Shown here in pieces: positions 1-64,000 of a stretch of DNA of 64,000 nt. Numbering within the stretch: the stretch's first letter is position 1; every line of letters starts with the position of its first letter. The notes beneath the pieces were generated by a model. The model was not told the origin of the DNA, did no database searches, and saw only the letters and a list, made by a program, of their open reading frames with translations. The stretch is from Methylobacillus gramineus (GTDB taxonomy: Bacteria; Pseudomonadota; Gammaproteobacteria; Burkholderiales; Methylophilaceae): positions 1,116,001 to 1,180,000 of the forward strand of contig NZ_JAJAVE010000001.1 of assembly GCF_020532675.1 (NCBI RefSeq). The letters are read 5' to 3'. The translations under genes were made by a program, and so were the position numbers.

Positions 1-1
1 T

Positions 2-1429
2 CACTTCCATACAGCGAGTGAGACTCTGCTCGCCCCCACCGGGCTGGATGTCGGGCATCTGCAGAATGTCATCGGCAGCATCATGTCGCATAAAGTGGAC
101 TATGCAGACCTCTACTTTCAATATAGCCGTTCAGAAAGCTGGGGTTTGGAAGAAGGCCAGGTCAAATCCGGCAATTTCAGCATAGACCAAGGAGTAGGCG
201 TACGGGCTGTTAGTGGCGAGAAAACCGCTTTTGCCTACTCGGATGACATCAACCTGCCAGCGCTACAGCAAGCGGCCAATGCCACGCGCGCCATTGCTTC
301 ACTGGGCTCTGAGCAACAAGGAAAGATCATCCAGAAGGTACAGGCGCCGCAACTTTATTTGCCTCAGGACCCGATTGCCTCCTTGAGTGCCGAAGCCAAG
401 GTGAAGCTACTGGAAAGACTGGAGCTGTTCGCACGCAAGGCAGATTCACGCGTCACTCAAGTGATGGCCTCGATTGCCGGCGAATATGAAGTAGTCATGG
501 TGGCACGCCACGATGGCGTGATGGCCGCCGATATCAGGCCGCTGGTTCGCGTGTCCATCCAGGTAATTGCAGAACACAATGGTCGTCGTGAGCAAGGCTC
601 GGCAGGCGGCGGCGGACGTTTTGATTATAGTTACTTCACCGATGACGTTTTACAGGACTATGCCCAGAAAGCCGTCCATCAGGCATTGGTCAACCTGGAA
701 GCACGCCCTGCCCCGGCTGGCAGCATGACCGTGGTACTAGGTGCTGGCTGGCCTGGAATCCTGCTGCATGAAGCCATCGGCCATGGGTTGGAAGGCGACT
801 TCAACCGCAAGGGAAGCTCGGCTTTCAGCAATGCCATTGGCCAGCAAGTCGCAGCCAAAGGATTAACCGTGGTGGATGACGGCACGATTGCAGATCGCCG
901 TGGTTCACTGAATGTGGATGATGAAGGCAACCCGACGCAGCGTACAGTACTGATTGAGGACGGCATCCTGCGTGGTTATTTGCAAGACAGCCTCAATGCC
1001 CGCCTCATGGGTATGGCGCTGACTGGCAATGCGAGACGTGAATCCTATGCTCACATCCCGATGCCACGCATGACCAACACTTACATGTTGAATGGCAACA
1101 TGGCGCCAGAAGAAATTATCAAATCCGTCAAGAAAGGCCTGTACGCTGCAAACTTTGGCGGTGGTCAGGTCGATATCACCAGTGGGAAATTTGTATTTTC
1201 TGCCGCTGAAGCTTGGATGATAGAAGACGGCAAGCTGGCTTATCCCGTGAAGGGAGCAACGCTGATCGGCAATGGTCCTGACGTGCTGACACGTGTTTCC
1301 ATGATAGGAAACGACATGGCGCTGGATAGCGGCGTGGGTACCTGCGGCAAGGAAGGTCAAAGCGTGCCTGTCGGTGTTGGTCAGCCAACATTGCGCATAG
1401 ATGGCTTGACGGTAGGCGGAACGGTTTAA
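2..1429 (+). CDS. tldD: TldD metalloprotease subunit (5' end outside window)
   Basis: The reading frame is open from base 2, so the gene starts left of the window; the internal ATG at 83 is not the real start because upstream codons continue the protein. The protein matches TldD, which with TldE/PmbA forms a cytoplasmic zinc metalloprotease that degrades unfolded peptides and matures some modified peptides. The metal site HEAIGH (HExxxH) lies at nt 767-784, followed by the family's LEGD. The C-terminal GTCGKEGQ stretch is also typical. Roughly 475 residues are visible, close to the usual 480, so only a few N-terminal residues are missing. No TldE partner is in view. Confidence 0.95.
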   Translation, partial: HFHTASETLLAPTGLDVGHLQNVIGSIMSHKVDYADLYFQYSRSESWGLEEGQVKSGNFSIDQGVGVRAVSGEKTAFAYSDDINLPALQQAANATRAIASLGSEQQGKIIQKVQAPQLYLPQDPIASLSAEAKVKLLERLELFARKADSRVTQVMASIAGEYEVVMVARHDGVMAADIRPLVRVSIQVIAEHNGRREQGSAGGGGRFDYSYFTDDVLQDYAQKAVHQALVNLEARPAPAGSMTVVLGAGWPGILLHEAIGHGLEGDFNRKGSSAFSNAIGQQVAAKGLTVVDDGTIADRRGSLNVDDEGNPTQRTVLIEDGILRGYLQDSLNARLMGMALTGNARRESYAHIPMPRMTNTYMLNGNMAPEEIIKSVKKGLYAANFGGGQVDITSGKFVFSAAEAWMIEDGKLAYPVKGATLIGNGPDVLTRVSMIGNDMALDSGVGTCGKEGQSVPVGVGQPTLRIDGLTVGGTV

Positions 1430-1494
1430 TATGATGGCGTGAAGGTTACCGCCTGACAGCAGCATGGAAGTCCCTCTTAACGAAAGGAACCGAA

Positions 1495-1794
1495 ATGGCT
1501 ACACCCAAAAGTACTACCGCAAAAAAAAGCACCACGCCCAAAACAGCCGCATCAGCAAAGCCTGTAGTCGCAAAGAGCACCGCAACGCCCAAAGCAGCCA
1601 AGACAACGGCTGCCAAGGCAGAAAAATCTTCCACCAAATCCATCAAGACCACACACAAGATCAGCCCTGAAGAGCGCTATCGCATGGTGGAAGTAGCGGC
1701 GTATTTCCTGGCTGAACGCAATCACTTTGCAGGCAATCCGGTGGAATACTGGAGTGCGGCCGAAGCGCAAATTAGCAAGCTATTGGCAAAATAA
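1495..1794 (+). CDS. Small basic DUF2934 protein with histone H1-like N-terminus
   Basis: A 99-residue protein in two parts. Residues 1-55 are almost only Lys, Ala, Thr, Ser and Pro, resembling bacterial histone H1-like/AlgP tails. Residues 57-99 resemble DUF2934 (PEERYRMVEVAAYFLAE, then a Trp and an acidic helix). DUF2934 has no established function; the basic tail suggests nucleic-acid binding, which is inference. The start ATG is preceded by AACGAAAGGAACCGAA, giving an AAAGGA ribosome site. It sits 65 nt after tldD on the same strand. A long antisense frame over it is a composition artefact of the Ala/Lys-rich tail. Confidence 0.8.
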   Translation: MATPKSTTAKKSTTPKTAASAKPVVAKSTATPKAAKTTAAKAEKSSTKSIKTTHKISPEERYRMVEVAAYFLAERNHFAGNPVEYWSAAEAQISKLLAK

Positions 1795-1902
1795 CCCAGC
1801 AATAAGTAGTCAAGTGACTGTAAGCAAGCATGATCCATCGCTGCATATGCTGCCAGCTATGGGTTGTGCATGCAGGTATAAATCCAGCCTCCTCAATCCA
1901 GC

Positions 1903-1933
1903 ATAGCCGGGCATCCCCGCTAGCGGCTATAAT
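1903..1933 (+). promoter_or_regulatory. Probable mfd promoter with overlapping inverted repeat
   Basis: TATAAT at 1928-1933 lies about 30 nt before the mfd ATG and is a perfect -10 box. The heptamers ATAGCCG (1903-1909) and CGGCTAT (1924-1930) form an inverted repeat overlapping the -35/-10 region and could be an operator or only chance. No good -35 is visible. The rest of 1795-1965 shows nothing else recognisable. Confidence 0.45.
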
Positions 1934-1965
1934 ATGCCGCTTATTCAATATGTAACGGCACTCTC

Positions 1966-4900
1966 ATGCAGTTTTCCCTGCCCGTTCCGGCACCCGGTCA
2001 TTCAACACGCATCAACCCACTGGCTCCTGGCACAGATAGCCTGGCGCTCGCCCAGCTGGCGCAGCAACGCCTCGCGGAATCCGCCAAGTCGCCACTGGTG
2101 GTGATTACAGCCAGTGCCTTTGATGCGCAAAGGTTGCTGGAGGAAATCCCTTGGTTTGCGCATGAACTGCGTGTGTTTATGCTGCCGGACTGGGAAACCC
2201 TGCCTTACGATCACTTCTCGCCCCATCCGGACCTGATCTCGGAACGCCTCGCCACGCTCTACCAGATGAGCCAGAATACCTGTGATGTGATTCTGGTGCC
2301 AGCTTCCACTGCGCTGGTGCGCCTGCCACCGCATGCATATCTGTCAGCACATACCTTTATGCTGAAAAAAGGCCAGAAGCTTGATCTGGAAGCACTGCGT
2401 ACACAATGTGCCGATGCTGGTTACCATCATGTCAGTCAGGTCATGAGTCCGGGAGAATTCAGCGTACGTGGCGGCCTGGTCGATTTATTTCCCATGGGCA
2501 GCGTACTGCCATATCGGCTGGACTTGTTTGATGACGAAATCGAGACCATACGCACGTTTGATGTGGATACCCAGCGCAGCCTCTACCCGGTAGCGGAAAT
2601 TCGGCTGCTTCCCGCGCGTGAGTTCCCTCTGGATGAAAACGGTATTTCACGCTTCAGGCAAAATTTCCGTGAGACTTTTGAAGGGGATCCTTCGCGTAGC
2701 CGTATCTACAAGGACATCTCCAAAGGCCAGGCAAGCGGGGGCATAGAGTGGTATCTACCGCTGTTCTTTGAGCAGTCCTCTACCCTGCTTGACTACATTC
2801 CCAAGACTGCGGTGCTATGCATGCATGGCAACCTGGACACTGCGGCTCAGGCCTTTTGGCTGGATGCCCAGTCGCGCTATCGACAATTGGCACACGACCC
2901 AGAACGCCCCATTCTTAAACCAGAAGCCTTGCTAATCAAGGCGGATGAATTTTTTGGCCAAAGCCATGCCTGGGCTCGCATCCAGCTCACGCTGGATCCA
3001 GAGAAAAAACTGCCCGCACTAGAGATAGATCGCCGGGCTGAAAAACCATTACACAAACTGCAGGATTACATCCGCCGTTTCAAGGGTCGTATCCTGATCA
3101 CGGCAGAAAGCCTTGGACGCCGGGAAACCATGGCCCAGCTGTTTAGTGATCACCATATCACTTACCAGACCTGTGATAGCTGGACCACATTTGAGCATGG
3201 TGAAGATAATGTCATGCTGGGTATCAGCCCCTTGCATGGAGGTTTTGAGTCAAGACATATTACCGTCATTACCGAAGCTGAACTCTATGCCAACACCGTG
3301 CGCCAGCAACGTCGGCGCGACAAGGAAAAGCAGCGCAATACCGAGGGCATGCTCAAAGATTTGTCCGAGCTACGCGAGCACGACCCGGTGGTGCATGAGC
3401 AGCATGGCGTAGGCCGCTATCGCGGGCTGACCAATATCGACTTTGGTGAGGGAGAAACCGAGTTTCTGCTGCTGGAATATGCCGGTGATGACAAACTGTA
3501 TGTCCCGGTTTCGCAGTTATTCCTGATTTCCCGCTATTCTGGCGGCCCGCCAGAATCTGCCCCTTTGCACAGGCTGGGTAGCGGTCACTGGGAAAAAGCC
3601 AAGAAAAAAGCCCTGAAGCAGATCAGAGACACTGCTGCAGAGCTGCTCAACCTATATGCCCAACGTGCTGCACGCAAAGGCCATGCATTCAAGCTCAGTT
3701 TGCAGGATTACGAAGCCTTTGCCGAGGGTTTCCCGTTTGAAGAAACCCCGGATCAACTCTCCGCGATTGAAGCCGTCATCAGTGACATGCAGTCTGGCCG
3801 CCCCATGGACAGACTGGTATGTGGCGATGTGGGCTTTGGCAAGACAGAGGTTGCATTACGTGCCGCCTTTGTCGCCGTCATGGGCGGCAGGCAAGTCGCC
3901 GTATTGGTCCCTACTACCCTGCTGGCGGAACAGCATTTTAATAATTTCAGTGACCGCTTTGCCGAATGGCCGATCAAGATTGCGGAAATCTCCCGCTTCC
4001 GCACGGCCAAGGAACAAGCCGAGGCACTAAAAGGCCTGGAAAATGGCAGCATTGATATCGTCATTGGTACCCACCGCCTGATCCAGAAAGATATTCACTT
4101 CAAGAACCTGGGCCTGGTCATCCTGGATGAAGAGCACCGCTTTGGTGTACGACAAAAAGAACAACTGAAGGCCATGCGTGCCGAGGTCGATGTATTGACG
4201 CTGACTGCCACGCCTATCCCGCGTACCTTGTCCATGGCGATGGAAGGCCTGCGCGAGTTCTCCGTGATTGCCACACCACCGCAGAAACGGCTGGCGATCA
4301 AGACTTTCGCAACCGATTATTCTGAAGGCATCATCCGTGAAGCGGCCATGCGCGAATTCAAGCGCGGCGGCCAGGTATATTTCCTGCATAACGAAGTGGA
4401 TACCATTTTTGTCATGAAGGAAAAACTGGAACGTATACTGCCAGAAGCCCATATCGGCATTGCGCATGGTCAATTGCGTGAGCGGGAACTGGAACACGTG
4501 ATGCGTGATTTTTACCAGCAACGTTTTAACTTGCTGCTATGCACCACCATCATTGAAACCGGCATTGACGTCCCCACCGCGAATACCATCATCATGAACC
4601 GCGCCGACATGTTCGGCCTGGCCCAGCTGCATCAACTGCGTGGCCGCGTAGGTCGTTCCCACCACCAGGCTTACGCCTACCTCCTGACCGACCCAGACCG
4701 CAATATCACGCCACAGGCGCAAAAACGGCTGGATGCCATCCAATTGCTGGAAGACCTGGGAGCAGGCTTCCACCTGGCCATGCATGACCTTGAAATCCGC
4801 GGGGCAGGCGAATTGCTAGGGGATAACCAGAGCGGTGAAATGCAGGAAATCGGCTTTACACTCTACTCCGATATGCTGAGCCATGCGGTCAAGCAACTCA

Positions 4901-5370
4901 AGGCAGGCAAGGAACCTGATCTTTCAGCACCCCTGGGCGTGACTACCGAAATCAACCTGCACACCCCTGCCCTATTGCCCAATGATTATTGTCCTGACGT
5001 GCATGAGCGCCTGGTGCTTTACAAACGCCTGGCCAACTGCAATGACGACGATGACCTCGATACCATGCAGGAAGAGCTGATAGACCGCTTTGGTCTATTA
5101 CCGGAACAAGGCGATGCCTTGATGGCCTGCCACAGGCTGCGTATCGCTGCCAAGCCTCTGGGCATCAATAAAATAGACGCCAGTGACTCAGCCATACAAT
5201 TGCACTTTGCCCAAACCACGGAACTCGATCCGACCAAGCTGGTGAGCCTGCTACAACGCGATCGCCGCTGCCGGATGAATGGCCCGGACAAACTACGCAT
5301 CACCGTACAATACGTGGATATTTCTCAACGTACAGACTTCATCAAGAATCTACTCAAGGAGCTTTCTTAA
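1966..5370 (+). CDS. mfd: Transcription-repair coupling factor Mfd
   Basis: An 1134-residue protein of normal Mfd length. Mfd displaces RNA polymerase stalled at DNA lesions and recruits UvrA. Order of parts: UvrB-like N-terminal region (residues ~1-330), the CarD-like RNA polymerase interaction domain (~465-530, VVHEQHGVGRYRG), then a RecG-like translocase with Walker A GDVGFGKTE near residue 620 and Walker B DEEHRFG near 720, motif VI region QLRGRVGRS, and the C-terminal TRCF domain. The start at 1966 follows the -10 box by ~30 nt. The downstream DedA gene begins 1 nt after its stop region, so the two are probably cotranscribed. Confidence 0.97.
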   Translation: MQFSLPVPAPGHSTRINPLAPGTDSLALAQLAQQRLAESAKSPLVVITASAFDAQRLLEEIPWFAHELRVFMLPDWETLPYDHFSPHPDLISERLATLYQMSQNTCDVILVPASTALVRLPPHAYLSAHTFMLKKGQKLDLEALRTQCADAGYHHVSQVMSPGEFSVRGGLVDLFPMGSVLPYRLDLFDDEIETIRTFDVDTQRSLYPVAEIRLLPAREFPLDENGISRFRQNFRETFEGDPSRSRIYKDISKGQASGGIEWYLPLFFEQSSTLLDYIPKTAVLCMHGNLDTAAQAFWLDAQSRYRQLAHDPERPILKPEALLIKADEFFGQSHAWARIQLTLDPEKKLPALEIDRRAEKPLHKLQDYIRRFKGRILITAESLGRRETMAQLFSDHHITYQTCDSWTTFEHGEDNVMLGISPLHGGFESRHITVITEAELYANTVRQQRRRDKEKQRNTEGMLKDLSELREHDPVVHEQHGVGRYRGLTNIDFGEGETEFLLLEYAGDDKLYVPVSQLFLISRYSGGPPESAPLHRLGSGHWEKAKKKALKQIRDTAAELLNLYAQRAARKGHAFKLSLQDYEAFAEGFPFEETPDQLSAIEAVISDMQSGRPMDRLVCGDVGFGKTEVALRAAFVAVMGGRQVAVLVPTTLLAEQHFNNFSDRFAEWPIKIAEISRFRTAKEQAEALKGLENGSIDIVIGTHRLIQKDIHFKNLGLVILDEEHRFGVRQKEQLKAMRAEVDVLTLTATPIPRTLSMAMEGLREFSVIATPPQKRLAIKTFATDYSEGIIREAAMREFKRGGQVYFLHNEVDTIFVMKEKLERILPEAHIGIAHGQLRERELEHVMRDFYQQRFNLLLCTTIIETGIDVPTANTIIMNRADMFGLAQLHQLRGRVGRSHHQAYAYLLTDPDRNITPQAQKRLDAIQLLEDLGAGFHLAMHDLEIRGAGELLGDNQSGEMQEIGFTLYSDMLSHAVKQLKAGKEPDLSAPLGVTTEINLHTPALLPNDYCPDVHERLVLYKRLANCNDDDDLDTMQEELIDRFGLLPEQGDALMACHRLRIAAKPLGINKIDASDSAIQLHFAQTTELDPTKLVSLLQRDRRCRMNGPDKLRITVQYVDISQRTDFIKNLLKELS

Positions 5371-5371
5371 C

Positions 5372-5995
5372 ATGCTGGAAAAACTCATTGCCGCAGTTGC
5401 AGCCTGGATCATGGGGGTGATCTCCACCATGGGCTATGGTGGCATCGTCCTCTTGATGGCGATTGAATCCGCCTGCATCCCCTTGCCTTCAGAAATCATC
5501 ATGCCATTTGCTGGCTTTCTGGTCTTCAAGGGAGAAATGACGCTCTGGGGCGTCGCATTGGCAGGGGCTGTGGGCTGCGTACTCGGCTCCATTCCAGCGT
5601 ATTACCTCGGCATGTTTGGTGGACGTCCACTGGTTGAGAAATACGGCAAATGGGTATTGATTTCCCATCATGACCTGCATCTGGCGGATCGCTGGTTTGC
5701 AAAGTATGGCGATATCATCATTTTTATCGGACGCATGTTACCTGCTGTACGCACCTTTATTGCTTTCCCCGCCGGGGTTGCGCGCATGCCTATGGGCAAG
5801 TTCATTGCATATACTTTTGCCGGTTCATTGCTCTGGTGTTATTTGCTTGCCTATGCTGGCATGAAGTTTGGGCAGCACTGGGAAGCACTGGAAGTCTACT
5901 TCCACCAGTTCCATATTGTCCTGGTGGTAGTCGGTGTCATTTTTGCGGTGTGGTATATCCGACGCCACTTCAAGGCCATGCGTCACCTGCCTTAA
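5372..5995 (+). CDS. DedA family inner membrane protein
   Basis: A 207-residue polytopic membrane protein of the DedA/SNARE-associated (VTT) family, which includes undecaprenyl-phosphate and phospholipid flippases/scramblases. Family marks: IESACIPLPSE near residue 30 (conserved Glu/Pro-Ser-Glu) and the GRMLPAVRTF...PAGVARM block near residues 120-140 with its essential arginines. The ATG at 5372 is preferred over an upstream in-frame start inside mfd because AAGGAG ends 10 nt before it. It abuts the mfd stop codon. Substrate cannot be told from sequence. Confidence 0.9.
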   Translation: MLEKLIAAVAAWIMGVISTMGYGGIVLLMAIESACIPLPSEIIMPFAGFLVFKGEMTLWGVALAGAVGCVLGSIPAYYLGMFGGRPLVEKYGKWVLISHHDLHLADRWFAKYGDIIIFIGRMLPAVRTFIAFPAGVARMPMGKFIAYTFAGSLLWCYLLAYAGMKFGQHWEALEVYFHQFHIVLVVVGVIFAVWYIRRHFKAMRHLP

Positions 5996-6023
5996 CTCCC
6001 ATCCTCAACCAGCAAAAAGACAG

Positions 6024-6052
6024 AGGGCGTGGGTAATACAACCCCACGCCCT
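6024..6052 (-). terminator. Hairpin terminator between convergent DedA and PEP-CTERM genes
   Basis: AGGGCGTGGG and CCCCACGCCCT form a 10 bp GC-rich stem with an 8 nt loop. Read on the minus strand it is followed by CTGTCTTTTT, fitting intrinsic termination of the minus-strand gene ending at 6097; it could also stop the + strand transcript, although no T-run follows there. Confidence 0.6.
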
Positions 6053-6096
6053 ATGCCTCCTCTATCCCCCCCGGGATTCAGATGGTATGGCCTAGA

Positions 6097-7044
6097 TTAC
6101 ATTCTGGCCAAAATCCTTTTGCGACGAGTCGCTGTAAAACCAATCATTACCAGGCCAGCCAGCAAGAGCGCATAGCTGCTAGGTTCAGGCACAGCTGCTG
6201 TCACACCGGCAAACAAGGATGAGTTTGCAGTAGCAAAACCACCATTGCCCAATGTGAATGCATTGTTCCAGCTCTCGCCAACCACTGTGCCATATAAGTT
6301 ACCTGAACCATTGATGGTAGCGTCCACCGCAAGAATATTGGCATACAGCGAAGCGTTCTGCAGTGTCACACTGGTCGCTTCATAAAAGTTGAACAGCACA
6401 TTGTAGTTGCTACCCAAACTCTGCCATTGCCATCCCAATGTTGCGCTTGTGCCAGCAACGTTAAAAATCAGCGTGGTGCCTGTGGCGATACTGGAGAAAG
6501 ACAAGTTGTTAAAGCTAGAAAACTCACTGGCATTCAAGGAGAAGAACTCAACGTTGGATCCAGAGCCTGTGAATATCTTGCTGGCTTGGTTCCATTGATC
6601 TTGTGCAGCATAACTACCAGTAGCTCCCACGCTGGCAAGTCCGCTGGACAATGAAGTCAGATAGGTTTGGGCTGCAGCAAAATCCACTGGAGCAGATACC
6701 GTCGCGGATGTATCAACTTGCCCAGAAACGGTATAGCCCTGGCCTTTATTGTTTGTGCCACCAACCCAGAGGCTGCCATTAGCACTACCACCCCATGGAG
6801 TTGACCCAAGATTGCCACCGATGACTGCCGCATAATCATTGTGCTGGTTATTACCAATACTGTGACCATTCAGGCTTGCACTACCACCGATTGCCAAGGC
6901 ACCCGCCGTGGAGTTACCGTTCGTGGTGTAATCTCCAAAGATAAACGCGTTGTAATCACTAGCAACCCCAAGATCAATCGTGCCCGCTGTTGCCGGAGCA
7001 GAGATCACTGCCAATACTGCCAACAAGCCTAATTTCATTTTCAT
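6097..7044 (-). CDS. Choice-of-anchor A family protein with PEP-CTERM sorting signal
   Basis: A ~315-residue exported protein. An N-terminal signal peptide (MKMKLGLLAVLAVI... ending ATA-G) is followed by the choice-of-anchor A domain (begins DLGVASDYNAFIFGDY, with ALAIGGSASL). The C-terminus carries VPEPSSYALLLAGLVMIG then TRRKR, a classic PEP-CTERM anchor cleaved by exosortase/archaeosortase-type enzymes in exopolysaccharide-producing Gram-negatives. A start 15 nt upstream (7059) is possible, but GGAAAG lies 7 nt before 7044 and the peptide from 7044 is the better signal. Likely role: secreted matrix or surface protein; specific function unknown. A sigma-54-type promoter lies upstream. Confidence 0.85.
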   Translation of the reverse strand: MKMKLGLLAVLAVISAPATAGTIDLGVASDYNAFIFGDYTTNGNSTAGALAIGGSASLNGHSIGNNQHNDYAAVIGGNLGSTPWGGSANGSLWVGGTNNKGQGYTVSGQVDTSATVSAPVDFAAAQTYLTSLSSGLASVGATGSYAAQDQWNQASKIFTGSGSNVEFFSLNASEFSSFNNLSFSSIATGTTLIFNVAGTSATLGWQWQSLGSNYNVLFNFYEATSVTLQNASLYANILAVDATINGSGNLYGTVVGESWNNAFTLGNGGFATANSSLFAGVTAAVPEPSSYALLLAGLVMIGFTATRRKRILARM

Positions 7045-7102
7045 CGTTATACTTTCCATTTAAGTGTAATGTGCCACAGCAGGTTTCGTTTGATTACTAA
7101 TA

Positions 7103-7118
7103 AGCAACTCATATACCA
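7103..7118 (-). promoter_or_regulatory. Candidate sigma-54 promoter of the PEP-CTERM gene
   Basis: On the minus strand the element reads TGGTATATGAGTTGCT: GG and GC are separated by exactly 10 nt, the -12 TTGCT is perfect and the -24 TGGTAT is a partial match to TGGCAC. It lies 59 nt before the ATG at 7044. Sigma-54 plus the PrsK/PrsR two-component system controls PEP-CTERM genes in some related bacteria, so the site makes biological sense, but it is a motif match only. Confidence 0.5.
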
Positions 7119-7235
7119 ATTGTGCCAAACGCATACCACCGACACTTAAATAATTAAATTACCATTAATTTTCAATAAGTTAAATTATTTACAACACCAT
7201 CCAAAAAGTTTTACGATGCTTGATTAATGGCCCGG

Positions 7236-7279
7236 GTAGTGACAATTTTTCCACAGGAGTAACAAAATTTTGACACTAC
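7236..7279. promoter_or_regulatory. Inverted repeat upstream of the PEP-CTERM promoter (possible activator site)
   Basis: GTAGTGACAATTTTT (7236-7250) and its near-inverse AAATTTTGACACTAC (7265-7279) sit ~120-160 nt upstream of the sigma-54-like site, the usual distance of an enhancer for a sigma-54 activator. The arms match at about 13 of 15 positions. The region 7045-7356 otherwise holds no gene. Confidence 0.35.
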
Positions 7280-7313
7280 TTGTCATTTTTTCGTCATTAT
7301 CGACCAGGCAAAA

Positions 7314-7344
7314 CCAAGACAGGACAACTATCCTGCCTCTTTGG
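7314..7344 (-). terminator. Possible terminator after the AddA-like gene
   Basis: On the minus strand CCAAAGAGGCAGGA and TCCTGTCTTGG can pair around a short loop, 13 nt after the stop of the AddA-like gene, and GGTTTT follows. The stem has mismatches, so this is a weak call. Confidence 0.35.
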
Positions 7345-7356
7345 ACGTTTTAATGA

Positions 7357-10300
7357 TCAACGCGACAATTCGTATAAGCGACCCAAAGACATCAAATACA
7401 CCGCGAGCCTGATGGGCAAACCCTCATCTGCAAACAATGTCGCATAGGCTTCAAGTTGTGGCCTGAAGGGTTCTGCCGCCTTCCTGATGGTAGAGAGATC
7501 GGCATCTTCAGCCAAGCGGGTGGACTTGTAATCGATGATCCAGCGTTCGCCATTCTCGATAAAGGTACGATCAACCACCAAATGCTTGATGCCTGCATCC
7601 ACCATGGCGCCCATGGCAAGCTCAGCAGCAGCGCTGTCACGTCGCTTTAACACCCAACGACCATCCTCGCTCTGTAACGTCAGTTGCAGTAACTGCACAA
7701 CTTGCGCCGCACCCTTGTGTGACGCTGCTGCATCGTGGCCTTGCTGCACCAACCAGCGTGACATGACGGGCTGCAAGCTGCTGAGACGTGCAGCCCAATC
7801 ATCCAGGATCTTATCCGCTCCGAGCGCCATCATCTCGACATAACGATGTACCAACGTACCGACACTCGCCTCCAGGCTAAGCAAACTAGTGGATGAATCA
7901 TTGCCCTCATCAACTGGGTTCTGTTGCCATTCGTCATGCCTGACATCATGAAATACCGCCGGAATACGTGGTTGAGCCAGACGTATCAATTGCGGCGTGA
8001 AGTCCTCAATGGCAAGGGTTGTGGAATTAGCTATTAATGCCTGTGGCGACCAGTTTTCTGCCGCCTGCAGAAAATCCGCAACCACATGCGGCCACAACAA
8101 ATCAAGAAACGTCCCGCTCGCTGGCTTGATTTCCCCCTTGCTATTCAGGTTCACACTCCCCAGCAAATGCAGACTACGCTCTGTACGTGTCGCTGCCACA
8201 TAGAGAACACGTGCATCCTCATTATCGGCACGCTCTTTCTCCAACAGTTTCAAATAGCTGTATGGAGTCACCTCATCTTTCGCCGCCGCCCCTTTAGGGA
8301 TAAATGGCGCTGCCACCAACTCGATATTCACGCCTGCATCGGTTTCAACTGCCACTTCCTCCCATAACAGCAGCGGCGTGTCATTGCCGCCAGTCTTTCG
8401 TTCCAGGCCGGGCAGAATGACAGTATCAAACTCTAGCCCCTTGGATTTATGGATAGTCATAAACTGCAATTGACCACTGGCATGGATATCCGGGGCGGCG
8501 TAGAGCTTTTCCACCTCTTGATTCAGTCGTTCCAGCGTCAGCTGTCCCTGGTTTTCTAGTTGGTCTACCAGCCTGAAATAAGCCTGCACATCGACAATGT
8601 CACCCGCGTCCCACAGACATTGGGCGCCACCCAGCATCAGCCAGGTGCTTTCCAGCCAGCGACTCACGGGTAATCTGCCCTGATGTGCCAAGGCTTCAAC
8701 CAGCACCTGCCGCAAGTGCAAGGCGCGCGCCTGACCATCTGCACTCATAGACTGCAGTTTGTGTGCATCCATGAGCAAGGACCATACAGTACGCACTCGG
8801 TCATCCGCCGCCAACACATGCAGGTCGGCCAGACTCAGACCACACCATGGTGCACGCAATATGGCCAGCCAATTGACGCGGTCAGCACGCTGGAACAGGG
8901 CATGAGTGAGTGCGAGTAAATCCTGCACGCTCTGGCGGCCTGCCAGCGATTCAATCTCCACAGCCTGAAAATGCAGGTCGGCATGATGGCGCCGTATCTC
9001 AGCCACCAGTGTGGCCAAATGGCTACGTGCACGTACCAACACCGCGATACGTCTTGCAGGATATTGCGCCCATTCCTGGCGGATTATCTCCACAACCTGT
9101 TCCGCCTCGCGGATGCGGGTCACCTCGGTCGCTTCATCCTGGCTGGCAATCAGGGGATGCACATTTACACCAGTACCAGCCTCATCGTCACGTGTAGCGA
9201 CAAACTCCCGGTAGCGGATAGCCCCTTGCACTACGCTATCCTGGGCTGGGAATACCCGATCAAAGGTCTTGTTGATCCACTCAATGACAGGCGGACAGGA
9301 ACGGTTGTTACGGCAAAGTTGCAGACGTTGCAAATGCAGATCGCCTATGCCTTCTTGTGCCACCTCCAGGAACAGGCCAACATTGGCCTTGCGGAAGCGA
9401 TAGATGGACTGCATGGGATCACCCACGGCAAAGAGGGTACGCCCATCATCAGGCATCCATCCCTGCGTAAGCCGCTGCAGCAGCTTGACCTGGCCCGGGC
9501 TAGTATCCTGAAACTCATCCACCAATAGATGACGGATACTGTAATCCAGCTTGAGGGCCAGCTCTGTCGGCGTGCCCTCTTCATCTTCCAGCGCCTGCAA
9601 CGCACGTTGTGAAACCTCGACGAAATCCACTTCCCCAACCTGCTGGAACACCAGCCATAGCTGTGCTACCGCCAACTTGAGCAATTGCGCCAGCGCAGCC
9701 ACCATCTGCCAGCTTTGTTCATCATGGCGATAAGGCAGGCAACGTAACCTTGCCAAGGCATTTTCAGCACCGGCAGTCGCATGCAGGGCATCGACCACCG
9801 CTGCCAGTTGCTCCTTGAATGGCTTGGACTCGGGAGTCGGCGGGAAACCATTTTTGACGTTCACCGTCTTGCGCAAAGTGCCAGTACCTGTGAGCAGCAA
9901 ATCAGCCAGCGCGTTCCAGACGGGTAAGGCCTGGGCAGTGGCTGGTACCGGTGTATCCCAGTCACGCAGCAAAGCCACGGGAACCTCGCAGGCCAAATTG
10001 CCTGCCGCAAATCTTGCAGCAGGCATCAAGGCCTGTTGCAATCGCTTGTCCAGAATCTGCGCCGCGGCTTCGATATCTTGCGCAATCAGATGTTGCAGGG
10101 CAAGCTCTGCAGCCTGTGGTGCATCTTGCCGATTGGCATAGTCCAGCCATTGATCACGTTTGCCCAGCATGCTGATGAGCAACTGCGTCAGTTTCTGAAC
10201 ATCATTGTCCACATAACGCAAGGCATGTCGTACTGCTTCACCCACACCCTCGTCATCCACCATGGCCAATGTACGTTCGGCTGCCGCCTGGTAATGGGGA

Positions 10301-10752
10301 TTGGCGTCATCACTCACTGCAGGCTGGCTGCCAAAGCGGCTTAACAAAGGCATTTGACGCGCAAGATGGCTGCTGAGAGAGTCTATGGTAAAGATGCGCA
10401 GACGCGAGGGTGTTTCCAGCAACTGCCAGTGCAATGTAGCCGCATGCTGCAGCGCCAACTGGCCCAACTGGAAAGTCAGTTGTTTATGCTTCTGCGCCGG
10501 CACCACGCCATTTGCCGCCATCAGCAAACTATCCAGCACGCGTGCACGCATTTCTGCCGCCGCCTTGTTGGTGAATGTAATCGCGATAATTTCTTCCGGC
10601 TCCTGCACCATGGTCAGCAAGCGCAGAAAACGCTGTGTCAGTAGCTCGGTCTTGCCTGCCCCCGCAGGCGCCTCGACAATGAAGGACTCCAGATCCAAAG
10701 CACGCTGACGGCTATGGCTATCTTCCTGTAACAAGAAATCCTGCTCACTCAT
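7357..10752 (-). CDS. AddA-like UvrD-family helicase/exonuclease
   Basis: An 1131-residue superfamily 1 helicase with a C-terminal nuclease domain, of the AddA/RecB type. Walker A EAPAGAGKTELL lies at residues ~28-39, motif II VDEFQDTSPGQ near 425, and the GDPMQSIYRFR motif after it. The C-terminus has D...WIIDYKST, a PD-(D/E)XK nuclease signature. With its partner it should process double-strand DNA ends for recombination. Its first codons overlap the last 4 nt of the AddB-like gene, so the pair is translationally coupled. In betaproteobacteria this pair is an alternative to RecBCD. Confidence 0.9.
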   Translation of the reverse strand: MSEQDFLLQEDSHSRQRALDLESFIVEAPAGAGKTELLTQRFLRLLTMVQEPEEIIAITFTNKAAAEMRARVLDSLLMAANGVVPAQKHKQLTFQLGQLALQHAATLHWQLLETPSRLRIFTIDSLSSHLARQMPLLSRFGSQPAVSDDANPHYQAAAERTLAMVDDEGVGEAVRHALRYVDNDVQKLTQLLISMLGKRDQWLDYANRQDAPQAAELALQHLIAQDIEAAAQILDKRLQQALMPAARFAAGNLACEVPVALLRDWDTPVPATAQALPVWNALADLLLTGTGTLRKTVNVKNGFPPTPESKPFKEQLAAVVDALHATAGAENALARLRCLPYRHDEQSWQMVAALAQLLKLAVAQLWLVFQQVGEVDFVEVSQRALQALEDEEGTPTELALKLDYSIRHLLVDEFQDTSPGQVKLLQRLTQGWMPDDGRTLFAVGDPMQSIYRFRKANVGLFLEVAQEGIGDLHLQRLQLCRNNRSCPPVIEWINKTFDRVFPAQDSVVQGAIRYREFVATRDDEAGTGVNVHPLIASQDEATEVTRIREAEQVVEIIRQEWAQYPARRIAVLVRARSHLATLVAEIRRHHADLHFQAVEIESLAGRQSVQDLLALTHALFQRADRVNWLAILRAPWCGLSLADLHVLAADDRVRTVWSLLMDAHKLQSMSADGQARALHLRQVLVEALAHQGRLPVSRWLESTWLMLGGAQCLWDAGDIVDVQAYFRLVDQLENQGQLTLERLNQEVEKLYAAPDIHASGQLQFMTIHKSKGLEFDTVILPGLERKTGGNDTPLLLWEEVAVETDAGVNIELVAAPFIPKGAAAKDEVTPYSYLKLLEKERADNEDARVLYVAATRTERSLHLLGSVNLNSKGEIKPASGTFLDLLWPHVVADFLQAAENWSPQALIANSTTLAIEDFTPQLIRLAQPRIPAVFHDVRHDEWQQNPVDEGNDSSTSLLSLEASVGTLVHRYVEMMALGADKILDDWAARLSSLQPVMSRWLVQQGHDAAASHKGAAQVVQLLQLTLQSEDGRWVLKRRDSAAAELAMGAMVDAGIKHLVVDRTFIENGERWIIDYKSTRLAEDADLSTIRKAAEPFRPQLEAYATLFADEGLPIRLAVYLMSLGRLYELSR

Positions 10753-13487
10753 CGCCCATCTCCGGCCTGGGCTTGTTGCCGCTCAAACTGCAAACGCCGC
10801 TCCGGGATGCGTAGCAATGGCAACACTTCACAGTAGGCCAATTGTTTTTCATCATTCAACCGCACAGCAGCTTCCCCACTTTTCAGCTCCTGCACAATCG
10901 CCGTCACACTGTCACGCCAATGCGCCAAGACTGAGTGCCAGTCAGGAAAGTCAGATTCAGGAAATAATTCACGGGCCTTTTTCTCGTCCAGGCCAGGAAC
11001 GGCAGGCAGGACGACATCAGCAGAAAGTCCTGCAAAGGCATGCTCTGCTGTCTTGACCATGGCAAAGCAGATGGCAGCAATCTCGCCATCGCCATGTTCA
11101 TCTGCCAGTGAAAAGGCCGCGTAAACAGGTAATTGGGGCTCGGTGATCCGCGTTTCAGCCCAGTTTTTGGTATCGGGTTTACGCCCAGTCTTGTAATCCA
11201 TGATGATACGGCGCCCATCCTCCAGCAAATCAATGCGATCAATGATGAGCGTGATATCCACGCCTTCAATCTTCACTTGCTGCTTTTGCTCGCTCGCCAG
11301 TACCCTGAAATCGGTTTCGCGGGTTTTCTCAAAGTGAAGCCAGGCACCCACTAACTTGATCAAGCGCTCAGTTTCCAGGGCAATAAAAGCACTACTTAAA
11401 GGTTCATCACAGGTCTTGGCAAAGGTATCCAGCCCTGCAGTCACGGCAACTGCAAGCGCCAGACTCAATGCGGGTTCATCCATGGCCTGCAGCTCAGCCA
11501 GCCCACGTCCGAGCCAGAAGTGCTCCAGTACCGCATGGACCAGGGTACCGCGCTCGGCCGCATCCAGCCCATTGACGGGCGCTTTCAATGCACGTGCATG
11601 CAAACGGTACTGAAAATACGCCCAGGCCGGGCAAATGGCTTGCGCTTTCAGTAAACCGGTACCTCCAGAGACATGCTCGCCTTCACCGACAACAGGCGCA
11701 AGATGATCATCAATGAACTGCAGTCTGTCTGGTTCCGGGATGGCGAGACGTTCAGCCAGGGTCAATATCTGCGGTAGCTCATACTCCAGTACAGCAATAT
11801 CCATCACCATAGGACTAAGGCGCAACTCACGTTCACCCTCTTTTTCAGCACTGGAAAAAATCACTTCATGGGCACTTTTCAACAAGCGCTGATGAATAAT
11901 GGTGGCAAATGCAGCCTGTACCGCGCTATCCGCATTCGGCAAGCCGGCACTACGTTGCATGGCGGCAGGCAATAACGGATTGGGCCTGGGAGCAGGTGGC
12001 CAGACGTGATCGTTCATTCCCATCACCCACAGTCCATCGAGCGGCTTACTCACACTCTCCAGCATCCCCATGACCTGAATCTGCACATTTCCTTCGGCCT
12101 CGGGCTGGAATATCTGTTCACGACATAATTCATTGAGGCGGGCAATCGCCTCTCCCACCTTCATGGGCTTGACCAGTACATCCAATGTTGCCAGTGCCTG
12201 CAACGCCTTTTCAAACGCCTTGATTGCCTGGAACTCGAAACTGGAGCGACTGCGCTGGCCTGGCCAGGCCAGGGCATCCAGCACTTCGCGAATAGTGCTG
12301 GCCCAGGCAGAAGGCCTCTGCTGCCTGGGTTGGCCCTGCAACACACTGATTGCTGACTGCATGTGGAACTGCAACTGCTTCAGCATGATCGGCCGCTCTC
12401 CATCCCCTGCCTGGCGCACAAACTTGAGCAAGCGCGGCATACTGATCGACAGTGGTAGCCATTCCCGCATGCGGGCATCAAGCTGCGCCCGGGCATCGCC
12501 TTCGCTGACCGCTGCCGACCAATAAGGCTGATGCAACAAGCTGGAAAATGCCTGCTGCTCCACCTTGTATTGCGTAAAAAAGCGTAACAACGCGAGCGCT
12601 GTCTGCACCACCGGCTGGCTATCCAGCGGCAGGCCTAGAGAGAAATCGTAATGACGTGGTGCCTCCACAGAGGCCGGGCGTACCCATGCCGGGTGTAAAA
12701 CATCATCCAGCAGGCTGGCAATGCTGTTGCGTAGCTTGGCCAGCTCAGGTACGACTATGCCGAGCCGGGCTTGTGGATTCTGCTGCAACAGGGCCGCTGC
12801 CCATCCCACTGCTGCACGGCATTCTGCTTCCTGGTCAGGCAAAGTGACATGTCCATGATGTCCCGCATGTGACAAGCCGATATTGTAGGGTTGTACCCTG
12901 ACACCGCGCGCTGCCAGTACTTCTTGCAGGTGTGCCACCTGTGGCGTGATGCGGTCAAAACCAGCAAAATATAATATGTCAGGTAGCCGGCCCAGACCTT
13001 GTGCCAGCATGTTCACTTGCCAATTGAAATAACGCGGTGCTTCCAGCCAGCCACTTTGCTGGCAACGTAGATTAAACTCTCGCCGCCAAGCCAGAAACTG
13101 CGTGACTTCCTCACTCTGCGAGGCCTCTGGAGCAGGCAAGCGCCACTCAAGCAGTAGTCGATGAGCTTCCTGAGCTGCCAGGGCGAGTCCTTTGATATCG
13201 AACAGCGCCTGCAACATATCCTCAGACAAACTATCCGCGATCACCTGCTCCCACAGCATGCGCTCCTGCAGACTGCTTAACATACCGGCAGGCGCTTGTT
13301 CCAGCTCTAGCTCACCCGTCAGCAAGGCCTGCTCAAATAATCCATCCAGCCACAGACTCACGGTAGATGCAGGTAGTGACGGCCATTGTTTCAAACCGCT
13401 GGCACTTTGTGCCTGGTCATGGTCTAGCTGCAAAGCCCGTACCAGGCGTGCAGTGGCACACAGAATCACGGAATCAGTGGTGGTCAT
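10749..13487 (-). CDS. AddB-like PD-(D/E)XK nuclease family protein
   Basis: A 912-residue protein resembling the betaproteobacterial 'probable DNA repair protein' family that pairs with AddA-like helicases. The C-terminal nuclease motif is visible as TLIIDRIDLLEDG...IIMDYKTGRKPD. No Walker A GKT motif is visible near the N-terminus, so it probably lacks ATPase activity. The first cysteine of the AddB iron-sulphur site may be the Cys of CPAWAYFQYR, but no C-terminal CxxxxxC cluster is apparent, so the Fe-S cluster may be lost. Cotranscribed with and overlapping the AddA-like gene. The 145 nt upstream to the M48 gene show no clear promoter. Confidence 0.85.
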   Translation of the reverse strand: MTTTDSVILCATARLVRALQLDHDQAQSASGLKQWPSLPASTVSLWLDGLFEQALLTGELELEQAPAGMLSSLQERMLWEQVIADSLSEDMLQALFDIKGLALAAQEAHRLLLEWRLPAPEASQSEEVTQFLAWRREFNLRCQQSGWLEAPRYFNWQVNMLAQGLGRLPDILYFAGFDRITPQVAHLQEVLAARGVRVQPYNIGLSHAGHHGHVTLPDQEAECRAAVGWAAALLQQNPQARLGIVVPELAKLRNSIASLLDDVLHPAWVRPASVEAPRHYDFSLGLPLDSQPVVQTALALLRFFTQYKVEQQAFSSLLHQPYWSAAVSEGDARAQLDARMREWLPLSISMPRLLKFVRQAGDGERPIMLKQLQFHMQSAISVLQGQPRQQRPSAWASTIREVLDALAWPGQRSRSSFEFQAIKAFEKALQALATLDVLVKPMKVGEAIARLNELCREQIFQPEAEGNVQIQVMGMLESVSKPLDGLWVMGMNDHVWPPAPRPNPLLPAAMQRSAGLPNADSAVQAAFATIIHQRLLKSAHEVIFSSAEKEGERELRLSPMVMDIAVLEYELPQILTLAERLAIPEPDRLQFIDDHLAPVVGEGEHVSGGTGLLKAQAICPAWAYFQYRLHARALKAPVNGLDAAERGTLVHAVLEHFWLGRGLAELQAMDEPALSLALAVAVTAGLDTFAKTCDEPLSSAFIALETERLIKLVGAWLHFEKTRETDFRVLASEQKQQVKIEGVDITLIIDRIDLLEDGRRIIMDYKTGRKPDTKNWAETRITEPQLPVYAAFSLADEHGDGEIAAICFAMVKTAEHAFAGLSADVVLPAVPGLDEKKARELFPESDFPDWHSVLAHWRDSVTAIVQELKSGEAAVRLNDEKQLAYCEVLPLLRIPERRLQFERQQAQAGDGR

Positions 13488-13632
13488 GAAATAAAACCAG
13501 GGTGTGCTGGCGAGACAATATAAGGAGGAAAGTGAGAGCTTGAGATCATCTGGCCAATTTTACTGCATTCGCGGCAGATAAAAAGCCATCACTCAAAGTC
13601 AATACGCATGGATCACCGGGGACGAAAACGGA

Positions 13633-14673
13633 TCAAGCCTTGCAAGCTGGCTTTTCCGCGTCAACGAAGGGCTGAATACGTGCTTGTGTATCGGGATGCG
13701 AAGACAGTACCTCCGGCAAATTTCCTCCCTCTGCCTGTTTCTGTAACTTCTGCAAAATCCCTGCAAACGCTTGAGGAGGAATACAGGCCCGCTGTAATGA
13801 TGCCAGTGCGTACTGATCCGCCTCATTTTCCATCTGTCGCGAATAATTCATCTGCATCAATACCGCGGGCAAGCCTGCTGCGAGAGAGTCAAAGTCTCCG
13901 GTCAACGCTACCAGCACCAAGCCGGAAAAAGTGCCTTGCAAGGTTTGCCGCAAAGCATGGCGGCGTTCAACATGCCCTAGTTCATGCGCCAGCACGGCAA
14001 TAATTTCATGATTGCTCTCAGCTGGATTACCTTGAGCAAGTGCAATCAGCTCATCGGTGATCACCATGATACCGCCAGGCAGGGCCATGGCATTGGCGCC
14101 TATGCTGCCACCTTGACGAAACTCCAGCCTGTAGGCCGGGCATTGTGGCTGCTTGAGACAATAGGCCTTGAGGTCAGCGACGATGCTAGCGCGACGTTGT
14201 TCCGTCAAGGTGCTGGGCCTGAAATAGCCATACTGATGGTCCATCGCCGCCAATACCTGCTCGCCCAGCTTAATTTCAACGCGCACAGGGGTTGCATGGG
14301 CTACCTGTTCAGCCAGCACGGGCACTCCGTACCGGATCATGCCCCAGCCTGCCAGAATGGCCAATACCAGCGAGACCAGGACCCACCCCAGGTGGTTTTC
14401 AAGCATATGCAGCCTACGCCAGAACCTGTCTGCAGACGGTAGCCTCAAGCGATCAAATGCCGCAACATCCTCTGTCTCCAGGCGGCCGCCATCAGGTAAC
14501 TCAATGACCCTGCGCGCACTGCCCACAGCTGCCTGGGGGCGCAATGCAGCTAGCAGGAAAGTCTCTTCCTGCTCTCCATGCACAAAGCGCAAGTGTTGAT
14601 CCAGCAGGGATACCTCGACCACCTTGGCGCCCGCGGTAATCCCATCAAAATAATCTGCCCTGAACACTGTCAT
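13633..14673 (-). CDS. M48 family metalloprotease
   Basis: A ~346-residue membrane-linked zinc protease. The catalytic HELGH (AVLAHELGHVERRH) is present with a downstream ENEAD glutamate motif. A single transmembrane helix lies around residues 95-115 (WVLVSLVLAILAGWGMI). The N-terminal 90 residues are extra to the protease and may be a separate small domain. I prefer the ATG at 14673 (AGAAGG 10 nt upstream); a TTG start at 14700 would overlap the DUF898 gene by 8 nt. Probably an envelope-facing quality-control protease; substrate unknown. Cotranscribed with the DUF898 gene upstream. Confidence 0.85.
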   Translation of the reverse strand: MTVFRADYFDGITAGAKVVEVSLLDQHLRFVHGEQEETFLLAALRPQAAVGSARRVIELPDGGRLETEDVAAFDRLRLPSADRFWRRLHMLENHLGWVLVSLVLAILAGWGMIRYGVPVLAEQVAHATPVRVEIKLGEQVLAAMDHQYGYFRPSTLTEQRRASIVADLKAYCLKQPQCPAYRLEFRQGGSIGANAMALPGGIMVITDELIALAQGNPAESNHEIIAVLAHELGHVERRHALRQTLQGTFSGLVLVALTGDFDSLAAGLPAVLMQMNYSRQMENEADQYALASLQRACIPPQAFAGILQKLQKQAEGGNLPEVLSSHPDTQARIQPFVDAEKPACKA

Positions 14674-14692
14674 TGCGCGCAAGCCTTCTGGC

Positions 14693-15724
14693 TTAACCAA
14701 ATGCCAGATCTACATCAAACATCTCGCCGATTTCCTCACCGGTTGACTTGATCTCGGCTTTTTTCTCGCCCACAAAATGATCAAAATCCACCTCCCCCAG
14801 CAAAGCCATATTGTCGGCGTGATACTTGACGGTGCGTACATGGGCCCATGGTGTCAGCAGGCCGAGGGAGAACACGATAGCAAGCAGGTTGCTGACATAC
14901 AGCCAGACCAGGGAGCGTGCGCGCAAGGTAGACTTGAAACCGATATGGTCAATACTTGTGCCATTCCAGATCATGTTGACCAGTCTGGAACGCAGGAAAG
15001 CTGATGAGATCGTGAGCATCACCACATAGACCAGGATGAAAGGTACGATCGCAGAGGGATTATTTGTAGTCAATCCCTTCAAACCATCCTGTGAAATCAA
15101 GATAGTTGCAACACCGCCAATCCCAATCAATGCAATGCTGAGCAAAAATGCCTGCAAATAAGCCACATAAAACCCTGACACCTTGAATTCAGCACGCATC
15201 TGGCTCAGGCCAAACCGGTGTCCCTGCATCAGGAACTGGTTACGCCGCTGCGAGATAAATGGATAAATCAGGCCGAATGTGACAATGATCAGCAAAGGCA
15301 TGAACAAATAAAGCTTGGCGGCTTGCCAGGCTTTGCCTGTGAAATCAAAACGCAAGCCACGATGGCTGGAATTGCGCGCATTAAACACCAATGAACGCAC
15401 AATGATCCATGGCAGGAAAATAATAAATGCGATGATCAATATGCCGGAAAACGCAGGAGAAATATTAGAACTCACTGAATAGAGCACAAACAATGCAAAT
15501 GCAATTGCACGTCCCTTGAGGATGGCAATTGGTGAAGCATGGTAATCAAATGCCACACCATCAATAAACGTATGCTGGTAAAAATACTTCTTGCGCCTGA
15601 CTTTGGCCCAGGCGGAATAAATGCCCAATGTCAGAATACTCAACAATAAATTAACGATCCAGATGCCGAAATACTCACTGGTCTTGCCGGTGAACACCAC
15701 CGGAGTTTGATTCTCCCCATTCAT
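14693..15724 (-). CDS. DUF898 (YjgN-like) multi-pass membrane protein
   Basis: A ~343-residue integral membrane protein. The start MNGENQTPVVFTG with FGIWIVNLLLSILTLGIYSAWAKVRRKKYFY is the DUF898/YjgN hallmark and this stretch recurs as TPWAHVRTVKYH near the C-terminus, so the protein consists of repeated TM-plus-loop units. Around six to eight hydrophobic segments are visible. The frame is open further upstream to 15859, but AAGGGG lies just before tandem ATGs at 15727/15724, and the upstream peptide is not conserved-looking. Function is unknown. Coupled to the M48 protease behind it, a combination that suggests joint envelope function. Confidence 0.8.
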   Translation of the reverse strand: MNGENQTPVVFTGKTSEYFGIWIVNLLLSILTLGIYSAWAKVRRKKYFYQHTFIDGVAFDYHASPIAILKGRAIAFALFVLYSVSSNISPAFSGILIIAFIIFLPWIIVRSLVFNARNSSHRGLRFDFTGKAWQAAKLYLFMPLLIIVTFGLIYPFISQRRNQFLMQGHRFGLSQMRAEFKVSGFYVAYLQAFLLSIALIGIGGVATILISQDGLKGLTTNNPSAIVPFILVYVVMLTISSAFLRSRLVNMIWNGTSIDHIGFKSTLRARSLVWLYVSNLLAIVFSLGLLTPWAHVRTVKYHADNMALLGEVDFDHFVGEKKAEIKSTGEEIGEMFDVDLAFG

Positions 15725-15902
15725 CATCGCCCCCTTATTCAAAATTATTGTAGATTGCTTGTTATTGAATCGCCCCAGCCTATTCAATGGTCTTGATGGG
15801 CAGCATGAGCTTAGCTCAAAGATAATGCCCCTGCCACAGGATTTTATCCCAACCGCCATCGCTGCTTGACAGAGCGCTTGCAGCCCCCTACCGTGCGGGT
15901 CT

Positions 15903-16400
15903 ATGGCAGACCAGAAAAATTACATTACCCCCGAAGGCTATGCACGGCTCAAGGAAGAATTCGAGCAGCTGTACAAAGTGGAACGCCCCAAGGTCGTCAC
16001 CGATGTTTCCTGGGCGGCAAGCAATGGTGACCGTAGCGAAAACGGCGATTACATCTACGGCAAGAAACGGTTGCGCCAGATTGATTCGCGCCTGCGCTTC
16101 CTCATGAAGCGCATGGACATCGCAGTCATTGTGGATCCCAACACCCAGCAGGATCTGGAGAAAATCTTCTTTGGTGCCTGGGTAGAGTTGTATGCCCTGG
16201 AACGCGAAAGCGAACATCATTACCGTATTGTCGGCCAGGATGAGCTGGACCCAACCAAAGGCTATATCAGCTGGATATCACCACTGGCACGTGCCCTGCT
16301 CGGCAAGCAACCCGGCGATGTGGTGCGTGTGCAAGCGCCAGCCGGAGAAGAAAGCTACGAGGTAGTGGACGTGAGCTATCATTCCCCGCTAGAGGACTAA
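15903..16400 (+). CDS. greB: Transcription elongation factor GreB
   Basis: A 165-residue protein with the Gre layout: N-terminal coiled coil carrying the acidic tip (SNGDRSENGDYIYGKKRL, residues ~39-56) that stimulates RNA polymerase cleavage of backtracked RNA, and a C-terminal FKBP-like domain ending ISPLARALLGKQPGD. The YGKKRLR stretch after the tip and total length separate GreB from GreA. Divergent from the DUF898 gene with ~180 nt between, and 6 nt ahead of earP, so probably the first gene of a greB-earP unit. Confidence 0.95.
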   Translation: MADQKNYITPEGYARLKEEFEQLYKVERPKVVTDVSWAASNGDRSENGDYIYGKKRLRQIDSRLRFLMKRMDIAVIVDPNTQQDLEKIFFGAWVELYALERESEHHYRIVGQDELDPTKGYISWISPLARALLGKQPGDVVRVQAPAGEESYEVVDVSYHSPLED

Positions 16401-16406
16401 GCAGAC

Positions 16407-17525
16407 ATGCGGCCCAAGCACTGGGATATCTTCTGCCGCATCGTAGATAACTTTGGCGATATCGGTGTCTGCTGGCGACTGGCACGGCAACTTGCCGATG
16501 AACATGGGTTACATGTCAGGTTATGGGTCGACGATCTCATTGTGGCCCAACGCTTGTTACCCACCATTAACCCTGAACTGCCACAACAACCGCTGGGCGG
16601 CGTCACCATTGCGCACTGGACAGCCGACTTCGCAGTTGATAGCGTCGCCGAAGTGGTGATTGAAGCCTTTGCCTGCGAACTGCCTGACGACTATATTCTG
16701 GCCATGGTGGCAAAGCCGCCCATCTGGATTAATCTGGAATATCTCAGTGCCGAAACCTGGGTCGAGGCATTTCATCAACAGCCATCCCCTCACCCCAGGT
16801 TAGCACTCAAGAAAACCTTTTTCTTCCCTGGATTCACCACACTCACCGGCGGCCTGTTGCGGGAAAACGACCTGATCAAACACCGCGATCATTATCAACA
16901 GGCAATGACGGAAACGGGAAATGAGGTTCCCTTGCTAGAGACACCATTACGTGTCTCGCTCTTTGCTTACCCTCAAGCCAATATTGCCACCCTACTGGCG
17001 TCCATGGCAGAAAACGACCGCCCAGTGTTATGCCTGGTGCCGGAAAGCAGCCTGCTGCCACTGATACGCAGTTTTTTCCAGGATGATACCTTGCAAGCAG
17101 GTGAGCAGCGCACACAAGGAGCGCTGACTGTCAGCATCCTGCCTTTTCTCAGCCAGGTGGAATATGACCAGCTATTGTGGTCGTGCGACCTCAATTTTGT
17201 ACGCGGTGAAGACAGCTGGATCCGTGCGATCTGGACTGGTCGACCTTTCGTCTGGCAACCCTACATCCAAGCTGAGGATACCCATATCACCAAGCTGCAA
17301 GCCTTTCTTGAGCGCTACCTGCCAGGACTGGAACCTGAAGCAGCAAAGACATGGCACAGATTCCATCATGACTGGGCGCAGAGCCGACTTTCACCAGACA
17401 GCTGGCATCAACTGAGCCATGCCCTGCCTGCCATCCAGAATCACACGATACAGCAGGCACTAACCCTTGCTGAACAAGCAGATATGGCATCTCAACTGAT
17501 TATTTTTGTGAGAAATTTTCAATAA
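16407..17525 (+). CDS. earP: EF-P arginine rhamnosyltransferase EarP
   Basis: A 372-residue GT-B glycosyltransferase that transfers rhamnose from dTDP-rhamnose to Arg32 of elongation factor P, activating it for rescue of polyproline-stalled ribosomes. The N-terminal [20 protein letters not shown] stretch holds the conserved aspartates (here D14 and D18), and the nucleotide-sugar site FVRGEDSW...[10 protein letters not shown] with its essential Glu is near residues 268-290. Length and neighbour (efp directly downstream) agree with the family. No dTDP-rhamnose synthesis gene is in the window. Confidence 0.95.
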
Positions 17526-17532
17526 TCTCAGG

Positions 17533-17538
17533 TATAAT
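17533..17538 (+). promoter_or_regulatory. -10 box of an efp promoter
   Basis: TATAAT, 45 nt before the efp ATG and just after the earP stop. It suggests efp has its own strong promoter besides read-through from earP. No convincing -35 hexamer at 17 nt spacing is visible. Confidence 0.45.
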
Positions 17539-17583
17539 GCGCGACTTTTTACACTTCACCCTTTTAAAGTCCCAGGACATCAC

Positions 17584-18141
17584 ATGAAAACAGCTCAGGA
17601 ACTTCGCGTAGGCAATGTATTTATGGTAGGTAACGACCCTATGGTCGTGCTGAAAGCCGAATACAGCAAATCTGGCCGCAACTCTTCCGTGGTCAAGATG
17701 AAATTCAAGAATCTGCTCACCGAATCTCCGAGCGAAGCGGTATATAAAGCCGATGACAAGTTTGATGTTGTGGTACTGGAAAAGAAGGACGTGACTTACT
17801 CCTACTTCGCCGACCCGATGTATGTCTTTATGGACAGCGAATACAATCAGTACGATATCGAAGCCGAAACCATGGTTGATGCACTGAACTTCCTGGAAGA
17901 CGGTATGGAATGTGCTGTGGTGTTCTACAACGGCAAGCCAATTTCCGTTGAACTGGCAAACTCTTTAGTGCGTGAAATCACTTACACAGAGCCAGCCGTC
18001 AAGGGTGACACTTCAGGCAAGGTCATGAAGCCGGCCCGCATTTCAACTGGCTTTGAACTGCCAGTTCCATTGTTCTGTGAAATCGGTGACAAGATCGAAA
18101 TCGACACACGTACACTCGAATACAAGAACCGCGTAAAGTAA
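17584..18141 (+). CDS. efp: Elongation factor P (Arg32 type)
   Basis: A 185-residue EF-P with the KOW-like N-terminal domain and two OB domains; it stimulates peptide bond formation at polyproline stretches. The loop tip reads SKSGRNS with Arg at residue 32, i.e. the subfamily modified by EarP rather than the lysine type modified by EpmA. This agrees with earP directly upstream. A strong terminator follows. Confidence 0.97.
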
Positions 18142-18158
18142 ACTCGATTAATCGTATT

Positions 18159-18186
18159 AAAAAGGGAGCATCTGCTCCCTTTTTTA
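18159..18186 (+). terminator. Intrinsic terminator after efp
   Basis: AGGGAGCA-TC-TGCTCCCT is a perfect 8 bp stem followed by TTTTTT. On the opposite strand the arm is followed by TTTTTAA, so it can also stop the convergent minus-strand transcript that ends at 18215. Confidence 0.9.
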
Positions 18187-18214
18187 TTGGTCAGCGCTAT
18201 GCAACAGCATCACC

Positions 18215-18856
18215 CTACAATAAATCATGCACCCTAAAACTCAGGCTCTCGCCTTGCACCTCGGCCCGCCGGATTGCCTGCGCCAACAACTGATCCGTCT
18301 TCACCGGCCCCAGTGCCTCACACATCTCGACATAGGCCTGATTGATAAATATCTGCAGCAAGTCAAGGCTATAGCTATAGGCCACGGCTGAAACATGCCC
18401 GGCCAACCAGTCATGTAGCGCCTGCCTGCGCAGGCCTTCAATTTTAAGCTCGCCAAGCTGCGACAGCAATCGCGTACGCACGATGCCCTGCAAGGATGGA
18501 TCAACCAGGGTCAGCATGGTACTCAGCAAGATCACGAACATACTGGTTTTATCATCCGCTCCAGGATGCGTCGTTCGCTGTACTAGCGTCGCTGCACCCT
18601 GCAACTGGCTACCAGGATCAGGCAATAGCTGGGCGGCAGGCAGGTCCAGGGCGCCGACCACGGCGCGTAGCATCGGACCTCGTTGCGACTTGAGCTCTGG
18701 CCGCACGCAGCATTGGGCAATGAAGCCACTCAATGCAAACGCTGGCTGCACGGCATATTTCCGCTCCCATAGCGCAACCGCAGACAGCAGTTCCTCATCG
18801 CCGAAAAACGGCCTGAGCCCAGTAAAGACCGCCCGACGGCGTAATACGATATCCAC
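18215..18856 (-). CDS. Unknown protein coupled to the ammonium transporter
   Basis: A 213-residue protein that I do not recognise. It starts with GTG (MDIVLRRRAVFTGLRPFFGDEELL), only 2 nt after the amt stop codon, so it is translated with amt. It appears soluble and largely helical, with no transmembrane segment or signal peptide and no obvious catalytic motif; cysteines occur as an isolated CC pair near residue 48. It ends before the shared terminator at 18159-18186. Codon use is like its neighbours. The coupling suggests a link with ammonium or nitrogen handling, which is inference only. Confidence 0.75.
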   Translation of the reverse strand: MDIVLRRRAVFTGLRPFFGDEELLSAVALWERKYAVQPAFALSGFIAQCCVRPELKSQRGPMLRAVVGALDLPAAQLLPDPGSQLQGAATLVQRTTHPGADDKTSMFVILLSTMLTLVDPSLQGIVRTRLLSQLGELKIEGLRRQALHDWLAGHVSAVAYSYSLDLLQIFINQAYVEMCEALGPVKTDQLLAQAIRRAEVQGESLSFRVHDLL

Positions 18857-18858
18857 GA

Positions 18859-20175
18859 TCAGAGCCGATTAAGCTGTTGGACATGCTCGCGCTGGTAAGC
18901 AGCATCGCGATTGAACTCGGGGTAGCCGACTTCTCCATGCTCGGTAATATCCAGCCCGCGCTGCTCGTGCATGGTGCTTACTCGCAAACCGATGCTACGC
19001 GCCAGCAAGGTGTACATCAGCAATGCACTCATCAATACCCAGACGAACGCGATACCCACACCGATGAGTTGCACCATGACCTGGTTGAGGTCAAACATAT
19101 TGCCCTTGAGGAACAAGCCAGCAGCAATCGTGCCCCACACACCACTGAAGCCATGCACTGCCACCGCCCCGACTACATCATCCAGGCGCAGCTTTTCCAG
19201 CATCCAGGTACCAAACATGGTCACGATGCCACCCACCAGGCCGGTAAGGATTGCGTAAGGCAGATCCATGCTGGCACAGCCTGCGGTAATCGACACCAGT
19301 CCGCCCAGGCTGCCATTGACCACATAAGCCATCAGGACGGGCTGCCGCGTGACCCAGGCAGTGAGCAATGCACCTACTGCACCGGCGGCACCAGCCATAT
19401 GGGTATTGAGCAGAATCGGGCCAATCTCGGTGCCTGCCGCCAGCGTGCTGCCACCGTTGAAGCCAAACCAGCCGAACCAAAGCAGGAAACCACCCATGGC
19501 TACCAGGCTGAGGTTATGCCCCGGGATCATGTGCACTTCGCCTTTACTGCCAAAACGGCCCAGCCTTGGACCAAGTATCATGATGCCTGCCAGCGCGCAC
19601 CATCCACCGACTGAATGCACCACAGTGGAACCGGCAAAATCAATAAATCCCATCTGCTTGAGCCAGCCATGCTCATTCCAGGCCCAACTGCCAAACACCG
19701 GATAGATGACAGCCATGATGCCGCAAGCGCCCAGCAGGTAAGCAACAAAACTCGTACGCTCGGCCATGGCACCGCTCACGATGGTCGCTGCCGTCGCAGC
19801 AAACATCACCTGAAAAAACAACATGCTGGCACTCCAGTCATCGGCATAGGCCAAGGCGAAATGATCCATGCCTATCCATCCACTGGGATTGCTGCCGAAC
19901 ATCAGCCCATATCCCACCAGCCAGAATAACAGCGCCCCAACGGCCAGATCCATGTAATTCTTCATCATGACATTCACCGCATTCTTGGCGCGTGCCATGC
20001 CGCTTTCCAGCATGGCAAACCCTGCTTGCATCATGAAGACCAAGGCGCCAGAAATCGCCACCCAGACGGTATCCATCGCTTGCGCATGAGCCGCCCCCTC
20101 TTCAGCAGACACTGCAGGGCAAGAGATAAAGTAAAGGCAGAGAAAAACGGATAGCGGGAACAGGGGTAGGTGCAT
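18859..20175 (-). CDS. amt: Ammonium transporter (Amt/MEP/Rh family)
   Basis: A 438-residue channel-like transporter for ammonium. A cleavable signal peptide (ending CPAVSAEEG) precedes about 11 transmembrane helices. Family marks are AMLESGMARAKN, the DFAGSTVVHSVGGWCALAG block with the first pore histidine, and AVHGFSGVWGT with the second. No glnK is adjacent, which is unusual for amtB; instead the unknown 213-residue gene follows after 2 nt. A sigma-54-like promoter lies upstream, consistent with nitrogen control. Confidence 0.95.
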   Translation of the reverse strand: MHLPLFPLSVFLCLYFISCPAVSAEEGAAHAQAMDTVWVAISGALVFMMQAGFAMLESGMARAKNAVNVMMKNYMDLAVGALLFWLVGYGLMFGSNPSGWIGMDHFALAYADDWSASMLFFQVMFAATAATIVSGAMAERTSFVAYLLGACGIMAVIYPVFGSWAWNEHGWLKQMGFIDFAGSTVVHSVGGWCALAGIMILGPRLGRFGSKGEVHMIPGHNLSLVAMGGFLLWFGWFGFNGGSTLAAGTEIGPILLNTHMAGAAGAVGALLTAWVTRQPVLMAYVVNGSLGGLVSITAGCASMDLPYAILTGLVGGIVTMFGTWMLEKLRLDDVVGAVAVHGFSGVWGTIAAGLFLKGNMFDLNQVMVQLIGVGIAFVWVLMSALLMYTLLARSIGLRVSTMHEQRGLDITEHGEVGYPEFNRDAAYQREHVQQLNRL

Positions 20176-20221
20176 GGCGGCTTCTTATCGTTGTTCGCAA
20201 TGTGCAGGTTGCACGAACAAA

Positions 20222-20237
20222 AGCACGAAAAATGCCA
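20222..20237 (-). promoter_or_regulatory. Candidate sigma-54 promoter of amt
   Basis: Reads TGGCATTTTTCGTGCT on the minus strand: GG and GC are spaced by exactly 10 nt; -24 TGGCAT is one off and -12 GTGCT is one off the consensus. It lies 47 nt before the amt ATG. Between them GTTCG(TG)CAA and TTGCGAAC form a leader hairpin. Motif match only; no clear NtrC site was found upstream. Confidence 0.5.
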
Positions 20238-20348
20238 ACCCATACCCGAGTGGGATATTGCGTGCTGCGGATACAGGCATCATCAACACGCAAATCCGGC
20301 AGAAAATCCTGACTCATTTACCGAGCGTCGATTACCTCTTGCATCTCG

Positions 20349-21341
20349 TTATTCATTCCCACCAGTAATATCAGGTCGCTGTGGTCCGCGCTTATAGCCG
20401 ATGATTTTTCGCCTGGGCAGTTCGGGTGCTCTCTGCAGCATGGCCTGGGTACGTGTCCCGGCCTCGGCAATCATTGAGTCAATCAGCTCAGCCTCGGGCA
20501 GGTTGTGCCAGTATTTTTTAGGCATCTCTTTTTGCATGGCCTTGAGCTTGAGCCGGGCCGGATTAAAAATATGCCGGTAATAACTCAGCCATAGCACTTC
20601 ACTGTCATCTTCTGCGGGCAGGGCCTCCAGCTTGCCTCCCGGCAGGAACTGCAATACGTCCCCATCCCAATTCATGCCCATGTTGGGGCTCATGATGGTC
20701 CAGTCCATGGTGGCAAAACGCCCGATGAAAAAAGGTGCAATCGCCGCCATGATGTGGTGCTCCGGCTCAAACCAGGCAAGGTAACGTGGCTGGCCAGCCA
20801 CGATGGCCTCGCGAAAACGGACAAAGGCTTTCATTTTGTGCATGTCGCGTCGTACCGATTTGGTCATGGCATGCAAGCGGGCAACATCTGCATCGCCTGC
20901 CAGTCGCATCAATCCACGTTCGCGCTGCAATCGCCATAACACGCGGTATAGCAAGTAAAACCGTTCCGGGGCCTGATGCAATATCACGGAGCGGGCAAGC
21001 TCTATGAATTGCCGTGGCACCATCAGGTGATCGGCGTGAGTGGAAGGCGCTAACTGCTCGGGGAAAATGGTCGATGATGTAACGTCAGTCTTGCCATGGT
21101 ATTGGCTAATCCCCACGACCTCGCGGCCAGCATGATTCGATATCGCCCACTCCTGACTTGAACAATCAGATCCAGATCGGCTATCTGGCATCGCAAAGAT
21201 ATCTCCCTGGATGCCCGGTTCTCGCGCCGACTTTACACACCAGCTCACCTCCTGCGGGGCAACTTCAAGGCGAATCAGCTGGCGAGCTGCATAACGCCAG
21301 CCCTCCATATCGGTTTCATGCTCAAGATAAACAGTATGCAT
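20349..21341 (-). CDS. DUF4130 / TIGR03915-type putative DNA repair protein
   Basis: A 330-residue protein of the family that always accompanies the radical SAM protein encoded just upstream. The C-terminal half shows the family pattern (FFIGRFATMDWTIMSP, MNWDG, then PKKYWHNLPEAELI). Relatives are often fused to a uracil-DNA glycosylase-like domain; that domain is absent here since the protein ends ~TGGNE after the DUF4130 part. The ATG at 21341 is chosen (MHTVYLEHETD) because it is 7 nt after the stop of the radical SAM gene; the frame is open further upstream but only as overlap. Function unproven; DNA repair or base modification is inferred from the fusions. Confidence 0.85.
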   Translation of the reverse strand: MHTVYLEHETDMEGWRYAARQLIRLEVAPQEVSWCVKSAREPGIQGDIFAMPDSRSGSDCSSQEWAISNHAGREVVGISQYHGKTDVTSSTIFPEQLAPSTHADHLMVPRQFIELARSVILHQAPERFYLLYRVLWRLQRERGLMRLAGDADVARLHAMTKSVRRDMHKMKAFVRFREAIVAGQPRYLAWFEPEHHIMAAIAPFFIGRFATMDWTIMSPNMGMNWDGDVLQFLPGGKLEALPAEDDSEVLWLSYYRHIFNPARLKLKAMQKEMPKKYWHNLPEAELIDSMIAEAGTRTQAMLQRAPELPRRKIIGYKRGPQRPDITGGNE

Positions 21342-21348
21342 GCAATGC

Positions 21349-22584
21349 CTACATGAACAATCCAAGCTGCTGCGGCACCGTGGGAACTTCCCTGAGCCGC
21401 GCAGGCAAACTAGCGGCATCCAGTGTCGCCCCTGGGTGATAATCTGGAAGCTGAATAAACGGCAGCATGCGGCTAACCGGGGCATGCATGCGCACCAGAT
21501 CATCCAGCCGTACCGCTCGCACGCGGCGAGCCGTCAAGATGCGCTGCACATTCCGTACCCCCAGGCCTGGCACACGTAGCAGTGTGGACTTGGAGGCACG
21601 GTTCAGGTCCACCGGAAACATGGCACGATTCTGTATGGCCCACGCGGTCTTGGGATCCATGTCCAGCGCCAGCATACCGTGTTCACTCGTGATGATTTCA
21701 TGGGCCTCAAACCCGTAAAACCGCATGAGCCAATCTGCCTGGTAAAGCCTGTGCTCGCGTATAAGTGGTGGTGATTGCAACGGTAACATCGGACTGGCAT
21801 CCGGGATGGGGCTGAACGCGGAGTAATACACACGCCGCAATCGATATTGCCCATAGAGATCAGCACTTGTGGTCAGTATTGTCCTGTCATCGGAGGCATC
21901 GGCTCCTACAATCATCTGAGTACTTTGCCCACCTGGGGAAAATCTGGGTGGACATTTACCGCTGGCTGTTTTGTCCTTGCTGGCATCAATGCGTTCGCGC
22001 AATCCTGCCATGGAAATACGGATAGCCCCCGCATCTTTTTCCGGGGCTAATGCAGACAAGCCTGCTGCCGTTGGCAACTCGATATTGATACTGAGCCGGT
22101 CTGCATAGCGCCCGGCACGTGCCAGCAAGTCAGGGCTGGCGTCCGGGATGGTTTTCAAATGGATGTAGCCACGAAAATCATGCTCTTCACGCAGAATACG
22201 GGCCACTTCAACGACTTGCTCCATGGTGTAATCCGGGCTTTGAATAATGCCCGAGCTCAGAAACAGGCCCTCAATATAGTTGCGGCGATAAAACGCCAGT
22301 GTCAGCTGCACCACTTCCTCTATGCTGAAGCGTGCTCGCGGCACATTGCTGCTCACCCGGTTGACGCAGTACACACAATCAAACAGGCAAAAGTTGGTCA
22401 GCAATATTTTCAACAAGGAAATACAGCGCCCATCCGGCGCATAGCTGTGGCAAATCCCAGCCCCCGTGGTAGAACCTATGCCTTTTCCATTGCGCGAATT
22501 GCGCTGCTCAGTGCCACTGGAAGCGCACGAAGCATCATATTTGGCAGCATCAGCCAATATTTCGAGTTTCTGTTTAACCTTCAT
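21349..22584 (-). CDS. Radical SAM putative DNA modification/repair protein (TIGR03916-like)
   Basis: A ~411-residue protein. The N-terminal half is a radical SAM domain with cluster cysteines in CLFDCVYC (Cx3Cx2C, residues ~70-77), binding a 4Fe-4S cluster and S-adenosylmethionine. Near the C-terminus LLRVPGLGVRNVQRIL is a helix-hairpin-helix DNA-binding motif. The family is consistently paired with DUF4130 proteins, as here (7 nt gap). The ATG at 22584 (MKVKQKLEILADAAKYDASC) is the family start; 34 upstream codons are unlikely to be used. A LexA-type operator sits 9 nt upstream. The reaction is unknown. Confidence 0.88.
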   Translation of the reverse strand: MKVKQKLEILADAAKYDASCASSGTEQRNSRNGKGIGSTTGAGICHSYAPDGRCISLLKILLTNFCLFDCVYCVNRVSSNVPRARFSIEEVVQLTLAFYRRNYIEGLFLSSGIIQSPDYTMEQVVEVARILREEHDFRGYIHLKTIPDASPDLLARAGRYADRLSINIELPTAAGLSALAPEKDAGAIRISMAGLRERIDASKDKTASGKCPPRFSPGGQSTQMIVGADASDDRTILTTSADLYGQYRLRRVYYSAFSPIPDASPMLPLQSPPLIREHRLYQADWLMRFYGFEAHEIITSEHGMLALDMDPKTAWAIQNRAMFPVDLNRASKSTLLRVPGLGVRNVQRILTARRVRAVRLDDLVRMHAPVSRMLPFIQLPDYHPGATLDAASLPARLREVPTVPQQLGLFM

Positions 22585-22592
22585 GAATCCAT

Positions 22593-22606
22593 TGTACGTT
22601 CGTTCA
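22593..22606 (-). promoter_or_regulatory. LexA-type operator of the radical SAM/DUF4130 operon
   Basis: On the minus strand TGAACGAACGTACA. It matches 12 of 14 bases of the palindrome in front of the S24 repressor gene (TGTACATTCGTACA or its reverse TGTACGAATGTACA), i.e. GAAC-N4-GTAC against GTAC-N4-GTAC. GTAC-N4-GTGC is the known box of LexA2-type repressors. The site begins 9 nt before the ATG, the same distance as in the repressor gene. Confidence 0.6.
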
Positions 22607-22798
22607 GTAAAATTGACTACCACTTGAATCATTGCATGCTTCCGACACGGAGCAGAAAAGCACTTTTTCAGGGCAGCAAAAAACAAAAACGAGATTGGGA
22701 TACCCTCTGGAAGCCGCTATGCCATTCAAAGCTGTCAGGCACAGGTTTTGCTAGATGTGTCTACGTGCCGTATGAAAAACCAGGAAAGTGAGTACCAC

Positions 22799-25462
22799 AT
22801 GCCAACCGAGCAAATCCCCAGCAAGCACTGTCATATGATAGACAGCATGGTCAGCCTCAAGCGTTATCGCGAATCCTTGCAACAACTGCAAAGTACCTGG
22901 GATAACCTGTCGCTCTTGAGCCAGCTTTCCGGAACCGGCACTGATATGAGCGAGACCCGCCAGGCCTTTGGCAACGTCACCACAGACGTGCTGGATAGCC
23001 TGGCCGAAGAAACCCTGAACAAGACGATCACTGCCATTACCGCCAAGGCGCAGGTAGCTGTGGATATCGTGGTACGCAACCTGTTTGAACGGACAGCGGA
23101 CATTGGCTTTCTTGCCACGGATGACAACCTGAGCAACTTCCTTGAACAATATGCAGCAGGCCTGGCGGATGATGATGACTGTGAATTGCTGCGTGAGCGC
23201 TTTGCTGAGTATGTCAAAAAATACTCGGTTTATTTCAATGTCATCCTGCTGGATACACGCGGCAATATCCTGGTGCAGCTGGATCAAGACAGCCAGGTTC
23301 TCAAAAGCCATGACCCTCTGCTAACCGAAGCCTTGCACACAGAACAACCCTATGTTGAAGTGTTCCGCCATAGCGACCTCGTTCCTGAACAAGCAGCCAG
23401 CCTGATCTATGCCAGCAAGGTACGCCATGACGACAGTGATGAAGCCCTGGGAGTACTCTGTCTTTGCTTCCGTTTCGAGAACGAAATGCAGGGCATATTT
23501 CATGACCTGATCCATCATGAGGATTGGAGCGTAGGCTTGTTGCTGGACCGGGACAACCGGGTCATCGCCAGCAGCGATCATTACCAGATCCCCCTGGGCG
23601 CCACCCTGGAACCATCCCACGGAACACCTGGCCAGGACTGGGCCATTTCACGCTTTGCCGGACGCCTATACCTGGCCGTCACCAGGGATACCAAGGGATA
23701 CCAAGGCTATATGGGGCCTGGCTGGAGAGGCCACGTCATGATCCCGCTTGATCATGCATTTGATGACAATGTGACCGGTATTATCGATGGCATAGATACC
23801 AAACTACTAAAGAAAGTCATGCGCAGCCCCCTGCTTTTTTCACACACCTTGCTGGGTATTCCCAAGCAGGCAGCCACTATCCAGAGCAAACTCAACCAGT
23901 CAGTCTGGAACGGCAACATCCACCAAAAGCGTGCTTCCAGCAATAATCCGCACCAAAACAGTTTCTCCAAGATGCTCTTATGGGAAATCAGCAATACCGG
24001 GTTCAAGACCCAAAGTGTCATTGAAAAAACGGTTTCTGATCTATACCAGACCGTGGTATCCGTCATGCTGGAAAATTCACGCTTCTTTGCCTCACTTGGC
24101 GTGGACATCATGGATCGTAATCTTTACGAGCGCGCCAATGACTGTAGATGGTGGGCGCTGACCGCCACTTTTCAGAAACTACTGGCCAAGCCAGAGCTTA
24201 CCGCGCAGGACAAGTCTGCCATGACCAAGGTACTGGTCTATATCAACAACGCTTACACGGTCTATGACAACCTGGTGGTCTTTGATCGTTACGGCACCAT
24301 TGTCGCCACTTCCAACCCAGCCTACCAGCACCAAGTGGGGACAACCTTAGAAGCAGACTGGGCACAATCCGCTCTTTCACTGCGTAGTTCCCAGGATTAC
24401 GTGGTCTCCGCGTTCGAGCCATCACCGCTCTATCGTAATAAACCCACCTATATCTATGCTGCGGCCATCCGCCATGAGGATAGTCAACAATCGGTGGGGG
24501 GTATAGGCATTGTGTTTGACAGCACACCACAATTCTCCGCCATGCTGGCTGATGCGTTGCCACGCAATGCTGACAGCTCGCCCGTCACAGGAAGCTTCAC
24601 CCTGTATGTAGACGACAAGCTGCGCGTGATCTCCTCGACCTCTGCCTCATTCGCCGTAGGCAGTACCTTCAGCGTATTGCCCGAACTCTGCAAGCTGGAT
24701 CCGGGTGGTGCCGCTTTTGATATCGCCCTTTATGACGGCAGTTATTACGCTGTCGGTGCACGCGCTTCATCAGGCTATCGTGAATATAAAGGCCAAACAG
24801 ATAACTACCAGAACCATGTGACGGCACTGATTTTTATCCCCCTGGGAAATGCAGCAGAGATCAATGCCATGATAGAGGCGGAAAGCCAGTTCCAGCACAA
24901 CCAGTTCACGCCCACCAGCAGCCAGGCAGCGGCACAGGATGCAGAGGAATATGCCACGTTCTATATCGGTAACCACTGGCTGGGCTTACCTGCATCGCAC
25001 ATCGTGGAAGCCATGCAAACCGACAGCATCAAGTCCCTACCTGATACGGCATCGGTACTGGAAGGCATGATCAAGCATCAAGATAACGTGGTGCCGGTAT
25101 TGAACCTGGCACGTCTGACAGGCGTGGATTTCCAGGTACCTGAACGCGATAAGCAGATCGTGGTTGTGCAGGCAGGACCCAAGATGCCGAAGTTCGGCCT
25201 CCTGGTCAGCGCCCTGGGCGAAATCCCCGCCATCGCGCCTGCCGACATAGAGTCTCTTTCATCGCTATTTGCCACCGTTAACATCCCCGCAGAAGGCATT
25301 GCCAAGGTGATGACGGATACAGGAGAAAACCTCTTGATCCTGCTCTCAGCGGTCAACCTGATTACCCGCATCAGTGAAGCTGTCCAGCAAATCAATGCCC
25401 AGAGTGCACCCGTGCATGTCATTGAAGAAAGTGAGGATGATCTATTGGAGGAAGCAGCCTGA
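22799..25462 (+). CDS. Soluble double-Cache protein with C-terminal CheW domain
   Basis: An ~887-residue protein. Two related sensor segments are visible: residues ~95-330 (VRNLFERTADIGFLATDDNLSNFL ... YFNVILLDTRGNIL) and ~430-690 (DRNLYERANDCRWWALT ... YDNLVVFDRYGTIV), each Cache-like with a leading NLxERxxD helix. Residues ~725-865 match a CheW domain (ATFYIGNHWLGLPASHIVEAM ... VVPVLNLARLTG). No transmembrane segment is visible, so the sensors would be cytoplasmic, unusual for Cache. ATG 22799 follows AGGAAAGTGAG; ATG 22772 is an alternative. Likely couples a ligand signal to a CheA kinase or similar array; ligand unknown. No che genes are near. Confidence 0.75.
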   Translation: MPTEQIPSKHCHMIDSMVSLKRYRESLQQLQSTWDNLSLLSQLSGTGTDMSETRQAFGNVTTDVLDSLAEETLNKTITAITAKAQVAVDIVVRNLFERTADIGFLATDDNLSNFLEQYAAGLADDDDCELLRERFAEYVKKYSVYFNVILLDTRGNILVQLDQDSQVLKSHDPLLTEALHTEQPYVEVFRHSDLVPEQAASLIYASKVRHDDSDEALGVLCLCFRFENEMQGIFHDLIHHEDWSVGLLLDRDNRVIASSDHYQIPLGATLEPSHGTPGQDWAISRFAGRLYLAVTRDTKGYQGYMGPGWRGHVMIPLDHAFDDNVTGIIDGIDTKLLKKVMRSPLLFSHTLLGIPKQAATIQSKLNQSVWNGNIHQKRASSNNPHQNSFSKMLLWEISNTGFKTQSVIEKTVSDLYQTVVSVMLENSRFFASLGVDIMDRNLYERANDCRWWALTATFQKLLAKPELTAQDKSAMTKVLVYINNAYTVYDNLVVFDRYGTIVATSNPAYQHQVGTTLEADWAQSALSLRSSQDYVVSAFEPSPLYRNKPTYIYAAAIRHEDSQQSVGGIGIVFDSTPQFSAMLADALPRNADSSPVTGSFTLYVDDKLRVISSTSASFAVGSTFSVLPELCKLDPGGAAFDIALYDGSYYAVGARASSGYREYKGQTDNYQNHVTALIFIPLGNAAEINAMIEAESQFQHNQFTPTSSQAAAQDAEEYATFYIGNHWLGLPASHIVEAMQTDSIKSLPDTASVLEGMIKHQDNVVPVLNLARLTGVDFQVPERDKQIVVVQAGPKMPKFGLLVSALGEIPAIAPADIESLSSLFATVNIPAEGIAKVMTDTGENLLILLSAVNLITRISEAVQQINAQSAPVHVIEESEDDLLEEAA

Positions 25463-25478
25463 GAGGGCGAAACCTCTC
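25461..25478 (+). terminator. Hairpin at the stop codon of the Cache-CheW gene
   Basis: GAGAGG-GCGAAA-CCTCTC, a 6 bp stem that includes part of the stop codon and is followed by TTCCC. May act in termination between this gene and the convergent regulator; weak because there is no T-run. Confidence 0.35.
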
Positions 25479-25626
25479 TTCCCACGTAATGCCGGTATGA
25501 CATGAGTCAATTGAAACAACCCAAATTAAAGGGTTAAACAAGACAGCATGAAGCAATGATAGCAACGGCGCGAGTCACACCCGCAGCTCCATGCATTGCG
25601 CGTAATGGATTCGAGGGATCCTGTAA

Positions 25627-26562
25627 TTACCCTGCCTTCAAGTTCCTCATCTTGCTCGTTGCCAGGGCTGCGGCTGCGGTACGGGTTTCCACTCCCAGCT
25701 TGGCAAACACATGCTCCATATGCTTGTTAACCGTGCGCGGGCTGGTGCCCAAAATATCGCCGATATCGCGGTTCGTCTTGCCCTTGATTGCCCAGTACAG
25801 CACTTCAGATTCACGCTGAGTCAGGCTGAAGCTCTGCATCAGCGCTTCAATCTGCGCGGCATCAGACTCTTCTCGCAACAGGATGATCCATTGCTCCTCA
25901 GCATTGAGGTCTCCGGGTGAAAATATGAGCCGACCACTGCCCTGGACAACGACTAATGAGTTGCCATCCGTATTGCCCAGAGACAATCCCGATAACCATT
26001 TCAATAACACAAGCGGCGTTTGAGTCTGCGGATCTGACTCCAGCTCCTTGAAATAGCGCTGCATCCAATCCCTTGCCAAGGGGGTCTGCCAGACAATCCG
26101 GCCATTGCTGGGCAAAATGGCTATCGCGGCCTGGCCAAAGGCATCCAGCGCGCCCCGGGTCTGGTGCATCTGTTTTGACGCCTGTAGATGAGTGGTAATG
26201 CGTGCCAGCACTTCCACTGTACGGATGGGTTTGGTGACATAATCCGTGCCCCCCACGGCAAACCCTGCGACTACGTGCTCAGACTCGGTCAATCCCGTCA
26301 TAAAGATCACCGGGATATGGCGTGTATTCAGGTTGGCCTTAAGCCGGGCGCAGACTTCAAACCCGTCAATCCCAGGCATGATCGCATCGAGCAAAATGAT
26401 ATCAGGCCGTGCTTCTTCGGCACGGGACAAGGCAGCTTCACCATTGTTGGCGACCAGCACCATATACCCCGACTCATCCAGTGCATCGTGCAGTACCGCC
26501 AGGTTATCCGGCACATCATCCACAATCAGGACGACTGCTGTTTCTTTTCTAGGCTCCATCAT
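25627..26562 (-). CDS. Response regulator with LuxR-type HTH output
   Basis: A 311-residue response regulator. The receiver domain (residues ~10-130) has the acidic pair in LIVDD, the phosphoacceptor Asp59 (IILLDAIMPG) and the conserved Lys in VTKPI. A middle segment (~140-235) resembles a degenerate PAS-like region. The C-terminus (~243-305) is a LuxR/FixJ HTH (LTQRESEVLYWAIKGKTNRDIGDIL, then TVNKHMEHVFAKLGV). Its start overlaps the end of the permease-kinase gene by 14 nt, so the two are a coupled two-component pair. Likely controls the urease/urea transport genes or the Cache-CheW gene; inferred from position only. Confidence 0.9.
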   Translation of the reverse strand: MMEPRKETAVVLIVDDVPDNLAVLHDALDESGYMVLVANNGEAALSRAEEARPDIILLDAIMPGIDGFEVCARLKANLNTRHIPVIFMTGLTESEHVVAGFAVGGTDYVTKPIRTVEVLARITTHLQASKQMHQTRGALDAFGQAAIAILPSNGRIVWQTPLARDWMQRYFKELESDPQTQTPLVLLKWLSGLSLGNTDGNSLVVVQGSGRLIFSPGDLNAEEQWIILLREESDAAQIEALMQSFSLTQRESEVLYWAIKGKTNRDIGDILGTSPRTVNKHMEHVFAKLGVETRTAAAALATSKMRNLKAG

Positions 26563-29500
26563 TCACTTCTTCCAACATTTTTTTCATGGCATCCAGCTCA
26601 AACTGCTGTGACAATTTCTTCATCGCGGCCACAAACAAGGCATAACGCTGATCCTGGCCTATTTCGTCCAATTTCCGCGAAATGCCGCGTACATAGCCCA
26701 CATTGACCAGGGCCTTCAACTCATCCAGCTCAGACCGCTCCGGCACAACCAGCTCAATCTGTTCTGTCGCCTCTACGAATGGCAAGTCCAGTACCGGCTG
26801 AATCACCTCGGTCACCCAGTCCAGCTTGAGCTGTTCCCCTATCCAGGTCAGCAGCTCCATCACATTCACCGGCTTGACGATAAAGTCACTGGCCGGAATG
26901 CCAGCAGTATTTTCCAAACCCTTGTCGAACGCATTTGCCGAGACTATCGCGATGGGCACATCAGACTGATGCACCTTGCGTATCATGTAGCTGGCTTCCC
27001 AACCATCCATGAATGGCATTGCCAGATCCATGAGGATGACATCTGGCCTGAACTCGGTATACACCTGTAAACACTCCCTGCCATTGGCGGCCTCGGCCAC
27101 CTCAAACCCCAGGGGCTGGAGGATATTGATGAGCAATTCACGGTCAACCTGCTCATTGTCCACCACCAGCACTTTGCGCCGTGGCCCGTGATAGGCCAGC
27201 GGCATGGGCATGGAGGCAGTCTGGATATCCTCAGCCACACGCACCTGAGAAAGGAACAAACGAATACCAAACTGGCTGCCATGGCCGGGGGTGCTCTCCA
27301 CTGTGAGTTGTCCGCCCATCAGCTCGGTCAACAACTTGCTGATCGTCAGGCCCAGGCCGGTTCCACCTATACTGCTGTTCGCCGCAGCAGAGCCTCGCGC
27401 AAATGGCTCAAAGATATTCTCGATTTCCTCTGGATCTATTCCAGGCCCCGTATCCTCGATACTGATATTCAACATTTCCCGCGCATAACTGACCTTGAAG
27501 GCAACGCCCCCCTTGCGCGTAAATTTGACGGCGTTACCCAGAATATTAATCAGTATCTGGCTCAGGCGTTTCTGGTCTATACGCACCACCTTGGGCAGCT
27601 CACCGCGCAGTTCATAATGAAAGCCAATCCCCTTGTTGCGGGCCTGCAATTCAAACATGCTCACCAGTTGCTGGATAAACTCGGGGAAACGGATCAAGCG
27701 CATATCAAATGTCAGCTTGCCGCCCTCAATCCGCGCAATATCAAGCGTGCCTTCAATCAGTGACAACAGGTGCTCACCACTACGGCGAATGACACGGATA
27801 GACTGATGGCGGTTTTCCGGGATGGTCGGATCATTATCCAGTAGCTGGGCATAGCCCAATATACTGTTGAGCGGCGTCCTCAGCTCGTGACTGATACCTG
27901 TAATATAGCGGCTCTTGGCCTGGTTAGCCTGCTCCGCCACCTGCCGCGCACGTTGCAGTTCAGCATCTGTCTGGCGGTGTAACACGATTTCACGCTGCAG
28001 CAGATTGGTTTGCCGGTTGGACTCCTCCTGTGCCACGCGGCGGCTTTCAGAGGTCAGTACAATCCACCACGCAATAATGCCGCTGGCAAATGCCAATGCG
28101 GCAAACACCTTGAGATACCCCAGCCGCAGCTCCGGCAACAGCGCTTCCTTCTCGCCAGTCATGGTCAGTGACTCATGGAAATAAATCAGGCCAAACAATG
28201 CACTGAGAAAGGCCAGCGTGACGGCCATCAACAAGAGGTAATGGCCAAGGCCGTTCTGCAATACCTCGGTCCAGGCATCAGGCAGCACCCGCCGCATCAC
28301 TCTTTGCCACTGGTTTTCTATACGGCCATGCGGCTTGCACACATCATTGCAGCGCGCATCCAGCGAACAGCACAGAGAGCAAATCGCCCCCTGGTAGGCT
28401 GGACAATGCGCCATATCATCCACCTCATAATCACGCTCACAGATACTGCACCGCTGCACGCCGCTGACAGGCTGATAGCTGACCGGTTTACGCGCAATGT
28501 AATACTTGCCCTTGGTCAACCAGGCAATCAATGGAGAGACCACCAGGGCGGTACCCAAGGCAATAAAGGCAGAGAATGCTTCGGCCTCTATGCCGAACAA
28601 GCCAAAAAATGCGGCGACCGACAATATGGAAGCAATCACCATGGCGCCAACCCCGACCGGGTTGATGTCATAAAGATAGGCGCGGCGGAACTCTATGCCC
28701 TTGGGGCTAAGACCCAGCGGTTTATTGATGACAAGGTCTGCCACGACCGCCGTAATCCAGGAAATCGCGATGTTGGAATACAAACCCAGCACTTGCTCCA
28801 GTGCCTGGAACACATCCATTTCCATCAGGATGATCGCGATCATGGCGTTGAACACCACCCAAACTACCCGTCCAGGATGGCTATGCGTCAGGCGTGCAAA
28901 GAAGTTGGACCAAGCCAGTGAGCCAGCGTAGGCATTGGTCATATTGACCTTCATCTGGGAAATCACGACAAATAGCACCGTCACCGCCAGCACCACTTGC
29001 GGATTGGAGAAGACCTGGCCAAAACCCACCAGATACATCTGATTGGGATTGACCACCTGTTCCAATGATTTCATGCCCTCAAACGCCAGGTAAGCCAGCA
29101 AGGCACCTCCCAGCATCTTCAACATGCCAAGGAATATCCAGCCAGGCCCAGCGATGATCACACCGAAATGCCAACGGAAACGGTTCTCCCGGGTTTTTTC
29201 TGGCATGAACCGTAGAAAGTCTACCTGCTCCCCTATCTGCGGAATCAGCGCCATGCCCACCGCCATCGCCGTACCAAACATAAGCAGGTTGAATTCACTG
29301 TCATATCCTGACTTGCCGGCAAATGCGGTCAGGCGGTCAATCACACCGGGGTCTTTGTAGATAATGAACACATAAGGCAATGCCAGCAAGAATAGCCAGA
29401 TAGGCTGGGTAATCATCTGGATGCGGCTGACCAGCGTGACCCCATGCGTGACGAGCGGCACAATCACCAGTGCACTGACCAGGTAACCCGCATAAAGAGG

Positions 29501-29992
29501 CAGGTTGAAATACAACTCCAGCGCATACGCCATGATGGCGGCTTCAAGCGCAAAGAGGATGAAGGTAAACGAAGCGTAAACAAACGAGGAGATGGTGGAG
29601 CCTATGTAACCAAAGCCTGCCCCTCGTGTCAGCAGGTCCATATCCAGGCCAAACTTGGCCGCATAATAACTAATGGGCAAACCGGTAAGAAAGATCACCA
29701 GCGCAATCGCCATGATCGCCCACAACGCATTGGTAAAACCGTAATTGACCGCCAGGGTGCCGCCTATAGCCTCCAGTACCAGAAAGGAGATCGCACCAAA
29801 TGCAGTATTGGAAACGCGGAATATAGACCACTTGCGGAAAGAGCGCGGTGTGAAACGCAGGGCATAATCTTCCAGCGTTTCGTTCACCACCCAGGTATTG
29901 TAGTCACGGCGCACCTTGACGATACGCTGTGTCGGCTCCATCACCTCGGCGGCTTCCTGTGGCTCTTTAAGATTGTGGGCCAGAGCAGTCAT
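26549..29992 (-). CDS. NCS1-type permease fused to hybrid histidine kinase
   Basis: An 1147-residue fusion. Residues ~35-500 are a complete 12-helix nucleobase:cation symporter-1 (cytosine/purine/hydantoin) permease. Residues 515-552 hold eight cysteines (C515, 518, 530, 538, 541, 542, 548, 552), a probable metal-binding linker. Two more helices (~582-605, ~628-646) and a coiled coil lead to HisKA with phospho-His702 (SHELRTP), an HATPase domain (N-box ~820, DTGPGID ~847, GGTGLGL ~876), and a receiver with Asp989 (VILMDL). A ~75-residue tail follows. The design parallels transporter-kinases such as CbrA, with a different transporter class. It probably senses an NCS1 substrate such as a purine, hydantoin or allantoin; neighbouring urease genes support a nitrogen role. 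Confidence 0.92.
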   Translation of the reverse strand: MTALAHNLKEPQEAAEVMEPTQRIVKVRRDYNTWVVNETLEDYALRFTPRSFRKWSIFRVSNTAFGAISFLVLEAIGGTLAVNYGFTNALWAIMAIALVIFLTGLPISYYAAKFGLDMDLLTRGAGFGYIGSTISSFVYASFTFILFALEAAIMAYALELYFNLPLYAGYLVSALVIVPLVTHGVTLVSRIQMITQPIWLFLLALPYVFIIYKDPGVIDRLTAFAGKSGYDSEFNLLMFGTAMAVGMALIPQIGEQVDFLRFMPEKTRENRFRWHFGVIIAGPGWIFLGMLKMLGGALLAYLAFEGMKSLEQVVNPNQMYLVGFGQVFSNPQVVLAVTVLFVVISQMKVNMTNAYAGSLAWSNFFARLTHSHPGRVVWVVFNAMIAIILMEMDVFQALEQVLGLYSNIAISWITAVVADLVINKPLGLSPKGIEFRRAYLYDINPVGVGAMVIASILSVAAFFGLFGIEAEAFSAFIALGTALVVSPLIAWLTKGKYYIARKPVSYQPVSGVQRCSICERDYEVDDMAHCPAYQGAICSLCCSLDARCNDVCKPHGRIENQWQRVMRRVLPDAWTEVLQNGLGHYLLLMAVTLAFLSALFGLIYFHESLTMTGEKEALLPELRLGYLKVFAALAFASGIIAWWIVLTSESRRVAQEESNRQTNLLQREIVLHRQTDAELQRARQVAEQANQAKSRYITGISHELRTPLNSILGYAQLLDNDPTIPENRHQSIRVIRRSGEHLLSLIEGTLDIARIEGGKLTFDMRLIRFPEFIQQLVSMFELQARNKGIGFHYELRGELPKVVRIDQKRLSQILINILGNAVKFTRKGGVAFKVSYAREMLNISIEDTGPGIDPEEIENIFEPFARGSAAANSSIGGTGLGLTISKLLTELMGGQLTVESTPGHGSQFGIRLFLSQVRVAEDIQTASMPMPLAYHGPRRKVLVVDNEQVDRELLINILQPLGFEVAEAANGRECLQVYTEFRPDVILMDLAMPFMDGWEASYMIRKVHQSDVPIAIVSANAFDKGLENTAGIPASDFIVKPVNVMELLTWIGEQLKLDWVTEVIQPVLDLPFVEATEQIELVVPERSELDELKALVNVGYVRGISRKLDEIGQDQRYALFVAAMKKLSQQFELDAMKKMLEEVNDGA

Positions 29993-30149
29993 GCAGCCTC
30001 ATCATACGTATTCCGGTGTTTGCTTAGTCTCTTGCTTTCAGCAAGTTTCAAGCCAGCCATGCACTGAAATAATGCGAGCAGCAAAAACCTGGAAAATCCC
30101 CATATAAAACAGACTGCTAAAGCATTTCCCATCCATACCAGACTATGGA

Positions 30150-30722
30150 TCACCCCACCATCAGATAGGCCCCAAGCACTGCCATAGTGCATCCAAACAG
30201 CGTATGCACAGATTTTGGCAGGTGCAGGGATGAAAGCATCAGGCCAACAGCATGTAGCAAGGCCGTAGCGACAAGCATCCCGCCCATGACCGTAATCCCG
30301 TTCTGGGTTGCAAGCTCGATGCCATGCGCCATCCCGTGAAACACGGCAAACAAGGCTACCAGGCCAAGTTGCACACCACGTGACAACGGCAGGCTGATCA
30401 CCAGTAACAGGCCCAATGCCATCACGCTGGCAGCAATCGCTGTTTCCACCCCATTGATGACATGCCCATTCATTCCCAATATCGCCCCTACAGCCATGGT
30501 AGCAACAAACGTCAACGGCAATTGCCAGCGCGCGCTGCCCCCTACCTTGCCTGCCCACAAGCCGACGGCCAGCATCACCAACAAATGATCCAGCCCCGTC
30601 AAAGGATGCATGAACCCGGTGTAGATACTTTCAGCCCCGTGCCCGGGATGCGCCATGGCGATAGAAGAAAATGCCAGCAAGCCTAATGTAATGACTAGCG
30701 CAATGAGAGGAGAGGTTTTCAT
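30150..30722 (-). CDS. ureJ: HupE/UreJ family membrane protein
   Basis: A 190-residue membrane protein with a signal peptide ending at AMA and the HupE/UreJ start HPGHG, then FMHPLTGLDHLLVM and FAVFHGMAHG. These histidine-rich helices fit nickel entry or handling for urease. AAAGGAAC precedes the ATG. It is the last gene of the urease block, 76 nt after ureG and 157 nt before the permease-kinase gene; that 157 nt gap shows no clear element. Confidence 0.9.
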   Translation of the reverse strand: MKTSPLIALVITLGLLAFSSIAMAHPGHGAESIYTGFMHPLTGLDHLLVMLAVGLWAGKVGGSARWQLPLTFVATMAVGAILGMNGHVINGVETAIAASVMALGLLLVISLPLSRGVQLGLVALFAVFHGMAHGIELATQNGITVMGGMLVATALLHAVGLMLSSLHLPKSVHTLFGCTMAVLGAYLMVG

Positions 30723-30798
30723 GGTGATGTTCCTTTATAAGGTTAATTCCAGGTCTTCACTGTGATCAGCATTCAGGTTGAGTCGCTGATGCATGGCG

Positions 30799-31410
30799 TT
30801 ACAACATGAGACCCTGTTTTTCTATGAAGCTGACGATCTCTTCCAGCCCTTGCCCGGTTTTAAGATTGGTAAAAATAAAAGGCCGCTCGCCACGCATCTT
30901 GCGCGCATCCCGGTCCATTACCTCCAGCGAGGCACCCACCATGGGGGCCAAGTCTATCTTGTTGATCACCAGCAAATCAGACTTGGTAATGCCCGGCCCG
31001 CCCTTGCGCGGAATTTTCTCCCCAGCGGCGACATCGATCACATAAATCGTCAGATCAGATAATTCAGGACTGAAAGTCGCTGCCAGGTTATCGCCACCAC
31101 TTTCAACAAACACGATATCCAGCGGATTGAAACGCTCGCTCAACTGCGCCACGGCTTCGAGGTTCATGGATGCATCCTCACGAATGGCGGTATGCGGACA
31201 GCCACCGGTTTCCACCCCGATAATGCGCTCAGGTGCCAGCGCTTCATTCCGCGTCAGAAACTCGGCATCTTCCCGCGTGTAAATGTCATTAGTCACCACG
31301 GCAATGTTGTAGAGATTTCGCAGCCGCTGGCACAAGGACAGCGTCAACGCCGTCTTGCCTGAGCCTACCGGGCCGCCAATACCTACACGTAAGGGTTCTT
31401 CTATTTTCAT
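30799..31410 (-). CDS. ureG: Urease accessory GTPase UreG
   Basis: A ~203-residue SIMIBI-class GTPase that powers nickel delivery to urease. P-loop [11 protein letters not shown] is at the N-terminus, the nickel-binding Cys-Pro-His is seen in [11 protein letters not shown], and [15 protein letters not shown] and the NKIDLA guanine motif follow. The ATG at 31410 is preferred; a GTG at 31422 in frame is possible. Separated from ureF by a 180 nt gap that holds a palindromic element. Confidence 0.95.
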
Positions 31411-31485
31411 CGATTGATCCACTCATACAAATTCATATAAAAACTACCAGGCTTACCTTGTGATCCATCAACCACTTCACCAAGC

Positions 31486-31585
31486 GTGCCACCGTCATTT
31501 GCTGGCAAGACGCGGCGGCGAAGGCAGTACAACTGAGTACGACAAGGAGCCGCAACGCCGCCAGTGGACGACTGTGACACGTGCT
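31486..31585. repeat. Palindromic element H1 between ureF and ureG
   Basis: A ~100 nt imperfect palindrome starting 6 nt after the ureF stop. Arms GTGCCACCGTCATTTGCTGG and the inverse of CCAGTGGACGACTGTGACAC pair with mostly transition differences. The inner stem GCGGC/GCCGC differs from the other copies. The core is shared with H2, H3 and H5: GGCAGTAC, a short loop, GAGTACGACAAG, then CAACGCCGCC. One of five such elements in the fmd/urt/ure block. Confidence 0.8.
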
Positions 31586-31591
31586 GCAACT

Positions 31592-32272
31592 TCATGACCT
31601 AAACAGGCGGCTATACTGCGTTTCATGCCGACTTCCGGCAATCGTCAATGCCGGACAAAAATTACTGATCTGCTTATCCGGCATCAACATCGCCTGCTCC
31701 ACCAATGCCGGTATACCGCTCGCCACTGACATCAAAATCTTCTGCCCGGCTACCTGCCCAAGCGGCACCGTCTTCATCGAGGCACTGGCCTGGTTTTCCA
31801 GCCAGGCCCATGCATATGCCTGCAACGCATGGGCGGGCGGAATGCCCCAGGCTTGGCTGATCCCGGCATACAGCACAGGAAAGGCTGGCGACTGCAACTG
31901 GGCAAGCTGCACCATAAAGGCCTCAGGCAAATCATCCAGATCGTTCAACAGGCGCTTCAGGGAATAGCCCATTTGCCGGCTTTCAGCCCAGGCTTCAGCG
32001 GTATCCCTTCCCGCGAGGTAAACCTCGTTCCATTGCTGTAACGCGGCAATATCGCCTTGTTGCCAAGCCTGGTAAAAGCGCACCAGCAAAGGCAGCTCAA
32101 AACTGCCCTGATACATATCCAACACATCAGCAATCCACTCCCGAGCACTATCCAGGTCATGTACTTGCTGTGACTCTATCGCCCACTCCAGCCCTTGCGA
32201 GTAGCTATAGGCGCCGACTGGCAGCATAGGGCTTGCCAGTTGCAATAGCCTGACCAGATGATGCTCAGTCAT
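31592..32272 (-). CDS. ureF: Urease accessory protein UreF
   Basis: A 226-residue all-helical chaperone that with UreD and UreG forms the nickel-insertion complex on apo-urease. The N-terminal LVRLLQLASPMLPVGAYSYSQGLEWAIE is the family signature. It overlaps the end of ureE by 8 nt, so the two are coupled. Confidence 0.93.
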   Translation of the reverse strand: MTEHHLVRLLQLASPMLPVGAYSYSQGLEWAIESQQVHDLDSAREWIADVLDMYQGSFELPLLVRFYQAWQQGDIAALQQWNEVYLAGRDTAEAWAESRQMGYSLKRLLNDLDDLPEAFMVQLAQLQSPAFPVLYAGISQAWGIPPAHALQAYAWAWLENQASASMKTVPLGQVAGQKILMSVASGIPALVEQAMLMPDKQISNFCPALTIAGSRHETQYSRLFRS

Positions 32273-32759
32273 GTTTCCTCAAGCGCGCAGGTGGTTTGAT
32301 GGAAGGGCCATCGTCTTCATCATGCCCATGCCTGTGCCCACCACCATACGCACCAGCCTCAGGCTCGAATGGCGCTAGCTCACCACTAACCCGCATGCCA
32401 AGCCCAAGCAGCATTTCCTGCAACACATGATCTTGCTCCAGACGCAACCAGCCTGTACCCACCTGCAACGGCACATGCCGATTACCCAAATGATAAGCAG
32501 CGCGCATCAGGCCTTCTGCACTATCGGCCTGCACCAGCAACACCGGCTGATCTGCGGCCACAACCTTGACCACGCGACCATCATCCGCCTGCAACAGGTC
32601 ACCACCACGCAAAATGGTACCGCGCTCCAGTAACAGGGCAGCCTCGCTACCCGAAGCCAGTACCACGCGTAAACGGCTCTTCTGTCGGCGGTCAAACGGC
32701 AGCACCAGCTGGTCATCAATCTGGCTGGCCGTTTCTATTTTCTTGCTGATTCCTAACAT
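32265..32759 (-). CDS. ureE: Urease nickel metallochaperone UreE
   Basis: A 164-residue nickel carrier. N-terminal peptide-binding domain, then the metal-binding domain with LGNRHVPLQV. The C-terminal tail HRHGHDEDD is a short His-rich nickel tail. Separated from ureC by 214 nt that contain palindromic element H2, then overlapped by ureF. Confidence 0.93.
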   Translation of the reverse strand: MLGISKKIETASQIDDQLVLPFDRRQKSRLRVVLASGSEAALLLERGTILRGGDLLQADDGRVVKVVAADQPVLLVQADSAEGLMRAAYHLGNRHVPLQVGTGWLRLEQDHVLQEMLLGLGMRVSGELAPFEPEAGAYGGGHRHGHDEDDGPSIKPPARLRKHD

Positions 32760-32870
32760 GCGGTTTCCGGTTTTATTTATTCAATTGAACAACACAAAAT
32801 TTTCTTATACGTCTGAGCGATGCACAACACAGCCCCAGAAAGCACCTTCTCAATTCTCATCGCGATTACT

Positions 32871-32976
32871 TGAGCGTGCAGCTAAGTGTTCCTGACAAGG
32901 CGATTTAGCGCAGACAGTACACTTAAGTACGGCAAGCTAAAGCAACGCCGTCCGGGACTCTTAGATGCACGCATCA
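32871..32976. repeat. Palindromic element H2 between ureC and ureE
   Basis: A ~106 nt palindrome whose right arm reaches the ureC stop codon. Arms TGAGCGTGCAGCTAAG and the inverse of CTTAGATGCACGCATCA pair. The inner stem TTTAGC/GCTAAA is perfect and different from the other copies. Shared core: CAAGGCG, GACAGTAC, GTACGGCAAG, GCAACGCCG. Confidence 0.8.
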
Positions 32977-34677
32977 GAATAGGAAGTAGCGTTGGGCTAG
33001 GGGGAGCACCTCCGCCGGCTCACAACTCAGCACCATGCCATCTGCCCGTACTTCATAGGTTTCTGGATCTACGTCAATATTAGGCATCCAGCCGTTATGG
33101 ATCATGTCCGACTTTTTGATGCTGCGCGTCCCCTTGACAGCCACCAGGGGTTTTTGCAAATTGAGGGCCTGGATCTCGGGATTCTGCAGCGCAGCCTGGG
33201 ACACAAAGGTAACCGATGTCTTGAGGCCGCCACCATAAGCACCAAACATGTGGCGATAATGCACAGGCTGTGGTGTCGGAATCGAAGCGTTAGGGTCACC
33301 CATGGCAGCCGCAGCAATCATGCCACCCTTGAGTATGGTGGAAGGCTTGACGCCAAAAAAAGCCGGGCGCCACAACACGATATCCGCCAGCTTGCCTACC
33401 TCGATTGAGCCTACGGTATGTGCAATCCCGTGCGTGAGCGCAGGATTGATGGTGTACTTGGCGATATAGCGCTTGATGCGGAAATTGTCGTTACGTGTAT
33501 TGTCCGGCGCCAGCGGGCCACGCTGCACTTTCATTTTGTGGGCAGTCTGCCAGGTGCGGATGATCACCTCACCCACCCGGCCCATGGCCTGTGAGTCGGA
33601 TGACATCATGGCAAAAGCCCCCAGGTCATGCAGGATATCCTCTGCAGCAATCGTCTCGCGGCGTATACGGCTTTCGGCAAAGGCCACATCCTCTGCAATG
33701 GCAGGGTCCAGGTGATGGCAGACCATCAGCATATCCAGGTGTTCATCAATGGTATTGATGGTGAATGGACGGGTTGGGTTGGTGGAGGATGGCAGCACAT
33801 TGGGATAACCCGCAGCCTTGATGATGTCGGGCGCATGGCCACCGCCCGCACCTTCGGTATGGAAGGTGTGGATGGTCCTGCCTTTAAAGGCCTCAATCGT
33901 GGTTTCGACAAAACCGGATTCATTGAGCGTGTCCGAATGGATAGCCACCTGAATGTCCATTTCCTCGGCAATACTCAGGCAGTTATCAATCGCTGCTGGC
34001 GTTGTGCCCCAGTCTTCATGCAGTTTCAGACCCACCACGCCCGCCTGCACTTGTTCACGCAAAGGCTCTGGCAAACTGGCATTACCCTTACCAAGAAACC
34101 CCAGATTCATTGGAAAAGCATCGGCAGACTGCAGCATGCGATGAATATGCCATGGGCCGGGCGTACAAGTAGTGGCAAAAGTGCCAGTCGCGGGACCAGT
34201 ACCGCCCCCTATCATGGTGGTGACGCCTGACATAAGCGCTTCTTCTATCTGCTGTGGGCAAATAAAGTGGATGTGCGTATCAATGCCCCCAGCGGTGACA
34301 ATCATGCCTTCACCGGCAATCACTTCAGTCCCGGCGCCCACAGGGATATCCACCCCAGGTTGTATATCAGGGTTACCCGCCTTGCCGATGGCTGAAATAT
34401 AACCGCCCTTGATGCCGATATCCGCCTTGACGATGCCCCAGTGATCAATAATCAGGGCATTGGTGATCACGGTATCCGCCACCTCGCTGGCCAGGCCCTG
34501 CCCCTGCCCCATGCCGTCACGGATCACCTTGCCGCCACCGAATTTCACTTCCTCACCATAGAGGGTGTAGTCTTTTTCCACCTCAGCCCAAAGCTCAGTG
34601 TCTGCCAGACGGATGCGATCTCCCACGGTGGGACCGAACATTTCGGCATAGGCCTGCTTGTCTATCTTGACGCTCAT
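32974..34677 (-). CDS. ureC: Urease alpha subunit UreC
   Basis: A 567-residue catalytic subunit of urease (urea + water to ammonia and carbamate). The nickel site is complete: the DTHIHF histidines, the carbamylated Lys in GLKLHEDWG (residue ~217), and MVCHHLDP with the flap cysteine and histidine. Normal length. Its ATG overlaps the ureB stop (ATGA). A palindromic element follows the stop. Confidence 0.98.
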
Positions 34678-34982
34678 TCCAATGCTCCCATTACCTTGCC
34701 AGCAAACCCATACACCTTGCGTAGCCCCGCCAGCGCCACCAATTGCACCGTGCGGGTCTGGCCTGGCTCAAAACGCACAGCCGTTCCAGCCGCAATATCC
34801 AGCCGAAAACCATAGGCCAGCTGCCGATCAAAGGACAAAGCCTCATTGGTTTCATAAAAGTGATAATGCGAGCCAATTTGAATCGGCCGGTCACCCGTAT
34901 TGGCTACCTCCAGCGTGACCGTTTCACGCCCGTCGTTGAGCAGGATTTCGCCTGCCTCTATCTTCATTTCACCTGGGATCAT
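34674..34982 (-). CDS. ureB: Urease beta subunit UreB
   Basis: A 102-residue structural subunit starting [20 protein letters not shown] and containing [19 protein letters not shown], which is the UreB signature. Overlaps ureC by 4 nt. Upstream, 152 nt separate it from ureA, almost filled by palindromic element H3. Confidence 0.97.
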
Positions 34983-35030
34983 GCTTATTGCTCCAGTGAT
35001 TTTCTATATATTCTATTCACCATGCTGTCA

Positions 35031-35134
35031 GGCATAGTGCTGCAAACGTGGAGGGCAAGTCGCAAATCCAAAGACAGTACAATGAGTACGGCAAGGATTT
35101 GCAACGCCGCCATCCGCGTTTGCAGTGCTATGCC
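35031..35134. repeat. Palindromic element H3 between ureA and ureB
   Basis: A 104 nt palindrome ending exactly at the ureA stop codon. Outer arms GGCATAGTGCTGCAAACG and the inverse of CGTTTGCAGTGCTATGCC pair over 18 positions with only G-T style differences. The inner stem GCAAATCC/GGATTTGC is perfect. Core: GACAGTAC, AATGA, GTACGGCAAG, GCAACGCCGCC. The clearest copy of the family. Confidence 0.85.
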
Positions 35135-35437
35135 TCATGGGATGGGTTGGTGGACGGTGACTAATTTAGTTCCGTCCGGGAAAGTCGCCTCAACCTGGAT
35201 GTCAGGAATCATTTCCGCCACCCCCTCCATCACATCATCGCGCGTCAGCAAGGTGGCGCCATATCCCATTAACTCAGCCACTGTCTGTCCATCACGCGCG
35301 CCTTCCATAATGGCGGCGGAAATATAGGCAATCGACTCAGGATAATTGAGCTTGAGGCCACGCGCCTTGCGCCGCTCCGCCACTAGTGCAGCAGTAAAAA
35401 TCAGCAGTTTGTCTTTTTCTCTTGGGGTTAATTCCAT
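35135..35437 (-). CDS. ureA: Urease gamma subunit UreA
   Basis: A 100-residue subunit starting [23 protein letters not shown] and containing [21 protein letters not shown], both highly conserved in UreA. Lies 43 nt after ureD. Normal length. Confidence 0.97.
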
Positions 35438-35480
35438 GGCTACATTCTTAAATGGGTTATCTCAAATCCTGGACGAAAAC

Positions 35481-36338
35481 TCAGGTGTTCCAGATACGCG
35501 GCCTGACTGCGGCACGCCCGGCATACCAAGGCCTCAGCAATTGCCATAGACGCTCGAAATATTGCTTGGCCGCCTCTGAAGAGCTGCCTATATAACGTGC
35601 TGAAAATATCTCAGGCAAGGCAGTGACACCATATTGTGACTCCTGGTCTGCTTCTATCATGCGACAGGCTTCCAGTACATCTGCGGGCACTGTCCCTGCA
35701 GCCACCACTAGGCTAGCACTCACAGGAAAACCTCGCAAACCAGCTACCGATTTTAGAACGCGACTTTGAGGATGCAAAAACATGCGTTCATTCCAGATCA
35801 GGCGCTGATCACGCCGGATGCTCAATCCTTGCTGCAGCTCACCTTCAGACCATGCTTCACCACGTGCCTGTCGGCCAAAACACAGGATCTCCCAACCACA
35901 GAACACTGCATCACCCTGCAATACGATCTCCGCAGAAAACCCAACACTAGAACCATCAAACAGGATGTTCTCCTGCGGCAACCACTCCAGGCTGGCACCT
36001 GGCTCCAAATCGAACTTGAGCTGCTGGCTGGCCGCCTGGCCATTGGCTTTGTACCACTTGCCTGCCCCCGGCGTCGTCAGCAATGCCTGTGCGCCCTGCT
36101 TCAGACTGGATTGCAGCAACAACTGGTCACCGCCAGCCACGCCGCCCGGTGGGTGAATAATGATGCCGTGACAGACTTTATCCCCTTCTGGGTACAGCAT
36201 TTTTTGCACAACCAATGGACCTGTATGTCGCTTACCCACCAACGTTGTTCTCTCCCGCTGCAGCGAGAAATCCAGCGCCAGCGAGGCAAACCAGCGTTTG
36301 TCCAACCTAGTCATCATGCTTGTTTCAACATCATCCAT
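35481..36338 (-). CDS. ureD: Urease accessory protein UreD
   Basis: A ~285-residue scaffold for nickel insertion. Family features: LRERTTLVGKRHTGPLVVQKMLYPEG, then HPPGGVAGGDQL and TTPGAGKWYK. ATG 36338 (MDDVETSMMTRL) is the likely start; the frame is open for 14 more codons. Transcribed after urtE across a gap holding element H4, and just before ureA. Confidence 0.92.
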   Translation of the reverse strand: MDDVETSMMTRLDKRWFASLALDFSLQRERTTLVGKRHTGPLVVQKMLYPEGDKVCHGIIIHPPGGVAGGDQLLLQSSLKQGAQALLTTPGAGKWYKANGQAASQQLKFDLEPGASLEWLPQENILFDGSSVGFSAEIVLQGDAVFCGWEILCFGRQARGEAWSEGELQQGLSIRRDQRLIWNERMFLHPQSRVLKSVAGLRGFPVSASLVVAAGTVPADVLEACRMIEADQESQYGVTALPEIFSARYIGSSSEAAKQYFERLWQLLRPWYAGRAAVRPRIWNT

Positions 36339-36430
36339 GGGCAGCATCCTGCCATAAAAACACCTGCATCTAGCACTCAATCATGGATTATCTGGTTTTC
36401 TCCACTTTCAAAACAATCTAACGGCCAGTG

Positions 36431-36503
36431 AAACTGGTGCTGGCAAGGCGCGCGACACGCAAACAATAAATGACTAAGCGCAACGCCGCCAGCAGGCTGT
36501 TTT
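36431..36503. repeat. Palindromic element H4 between urtE and ureD
   Basis: A shorter, decayed member of the palindrome family, starting 8 nt after the urtE stop. Arms AAACTGGTGCTGGC and the inverse of GCCAGCAGGCTGTTT pair; the inner stem GCGC/GCGC is present and the flanks GGCAAGGCG and GCAACGCCGCC match the other copies. The paired GTAC core is lost (AACAATAAATGAC instead). Confidence 0.65.
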
Positions 36504-36511
36504 GTTTGCTT

Positions 36512-37201
36512 TTATACGGACAAATAGCCTTTGATCTTGGCCGCGTCTACTTCGCTACGCTTGTTCTCATGGATGAAATTACCCTTGTCGATCACGATAA
36601 TACGATCAGCAATTTCCATGGTAAAACTCAGCACTTGTTCAGACACGATGATGGTGATTTCACGCATCTTGCGTATTTCATTCAGCACCTTGGCGATATC
36701 CTTGATGATGGATGGTTGTATGCCCTCGGTGGGTTCATCCAGCAACAAGACCTTGGGGTTGGTCACCAACGCACGGGCGATTGCCAACTGCTGTTGCTGT
36801 CCCCCTGAAAGGTTGCCACCCTTGCGGTTACGCATATCGTAAAGCACGGGAAACAGGGCGAAAATATCTTCTGGAATCTCACGATTCCTGGATTTTTCCA
36901 GGCCGGTCTCGATATTTTCCTGCACAGTCATGGTGGGGAATATCATGCGTCCCTGAGGCACATAGGCCAGGCCTTTGGCCACACGTTGATAGGTTTCATT
37001 GCCACCAATTTCCTGGCCATCCACCAGTGCTTTGTTGCTTTTGCTGGGTAAAATTCCCATCAACGACTTGAACAATGTCGTCTTGCCCATGCCGTTGCGG
37101 CCCATGATGGCAAGGGTTTCATTTTTTTCTGCCTTGAAACTGATGCCATGTATGACTTCACTCTGGCCATAGCTTACTGTCAGGTCTTCAATCTCTATCA
37201 T
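36512..37201 (-). CDS. urtE: Urea ABC transporter ATPase UrtE
   Basis: A 229-residue branched-chain-type (HAAT) ATPase. Walker A GRNGMGKTT at residues ~34-42, signature LSGGQQQQLAIARAL, Walker B VLLLDEPTEG. The order urtA-B-C-D-E followed by urease genes identifies the substrate as urea. Confidence 0.95.
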   Translation of the reverse strand: MIEIEDLTVSYGQSEVIHGISFKAEKNETLAIMGRNGMGKTTLFKSLMGILPSKSNKALVDGQEIGGNETYQRVAKGLAYVPQGRMIFPTMTVQENIETGLEKSRNREIPEDIFALFPVLYDMRNRKGGNLSGGQQQQLAIARALVTNPKVLLLDEPTEGIQPSIIKDIAKVLNEIRKMREITIIVSEQVLSFTMEIADRIIVIDKGNFIHENKRSEVDAAKIKGYLSV

Positions 37202-37263
37202 TTTGCTATCCTTTTCTATCGGTAGTTCTGGGCTGGCAGTGCCACTCAGGCACCGCCACGGTG

Positions 37264-38007
37264 TTAATGACCCAGATAGACCTCAATGACCTTTTCGTTG
37301 GCTTGTACTTTATCCATGGCACCTTCCGCCAGAATCTTGCCCTGATGCAATACTGTTACCTTATGGGCGATTTTCTTGACGAACTCCATATCATGCTCAA
37401 TCACGATCACCGATCGGTTCTGGCAGATACGGTTCAACAACTCTGCCGTCTGGTCTCGCTCCTTGGCACTCATGCCTGCCACAGGTTCATCCAGCATCAA
37501 CAGTTCAGGTTCCTGCATCAACAGCATGCCGATTTCCAGCCACTGTTTCTGACCATGGCTCAGCAATGCGGCCTCGGTATTCAGGATGTCTTCCATCATG
37601 ATTTCCCTGGCAATCTTGTGTACCTGTGCTACCACGGCTTCATTGCGCTTGAAAAACAGGCTGCCAAACACACCACGCCCTTTGGGATATGACACCTCCA
37701 GGTTCTGGTAAACCGAGAGATTTTCATAAATTGAAGGCGTCTGGAACTTGCGTCCCACCCCGGCCCGCACAATTTCATGCTCGGAAAGCTTGGTCAGCTC
37801 ACGGTTCTTGAACTTGATAGATCCGGAGCTGGACTTGGTCTTGCCGCAAATCAGGTCAAGCACGGTGGTCTTGCCTGCGCCATTCGGTCCGATCACTACA
37901 CGCAACTCGTTCTTGTCGATGTACATATTGAGCTTGTCCACCGCCTTGAATCCATCAAACGACACGGTCAGGTCTTCCACTGCCAGTACAAAATCGGTGT
38001 TACTCAT
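37264..38007 (-). CDS. urtD: Urea ABC transporter ATPase UrtD
   Basis: A 247-residue ATPase. Walker A GPNGAGKTT (residues ~38-46), signature LSHGQKQWLEIGMLL and Walker B LLMLDEPVAGM. The LSHGQKQWLEI form is typical of UrtD. Overlaps urtC by 4 nt and is followed after 62 nt by urtE. Confidence 0.95.
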   Translation of the reverse strand: MSNTDFVLAVEDLTVSFDGFKAVDKLNMYIDKNELRVVIGPNGAGKTTVLDLICGKTKSSSGSIKFKNRELTKLSEHEIVRAGVGRKFQTPSIYENLSVYQNLEVSYPKGRGVFGSLFFKRNEAVVAQVHKIAREIMMEDILNTEAALLSHGQKQWLEIGMLLMQEPELLMLDEPVAGMSAKERDQTAELLNRICQNRSVIVIEHDMEFVKKIAHKVTVLHQGKILAEGAMDKVQANEKVIEVYLGH

Positions 38008-39173
38008 GCTTTTACCCCCGCTTCCTTGATTTCAACCGCTGTGACTGCTGCTACCTGAGCGGTCTTGGGTGTTGGACTTTCTTCTGACAACTTGCGCAGG
38101 AAAGGCACTTTCTTGGCATATTTTTCGTAGACGCCAGCAATGCCGTTAGGGAAGAACATCACCACCGCAATGAAGAGCCCCCCCATCAGGAACAGCCACA
38201 ACTCAGGATAAGTCTCGGAGAACATGGTCTTGCCAAAATTCACCAGCAAGGTGCCATATACCGCACCTATCAGCGACATGCGTCCACCAACTGCTGCAAA
38301 AATCACCATCTCGATCGAAGGCACAATGCCGATGAAGGTGGGTGACATAAAGCCCACTTGCAGGGTAAACATCGCACCACCAATCGCTGAGATCATGGCA
38401 GCCAGGCAGAAGATGAAAATCTTGAAATTGGACACGTCATACCCTGAGAAACGTACCCGCTCTTCCTTGTCTCGCATCGCAAGCAACAGCATGCCGAACT
38501 TGCTGCTAAGCACGTAGCGGGACAACAGGATGCAGGCAATCAACAAACCGGCATTCACGTAATACAGCACATACTTGGCACTATCGGTGCGGATATCCCA
38601 TCCCAGCATGGTCTTGAGGTCAGTAATCCCATTGACGCCACCGGTATATCCCTGCTGACCCACAATCAGAATACTCAGGATCAAGGCTATAGCCTGGGTG
38701 ATGATGGCAAAGTAGACCCCACCCACCCGACGCTTGAACATGGCAAACCCAATCAGGTAAGCAAAGAATGCTGGAATCACCAGGATGGCCAGAATAGTCA
38801 GAGGCAAGCTCTTGAACGGCTCCCAGAACCACGGTAGTGAAGTCAGCTGGTTCCAGTCCATGAAATCCGGAATACCGGGGGTGGACTGAATGGCAGTGCT
38901 CACAGGATCAGAAGCTTCAAGCTTGAGGAACATGGCCATGCCGTAGCCACCAAGGCCGAAGAAAATGCCCTGTCCCAGGCTCAATATCCCGCCATTACCC
39001 CACAACAACACCAGGCTGACTGCCACAAAGGCATAAGTCAGGTATTTGCCAATCAGGCCAATACGGAAGGGATCCAGCCCAAGTGGCAGCACGATCATGA
39101 TAAAGACAGCAAGAATAGCAAGGCCTATCGCCCCCTGCCTGCCGCCCAACATTTTATTTAGAGTGTCGCTCAT
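38004..39173 (-). CDS. urtC: Urea ABC transporter permease UrtC
   Basis: A 389-residue LivM-type permease with about ten transmembrane helices and the typical UrtC insertion after GQGIFFGLGGYGMAMFLKL. The EAA-like cytoplasmic loop is near RDKEERVRFSGYDV. Eleven nt after urtB. Confidence 0.95.
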   Translation of the reverse strand: MSDTLNKMLGGRQGAIGLAILAVFIMIVLPLGLDPFRIGLIGKYLTYAFVAVSLVLLWGNGGILSLGQGIFFGLGGYGMAMFLKLEASDPVSTAIQSTPGIPDFMDWNQLTSLPWFWEPFKSLPLTILAILVIPAFFAYLIGFAMFKRRVGGVYFAIITQAIALILSILIVGQQGYTGGVNGITDLKTMLGWDIRTDSAKYVLYYVNAGLLIACILLSRYVLSSKFGMLLLAMRDKEERVRFSGYDVSNFKIFIFCLAAMISAIGGAMFTLQVGFMSPTFIGIVPSIEMVIFAAVGGRMSLIGAVYGTLLVNFGKTMFSETYPELWLFLMGGLFIAVVMFFPNGIAGVYEKYAKKVPFLRKLSEESPTPKTAQVAAVTAVEIKEAGVKA

Positions 39174-39184
39174 GTGTGTTCCCC

Positions 39185-40102
39185 TTACTTACGGACTTTG
39201 GATGCAAACAAACCTTCAGGACGCATCATGAGGATGCCGACGATCACCATCAGTGTCGCGACCTTGCCCATGGAGCTGGTCATGAAGAATTGCAGGATGG
39301 ATTGCGCCTGGGCAATACCAAATGCGGAGGCGATGGTACCCATGATGCTGGCAGCGCCACCAAACACCACGACCATGAAGCTGTCGACAATGTAGAGTGA
39401 ACCTGTCGTGGGCCCGGTCGAGGCAATGGTCGTGAACGCTGCACCTGCCACGCCGGCAATCCCACAGCCCAGCGCAAAGGTGACACGATCCACCTTCTTG
39501 GTATTGATACCGACAGCACCTGCCATGACCCGGTTTTGCACCGTGGCACGTACACGCAAGCCCCAGCGGGAGCGGAACATAAAGAGATAGACACCGACAG
39601 TCACCACCAAGGCAAGACCGAGTACGAACACCCCGTTGATCGGGATATCAATGTCCGGCGTTGGCTGGAAAGAGCCCATGAGCCATTCAGGCAACACAGC
39701 GCTGACTTCCTTGGCGCCAAAGGTGGAACGGAAAATTTGCTGCATCACCAGGCTCAATCCCCAGGTGGCGAGTAGTGTATCCAGCGGTCGTTTATATAGA
39801 TGCCGTATCAGGGCAAATTCGACCAGATACCCAATAATGAACGCAATGATAAATGCGATGACAATCGCAAACAGGAAGTAATAGTTCACAATTCCGTAAG
39901 TCTCGGCAACCTTGGAAAGAAACACGGTGGTGTAGGCGCCTATCGCCATAAATTCACCATGGGCCATATTAATCACGCCCATTTGGCCGAAGATAACCGC
40001 GAGGCCAAGTGCCATCAGGAGAAGAACGCTGAACAGGCTTAACCCCGAGAAAGCCTGCATGACAACGATATTGCCTATCTCTGCCATTGAATAATCAAAC
40101 AT
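39185..40102 (-). CDS. urtB: Urea ABC transporter permease UrtB
   Basis: A 305-residue LivH-type permease (ALGLAVIFGQMGVINMAHGEFMAIGAY; coupling loop RVRATVQNRVMAGAVGI). It is the short UrtB form, without the long N-terminal extension some bacteria have. Separated from urtA by a 125 nt gap with a strong hairpin. Confidence 0.95.
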   Translation of the reverse strand: MFDYSMAEIGNIVVMQAFSGLSLFSVLLLMALGLAVIFGQMGVINMAHGEFMAIGAYTTVFLSKVAETYGIVNYYFLFAIVIAFIIAFIIGYLVEFALIRHLYKRPLDTLLATWGLSLVMQQIFRSTFGAKEVSAVLPEWLMGSFQPTPDIDIPINGVFVLGLALVVTVGVYLFMFRSRWGLRVRATVQNRVMAGAVGINTKKVDRVTFALGCGIAGVAGAAFTTIASTGPTTGSLYIVDSFMVVVFGGAASIMGTIASAFGIAQAQSILQFFMTSSMGKVATLMVIVGILMMRPEGLFASKVRK

Positions 40103-40170
40103 AATCGGCCTCCAGCCTTTTACTTACTTACGAAGATGAATCCATGCTGCGATGAATCTTGTGTTACTCG

Positions 40171-40200
40171 CCACAACAACCCCTTCTGGGGCTGCTGTGG
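40171..40200 (-). terminator. Strong hairpin between urtA and urtB
   Basis: CCACA-C-A-CCCC and GGGG-TG-TGTGG form a 13-position stem with an AGAA/TTCT loop. No T-run follows. In ABC operons such a hairpin after the binding-protein gene usually protects or trims the mRNA so that the binding protein is made in excess over the membrane parts; that role is inferred. Confidence 0.6.
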
Positions 40201-40227
40201 TATTTCACTTAATTAAACGCTAAACGC

Positions 40228-41472
40228 TTATTGATAACCCTTTGGGAATGGATCAGGTTTGATCAGCTCAGACTCGTAGACCACTTCAGCCTGGCCGTTA
40301 GCCAGCCACTTGCCCACACGCAGCTTGCTTTCCAGGTGGTGGTTAGGATCAACCTTGACGTACCCTTCAGGCGCTGCTTTCAGCTCGTAGCCAGGCAATG
40401 CTGCAGCGGCTTTGTCTACATCAAAGCTACCTGCGCGTTCAACTGCCGCTTTCCACAACCATGGGCCAAGATAAGCCGCTTGTGTCACGTCACCAATCAC
40501 AGACTTAGGTCCCCACATTTTCTTGAACTCGGCAACGAATTTCTCGTTGTTTGGATTCTTCAAGGACTGGAAGTACTTCATCGCAGAGTAGAAACCCTCC
40601 AGGTTTTCACCACCAATGCCCAGGACTTCATCCTCAGTCACGGAAATGGTCAGCATGTTCTGCTTCTTGGAGTTAAGGCCAGCCGCATTGAGTTGCTTGA
40701 ACCAGGCCACGTTACTACCACCTACCACCGCAGCGTAGATCACATCAGGCTTCTTCAGCTTGATCTTGTTGATGACAGAACCGAACTGGGTATCCCCCAG
40801 GGCGATGTACTCTTCACCGACCACTTTGCCGCCCAGCTTCTGCTCAATGTGCTTGCGCGCAATCTTCATGGAAGTGCGTGGCCAGATATAGTCAGAACCA
40901 ATCAGGTAAAAAGTTTTTGCCTTCTTTTCCTTGGCTATCCAGTCCAGACCTGCAAGAATCTGCTGCGTCGCTTCCTGACCGGTGTAGAACACATTCTTGG
41001 ATTGCTCCAGGCCTTCATAGAACGTCGGGTAGAACAGCAAACCGTTTTCTTTTTCAAATACTGGCAGCACCGCTTTACGTGAAGCAGAAGTCCAGCAGCC
41101 GAATACTGTCGCCACCTTGTCGTTCACCAGTAATTTCTTGGATTTCTCGGCAAACGTTGGCCAGTCACTGGCGCCGTCTTCCTGAATCACTTCAATCTTG
41201 CGGCCCAGTACGCCGCCCATGGCATTGATCTGGGCAATCGCCAGTTTTTCTGCCTGGATGGAACCCGTTTCGCTGATCGCCATGGTGCCGGTTGAAGAAT
41301 GCAGGATACCGACCTTGACTGTGGTATCAGTCACTGCCAGCTTGGTGGTATTGACCTTGGCAGTGGGGAAATCAGCCGCAAAAGCGCTGCCGGAAATCAT
41401 GCCTGCGGCAAGCAAGGCCCCCATAAGGGCGCCGGTTTTCGTGATGAAATGGCGTCTAGTGTTGTTACTCAT
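40228..41472 (-). CDS. urtA: Urea ABC transporter substrate-binding protein UrtA
   Basis: A 414-residue periplasmic urea-binding protein. The N-terminus TRRHFITKTGALMG...SAFAA is a twin-arginine (Tat) signal with RRHFITK. Then a type I periplasmic fold begins KVGILHSSTGTMAISETG, with FYPTFYEGLEQSKNVFYTG, strongly typical of UrtA. First gene of the urt-ure run; 227 nt upstream separate it from fmdB. Confidence 0.96.
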   Translation of the reverse strand: MSNNTRRHFITKTGALMGALLAAGMISGSAFAADFPTAKVNTTKLAVTDTTVKVGILHSSTGTMAISETGSIQAEKLAIAQINAMGGVLGRKIEVIQEDGASDWPTFAEKSKKLLVNDKVATVFGCWTSASRKAVLPVFEKENGLLFYPTFYEGLEQSKNVFYTGQEATQQILAGLDWIAKEKKAKTFYLIGSDYIWPRTSMKIARKHIEQKLGGKVVGEEYIALGDTQFGSVINKIKLKKPDVIYAAVVGGSNVAWFKQLNAAGLNSKKQNMLTISVTEDEVLGIGGENLEGFYSAMKYFQSLKNPNNEKFVAEFKKMWGPKSVIGDVTQAAYLGPWLWKAAVERAGSFDVDKAAAALPGYELKAAPEGYVKVDPNHHLESKLRVGKWLANGQAEVVYESELIKPDPFPKGYQ

Positions 41473-41599
41473 CAGATTTCTCCTGAAATTAAAAACTGCA
41501 AAAAATTAAGGTATTCAAAAGCGCTTGGTAATGTGCATCATCATGTGAGAGCAATGCCGAATGCCACTATCAAATGATGCTATGCATATTTCTCAATCC

Positions 41600-41701
41600 G
41601 GTGTGATCAGCGCGTTTCGATAGCAAGGCGCAGTGACGAAGACAGTACGCCGAGTACGCCAAGTAACTGCAACACCGCTAGCGGAAGACGCTGGTCACAC
41701 C
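41600..41701. repeat. Palindromic element H5 between fmdB and urtA
   Basis: A 102 nt palindrome abutting the fmdB stop codon. Arms GGTGTGATCAGCG and the inverse of CGCTGGTCACACC pair almost perfectly, then TAGC/GCTA. The inner stem GCAGT/ACTGC is unique to this copy. Core GACAGTAC, GCCGA, GTACGCCAAG, GCAACACCG. Confidence 0.8.
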
Positions 41702-42060
41702 TAATGTCCCAACATCCAGGGACGGGCCGTTTTCTTGGTCTGCATCTGCAATAGGCTTCCTTTCTCTTTTGCATTGGCTCCCTGAGCGGAACTGGGTTTA
41801 GCGCTGGACGAACTACACGTATGAGCCCCTGCACATCCGCAACTAGAACGGCGGGTAGACCTGGGTTCATTGGCAGATTTCTCGTTGCGTTCGTGCGCAC
41901 TACGCTGTGCCTTGCCAATAATCGCCAGACGTGGCGCTGAGAGAATGCGCTCGCTTAACTCGCCGCAATCCGGACAGATTGTGGGTGAACTCGATTCACT
42001 CATTTTCCCCAGGGCGGCAAATACACCGCACTCATCACATCTGTATTCATACATTGGCAT
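41701..42060 (-). CDS. fmdB: FmdB family zinc ribbon protein
   Basis: A 119-residue protein. The first 45 residues are the FmdB zinc ribbon (MPMYEYRCDECGVF and ICPDCGELSERI, two CxxC pairs). The second half is Ser/Lys/Cys-rich with a CGCAGAHTC cluster and low complexity. FmdB accompanies formamidase FmdA in methylotrophs and is proposed to regulate or assist the amidase; function not settled. Thirty nt after fmdA. Confidence 0.85.
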   Translation of the reverse strand: MPMYEYRCDECGVFAALGKMSESSSPTICPDCGELSERILSAPRLAIIGKAQRSAHERNEKSANEPRSTRRSSCGCAGAHTCSSSSAKPSSAQGANAKEKGSLLQMQTKKTARPWMLGH

Positions 42061-42089
42061 GGCTCACTCCCTTTGCTTAACCACTGGAT

Positions 42090-43313
42090 TTAAGAAGTCT
42101 TGGCGACATCAATCTCGCCGCTAATGACCTTGATCGGTCCATTCGCATTTGGCTTCAGGTCAAAATCAAAGATCTCTGTCGGCAACCACAAGGTCGCGCA
42201 GGCATTCGGGATATCGACAATGCCGCTGATATGCCCTTCCACCGGCGCAGTACCCAGAATGGATACGGCTTGCTCACCGCTGTAACCAAATTTCTTCAGA
42301 TATTCAATGGCATTCAGGCAAGCCTGGCGATAAGCCACATGCACATCCAGATAATGCTGCGTGCCTTTCTCATCAACAGAGATACCTTCAAAGATTAGGT
42401 AATCACGATAGTTAGGGGTCAATGGACTGGGCTGGAACAATGGATTCTTGATGCCATACTTCTTAACCCCATCCTTGATCAGCGCCACTTTGATATCCAG
42501 ATAACCGGCCATCTCGATCGCGCCGCAGAACGTGATTTCTCCGTCACCTTGCGAGAAGTGCAGGTCACCCATGGACAGGCCACCATCCTTGACATAGACC
42601 GGGAAAAACACACGGGAACCCTTGGTCAGGTTCTTGATATCACAGTTACCACCGTGTTCACGTGGAGGCACGGTACGCGCGCCTTCCTTGGCCGCTGCGG
42701 ATGCTTTATCTCCTTGCAGGCGACCCATTAATGCCGCCTTTTCATTGGGTGGCAACGCCAATGCAGGAACACGATCCGCATCGGTAGCAATCAGGTCGGC
42801 TTCACGTTTGTTCCAGGTTTCGAGCAAGTCGCGGGAAGGCAGGCAGCCAATCAACCCTGGGTGCATGATGCCGGCGAACTTCACATTCGGCACATGACGT
42901 GAGGTAGTGTAGATACCGTGGAAATCCCAGATGGTCTTTGATGCCTCAGGATAGTGATCAGTCAGGAAGCCACCGCCATTGTTCTTGTCGAACAGGCCGT
43001 TGAAACCCCACTGTTGATCTTGCATGGTGCCTACATCAAGAATATCCACCACCATCAGGTCGCCAGGCTCAGCGCCTTCAACCCCAATCGGGCCACTCAG
43101 GTAATGCACCTGCAGCAAATCCACATCCCGGATATCATTGGCGCTGTCATTATTGCCAATCTGACCACCGGTCCAGTCCATGCACTCGACCCGGAACTCA
43201 TCACCAGGCTTGACCATCGCCACCATAGGCAGATCAGGGTGCCAGCGATTATGAATCTGGCCATCCTGCTCCCAGGCGGGCTTTTCAAAATCCAGCTTAA
43301 TCAAGGTTTTCAT
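42090..43313 (-). CDS. fmdA: Formamidase FmdA
   Basis: A 407-residue enzyme of the FmdA/AmdA acetamidase-formamidase family, hydrolysing formamide (and short amides) to formate and ammonia; the formate can feed C1 oxidation in a methylotroph. Family marks: PAWEQDGQIHNRWHPDLPMVAMVKPGDEFRVECMDWTGGQI near the start and GPIGVEGAEPGDLMVVDIL. A good AAGGAG-like site (GGAGATATAGAG) precedes the ATG. Downstream of fmdC, separated by a hairpin. Confidence 0.95.
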   Translation of the reverse strand: MKTLIKLDFEKPAWEQDGQIHNRWHPDLPMVAMVKPGDEFRVECMDWTGGQIGNNDSANDIRDVDLLQVHYLSGPIGVEGAEPGDLMVVDILDVGTMQDQQWGFNGLFDKNNGGGFLTDHYPEASKTIWDFHGIYTTSRHVPNVKFAGIMHPGLIGCLPSRDLLETWNKREADLIATDADRVPALALPPNEKAALMGRLQGDKASAAAKEGARTVPPREHGGNCDIKNLTKGSRVFFPVYVKDGGLSMGDLHFSQGDGEITFCGAIEMAGYLDIKVALIKDGVKKYGIKNPLFQPSPLTPNYRDYLIFEGISVDEKGTQHYLDVHVAYRQACLNAIEYLKKFGYSGEQAVSILGTAPVEGHISGIVDIPNACATLWLPTEIFDFDLKPNANGPIKVISGEIDVAKTS

Positions 43314-43347
43314 CTCTATATCTCCTTACCCTTAAACACTACTTTCA

Positions 43348-43376
43348 ACAGCCGCCATCCTTCAGGTGACGGCTGT
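43348..43376 (-). terminator. Hairpin between fmdC and fmdA
   Basis: ACAGCCG and CGGCTGT form a perfect 7 bp outer stem, with a further CACC/GGATG inner pairing, 8 nt after the fmdC stop on the minus strand. No T-run. Likely an mRNA-stabilising or attenuating hairpin between the abundant porin gene and fmdA. Confidence 0.5.
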
Positions 43377-43383
43377 CACCCAA

Positions 43384-44538
43384 CTAGAATTGCAACTGCA
43401 GACCCACAGTGAACTTGTCGATATCACTTGCATTTTCAGTTTTGGTTTTGGTATAAACCGTGCTGATACGTGCGTTGTGACCGTCAATGATGTAGTTCAG
43501 GCCAAGGTCGTACTCTTTAGTATCAGGGTTGAACAAGGTGCCGCTATCCGCGCTGAACTTCTGGTAGCGCGCATATGGCTGGAACTTGCCCCAGCCCACG
43601 ACATCAGGGAACAACCAGGACACCAAGCCCAAGTAAGCCTTACCAGACTTCGCACCAGCCGCATCAGCATTCACTGCGGTCTTGCTGAAGTCGTACTTGT
43701 AAGCCGCGCCTTCAACGTTCAGCACGCCAGCGGTGAATTTCTTCTCCAGCAAGGCATCGATGTTGTAAGCGAGGTAGTCATCGCTGGCACCGACCTGGCC
43801 TACTGCATCCTTCTGGTACATCCCCACCAAGGCGACGGAGAGCACATCCTTACCGTAATAGGTACTACTGGTGTAATAAGCAGGGTCATTACCGGCATCC
43901 CAGAAGTCATACTGCAGACGACCGCTATACATCAGGTTGTCAGAGCGATTGGGGTTGAGTGCGCTGTTGCCATTGAAGGAAGAAGCACGGTTACCTTCAT
44001 AGGCACCCACGGAGTACACAAGATGTTTGTCCAGCAACTTACCCCAGAGAGTCACACCAATATCACGGCCAACAAACTTGTTCTGGTAACGAGACGCGAC
44101 ACCAGGGTAGGACCATGCATTCAGATAGAACGGACCATCCAGATTGGCCCGGTCAGTTGGTGGCAGTAATTGCCCCATCCAGATATTGAATTCATCCATG
44201 AACTCAAACTGGACATAAGCATCCAGCGTACTGATATCACTCTTACCACTGCCATCATTCGTGGTTGTGAATGTATTGAAGGTACCTTTGATGTACTTGT
44301 TTAAAGATGCGCTGATATAGATACGTGCATCATCAACATCAAAATCCTTGGAACGTGAGCTGCCATTCGGCGCCGCATCTTCAGTACTGGTAAATGCTGT
44401 ACGAATACCCAAACCGATACTGATGGACTTGTCTTCACCAAAAGTGATGGTGCCCGCTGCTTGTGAGCTCATCGATGGCAGTGCGGCAGAAGTTGCCAAT
44501 GCCACCAACAACGCACACTTTTTCATCTTGAATTTCAT
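43384..44538 (-). CDS. fmdC: Outer membrane porin for short amides/urea (FmdC-like)
   Basis: A 384-residue OprP/OprO-type beta-barrel porin. Signal peptide MKFKMKKCALLVALATSAALPSMSSQAAG, then KSISIGLGIRTAF, the VDDARIYISASLNKYIKGTF block typical of phosphate-selective-type porins, and a C-terminal Phe (KFTVGLQLQF). FmdC porins of this kind are induced by urea and short amides in Methylophilus. Position upstream of fmdA supports that role. The symbol rests on synteny and so is moderately sure. Confidence 0.85.
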   Translation of the reverse strand: MKFKMKKCALLVALATSAALPSMSSQAAGTITFGEDKSISIGLGIRTAFTSTEDAAPNGSSRSKDFDVDDARIYISASLNKYIKGTFNTFTTTNDGSGKSDISTLDAYVQFEFMDEFNIWMGQLLPPTDRANLDGPFYLNAWSYPGVASRYQNKFVGRDIGVTLWGKLLDKHLVYSVGAYEGNRASSFNGNSALNPNRSDNLMYSGRLQYDFWDAGNDPAYYTSSTYYGKDVLSVALVGMYQKDAVGQVGASDDYLAYNIDALLEKKFTAGVLNVEGAAYKYDFSKTAVNADAAGAKSGKAYLGLVSWLFPDVVGWGKFQPYARYQKFSADSGTLFNPDTKEYDLGLNYIIDGHNARISTVYTKTKTENASDIDKFTVGLQLQF

Positions 44539-44648
44539 TTCCCGACCCCTTTATTTAAGTTTCACTAAAAACTGCAAACTGGAACGGAGGCAATACCCGT
44601 CAAATCTTTCGTGTTGCTAGATTAGCCAGAGAGGGGCTTTGCTTAAAT

Positions 44649-44671
44649 ACGTCATATTGCGTACATGACGT
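44649..44671. promoter_or_regulatory. Operator-like inverted repeat between fmdC and a lipoprotein gene
   Basis: ACGTCAT-N9-ATGACGT, a perfect 7 bp inverted repeat in the divergent promoter region. It is 111 nt before fmdC and 69 nt before the lipoprotein gene. No regulator gene lies next to it. Could bind an amide- or nitrogen-responsive regulator; unproven. Confidence 0.45.
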
Positions 44672-44739
44672 TTTGAGGGGTCGTGTTAATTTGGCCGTGT
44701 CCTATCAACAGGCAGGCAAACGCCTGAAAGCTGAAACAT

Positions 44740-45297
44740 ATGAACAAACCGGCAATCAAAACCTTATATATAGCGCTTGCAAGCAGTGTGTTTATCGCAG
44801 GATGTGGTGGTGAATTTGCATATAAACGCGGCGCTGGCACCAATGACCTGGATCAGGCGAGAAAAACCTGTCAGGCAAGCGGCCATGAAGGACAAGCCTT
44901 TGCCAAGTGTATGGAAGACAGTGGCTGGATATTCCAGAATGCTGCAGATGATGGCGAAGAAGCAGACCCGGTGATCAAGGCGTCATTCAAAAATGACTAC
45001 CGCAATAACGTTGCCGTCACCGAGGAAGTTGTGCCAGTGACTTCAAGAGCAGGAACAGTGGCAGCTACATCAGCACCAAAGAAAACCACCAATCCCATGG
45101 ATGTCTTTATTGTCAGCTCCTGGTGGAAAACTGGCAGAGGCGCAGATGCCCTGAAGGGTGACATCAATACATGTGCCACCCAGCTCGGGCCTGAACATCA
45201 GCCTGACATGTCAGGCAAAACCACCAAGGCCACGCGTGGCCTACTGCTGTGTATGAAAGAGCTGGGCTGGAAGGCGCTACAAGCCCGAAGTGATTAG
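44740..45297 (+). CDS. Unknown lipoprotein with two Cys-paired repeats
   Basis: A 185-residue putative lipoprotein. Residues 1-22 are a type II signal peptide with lipobox IAGC (Cys22). Two related segments each carry a Cys pair and end in Cys-Met-x-x-x-Gly-Trp: ARKTCQASGHEGQAFAKCMEDSGW (residues ~42-65) and a second one ending LLLCMKELGW near the C-terminus. Probably two small helical hairpins held by disulphides. Family not recognised. Divergent from fmdC. Confidence 0.75.
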   Translation: MNKPAIKTLYIALASSVFIAGCGGEFAYKRGAGTNDLDQARKTCQASGHEGQAFAKCMEDSGWIFQNAADDGEEADPVIKASFKNDYRNNVAVTEEVVPVTSRAGTVAATSAPKKTTNPMDVFIVSSWWKTGRGADALKGDINTCATQLGPEHQPDMSGKTTKATRGLLLCMKELGWKALQARSD

Positions 45298-45316
45298 AAC
45301 AGCAAAATCCAAGCAC

Positions 45317-45353
45317 ACTGCCCACAAAATCTGTGGGTAAGTGTGTGGGCAGT
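45317..45353. terminator. Hairpin between convergent lipoprotein and S24 repressor genes
   Basis: ACTGCCCACA and TGTGGGCAGT form a perfect 10 bp stem, with an alternative inner CCCACA/TGTGGG pairing. Symmetric, between converging genes, so it may serve both; no T-run. Confidence 0.5.
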
Positions 45354-45446
45354 CTGGGGATTGGATAGCTAAGCGGTTGACTACGCTTGGTGAAAGTAAA
45401 AGTGCTTACGAATCGCGCATAAGGACTTTTAGGCGCGATCCCGGCA

Positions 45447-46037
45447 TTATTGATATTTGCGGAACTGGCCGACGACGACGCCGAATATCTCGAAATCATC
45501 CTTGGGCTTGATGACAGGGAATTCCTTGTTGGCTGGGATCAATACGAACTGACTGCCTTCCTTGCCCAGGGTCTTGAGGGTGAATTCCTTGTTGAGGATG
45601 GCCACCACAATGTCACCCACATTGGCAAAGGCACGCTTTTCTACAATGACCACATCCCCATTGAATATACCTGCATCTTTCATGGAATCGCCACGCACCG
45701 TGATCAATACCGTCTGCGATGGTTTTTCAATCAGGAAATCATCAATGCCCATGGTATCCAGGCTATCGCCATAAGCAGGCGTGGCAAACCCCGCCTGCAC
45801 TGTGCTCTCGGCCAGAATACGCTCAAAGAAACGCCTACCCGGTTTAAGCCGCTTGTCCGGCGCATAATCAATAAAACCCTGTAGCTTGAGGCGCGCCACA
45901 AAGGAGGTCACCGCATTTTTGGATTTAAACCCAAGCAATTGCGCCACATGGCTGAATGTCGGCAATGTCTTGTGTTCTGCGAAGTAGTCCTGGATTTTGC
46001 CCAGGTACTCAAAGTCTTTATCTTGTCCCATAAGCAT
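45447..46037 (-). CDS. lexA: LexA-type S24 family SOS repressor
   Basis: A 196-residue LexA-fold protein. An N-terminal winged helix (SHVAQLLGFKSKNAVTSFVARLKLQGF, residues ~29-55) precedes the self-cleavage domain: the Ala-Gly scissile bond in VQAGFA, catalytic Ser in GDSMKDAGI and catalytic Lys in LNKEFTLK. The DNA-binding part is unlike E. coli LexA, which agrees with a different operator (GTAC-N4-GTAC) found 9 nt upstream of the ATG. An ATG two codons later (46031) is an alternative start. Probably autoregulated and controlling the radical SAM/DUF4130 pair. Confidence 0.85.
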   Translation of the reverse strand: MLMGQDKDFEYLGKIQDYFAEHKTLPTFSHVAQLLGFKSKNAVTSFVARLKLQGFIDYAPDKRLKPGRRFFERILAESTVQAGFATPAYGDSLDTMGIDDFLIEKPSQTVLITVRGDSMKDAGIFNGDVVIVEKRAFANVGDIVVAILNKEFTLKTLGKEGSQFVLIPANKEFPVIKPKDDFEIFGVVVGQFRKYQ

Positions 46038-46045
46038 TAATTTAC

Positions 46046-46059
46046 TGTACGAATGTACA
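46046..46059 (-). promoter_or_regulatory. LexA-type operator of the S24 repressor gene
   Basis: TGTACGAATGTACA on the + strand, i.e. TGTAC-N4-GTACA, a 5 bp inverted repeat. Placed 9 nt before the start codon, so bound repressor would block initiation. The related box at 22593-22606 has the same distance to its gene. Confidence 0.65.
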
Positions 46060-46112
46060 AAAAGTCAATCCCTATTCTTTAAATTAATCTAGCGGCCATA
46101 CATCCCGCTATA

Positions 46113-46131
46113 ATTGATAATAGTTATCATT
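46113..46131 (+). promoter_or_regulatory. Fur box upstream of the first FecI-type gene
   Basis: TTGATAATAGTTATCAT, a near-perfect palindrome around GATAA/TTATC, matching the Fur consensus of GATAAT units. It lies ~17-35 nt before the sigma factor start and predicts iron repression of this cassette. Confidence 0.7.
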
Positions 46132-46147
46132 TTTCAACTTGACTGTC

Positions 46148-46664
46148 ATGAATTCTCCCAGCGTCTCACCATCGTCACACTCTTTGCATACCCTTTACCA
46201 GCAGCATCATCACTGGCTGGTGCAATTATTGAGGCGCAAGCTGGGCAATATCGAGCAGGCTACCGATCTGGCACAAGACACTTTTGTTCGCATTATTGCT
46301 GCAAACCAGTATCAGGAGATCCGCGAGCCTCGCGCCTACCTGACTACTGTTTCCAGCCGCCTGATTGCACATCACTTCCGCAGGCACGCGTTGGAGCAAG
46401 CCTATCTGGATGCTCTGGCTTCACACCCCGAAATCACCAGCCCATCACCAGAAACTGTGGCGCTAGTGGTGGAAGCGCTGGCTGCCATCAGTCGTGTACT
46501 GGATGGATTGCCCCGCCCGTACGCGTGAAATTTTTCTGCTGGCGCAATTGGATGGCATGAAATACGTGGATATCGCTGCCCAGATGCAGGTATCAGTCAA
46601 TGTGGTGCAGAAAGCCATGATCAAGGCTTTCCAGCATTGCTACAGTGCAGTGTATGCAAACTGA
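46148..46664 (+). pseudogene. FecI-like ECF sigma factor, frameshifted
   Basis: Codes for an ECF sigma factor of the FecI group but with a one-base insertion. Frame one runs to a TGA at 46526 (ends VLDGLPRPYA). Removing one C from the CCCC run at 46511-46514 restores TTG CCC GCC CGT ACG CGT GAA, giving LPARTREIFLLAQLDGMKYVDIAAQMQVS and a normal end at 46664. Region 2 (LAQDTFVRII) and region 4 are then both present. As it stands region 4, needed for -35 binding, is lost, so the product should be inactive. Its true end overlaps the FecR start, as in intact cassettes. Sequencing error or recent decay are both possible. Confidence 0.85.
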
Positions 46665-47661
46665 TCACAATATCATGCAACCCCTTTTTACTCCGCTCCA
46701 CACTGATACCACCGCTATCTCCGCAGATATCATTGAACAAGCAGCCACCTGGATGGTACGTCTGCAGGCAAGTGAATACTCCGAGAATGAACAGCATCAG
46801 CATGGTGAATGGCTGAGCGCCAATAGCCTGCATTTAATTGCCTGGCAACGTATGCAAGGACTTGCGCAAGATATACAGGCAGGCCCCCACCTGACTTCTG
46901 CCCCCATCGCCAGACAGGCATTACTCAGTACAGACGGCAAACAACGCCGTATGGTGCTGAAGTCCATTGCAGGCATCAGCATGGCGGGCACTAGCGGCCT
47001 GCTTGCATGGCATCAATTACCATGGTCATCATGGATGGCAGATCACCGCACTGCCACCGGGGAGCAGCGCCAGATCATGCTGGCCGATGGCACCGCATTG
47101 ATGATGAACACCGACAGTGCGTTGGATGTGGCATTCTCAGAACAAGAGCGCCGGATTACCTTGCACCATGGGGAAATATTAGTAACAACGGCAAAAGATC
47201 AAAGACCGCTGAAGATCGTGACCAGCAATGGCACCATCGCTCCAGTCGGCACACGCTTCACTGTACGCCACGAAGATATCAAACCGACTCGCGTCATGGT
47301 GACTGAAGGTGCGGTGCGCTTGCAGCCACGCAATAGCAGCAATAGCAAAATCCTGGATGCAGGCATGCAGGCTGTATTCACCAGCCAAGAAAGCACGCTA
47401 CCAACCCCGCTCACCAACGCCGACATGGCCTGGACCTCCGGCATGCTGGTGGTGGAACGCGTCAAACTCTCTGCGTTCATTGAGGAGCTGAACCGCTATC
47501 ATCGTGGCAAACTAAGTTGCGCAGATGATGCAGCCAATCTGCTGATGAGTGGCGCATATGCAGTACAGGATATCCAGGCCGTGATCACACTATTGCAGGA
47601 GACCCTGCCACTCAGGACGCATTACGTTACTCGCTACTGGATCACGTTGCACCATTTGTAA
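46654..47661 (+). CDS. FecR-type anti-sigma factor/regulator
   Basis: A ~335-residue FecR. N-terminal DUF4880 anti-sigma part (AATWMVRLQASEYSE), one transmembrane helix (~residues 105-125), then the periplasmic FecR domain (TATGEQRQIMLADGTALMMNTDSALDV) and a C-terminal secretin/STN-like region (LSCADDAANLLMSGAYAVQDIQAVI). It passes the signal from the receptor plug to the sigma factor. ATG 46654 overlaps the restored end of the sigma gene. Intact although both neighbours are frameshifted. Confidence 0.88.
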   Translation: MQTDHNIMQPLFTPLHTDTTAISADIIEQAATWMVRLQASEYSENEQHQHGEWLSANSLHLIAWQRMQGLAQDIQAGPHLTSAPIARQALLSTDGKQRRMVLKSIAGISMAGTSGLLAWHQLPWSSWMADHRTATGEQRQIMLADGTALMMNTDSALDVAFSEQERRITLHHGEILVTTAKDQRPLKIVTSNGTIAPVGTRFTVRHEDIKPTRVMVTEGAVRLQPRNSSNSKILDAGMQAVFTSQESTLPTPLTNADMAWTSGMLVVERVKLSAFIEELNRYHRGKLSCADDAANLLMSGAYAVQDIQAVITLLQETLPLRTHYVTRYWITLHHL

Positions 47662-47765
47662 AAATTTTTTGTTTTCCGTGGCAGGTTTTCCACTCCTGCG
47701 CATCAAGTAAGGCATAAGCACCTGAAACAAAGGCTGCCATCAACTTGAATCACAGGGAGAACCAT

Positions 47766-50196
47766 ATGGCCCACACGCCATTTCTCAAGAAAAAACTCAC
47801 GCATGCCATCCTGCTGGGGCTAACTATGGGTATACAGTTATCCAATACGGCACTGACACATGCCGCCGAGCAAGAAGCCAATGCGGCCATCCAGCAGTAC
47901 AACATCCCAGTCGGCACCGTGGACCAGGTACTGGGAGAATTCGGCCGACGCTCTGGCCGCATGGTTGCCATCGACCCGGCATTGACGGAGGGCCTGCATA
48001 GCAAAGGACTGAAAGGCCAATACACAGAACAACAAGCCCTTTCGATACTTCTGGTTGGCACAGGGCTGGAAATAATTGCGGCGGACAATGGTGGCTACCG
48101 CTTGAGAAAGGCTAGTAAACTCACTGAAGGTCATACATTCACAACAAACCCCAGCAGCAGATTGCCGGAAATAAGCGTAAACGCTACTACAGCATCTGAA
48201 ACGGCCACGAGCCCAGTCCCCGGATATGTCGCAAAACGCATCGCCTCTGCCACAAAAACCGATACCTCCCTGCTCGAAAGTCCGCAATCCATTTCCATCA
48301 TCACTCGCGAGGAACTCACCACACGTAATGTACAGCGGGACGGGGATGCCCTGCGCTATACGGCAGGCGTCATCAGCGATGAATTATGGCAATGATGTTC
48401 GTCCGGGATTTGATATAGGTTCTATTCGAGGCTTTGACCCTTCCACCACTGGCATGTACCGCGATGGTTTGCGTGAATTTAATGGCTTGTGGAGCAGGCT
48501 TTCCACCGATATCAACATGGTAGAACGTGTGGAAATCCTCAAAGGCCCATCTTCCGTACTCTATGGTCAAAGCGAACCCGCAGGTGTCATCAACAAGGTA
48601 AGCAAGCGTCCGATTGACACTCCAATACACCAGGTGGAAATTCAGGCTGGCAATTACAACCGTTATCAAGGCAGCATTGACCTGGGTGGACCACTAGATA
48701 GTGACGGCAAGGTACTTTATCGCCTGGTCGGCATGGTGAGAGATAGCGAGACTCAATACAAATACGATCAAGATCACCGCAGCCAAGACAATCGTGAGTT
48801 ATTGGCCCCTTCAATCACTTTCAAGCCCTCGGAGAAAACCAGTTTAACGCTGCAAGCAGAATATCTGCATGCGAAAACCGGGGTTTCAGCTCAAGTTGGC
48901 ACTGCCAATCGTGTCAGTAAAATAATGATTGGCGACTATAGTTACGACAAGAATGAACGCAAGCAATACTCAATAGGCTATCTGTTCGAGCATCAACTGA
49001 GCCCAACCTGGACTTTCAGGCAAAACTTCCGCTCAAGCAAGGTAGATTTTCAATATGCGCGTATGGGGGATGATAGTCTAAATGGGTCTTTGCTAAGCCG
49101 TAGCAAGAGTTATATTGATGAGCAGTTGAATGGCATAGCCCTGGATAACCAGGCACAGGCCAAGTTCAATACTGGCGCACTCTCCCACACGCTGCTGATG
49201 GGCATTGATTTCCAGCGTTCTGCCTATACATTGAGTGACGGGGATGCTGTAGATGCAGCTGATACTCTTGATATCGGCAATCCGGTGTATGGTCGATACA
49301 TTGCCAGACCTGCATATACCTCTATCAACTCAAGCGCAATCAGGCAAAGTGGGATTTATCTGCAAGACCAGGTGAAAGTGGGGGACCACTGGGTATTCAC
49401 GCTGGGAGGACGTCGTGACTGGGCAAAGATAGACAGGAGCAACAAACTCACGGGAGTTAAGGGTGATGAACAAAAGGATCAGGCCAGTACTTACCGCCTA
49501 GGCCTTGCCTACGTATTTGATAACGGCTTTGCCCCCTATGCGAGCTATGCGGAATCCTTTAACCCGAGCGCAGGTGTCGATGGCAATGGTAAAACGTTCA
49601 AGCCTACCACCGGCAAGCAATACGAAGCCGGGGTACGCTATATGCCAGCGAACAGTCAAAGCCTTTTTACTTTCTCGGTTTTTGAGATCACACAGCAAAA
49701 TGTGGTGACTTATTCCAATACTGGTGCCTTTCAAACTGGTGAAATCCGCTCGCGTGGTGCTGAGCTCGAAATCAAGACAGCACTGTCTGACAATATGAAC
49801 CTGATCACGGCACTTACTTATAACGACGTGGAGGTCACCAAGACTGGGGGTATAGGGATAGGCAGTAAAGGTGACAGTCCTGTGTATGTACCGCGTGAGG
49901 GTGCTTCAGCATGGCTGGACTACAACATCTCAACCGGCCCACTCGCAGGGCTCGGTATAGGCGGAGGGGTACGCTATACAGGGGAAAGCAATGGCGGCAA
50001 CCCTTGGGGTGAAAGCTACACAAACAGGTCATATACCCAGTTCGATGCCATGCTCAACTATCGCTACCAAACACAATGGAGATTTTCTCTCAATGCAAAC
50101 AATATCCTTGATAAAGAGTACACCGTGTGTGGCTGGGGATCCTGCACCATGGGGTATGCCCGCAGCGTAATTGCGTCAGCCCAGTATAATTTTTAG
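47766..50196 (+). pseudogene. TonB-dependent siderophore receptor with STN domain, frameshifted
   Basis: Codes for an ~810-residue outer-membrane ferric-siderophore receptor broken by one extra base. The first frame has a signal peptide (to HAAEQ), the STN signalling domain (NIPVGTVDQVLGEFGRRSGRM), and the start of the plug (ESPQSISIITREEL), then stops at 48395. The second frame takes over from about 48383 (NYGNDVRPGFDIGSIRGF) through the plug and the 22-strand barrel to a C-terminal Phe. Removing one base near GATGAATTATGG rejoins them. Start 47766 follows AGGGAGAACCAT. FpvA/FoxA-like; ligand unknown. Confidence 0.88.
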
Positions 50197-50203
50197 ACAA
50201 TTC

Positions 50204-50242
50204 AAAATAGGCATAAGCGCTGTTAGGGCTTATGCCTATTTT
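50204..50242 (+). terminator. Terminator after the siderophore receptor
   Basis: AAAATAGGCATAAGC and GCTTATGCCTATTTT form a perfect 15 bp stem with a 9 nt loop, ending in TTTT-GATTTTG. Bidirectional in sequence, so it could also end the minus-strand small gene at 50256. Confidence 0.85.
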
Positions 50243-50255
50243 GATTTTGAATAAT

Positions 50256-50501
50256 CTAGGTTGCTTTACCCCGCTTTGCTATCCCAGTATTTTCGTCCTG
50301 TTGCCCTGCCACCTGCTGCAGGAATTGCGCAACTTGAGTGGCACATTCCAGCGGAAACACAATCTCTTGCTGACGAATACTTTCCATTGCGGCATCCATG
50401 CCGACCACTGTCAGTTTCACTTCTTTGTACTCAGTCGTTTCCACGGAAATCATCGGACGATCCAGTATCACCATATTGGCGCTCTTGCGGCTATCAGTCA
50501 T
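50256..50501 (-). CDS. Small unknown protein
   Basis: An 81-residue protein I do not recognise (starts MTDSRKSANMVILDRPMISVE). AAGGAG lies 6 nt before the ATG at 50501, which is a very good ribosome site and the main reason to accept it; the frame extends 12 codons further upstream without support. Predicted soluble, no cysteines, central VKLTVVGMDAAMESIRQQEIVFP. It lies on the opposite strand between the two Fec-type cassettes and shares the terminator. Confidence 0.6.
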   Translation of the reverse strand: MTDSRKSANMVILDRPMISVETTEYKEVKLTVVGMDAAMESIRQQEIVFPLECATQVAQFLQQVAGQQDENTGIAKRGKAT

Positions 50502-50710
50502 ATACGCTCCTTGCAGAAAGGGGGCGCATGATAGCAAATTCAGAGCGTAGTTGTGTAGATTGCCCCTAGCAATGTGAGTTGTATGCTAATAACAAATAAT
50601 TATATTAATACAATAAAACAATGGCATAATCTAATAAGTTATTTTATTAAATGCCTCACTCCATTGGTTAATACACTAAAACTTATTTCTGAATAAGTCC
50701 GCATCCCGAC

Positions 50711-51199
50711 ATGAATACTGAATATTTATATGTGCAGCATCATTCCTGGTTATTCAGTTGGCTGCGTCGAAAACTTGATTGCCATGCACAGGCTGCTGAT
50801 ATTGCGCATGATACGTTTCTCAAACTACTGATCAAACCATACAGCAAGGACTTGCAAGAACCACGTGCATTTTTGCTGACCATTGCCCGCGGTTTGGTAG
50901 TAGACCACTGGCGTCGTGAAGACTTGCATCATGCCTGGCAGGAAGCAATGGCAGGCATTCCAGAGGACATCACACCATCGGTAGAGCAACAGCAAATTCT
51001 GCTGGCAACACTCCAGGCCATCGCCCGATTACTGGAAACACTCAAACCCAGAGTACGCGAGGCGTTCTTGCTGGCACAGTTAGAAGATAAACCCTATGCG
51101 GACATTGCCCGATATCTAGGGGTTTCCATCCGTACGGTAGAACGCTATATCGCTGAGGCATTGTATCAATGCTATCAATTACGCTTCAGTGATGAGTAA
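50711..51199 (+). CDS. FecI-like ECF sigma factor (second cassette)
   Basis: A 162-residue ECF sigma factor. Region 2 (ADIAHDTFLKLL) and region 4 (RVREAFLLAQLEDKPYADIARYLGVSIRTVERYI) are both intact. It is the paralogue of the broken gene at 46148. The AT-rich 170 nt upstream lack a good Fur palindrome, so iron control is less clear here. Overlaps the FecR gene by 8 nt. Confidence 0.92.
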   Translation: MNTEYLYVQHHSWLFSWLRRKLDCHAQAADIAHDTFLKLLIKPYSKDLQEPRAFLLTIARGLVVDHWRREDLHHAWQEAMAGIPEDITPSVEQQQILLATLQAIARLLETLKPRVREAFLLAQLEDKPYADIARYLGVSIRTVERYIAEALYQCYQLRFSDE

Positions 51200-52184
51200 T
51201 GCACCCCAATTACCAGCGCCTGATACAGCATTGGTAAAGCAAGCAATAGCGTGGCTGATCCAGCTTAAAAGCAAAGAAAATGACCAAGCCACCCTCACTG
51301 GATGTATAGCATGGCGCCAATCTAGCTCAGAGCATGAGCTGGCCTGGCAACGTGTCAACTTGATGCTCGGCGAAATGCAGCAAGACTTGAATGGCATACC
51401 AGATGGCATCCAGGTCAGCCAGGTGATGCAAAACACCATGCGGCACATGCAAAAACGCCGCAGTATCAAATTGCTGGCACTTGCCGCCATCGCAGGCAGC
51501 ACTGCATTGATGACACGTGAAGTCATGCCTTGGCAGCCATGGTTGTCGGATTACCACACCACTACTGGTGAGCGGCGTAGCATGATGCTGGCGGATGGCA
51601 GCGAACTTTTCCTGAATACTGACAGCTCGGTGAATATCAGCTTTGATGAACATCAGCGACTGATTATATTGAACCAGGGTGAAATCATGATCAAAACAGG
51701 TTCTGATTCCAGCTCACCACGAAACAGGCCATTACGCGTGCAAACCCGGCATGCAATGCTTGAAGCCATCGGCACCCAGTTTGTCGTGCGCCTGCAACAG
51801 GACACCACCTTACTCAGCATGCAACAAGGCAAGGTGTCCATGATGCCTGCAGCCTTCCATGCACCTCAAAAAATTGCCGAGGCAGGACAGGATTACCTGA
51901 TTTATCAGGACCGCCTGGATTCGGTCCAGCTACCTATGGAGGCAGACAGCTGGACCCTGGGAGCCCTGGTTGTGAAGGAAATGCCCCTGGCTGATTTCCT
52001 TGCAGAGGTAGCCCGTTATCGCACTGGCCATCTTGGTTGCGATCCCAGCGTGGCAGATTTGCGTCTTTCCGGCGTATTCCAGCTTGACGACATAGACAAG
52101 CTGCTTGCCTTGTTGCCACATAAGCTACCAGTCGTCATCACCTATCGCACACGCTGGTGGGTCAATGTGGATCGCCGCGCCTAA
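51192..52184 (+). CDS. FecR-type anti-sigma factor (second cassette)
   Basis: A ~330-residue FecR: DUF4880 part (KQAIAWLIQLKSKENDQ), a TM helix about residues 95-112, periplasmic FecR domain (TTTGERRSMMLADGSELFLNTDSSVNI) and C-terminal STN-like part (LGCDPSVADLRLSGVFQLDDIDKLL). ATG 51192 is preferred to the GTG at 51189. Collinear with the first FecR over its whole length, showing that the cassettes are paralogous. Confidence 0.92.
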   Translation: MSNAPQLPAPDTALVKQAIAWLIQLKSKENDQATLTGCIAWRQSSSEHELAWQRVNLMLGEMQQDLNGIPDGIQVSQVMQNTMRHMQKRRSIKLLALAAIAGSTALMTREVMPWQPWLSDYHTTTGERRSMMLADGSELFLNTDSSVNISFDEHQRLIILNQGEIMIKTGSDSSSPRNRPLRVQTRHAMLEAIGTQFVVRLQQDTTLLSMQQGKVSMMPAAFHAPQKIAEAGQDYLIYQDRLDSVQLPMEADSWTLGALVVKEMPLADFLAEVARYRTGHLGCDPSVADLRLSGVFQLDDIDKLLALLPHKLPVVITYRTRWWVNVDRRA

Positions 52185-52272
52185 CTGAATTTATTTTGTC
52201 GGGTTTTGCCTTTTGGTTCGGCATAGATCATGTAAGGCAACTTTAGCCGTTCATGAACTTAAAGGGGAACTC

Positions 52273-55014
52273 ATGCACCTAGCAACACCACCTATCCAGC
52301 AGCAGTATCGCGCCAGGCTGGCACTGAAGTTATCCAGCAGTTTGATTGCCATGGTATTAGGGCTATCGCTACCAATGGCATTACAGGCAGCAGACTCTGC
52401 CAGCACCAACCTACCGCATCAATACCAGATTGCGGCAGGCGACCTGGCCAATGCACTCAATCAGTTTGCCAAGCAAGTGGGTGTCAATATCCTGTTCACT
52501 CCCGAACAAACCCAACATCTGCACACCAATGGCTTGCAGGGTAGTTATAGCGTTGACTCCGGCCTGAACGCCCTGCTCAAGGGTACTGGATTAGCTGCAA
52601 AAAAAAGTGCTGCAGGTTACACCCTCGAAAAAGCAGTCTTGCCTAATGCAAGCAGCCCTCAATCGGCAGAATCCATTACCGCGGATGAAGAAGATGCGGC
52701 TAAAAACAATGCAGCAGCATTAGGCTTGGTGGTTGTTACCTCGCGTAATCGTGAAGAAATTGCGCAGGATATTCCTATCCCCGTTTCCGTAGTCGGTGCA
52801 GAAAAACTGGATCGCGAGCGTATCGTCACGATTGAAGACCTGACGCGTATCACGCCCGGCCTGACCGCGACTATCCCCAACTCCCGTCGATCAGGCATTT
52901 CCATTCGCGGGATTGGCAAAACCACGGTTAATGAAGCCATGGAAGCCGGTGTCGGCGTTATTGTCGATGATGTATATCTTAGCCATCCCGGCATGAGCTT
53001 CCTGGACTTCACGGACATTGACCGAGTCGAAGTCATGCGCGGGCCGCAAGGCACTTTGAAAGGCAAGAATACAACACTCGGGGTTGTCCAGTATGTTAGC
53101 AAGGAACCCACTTTCACTCGTCAGACTTATTTTGAAGGTGAAGTCGGTGCCAAGCAGAATGGCAGTGATTTCCCGGGGGCAATGCGCGCACGCGGTTCGA
53201 TTTCGGATGCCCTGGTTGATGGCGTAGCAGCTTACCGGGCCTCGTTCTTCTTCGATAGACAGGAAGGCGATATAGAAAACATCAATCCCAACACCCTTAC
53301 CGATCAACGATTCCACGAGCGTAACCGGCGTGGAGGAAAAGTCCAGTTGCTGATCACGCCAACAGAAGACTTCAGCGCCAAGTTCAGCGTGGACTACTCG
53401 GAACTATCAGAATACGGGAATACCCGTCCTTTCCAGGAAGACCCCACCACCTTTGCCACCGGTGCAAACAGGCCCATCAATTACAGCTCGCGCCTGGCCA
53501 GGGGATATTTCAATGGCTATCAACCCATCATCGGTTCCAAGGATAAGATCGACGTCGGCCAGGTGGAACCGGTGAAAACCAGGAATTACGGTGCATCTGC
53601 CAAGTTGGACTGGAACCTGGGATCTCATGTACTGTCATCGATCACCGCTTATCGTAAATATTCGTTCACTGGCATTAATGACCTGGACCAGACACGGTTT
53701 GACATTGCCTCGTTCGGTGCATTTGTAGACACCAAGCAATGGTCGCAGGAATTCCGTCTGGCTTCCGATATTGGCGAAGTTATCGATTACCAAGTCGGTC
53801 TGTTCTACCTGCATAGCGAAACCAACCAGATCAACCATACCCAGTACGGCAGCGATGCAGGCGCATTCTATGCCAACGCAGCTCAATACACTGCCCTGAG
53901 CGGCAATCCTTCCCTGCTAGGACAATCATTGAATGGCCTGAGATCATATAGCCGATTTACCCCAGAAACAGACAGTTATGCGGCATTTGGCCAAGTAAAC
54001 TGGCACCTAAGCAAGAAAGCCACCCTAACCTTAGGCCTGCGCAACACCTATGAAATAAAGGACAGCACAGGCCAGAAGTGGACTGAAGGCAATGATGGTG
54101 GTTTTGGCAATGCTACTGCTGAAGCAATCCGCAGCAATGTAATAGGCAATGTATATGGGCGCCGTGATGGCGAAAAAATCAAGGACAACTCTGTTTCCTG
54201 GCTGATCAGTCCCAACTACAAAGTCAGCGATGACCTGATGTTCTACGCTTCCGCAGCAGGTGGAGAAAAATCTGGCGGCGTATCATTCATCACGGGTACC
54301 GGCCAGCCACTCAATGCTGATCCGGAAAAGGTATTGGACTTTGAACTCGGCTTCAAGGGCTTGTTCCTCGAGCGAAAACTGATGCTGAACACCAACTTCT
54401 ACCGTACGCGTGTACGAGGTTACCAATCCACTACCACCGTGATTGATCCCTCCTCCACCAGCGGTTACAGCTCGCAGTTGGGCAATATTCCCGAAATCAC
54501 CGCGACAGGTGTTGAACTGGAAGGCGCATACAAAGCCACAGACAGATGGACGTTCACTTTCGCTGGAGCCTACAACCGCGCCAAATACTCGGACTGGGAT
54601 GGCGCAACTTGCCCAACAGAACTTAACCGCCCTATCACCAGCACATGCGACAACACAGGCAGGCAGATTTCTTCCGCCCCGAAACTGACGGGTATTTTTG
54701 GGTTCCATTACATACAACCGATCTGGGGAGGGCTGAAAGCGCAGGCATTCATGAGCACCGTCGTTCGCTCCAAGCAGAATCTTGACGGCCTACTTTCTGA
54801 ATATGGTGAACAAGGGGGATATTCCGTCACGGATGGCGGCTTCGGCATCCTTGGTAGCAAAAAGGATAGTTGGGAGTTGAACGTCGTCGGCAAGAATATT
54901 TTCGACAAGGCCTATACGTCCAGTATCGGTTCATTTAACGCCACGATGCCCGTGCTATGGGACGGCCTAGGCCAGCGCCGCTACCTGGGTGTGGTATTCC
55001 GTACAAAGTTCTAG
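52273..55014 (+). CDS. TonB-dependent receptor with STN domain (second cassette)
   Basis: A 913-residue outer-membrane receptor. Signal peptide to LQAADS, STN domain (QYQIAAGDLANALNQFAKQVGVNILF), TonB-box-like region, plug (PIPVSVVGAEKLDRERIVTIEDLTRITPGL) and barrel ending FRTKF. It resembles the ferric-pseudobactin/fox-unrelated 'outer membrane receptor' class that takes up organic ligands rather than classical siderophore receptors. The AAAGGGGAACTC before ATG 52273 fixes the start. With the sulfatase behind it, import of a sulphated compound is a fair guess. Confidence 0.9.
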   Translation: MHLATPPIQQQYRARLALKLSSSLIAMVLGLSLPMALQAADSASTNLPHQYQIAAGDLANALNQFAKQVGVNILFTPEQTQHLHTNGLQGSYSVDSGLNALLKGTGLAAKKSAAGYTLEKAVLPNASSPQSAESITADEEDAAKNNAAALGLVVVTSRNREEIAQDIPIPVSVVGAEKLDRERIVTIEDLTRITPGLTATIPNSRRSGISIRGIGKTTVNEAMEAGVGVIVDDVYLSHPGMSFLDFTDIDRVEVMRGPQGTLKGKNTTLGVVQYVSKEPTFTRQTYFEGEVGAKQNGSDFPGAMRARGSISDALVDGVAAYRASFFFDRQEGDIENINPNTLTDQRFHERNRRGGKVQLLITPTEDFSAKFSVDYSELSEYGNTRPFQEDPTTFATGANRPINYSSRLARGYFNGYQPIIGSKDKIDVGQVEPVKTRNYGASAKLDWNLGSHVLSSITAYRKYSFTGINDLDQTRFDIASFGAFVDTKQWSQEFRLASDIGEVIDYQVGLFYLHSETNQINHTQYGSDAGAFYANAAQYTALSGNPSLLGQSLNGLRSYSRFTPETDSYAAFGQVNWHLSKKATLTLGLRNTYEIKDSTGQKWTEGNDGGFGNATAEAIRSNVIGNVYGRRDGEKIKDNSVSWLISPNYKVSDDLMFYASAAGGEKSGGVSFITGTGQPLNADPEKVLDFELGFKGLFLERKLMLNTNFYRTRVRGYQSTTTVIDPSSTSGYSSQLGNIPEITATGVELEGAYKATDRWTFTFAGAYNRAKYSDWDGATCPTELNRPITSTCDNTGRQISSAPKLTGIFGFHYIQPIWGGLKAQAFMSTVVRSKQNLDGLLSEYGEQGGYSVTDGGFGILGSKKDSWELNVVGKNIFDKAYTSSIGSFNATMPVLWDGLGQRRYLGVVFRTKF

Positions 55015-55033
55015 GCTCACTTCCCACACTTCC

Positions 55034-55065
55034 CCGGCAATATCGACAGGTGTCGGTATTGCCGG
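55034..55065 (+). terminator. Strong hairpin between receptor and sulfatase
   Basis: CCGGCAATA and TATTGCCGG pair perfectly, and inside them CGACA/TGTCG pair around GG: a 14 bp stem-loop 20 nt after the receptor stop. No T-run, so partial termination or mRNA protection within the operon. Confidence 0.55.
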
Positions 55066-55086
55066 ACTGACTGCAAGGACAACGTC

Positions 55087-56499
55087 ATGACACAGTTCAA
55101 ACAAAAACGTCGCCAGATTCTACAAGCCATCCCAGCAATGGCCTTACTCCCTTACAGCGGGCTCACAAAAGCAGCCCTTGAGACGACCAAAACCAAGAAA
55201 CCCAATATCATCTTCATCATGGCAGATGACCTGGGGTATGCCGATCTTGGCGTCTATGGACAGACAGCATTTAAAACCCCGAATCTGGATAAAGTGGCAT
55301 ACCAAGGTCTGCGTTTTACCCAGGGCTATGCAAACTCCGCCGTGTGTTCAGCCACCAGGTTTGCCTTGATCACTGGCCGCTATCAATACAGATTGCGTGG
55401 CGGACTGGAAGAGCCCCTTGCCGGCAGGGAAAACCTCGGTTTACCTCCTGAGCATCCCACCCTGCCGTCACAGTTGAAGAAAGTTGGCTACAACACTGCC
55501 CTCTTCGGCAAGTGGCATCTGGGATCATTACCCACCTTTGGCCCGCTCAAAAGCGGCTATGACGTATTCTTTGGCAACTATAGCGGTGCTGTTGACTACT
55601 TCACGCATAAATATGGGGTTGGTGACGAGGTGCCGGGAGGTTTGTACGAAGGAGAGGTTCCAGTCAACGAGGTAGGTTACTACACAGACTTGATTGCCGA
55701 TCACGCCAGCCAATACATTGGCAAGCAAACAGAAGCTACGCCTTTTTTCCTATCACTACACTTCACCGCCCCTCACTGGCCATGGGAAGCGCCAGGAGAC
55801 GAGGCAGTTTCGCGCGAGATCAAGAACCTGTTCCACCTTGACGGTGGTAGCCTCGCCACCTATGGCAAGATGGTCGAAGCGCTGGATACCGCCGTGGGTC
55901 GCGTACTGGCAACACTGGAGAAACAGGGCCTGGCAGACAATACGATTATCGTATTCACCAGCGACAATGGTGGTGAACGCTTCTCCAATACCTGGCCGTT
56001 CAGCGGCCAGAAAACAGAACTGCTGGAAGGTGGCATACGCGTCCCGACTCTAGTGCGCTGGCCTGCGCGCATCAAGGCAGGACAAGTGTCCGATCAGGTC
56101 GCCATCAGCATGGACTGGTTACCCACCTTGCTCGCTGCGGCTGGCACAACACCAGACAGCCAATATGCACCAGATGGCGAAAACCTGCTGCCTATACTCT
56201 TGGGAGAGGCGGCTATCCGGCCTCGTCAGTTATTCTGGCGCTATAAAGGCCACGAACAGGCTGCTACACGTTCTGCTGATTGGAAATACCTGAAAATCAA
56301 CGGTAATGAGTACCTGTTCAACCTGGCCAAGGATCCGCGGGAACGCGCCAATCTTGCTGCAAAACATCCTCAAGAATTGGCGCAACTCAAGGCGCAATGG
56401 CAAATCTGGAACAGCAAGATGCTGCCCATCACTGCCGATGTTCGCTCACATAGCGTGAATGGCGACATGCAGGCTGATCGCTATGGGGTGAAACCATAA
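55087..56499 (+). CDS. Exported sulfatase (arylsulfatase family)
   Basis: A 470-residue sulfatase hydrolysing sulphate esters. The N-terminus (KQKRRQILQAIPAMALLPYSG) looks like a Tat signal. Metal-binding start PNIIFIMADDLGYADLGVYG; the catalytic motif is CSATR (residues ~97-101, in AVCSATRFALITGR), the Cys becoming formylglycine. The motif has Ala where most sulfatases have Pro. FTSDNGGE and KTELLEGGIRVP follow. Seventy nt after the TonB receptor, so the substrate probably reaches the periplasm through it. No formylglycine-generating enzyme is in the window. Confidence 0.92.
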   Translation: MTQFKQKRRQILQAIPAMALLPYSGLTKAALETTKTKKPNIIFIMADDLGYADLGVYGQTAFKTPNLDKVAYQGLRFTQGYANSAVCSATRFALITGRYQYRLRGGLEEPLAGRENLGLPPEHPTLPSQLKKVGYNTALFGKWHLGSLPTFGPLKSGYDVFFGNYSGAVDYFTHKYGVGDEVPGGLYEGEVPVNEVGYYTDLIADHASQYIGKQTEATPFFLSLHFTAPHWPWEAPGDEAVSREIKNLFHLDGGSLATYGKMVEALDTAVGRVLATLEKQGLADNTIIVFTSDNGGERFSNTWPFSGQKTELLEGGIRVPTLVRWPARIKAGQVSDQVAISMDWLPTLLAAAGTTPDSQYAPDGENLLPILLGEAAIRPRQLFWRYKGHEQAATRSADWKYLKINGNEYLFNLAKDPRERANLAAKHPQELAQLKAQWQIWNSKMLPITADVRSHSVNGDMQADRYGVKP

Positions 56500-56803
56500 A
56501 AGAGTGAAAACTGCATATCCTTGGATTCAAGGGTATGCAGCGTTGGCAATAGCAGCATATATTTTGAACAGGTTCTTAGCCTTGGTATGACTTTCCAGCA
56601 CAATATCTCAGCCACTGTCCCGCATCACATGATTAGCTTTCATCACTCCCCTGCAAGCCCCGCTCAGCGCCAATCAACAGCAAAGTAAGCGGCTTGAGCA
56701 TGGTGCCTACAGACATGGGCAAACATGAGAGAGCGCTGTCAAGCCATGAGTTGCATCATCAATGACGGCACAATATCCAATAACGCGAAAAACCAAAGCC
56801 GTG
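56500..56803. other. Intergenic region after the sulfatase
   Basis: Contains a hairpin at 56511-56540 (CTGCATA...CCTTG with CAAGG...TATGCAG), a likely 3' end of the sulfatase transcript though without a T-run. Otherwise I see no gene, promoter or repeat; it separates convergent genes. Confidence 0.4.
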
Positions 56804-58093
56804 CTAATTTCGCACCGGCCGCGCAAGGCCAAGATGGCCGCGCAAGGTATTGTGTTCATAATCCCGACGAAACAGGCCGCGTTGCTGCAGGATGGGAATC
56901 ACGTGGTCGACGAAATCCTGGACGCTGTCGGGCTGCACCGGAGGCATCAGGTTGAAACCATCAGCCCCGCCGTTGCGAAACCAGTGTTCCATCTGGTCGG
57001 CCACCTGCTCCGGCGTGCCGACCATGGTGCAATGCCCTCCTCCAGCCGCCAGCCTGCCCAATAGCTGGCGTACCGTAGGCTGCTCGGTGGCGATAATGCG
57101 CAGTACGGTGGCATAGCGTCCCTTGGGGCCGGCAAAATCCTCCAGTGGCGGTAATGGCGGCACTGGGGCGTCCAGTTCCCAATCCATGCAGTCCTGGTCG
57201 ATAAACAATTGTAATTGCCGCAAGGAAGTCTCGGCAGGGAGCAGCTCATCCAGCGCCTGCCGCTTGGCACGTGCCTCTGCTTCAGTTGAGCCGATAAAGG
57301 TCACCAGTCCAGGAAGGATAGGCACATCCACCTGGCGGCCTGCGGCCTTGACCCTGGCCTTAACGTCGCTGTAATAAGCCTGTGCCGAGGGCAGGTCATA
57401 GGCCACCGCGTATATCGCCTCAGCATATTTCGCTGCCAGCGCGCGTCCATGATCAGAAGCACCTGCCTGGAACAGCACAGGATTACCTTGCGGCGGGCGC
57501 GGTACAGTTAACGGTCCATCCACGAGAAAATGCCCGCCCCTGTGGTTGATCTGGCGCACTCTGCTTTCATCCACATAATCCCCGGTGCGGTCATTGAGCA
57601 ATGCGCCATCATCCCAGCTATCCCAGAGTTGCAGCACAGCCTGAATGAATTCCTCCGCACGGGCATAGCGCTCGGCATGATCAGGCATGGCCTCATAGCC
57701 GTGGTTCCTGGCCTCGACATCAAACATCGACGTCACCACGTTCCAGCCTGCGCGTCCCCCGGAAATATGATCGAGTGAAGCCATCAGGCGTGCAGCATGA
57801 AACGGCGTGAAGAATGTGCTGGAAATGGTGCTCACCAAACCGATGTGCTGGGTGACACGGCTGATGGCGGTGAGCATGGTCACGGGCTCCAGGAACCATC
57901 GCGGCCCATCCGTAATGTTGTTGGTAGCATGGCCGTCCGCAAAAAATACGGCATCCAGCTTGCCGCGTTCGGCCAGCTGCGCCATTTCCTCGTAATAGCG
58001 AATATCGCCCAGCCGCTCAACAGGGGAGTCCGGGTGACGCCAGGCGGCGTTGTGGTGGCCACAGCCGAACAGAAACAGGTTGATATGCATCAT
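56804..58093 (-). CDS. NtaA/SnaA/DszA-type flavin-dependent monooxygenase
   Basis: A 429-residue two-component LLM-class monooxygenase that uses reduced FMN. The N-terminus HINLFLFGCGHHNAAWRHPDS and the LDHISGGRAGWNVVTSMFDVEARNHG block are typical of the nitrilotriacetate monooxygenase family, whose members attack C-N and C-S bonds in organic compounds. It follows the SDR gene on the same strand after 192 nt and is therefore probably under the same TPP riboswitch. Substrate unknown; a thiamin-related compound is inferred from regulation. Confidence 0.88.
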   Translation of the reverse strand: MMHINLFLFGCGHHNAAWRHPDSPVERLGDIRYYEEMAQLAERGKLDAVFFADGHATNNITDGPRWFLEPVTMLTAISRVTQHIGLVSTISSTFFTPFHAARLMASLDHISGGRAGWNVVTSMFDVEARNHGYEAMPDHAERYARAEEFIQAVLQLWDSWDDGALLNDRTGDYVDESRVRQINHRGGHFLVDGPLTVPRPPQGNPVLFQAGASDHGRALAAKYAEAIYAVAYDLPSAQAYYSDVKARVKAAGRQVDVPILPGLVTFIGSTEAEARAKRQALDELLPAETSLRQLQLFIDQDCMDWELDAPVPPLPPLEDFAGPKGRYATVLRIIATEQPTVRQLLGRLAAGGGHCTMVGTPEQVADQMEHWFRNGGADGFNLMPPVQPDSVQDFVDHVIPILQQRGLFRRDYEHNTLRGHLGLARPVRN

Positions 58094-58285
58094 CGAAGAA
58101 CAATAACCTTTGCAGGAAGTTTAATAAGAGCAGGCACTACGGAGGGCAATGAAATACGAAACGCAAACTCATACCGGCGCACAAAATTCAGTGAAACGAC
58201 ACGGCTAAGCACTTTGCCCCATGCGATAGCACATACTGCCAGGATAAGGTCGAGCAATAACGCCAGAAGAATGTTGTGATTCACC

Positions 58286-59071
58286 CTAATTCTTGACCAG
58301 GCCACCATCCACCACCAAATTCTGCCCGGTCACCGCACGCGACCAGGGCGAGGCGAAGAACAGCACCGCATCAGCAAACTCTTGCGGTGTAGTGACACGA
58401 CGCAGGGGCGTGCTTGCCGCAATCAAGTCGAACACCGCCTCTGGCGTGGCAGCTGAGGCATCCGTTGTGCGCAACAGGCCGCCCGAGACCATATTCACCG
58501 TGATGCCATCTGGCCCAAGATCGTTCGACAGAGTGCGCGTAAGCGAAAGTAGGGCTGCCTTGGCCGCGGTGTAATCGTGATAAGGCACCACCGGGTTCTG
58601 AAACAGGTTGGTACCGATATTGATTACACGACCCCACCCCTGCGCGCGCATGCCAGGCAAAGCTGCCTGTACGATGTTGAGCGCGCCACGCACCACACCT
58701 TCAAACTGTTGTTGCAGGCTTTCCCAGCCCAGATCGGCAGCATGGGCACGTGCATCACCGTTGAACTTGAACTCCGGCAGGGCATTATTGACCACGGTCG
58801 TCACCGGCTGACCAAAATATGCCTGTGCCTGCGCCACCATCGCCTGCACGACAGAGGCATCACTCACATCAGCCTGGATGGCCAGCGCCCGCCCGGGAGC
58901 CTCATTGGCCAGGCTACTCGCCGCTTCTGCACTATGGAAATAATTGACGACGACCTTCGCGCCCTGATTGAGGAAAGCGCGGGCGATATGCTGGCCCAGC
59001 CCTCGCCCTGCACCTGTCACCAGGACGAGCTGTTCTTGAATGGGAAGTGATGATGAAGATGGATGGTTCAT
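58286..59071 (-). CDS. SDR family oxidoreductase under a TPP riboswitch
   Basis: A ~261-residue short-chain dehydrogenase/reductase. Cofactor motif TGAGRGLGQHIA (residues ~18-29), NNALPEF in place of NNAG, and the catalytic YTAAK (Tyr-x3-Lys). The catalytic Ser position appears as Thr in NIGTN, which is unusual. The start ATG 59071 follows AAAGGA, which is buried in a hairpin after the riboswitch; 18 codons of upstream open frame are not used. Function unknown; the regulation suggests a step in making or salvaging thiamin precursors. Confidence 0.88.
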   Translation of the reverse strand: MNHPSSSSLPIQEQLVLVTGAGRGLGQHIARAFLNQGAKVVVNYFHSAEAASSLANEAPGRALAIQADVSDASVVQAMVAQAQAYFGQPVTTVVNNALPEFKFNGDARAHAADLGWESLQQQFEGVVRGALNIVQAALPGMRAQGWGRVINIGTNLFQNPVVPYHDYTAAKAALLSLTRTLSNDLGPDGITVNMVSGGLLRTTDASAATPEAVFDLIAASTPLRRVTTPQEFADAVLFFASPWSRAVTGQNLVVDGGLVKN

Positions 59072-59076
59072 GTGAG

Positions 59077-59102
59077 TCCTTTGCGATAGCCATAGCAAAG
59101 GA
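59077..59102 (-). promoter_or_regulatory. Shine-Dalgarno-sequestering hairpin of the SDR gene
   Basis: TCCTTTGC and GCAAAGGA pair perfectly (8 bp, 10 nt loop). The 3' arm on the minus strand contains AAAGGA, the ribosome site 5 nt before the SDR start. It is placed directly between the TPP aptamer and the gene, so it is the expected expression platform for translational control. Confidence 0.7.
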
Positions 59103-59126
59103 ATACATGGCAGAACAAGCTGCAAC

Positions 59127-59212
59127 AGGCATTCCTCCGCCAGTATGATCTGGATCAGGTATACGGGTATGCTCTCAGCCCTGAAGAAACTGTTTCAACA
59201 GGGCACCCCGTG
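59127..59212 (-). promoter_or_regulatory. TPP riboswitch upstream of the SDR/monooxygenase unit
   Basis: On the minus strand the THI element is nearly consensus: GGGGTGCCC (59201-59209), GGGCTGAGAG, TACCCGTATACCTGATCC, AGATCATACTGGCGGAGG. The ACCTGATC...GATCATACTGGCG part is the pyrophosphate sensor arm and CTGAGA the pyrimidine sensor. Upstream of the SDR gene by ~55 nt, with a hairpin over its ribosome site. Confidence 0.93.
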
Positions 59213-59291
59213 CCGAAAAGTTGAACCATAGCATGGAATATGCACGATTCACATCCAGAACAGTGTGAAAGTCGTTATAATCCGGCACCGG

Positions 59292-59315
59292 AACGGCCAA
59301 GCTATATTGGCCGTT
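59292..59315. promoter_or_regulatory. Perfect inverted repeat between the two riboswitches
   Basis: AACGGCCAA-GCTATA-TTGGCCGTT, 9 bp arms and 6 nt loop. TATAAT (59276-59281) just upstream is a possible -10 for the rightward transcript, which would put this hairpin at the 5' end of that leader. It may be an operator or a 5' stabilising hairpin. Confidence 0.45.
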
Positions 59316-59415
59316 TCCATCCTGGGGGAGCCGATGATGGCTGAGAAATGGGCGCGATAACAGCACCATGACCCTTAATACTTGATCCAGATCATGCTGG
59401 CGAAAGGAAGGAAGT
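59314..59415 (+). promoter_or_regulatory. TPP riboswitch upstream of the symporter
   Basis: A second THI element on the + strand: GGGGGAGCC, GGCTGAGAAATGGGC, GACCCTT, ACTTGATCCAGATCATGCTGGCGAAAGGAAG. The sensor arms match the consensus; the P3 stem region (GCGATAACAGCACC) is longer than usual. It ends ~57 nt before the symporter ATG. Confidence 0.92.
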
Positions 59416-59433
59416 AACGCATCAGGTTTGCGT

Positions 59434-59462
59434 ACTCCTTGCCGTTCGTCGATTACAGGAGT
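59434..59462 (+). promoter_or_regulatory. Possible Shine-Dalgarno-sequestering stem of the symporter gene
   Basis: ACTCCT (59434-59439) and AGGAGT (59457-59462) are complementary; the second is the ribosome site 9 nt before ATG 59472. A short 6 bp stem, but in the right place to be the expression platform of the riboswitch. Confidence 0.5.
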
Positions 59463-59471
59463 CACCATAAG

Positions 59472-60923
59472 ATGCTCAGTACACAAGCAGCCCTCGCCTG
59501 GCTCGTCCTCTTCGCCGCCATTTTCGCCATACTGGGCATGGCCTATTCACGCCGTTATCGCGGCAACCTCGAAGAATATATCGTTGCACGCAACAGCCAA
59601 GGCTCGCTCGCAAGCGTGATGGTGTTACTGGCATCGTCACTGGGTGCATGGATACTGTTCTCACCTGCACAGGCTGCCACCTGGGGTGGACTCGCAGCCG
59701 TCATCGGTTACGCATTGGGTGCCATGTCGCCACGCATTGCCATGATCCCGCTCGGTAAGCGCATGCGCGAGCTGATGCCCAATGGCCATTCGCTGACGGA
59801 GTTCCTTATCGCCCGCTATGGCAAGCCCATGTATCTGCTTGCGCTATCCATCATGCTGTTTTACCTGTTCATCGCCATGAGCGCCGAGATTACCGCGATT
59901 GCCAAGATGGTCACCTTACTCGCGCCCGTGCCGCTTTGGGCCACTGCTGCCATCGTGCTGGGCTTTACCCTGCTCTACACCATGTATGGTGGCCTGCGTG
60001 CTTCCATCTTCACCGACAAGGTGCAGATCGTCATCATCATCCCGCTGCTGGCCGCACTAGTGTTTATCGGCTGGCAGGTGACAGGCGGCATCGCGCCTGT
60101 TGCCGCGAAATTGCGCGAAACCGCGCCGCAGTTAATTGATCTGCACGATATCAATGGTATCAAGGCCGGGCTGACCTTTTTCGTCGCCATCCTGCTCACC
60201 GGCATCTTTCACCAGGGCAACTGGCAGCGCATTTATTCCGCCAAGGATATCCCGGCCATGCGCAATGGCTTTCTGCTGGGCGGCATCCTCGTGGTGCCGT
60301 TCATCTTCATCATGGGCCTGTTCGGACTGGCTTTCATGGCCATGACCCCGAATGGTGACAGCTCGGTTGCCCTGTTCAGCGTCGTGATGCCGACTATCCC
60401 GCTCTGGCTGGCAATTGCCCTGATACCACTCGGCATCTCACTGGTTATGTGCAGCGCCGACTCAGCCATCAGCGCCATTTCCAGTATTGTGGCAGTAGAT
60501 ATCGGCCGGATAATGCCCAAGCGCAGCGCAGCCGGATTGATGCGCCTGTCCCGCTGGTTGGTACTTTTGGTGGCGGTTCCGGTATTGATCGTCGCAGCCC
60601 AGGGCTACAGCGTGCTGTACCTGTTCCTGCTGGCTGACCTCTTATGCTCGGCTGCCGCCTTCCCGGTATTTTTCGGCCTGTTCAGCCGCTCGCATACGGG
60701 CAAAGAAGCTGTGCGCGGCACGGTGGCGGGCCTGGCAGCAGGCCTGTCCATGTTCCCCCTGCCGGATCAACCCGCAACGCATTTACTTGAAGCCTTCCTG
60801 CTAGCCGCCCTGACGCCAGTAGCCGTGATCGCCCTCACCCGCCTATTCAAAAGCCGCAAACAGCATTTCGAACTTGCCTCGCTCGCACATGCAAGCCGCA
60901 AGCTGGATCAGGAACAACTCTAA
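59472..60923 (+). CDS. TPP-regulated sodium/solute symporter (SSS family)
   Basis: A 483-residue SSS-family transporter with about 13 transmembrane helices; near the N-terminus it has a PanF/PutP-like arrangement (LEEYIVARNSQGSLASVMVLLASSLGAW). The Na+ site region LVMCSADSAISAISSIVAVDI is clear. The riboswitch upstream predicts transport of thiamin or a precursor. Comparative genomics has used the name ThiV for a thiamin-regulated SSS transporter in Methylobacillus; from memory this is a good candidate, so no symbol is given. ATG 59472 follows AGGAGT; an upstream TTG is less likely. Confidence 0.92.
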   Translation: MLSTQAALAWLVLFAAIFAILGMAYSRRYRGNLEEYIVARNSQGSLASVMVLLASSLGAWILFSPAQAATWGGLAAVIGYALGAMSPRIAMIPLGKRMRELMPNGHSLTEFLIARYGKPMYLLALSIMLFYLFIAMSAEITAIAKMVTLLAPVPLWATAAIVLGFTLLYTMYGGLRASIFTDKVQIVIIIPLLAALVFIGWQVTGGIAPVAAKLRETAPQLIDLHDINGIKAGLTFFVAILLTGIFHQGNWQRIYSAKDIPAMRNGFLLGGILVVPFIFIMGLFGLAFMAMTPNGDSSVALFSVVMPTIPLWLAIALIPLGISLVMCSADSAISAISSIVAVDIGRIMPKRSAAGLMRLSRWLVLLVAVPVLIVAAQGYSVLYLFLLADLLCSAAAFPVFFGLFSRSHTGKEAVRGTVAGLAAGLSMFPLPDQPATHLLEAFLLAALTPVAVIALTRLFKSRKQHFELASLAHASRKLDQEQL

Positions 60924-60927
60924 TTGA

Positions 60928-61195
60928 GTAAGGGCGAGCGCAGCGATGCCAAGTCGCTGTTGACCTTGGGTTTAACCTGGCCTCCCCGTCTGGCTGCGCC
61001 GAGTAGCGCAGCTTTTAATGGAAATAGGACTGGCGTCTGTCTGAGCGTAGCGAGTTCAGCCAGTCCCCATTAAAAGCGAGCAACACAGGTTACCCGGAGC
61101 TTGGCTCCGGGACGCAGACAATCGGGTCGCCTTTTCTTTCGTCCTGTTTCTTTTGGCGACGCAAAAGAAATGGGCTCGCCCGGCAAGGCGAAACC
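60928..61195 (+). repeat. Dispersed intergenic repeat, left copy
   Basis: About 270 bp. Landmarks in order: AAGGGCGAGCGCAGC, CCCGTCTGGCTGCGCCGAG, GAGCGTAGCGAGTTC, GGAGCTTGGCTCC, CGCAGAC, TCGCCTTTT, TTTTGGCGACGCAAAA, GAAATGGGCTCGC. The same landmarks recur inverted in the right copy. It also has an internal inverted repeat TTTTAATGG/CCATTAAAA. No open reading frame of note. Confidence 0.75.
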
Positions 61196-61267
61196 CATCC
61201 TCTCGCAAACCACAGTATGGATGAAGATCAGAAATGATTTGGGGTATTAGGGAGGTAGGAATCGTGG

Positions 61268-61556
61268 CCTTACCCAAATACTGGCGATAACGCGCGTGTT
61301 GCCTTTCGCTTGCCAGCGAGTTCCTTTATTTTGCGTCGCCAAAATAAAGGCACCAAACAAAAGGCGATCCCGGAGTCTGCGCCGGGAGCAAGCTCCCTGT
61401 TCCCTGCGTTGCTCAAGCTGTCCAGGGTCTTGCAGAACTCGCTACGCTCAAACATGCTGCAAGCCCTAATCCGGCCAGATCTCCACTACTCGGCGCAGCC
61501 AGACGGGAGCACCCCCAAAGCCACGACTACTTGGCTTTGCTGCGCTCGCCCTTGCT
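61268..61556 (-). repeat. Dispersed intergenic repeat, right (inverted) copy
   Basis: Read on the minus strand it follows the left copy: AAGGGCGAGCGCAGC, CCCGTCTGGCTGCGCCGAG, GAGCGTAGCGAGTTC, GGAGCTTGCTCC, CGCAGAC, TCGCCTTTT, TTTTGGCGACGCAAAA. The two copies are diverged (roughly two thirds identical by eye) and face each other across ~70 bp of unrelated sequence. Confidence 0.75.
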
Positions 61557-61575
61557 GTTATTGGAAAACAATGTT

Positions 61576-61603
61576 CTTGTAGTTTTTAATCACGAACTAC
61601 AAG
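61576..61603 (-). terminator. Hairpin enclosing the selO stop codon
   Basis: CTTGTAGTT and AACTACAAG form a perfect 9 bp stem; the 10 nt loop contains the selO TGA. AACATTGTTTTCC follows on the minus strand, so it is probably a terminator that overlaps the end of the coding region. Confidence 0.6.
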
Positions 61604-63146
61604 ACAGCATAGAACACCCTGCCTTGTGCCTCGCCCAATCAGGACGCAAGGCAGCAAAACCCTCTTTACCCGGCTGCTCGTCATAAGGCTTGCGTAATAC
61701 ATCAAGCAGCTCGTCTATCATGCTGCTGTCGCCCTGGTCAGCCAGATCAATTGCTTGCTGCGCCAGATAGTTACGTAACACATAACGTGGATTGACGCTA
61801 TTCATGGCCTGCCGGCGTTCTGCTGGATCGCGGTCATCGGCATGAATCGCATGGGCATATTGATTGAGCCATGCGGTAAACCGTGGCTTGAAGGTATCCC
61901 ACAGCGCAGGGCTGTAGGCCGCGCTTTCAAGCACGGTTAAATCCGGCTGGGTAGCATCGACCAGCGCAAGCTTGCGGAAGAATTCTGTCATGTCGATTTC
62001 GGCATGGTACATCAGATCAAATACCTCATTGATCATCGGTTCGTAGTCATCACGCCACAGCGCAAACCCAAACTTGGCAGCGAGTATTGCACCCCATTCC
62101 TTGTTATAGGTCTGGTCATAGAGCATGAGACCTTCATCAAAAATTTCACGCTCAGGCTGCAAGCTATAAAGCGCTTGTGCAAGGCGTTCAAGGTTCCACC
62201 GGGCAATATCGGGCTGGCGACCAAAGCAATAGCGCCTGCCAGCAGCATCGGTCGTATTGGGCGTCCAGCCTGGGTCAAAGTTATCCACCCAACCGTAAGG
62301 CCCATAATCGATGGTCAGGCCAAGAATCGACATATTGTCGGTATTCATCACGCCATGCACAAAACCTACGCGCATCCACTGTGCAATCAGGCGTGCAGTA
62401 CGTACACATACAATGGCAAACCACTCGGCAAGGCGCTCCTCTTGCGGATAAGCTGCCAGCTCCGGGAAATCACGATTGATGGTGAAATCCACCAGGGTTT
62501 GCAAGGTTGCCTTGTCCTCGCGCATGGCAAAAATCTCGAAATTGCCAAATCGGATAAATGAAGGCGAGACGCGACAAACAATCGCGCCCTTTTCTGCCTG
62601 GGGATTGCCGTTATAGAACATGTCCCGAATCACAACATCACCAGTCTGCACCAGGCTCAGGGCACGAGTGGTGGGAATACCAAGATGATGCATGGCCTCA
62701 CTACAGAGAAACTCGCGCACGGAAGAACGCAATACTGCGCGGCCATCGGCCATGCGGGAATATGGTGTAACCCCCGCGCCCTTGAGCTGTAGCTCCCAGC
62801 GATCTCCCTTGCTGTTGATAACCTCACCCAAGCTAATCGCACGACCATCACCCAACTGCCCGGCCCAATTACCGAACTGGTGTCCGCCATAACACATGGC
62901 ATAAGGCTGCATACCAGGAATAATCCCATTGCCAGACAAGGCATTGACCCAGTCAGCAGACTGGATATCGGCTTCGCTCAGCTCCAATGCATGCAGCATT
63001 TCCTCTGAGTATGCCAGTAATGTGGGCGCAGCGACCGGTGTCGGCATCACGCGTGACCAGCAGGCATTAAATACCTGGCGCAACTGATTGCTGGTGTCAG
63101 GATCGCCAGGTAACTCCTGTAAAAAACGATTATCAAATGTAAGCAT
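61590..63146 (-). CDS. selO: SelO/YdiU protein adenylyltransferase
   Basis: A 518-residue pseudokinase that transfers AMP from ATP to Ser/Thr/Tyr of other proteins, linked to redox stress. Family marks: [54 protein letters not shown], and the metal-binding NTDNMSI and IDYGPYG. The protein ends CSMLSCSS; the last Cys takes the place of selenocysteine in animal SELENOO and, in E. coli, forms a disulphide with an internal Cys. Slightly longer than E. coli SelO (478). Confidence 0.95.
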
Positions 63147-63456
63147 AGTGTTCAGTGGCTGCGCCGTAAAATAAGTGGAATCTGCAAGATGGAGATAGTT
63201 GTGACCATGGTATGGATTGTATGTTCTATCAACCTATATCACGGTAATTTTTTAATCCACACCTACTCCATATTGAGGCATGATCAAATAATGAGCACTT
63301 TCCAGCCCTACATAACAGAACAGCCACTTACAGCAACAATACGCATCATGCCCACAAAGTTACCCACAGAAATTGTGCAATCGCACCATGAATAGTAGAT
63401 GATGAACGTGTATCTGCTTTTCCTGTCTCTACATCACTTCTTCACATGAACACGCC
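63147..63456. other. Divergent intergenic region between selO and a monooxygenase gene
   Basis: 310 bp, AT-richer than its neighbours, holding the promoters of two divergent genes. No convincing -35/-10 pair, operator palindrome or RNA element was recognised. Confidence 0.4.
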
Positions 63457-64000
63457 ATGATCCCTTTTTCCATTCTTGATCTCTGTCCTATCGTTCGCGG
63501 TGCAAGCGCTGCAGATGCCTTTCGCCACTCACTGCAACTGGCACAACTTGGTGAGCAACTCGGGTTCAATCGCTTCTGGCTGGCAGAGCATCACAATATG
63601 CCTGGCATCGCCAGTGCCGCGACCTCTGTCGTCATTGCCCACGTGGCAGCTGGCACCCAGCATATCCGCATCGGAGCAGGCGGGATCATGCTGCCCAACC
63701 ACGCGCCCTTAGCCATTGCAGAACAATTTGGCACACTGGAATCATTACACCCAGGACGCATAGACCTGGGATTGGGGCGTGCGCCCGGCAGTGATATGTC
63801 CACCGCCCGTGCATTGCGTCGAGACATGGGGATCAACGGAGATGACTTCCCTGAACAGGTGGCAGAACTCAGGCATTATTTTGATGCAGTACAACCTGGG
63901 CAAAATATCCGTGCCGTCCCTGGTGCCGGACTCAAGATTCCAATCTGGATATTAGGCTCCAGTCTGTTTGGAGCCCAGTTTGCCGCCGCCAATGGCTTGC
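63457..64000 (+). CDS. LLM-class flavin-dependent oxidoreductase (3' end outside window)
   Basis: The first 181 residues of a luciferase-like monooxygenase, beginning [15 protein letters not shown]. The group-1-type LLM pattern is clear: [47 protein letters not shown]. This resembles the YhbW-like group rather than the NtaA group at 56804-58093. Substrate unknown; it continues beyond the window. Confidence 0.9.

Follow-up and report, generated by a model that had tools for sequence, protein, structure and literature searches.

Correia-like hairpins behind stop codons in a urea-metabolism locus of Methylobacillus gramineus and in related genomes

What kind of element stands directly behind five genes of one locus, with a core shared by the copies and arms that differ from copy to copy yet remain complementary? 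The window analysed here is a 64,000-nucleotide stretch of the genome of Methylobacillus gramineus, apparently a methanol-consuming bacterium, in which a first-pass annotation had noticed long palindromes behind the stops of ureF, ureC, ureA, urtE and fmdB. All five are present, and their paired parts begin 9 (E1), 1 (E2), 3 (E3), 1 (E4) and 1 nt (E5) past these stops, as measured from the ORF ends. The genes lie on the minus strand, and element coordinates are given on the plus strand:

31484..31582, minus strand: E1, Correia-like hairpin behind ureF; the strand of the core model is plus, antisense to the gene
31592..32272, minus strand: ureF, a name taken from the first-pass annotation and from gene order; NCBIfam gave no match at E<=1e-20
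32811..32828, minus strand: possible arm remnant from a second element past E2, of the G001 ureC type (by eye)
32874..32972, minus strand: E2, hairpin behind ureC
32974..34677, minus strand: ureC, urease alpha subunit (TIGR01792 above cut-off)
35030..35135, minus strand: E3, the best-formed hairpin, between ureA and ureB; paired part 35034-35131; z = -8.2 and -9.2
35135..35437, minus strand: ureA, urease gamma subunit (TIGR00193 above cut-off)
36423..36510, minus strand: E4, a copy behind urtE that has decayed and lost its apical box
36512..37201, minus strand: urtE, urea ABC transporter ATPase (TIGR03410 above cut-off)
41525..41597, minus strand: older element behind E5 that survives as a remnant without its core; arms of the G003 fmdB type
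41602..41699, minus strand: E5, hairpin behind fmdB
41701..42060, minus strand: fmdB, named by the first-pass annotation; RPWMISH domain model below cut-off (102.4 vs 120 bits)

The core is laid out as GCAAGGCGC-n5-CGCAG...CAAG-n5-GCAACGCCG within a single hairpin of about 98 positions, whose inner, outer and apical helices vary freely but pair. In the alignment of four copies (99 columns, one of them a gap column; E4 excluded), standard pairs occupy 88.8% of 152 cells, against 65.6% in shuffled and 24-44% in slid alignments, and 25 of the 38 pairs have changed on both sides, a count matched by none of 500 shuffles. Double-sided variation affects 5 of the 7 inner-stem pairs, so the inner stem was rightly described at first as copy-specific yet complementary, and it occurs in the outer arms as well. 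E4 is the exception, its folding energy being no better than that of shuffled sequences (as good in 89 of 200 on the sense strand and in 31 of 200 on the plus strand). Pairing is maintained in the family at large: across 129 model-fitted copies 89.9% of 4585 cells pair (54.1% shuffled, 32-37% slid), and the left-arm columns hold only 0.01-0.71 bits of sequence information (51 copies), pairing being high nonetheless. When the ureA site of six species was aligned without reference to structure, 91.2% of 228 cells paired and 16 of 38 pairs had changed on both sides. Covariation therefore supports the earlier proposal that pairing is maintained. The outer arms had also been called copy-specific, which is correct between loci, whereas copies at orthologous sites have the same arms, with changes that compensate; likewise the apical GTAC/GTAC is a fixed block in the four good window copies and varies with compensation elsewhere.

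The enrichment directly behind stop codons was borne out beyond the window. Among 66 non-redundant copies found by core sequence alone (the core-only set), 50 end between -8 and 11 nt from a stop on one side and none do so on the other, with most placements 0-5 nt past the stop and in a single orientation. A scan of named genomes placed 19 of 39 copies at a stop against 3 of 39, or 14 of 34 against 3 of 34 once five copies already seen were removed. Model-found copies at a stop amounted to 51 of 69 solo copies and 0 of 37 in head-to-head pairs. For the 50 stop-adjacent copies the median gap is 2 nt to the stop and 57.5 nt to the next ORF, which runs in the same direction in 46 cases and convergently in 2, the other 2 having no next ORF in the sequence at hand. 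All three stop codons are in use (26 TAA, 13 TGA, 11 TAG), which rules out TGA as a DNA target. In 15 of the 50 (5.1 expected) the copy's own stop codon recurs in the left flank, so that the helix sometimes takes in the stop; by eye, the outer helix of E2 could be extended into the TGA of ureC with one bulged base. As for the U tract that follows the hairpin of an intrinsic terminator, a reading by eye of the five window copies showed no T run directly 3' of the sense hairpin.

Gene ends were also compared among relatives. Each of the six genus genomes compared has an element behind ureA, and the arms there are of two types; behind ureC, the element of E2 recurs with compensated arms in G003, G004 and G005, and a different element in G001; better-preserved relatives of E4 stand behind urtE in G005 and G004; and no element was seen at the ureF end in G003, G004, G005 or G001. 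Correia elements duplicate their target site on insertion; the fmdB site is compatible by eye with a 3-nt ATT duplication or with a tandem duplication, and E5 may be either a new insertion there or a diverged tandem copy of the older element, which it resembles. At element-free ureC ends in other genera no hairpin was seen by eye from which arms could have been borrowed, and a derivation of the arms from terminators is unsupported on the same ground. Nor do these sites, bare as they look, support the suggested process of inverting local sequence around a mobile core; compensatory change at orthologous sites accounts for the arms without local inversion, as template switching would too. At the edd end, some relatives lacking the element have another hairpin instead (G346, G335, G021, G002 and G007; by eye), and several have no hairpin at all between edd and eda (e.g., G396, G372, G390 and G012; by eye), so that the element is dispensable there.

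Judged by sequence and fold, the nearest known family of the window elements is Correia (CREE/NEMIS), not REP. A model (R1) built from only four window copies recovered all three Correia-type copies fetched from G510, with 66.5, 60.7 and 59.7 bits (E 1.8e-15 to 1.1e-13); one of these G510 copies matched two N. gonorrhoeae records at 98.3% and 100% identity over 81-85% of the query, in at least 40 places each. Both groups are hairpins of the same kind, about 100 nt long, with core boxes in common, among them GCAGACAGTAC and GTACGGCAAG. G510 contains the terminal-repeat pattern TATAGTGGATTAA-n-TCAGGACAAGG ten times as exact matches, in agreement with the Correia repeat variants given in the published passages available. 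The 26-bp terminal repeat (TATAGTGGATTAA... with its TCAGGACAAGG end) has no exact match in the genome under study (G000) or in G001, G003, G004 and G005, and the window copies are therefore filed as Correia-like rather than as Correia elements. Correia elements fall into length classes of 104-108 or 153-157 bp; the paired parts here measure 98-99 nt in four copies and about 106 nt in E3 with its outermost pairs, there being no terminal repeat to define the true ends. Other differences exist: passages of the Correia literature describe the inverted repeat in two sequence variants, instead of copy-specific arms, and stress sites upstream of genes, instead of positions past stops in one orientation.

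The Correia core reaches well beyond Neisseria, although a 2016 paper, in the part available, calls CREE unique to that genus, and a 2009 paper, likewise in part, confines the 26-bp repeat to it. Members of the family occur in 35 of the 61 close genomes, and the core hairpin was found in 72 of 274 genomes of the class and in 59 of 299 sampled from the phylum, the genome under study being included in these counts; named records among the matches listed belong to Janthinobacterium, Chromobacterium, Aquitalea, Variovorax and Methylobacillus. There are high-copy subfamilies in G001, many near-identical copies in G085 (no autonomous element seen in eight stretches inspected), and head-to-head pairs with terminal repeats recognised by eye. 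An apparent long transposon in G127 with a hairpin at both ends was set aside, since the contig itself is palindromic and is probably an assembly artefact. Phage records gave no match, and Rfam none over the five window elements at E<=5; at eight loci with other copies, two Rfam matches (E<=1) lay off the hairpins and far under gathering scores. No description of a Correia-like family outside Neisseria was found in the titles, abstract beginnings and passages of the open-access literature searched.

REP/BIME elements, at first taken as the nearest analogy, proved more distant. Literature passages describe them as extragenic palindromes near 3' gene ends, and head-to-head pairs are a further likeness, as is the conserved AA-GC mismatch bulge that such passages report for E. 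coli REP. However, REP palindromes measure 20-40 nt and bear a GTAG/CGTC tag, against about 100 nt and no tag here (GTAG, GTGG or CGTC at 2 of 66 feet vs 1 of 66 in a control window). The associated Y1 transposase family (PF01797), sought at E<=0.001, has no match in the M. gramineus genome; it is present in 11 of 15 element-bearing genomes tested, with 33 matches, and 20 stretches covering part of these yielded two R2 matches at E<=1 (30.7 and 19.1 bits), the former at a distance of about 0.8 kb from the G257:C21 Y1 match. Given the lack of a Y1 match in the genome under study, hairpins near only one or two of the 20 stretches and no tag, a REP/RAYT origin was rejected. Integron attC sites show another geometry that invites comparison, that of gene, stop and bottom-strand hairpin, with two boxes in opposite sense. 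The likeness, as generally understood, lies in the position past a stop, the bottom-strand fold (which literature passages describe for attC) and the two opposed boxes; the box sequences of attC as commonly known differ, and in the window the neighbours belong to urea metabolism. Passages of the literature describe enterobacterial MITEs such as ERIC in similar terms, as repeats measuring about 100-200 bp with long stem-loop transcripts.

The explanation that we consider probable is that the elements are intercistronic RNA hairpins derived from Correia, with a function, which we infer, as an RNase III site or an exonuclease barrier. It is supported by the recovery of Correia copies with R1, the covariation of the arms, the placement at stops, the retention with compensation at orthologous gene ends, the use of all three stop codons and the other hairpins seen by eye behind edd in some element-free relatives. 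Passages of the literature describe Correia elements as mobile, co-transcribed hairpins whose RNA is processed by RNase III in Neisseria, by cleavage or binding. The early suggestion that a mobile element is involved is supported. A mobile Correia-type element would have spread and then been kept at gene ends, mostly within operons. Co-transcribed, the hairpin would show in the mRNA where the upstream cistron ends. It would act there both as a putative site at which RNase III cuts or binds, as these passages report for NEMIS/CREE, and as a putative barrier to 3' exonucleases, and the urt-ure cistrons could thereby differ in stability. The arms would stay paired as mismatches are mended by compensatory change, perhaps aided by replication template switching.

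The relatives with no hairpin between edd and eda, and the absence of the Correia terminal repeat from the genome under study, count against this explanation. What speaks against mRNA as the selected molecule is the kind of mismatch, which does not resemble what an mRNA hairpin would show. In 51 core-only copies read on the strand antisense to the gene, G.T exceeds A.C by 76:20, or by 59:20 once two columns in which wobbles are frequent have been left out; among model-found copies the ratio is 126:20 for solo copies and 58:9 for head-to-head pairs, so that the sense RNA bears the more disruptive mismatches. The energy of the whole hairpin gives no clear support for such a bias, the antisense strand folding better in 37 of 66 copies and the sense strand in 28. 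The mismatch excess, seen in gene-end and paired copies alike, would fit single-stranded DNA as the object of selection: a folded antisense strand bound by a putative strand-specific transposase or recombinase, much as TnpA-REP binds REP and IntI the bottom strand of attC, with gene-end copies as insertion traces. We regard this as unlikely, even though it would also suit the U.G at two neighbouring columns (36 and 38 of 124 copies), the many copies in G001 and G085, the head-to-head pairs with terminal repeats and the attC-like geometry. Resident orthologous copies compensate in place, which selection for transposition only would not require; no candidate enzyme emerged, given the Y1 results above; and the end of an ORF cannot be recognised at the level of DNA, yet copies sit behind any of the three stops. 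Nor is a G.A over C.T excess (60:20 in core-only copies, where it is more spread) a general strand signal, as in model-aligned gene-end copies it is concentrated in columns 19-20 and drops to 24:20 when these are excluded.

Mutation rather than selection might also keep long palindromes paired as they drift, if replication template switching copied arm onto arm. Such events have been described for RNA genes in the passages available, and the little sequence information held by the well-paired left arms agrees with them. We hold this account to be rather less probable: it leaves the conserved boxes, the short stop distance and the single orientation unexplained, would further need a strand-specific mutation bias, and has to accommodate the decay of E4. 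Broader and more doubtful again is the idea of a Pseudomonadota-wide superfamily of strand-specific folded-DNA elements, with the Neisseria Correia as one branch, which would insert or be renewed past stops with the folding strand antisense and be mobilised by a putative reader of two-box hairpins resembling the attC integrase. A plain selfish MITE whose insertions survive only between genes, the rest being chance, is the least probable reading, for despite the high-copy subfamilies in G001, the near-identical copies in G085 and the mobility of CREE in Neisseria according to literature passages, intergenic survival would scatter copies across the gap, yet they hug the stop in a single orientation and recur behind ureA throughout the genus genomes compared.

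Read as Correia-like hairpins, these elements would widen the history of an element long known from Neisseria, the terminal repeat still being absent from the genus examined. They would provide a non-pathogen model for testing what Correia-type elements do, and many genomes in which to seek the missing mobilising enzyme. Covariation offers a test of the structure, since the arms vary freely while staying paired, and a role at the level of the operon can be tested through the placement at stops.

The palindromes that the first-pass annotation had placed directly behind five stop codons were confirmed on the minus strand of the window, which carries urease and urea-transport genes, behind ureF, ureC, ureA, urtE and fmdB. 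Protein-family matches above the cut-off back the names ureC, ureA, urtE and ureG; fmdB has a sub-threshold domain match, and ureF gave no match in the protein-family search used to check gene names. The hairpins have the following parts, the apical box being missing from the urtE copy:

Parts of the window hairpins, plus-strand reading
Left half: ~20-nt outer arm; GGCAAGGCG; 7-nt inner arm; internal loop
Apex: GTAC, loop, GTAC
Right half: GGCAAG; inner arm; GCAACGCCGCC; outer arm

Four window copies align nearly without gaps, and 88.8% of their 152 cells hold standard pairs; the figure was 65.6% for shuffled and 24-44% for slid versions. Their arms do differ from copy to copy and stay complementary, as had been proposed: 25 of 38 pairs changed on both sides, a number equalled in 0 of 500 shuffles. 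Because this test used few copies and a structure read from those same copies, it was repeated at the ureA site in six species, aligned with MAFFT without structure. There, 91.2% of 228 cells were paired and 16 of 38 pairs were double-sided. On four of the five measures 0 of 500 shuffles scored as high as the real alignment; on the remaining one, the number of pair types, the alignment did not rise above its shuffles (303/500 as high). Among 129 model-fitted copies, 89.9% of cells were paired versus 54.1% in shuffles; counts of pairs and of types were not above shuffles (308/500 and 202/500 as high) because almost all pairs vary.

The predicted enrichment after stop codons also held. A search by core sequence, blind to pairing, gave 112 matches in the fetched loci, or 66 once near-identical ones were removed, and 50 of these 66 were stop-adjacent on the right side and none on the left. 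A copy was called stop-adjacent when its outer arm on the given side ended in the range from 8 nt inside a stop codon to 11 nt before it, counted for opposite-strand ORFs of at least 100 codons; the next ORF is co-directional in 46 of the 50. A scan of named genomes gave at least 120 matches and, among the matches listed, 39 non-redundant copies, 19 of them stop-adjacent on the right and 3 on the left. Without five already-known copies these become 14/34 and 3/34 among the matches listed, so the stop bias is weaker outside the family. Judged by eye from clustered fetched gene ends, the element-bearing genes include several that resemble highly expressed housekeeping genes, which we take to be groEL, leuA, eno and aspS.

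The structure model built from the four well-formed window copies (R1) finds 12 places in its own genome at E<=10, 11 at E<0.005 and 7 at E<1e-7, four of its places being the copies used to build it. With the own genome counted throughout, it matches 35 of 61 genomes at E<=0.1, and a model from 66 copies (R2), at E<=1e-6, has matches in 72 of the 274 genomes drawn from the class and in 59 of the 299 drawn from the phylum. Of 120 genomes in the family, 53 were positive in the core-sequence search, and the backward control pattern matched none of them.

G510, a genome of the same order, contains copies that read as Correia elements (CREE/NEMIS, of Neisseria), and R1, which holds window copies only, recovers 3/3 of those fetched (59.7-66.5 bits). 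One of the G510 copies shows 98.3% and 100% identity in its matches to two Neisseria gonorrhoeae records, and 84.9%, over 39% of the copy's length, in those to two Cupriavidus records. The repeat variants in PMC5039591 and the core ends in PMC2649163 agree; the former paper describes CREE as confined to Neisseria. We therefore place the window elements in a broader family that extends around the Correia element. The terminal repeat is a feature of the Correia element, with ten occurrences in G510, whereas it is absent from the five genus genomes searched and missing from the window elements, which we thus name Correia-like.

Single gene ends were also compared between genomes. Among 28 ureC loci read in the family, a single element with compensated arms is common to the own genome (G000), G003, G004 and G005; G001 carries another element in that position, and a third kind of hairpin occurs in G371, G363 and G355. 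The remaining twenty show no hairpin by eye, and in many of them the next gene begins straight away. The third hairpin (L131, L132, L134) has the core GTACTCAAAATCCTCATGTAC / GTACATTCCGGTTTCTGCG in G371 and G355, and in G363 the hairpin is shorter. In G002 (L153) the match to ureC is incomplete and interrupted by two in-frame TGA codons, so this gene may be disrupted or wrongly assembled. Behind ureA an element is present in 6/6 genus genomes compared. Its arms are of two types, one in G000 and the other in G003, the genome whose ureC is most similar to that of G000 (95%). At the fmdB end of the own genome, the hairpin (E5) is followed by a remnant, with the core deleted, of the element that G003 has; E5 arose either by a new insertion or as a tandem copy that has since diverged. 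Behind edd (phosphogluconate dehydratase; best match TIGR01196, under the cut-off for this partial protein), where 24 of 30 loci were readable, the distribution of elements is patchy; other hairpins occupy that place in several relatives, and in some no hairpin could be seen by eye.

Other features were seen in the window. An ordinary short hairpin lies directly behind the urtD stop (37235-37263) in 6/6 genus genomes, its arms differing in each by eye, and another, CCACAACAACCCC / GGGGCTGCTGTGG, in the urtA-urtB gap (40171-40200), is by eye similar in the five genomes read. A 120-bit match to Rfam RF02514 (5_ureB_sRNA), at three times the gathering score, lies at 34239-34521 (+ strand), antisense to ureC; this may reflect no more than conserved urease coding sequence.

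Removing copies more than 85% identical reduces the 129 to 106, of which 69 are solo and 37 head to head at a spacing of ~105 nt. No stop occurs within 12 nt of any of the 37 paired hairpins; by eye, the pairs sit within MITE-like units bearing terminal repeats. One pair family and one solo family each recur many times in G001, and a unit from G085 is matched 36 times in its own genome, partial and reverse matches counted. Three two-hairpin, head-to-head MITE-like units from different genomes (L078, L073, L083) have very unlike terminal repeats (GTGTCCTGTC, GTGCTCCTTCAAGGTAATAA, TTAACCCGGCAAC), and no mobilising enzyme was identified for them. The contig of a further locus (L340, G127:C76) is a 7.2 kb inverted duplication, probably an assembly artefact.

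Which strand folds was addressed through mismatches in 51 core-only copies that had 11 or more Watson-Crick pairs, the register being set on those pairs alone. Read antisense to the gene, outer-arm mismatches comprise 76 G.T versus 20 A.C (59:20 once two columns with frequent wobbles are left out), with G.G/C.C (17/21) and T.T/A.A (19/19) balanced. The same bias is found in paired copies (58:9, or by subtraction 29:9 without the two columns), in gene-end copies without those columns (72:13, likewise by subtraction) and in named-genome copies among the matches listed (42:14, or 30:14 without shared copies). Sets found by a model could be skewed by its preference for G.U; the core-only set was chosen without regard to pairing, but cut at 11 pairs. 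The excess of G.A over C.T, 60:20 in the core-only set and 35:22 in model-aligned gene-end copies, was given no weight since in the latter it shrinks to 24:20 without columns 19-20. Whole-hairpin folding energies differ little between strands (the antisense strand folds better in 37/66, the sense strand in 28/66). The G.T bias would speak against a role solely at the mRNA level. For the upkeep of arm pairing, template switching is a real alternative.

The short distance to stops of all three kinds, the setting between co-directional genes and the upkeep at orthologous sites point to a probable role of the Correia-like hairpins at the cistron end. The most concrete precedent for such a putative role is the handling of CREE RNA by RNase III, for which the literature reports cleavage or binding. 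A second possibility is that they would stall ribosomes, as is reported for REP elements lying no more than 15 nt from a stop codon.
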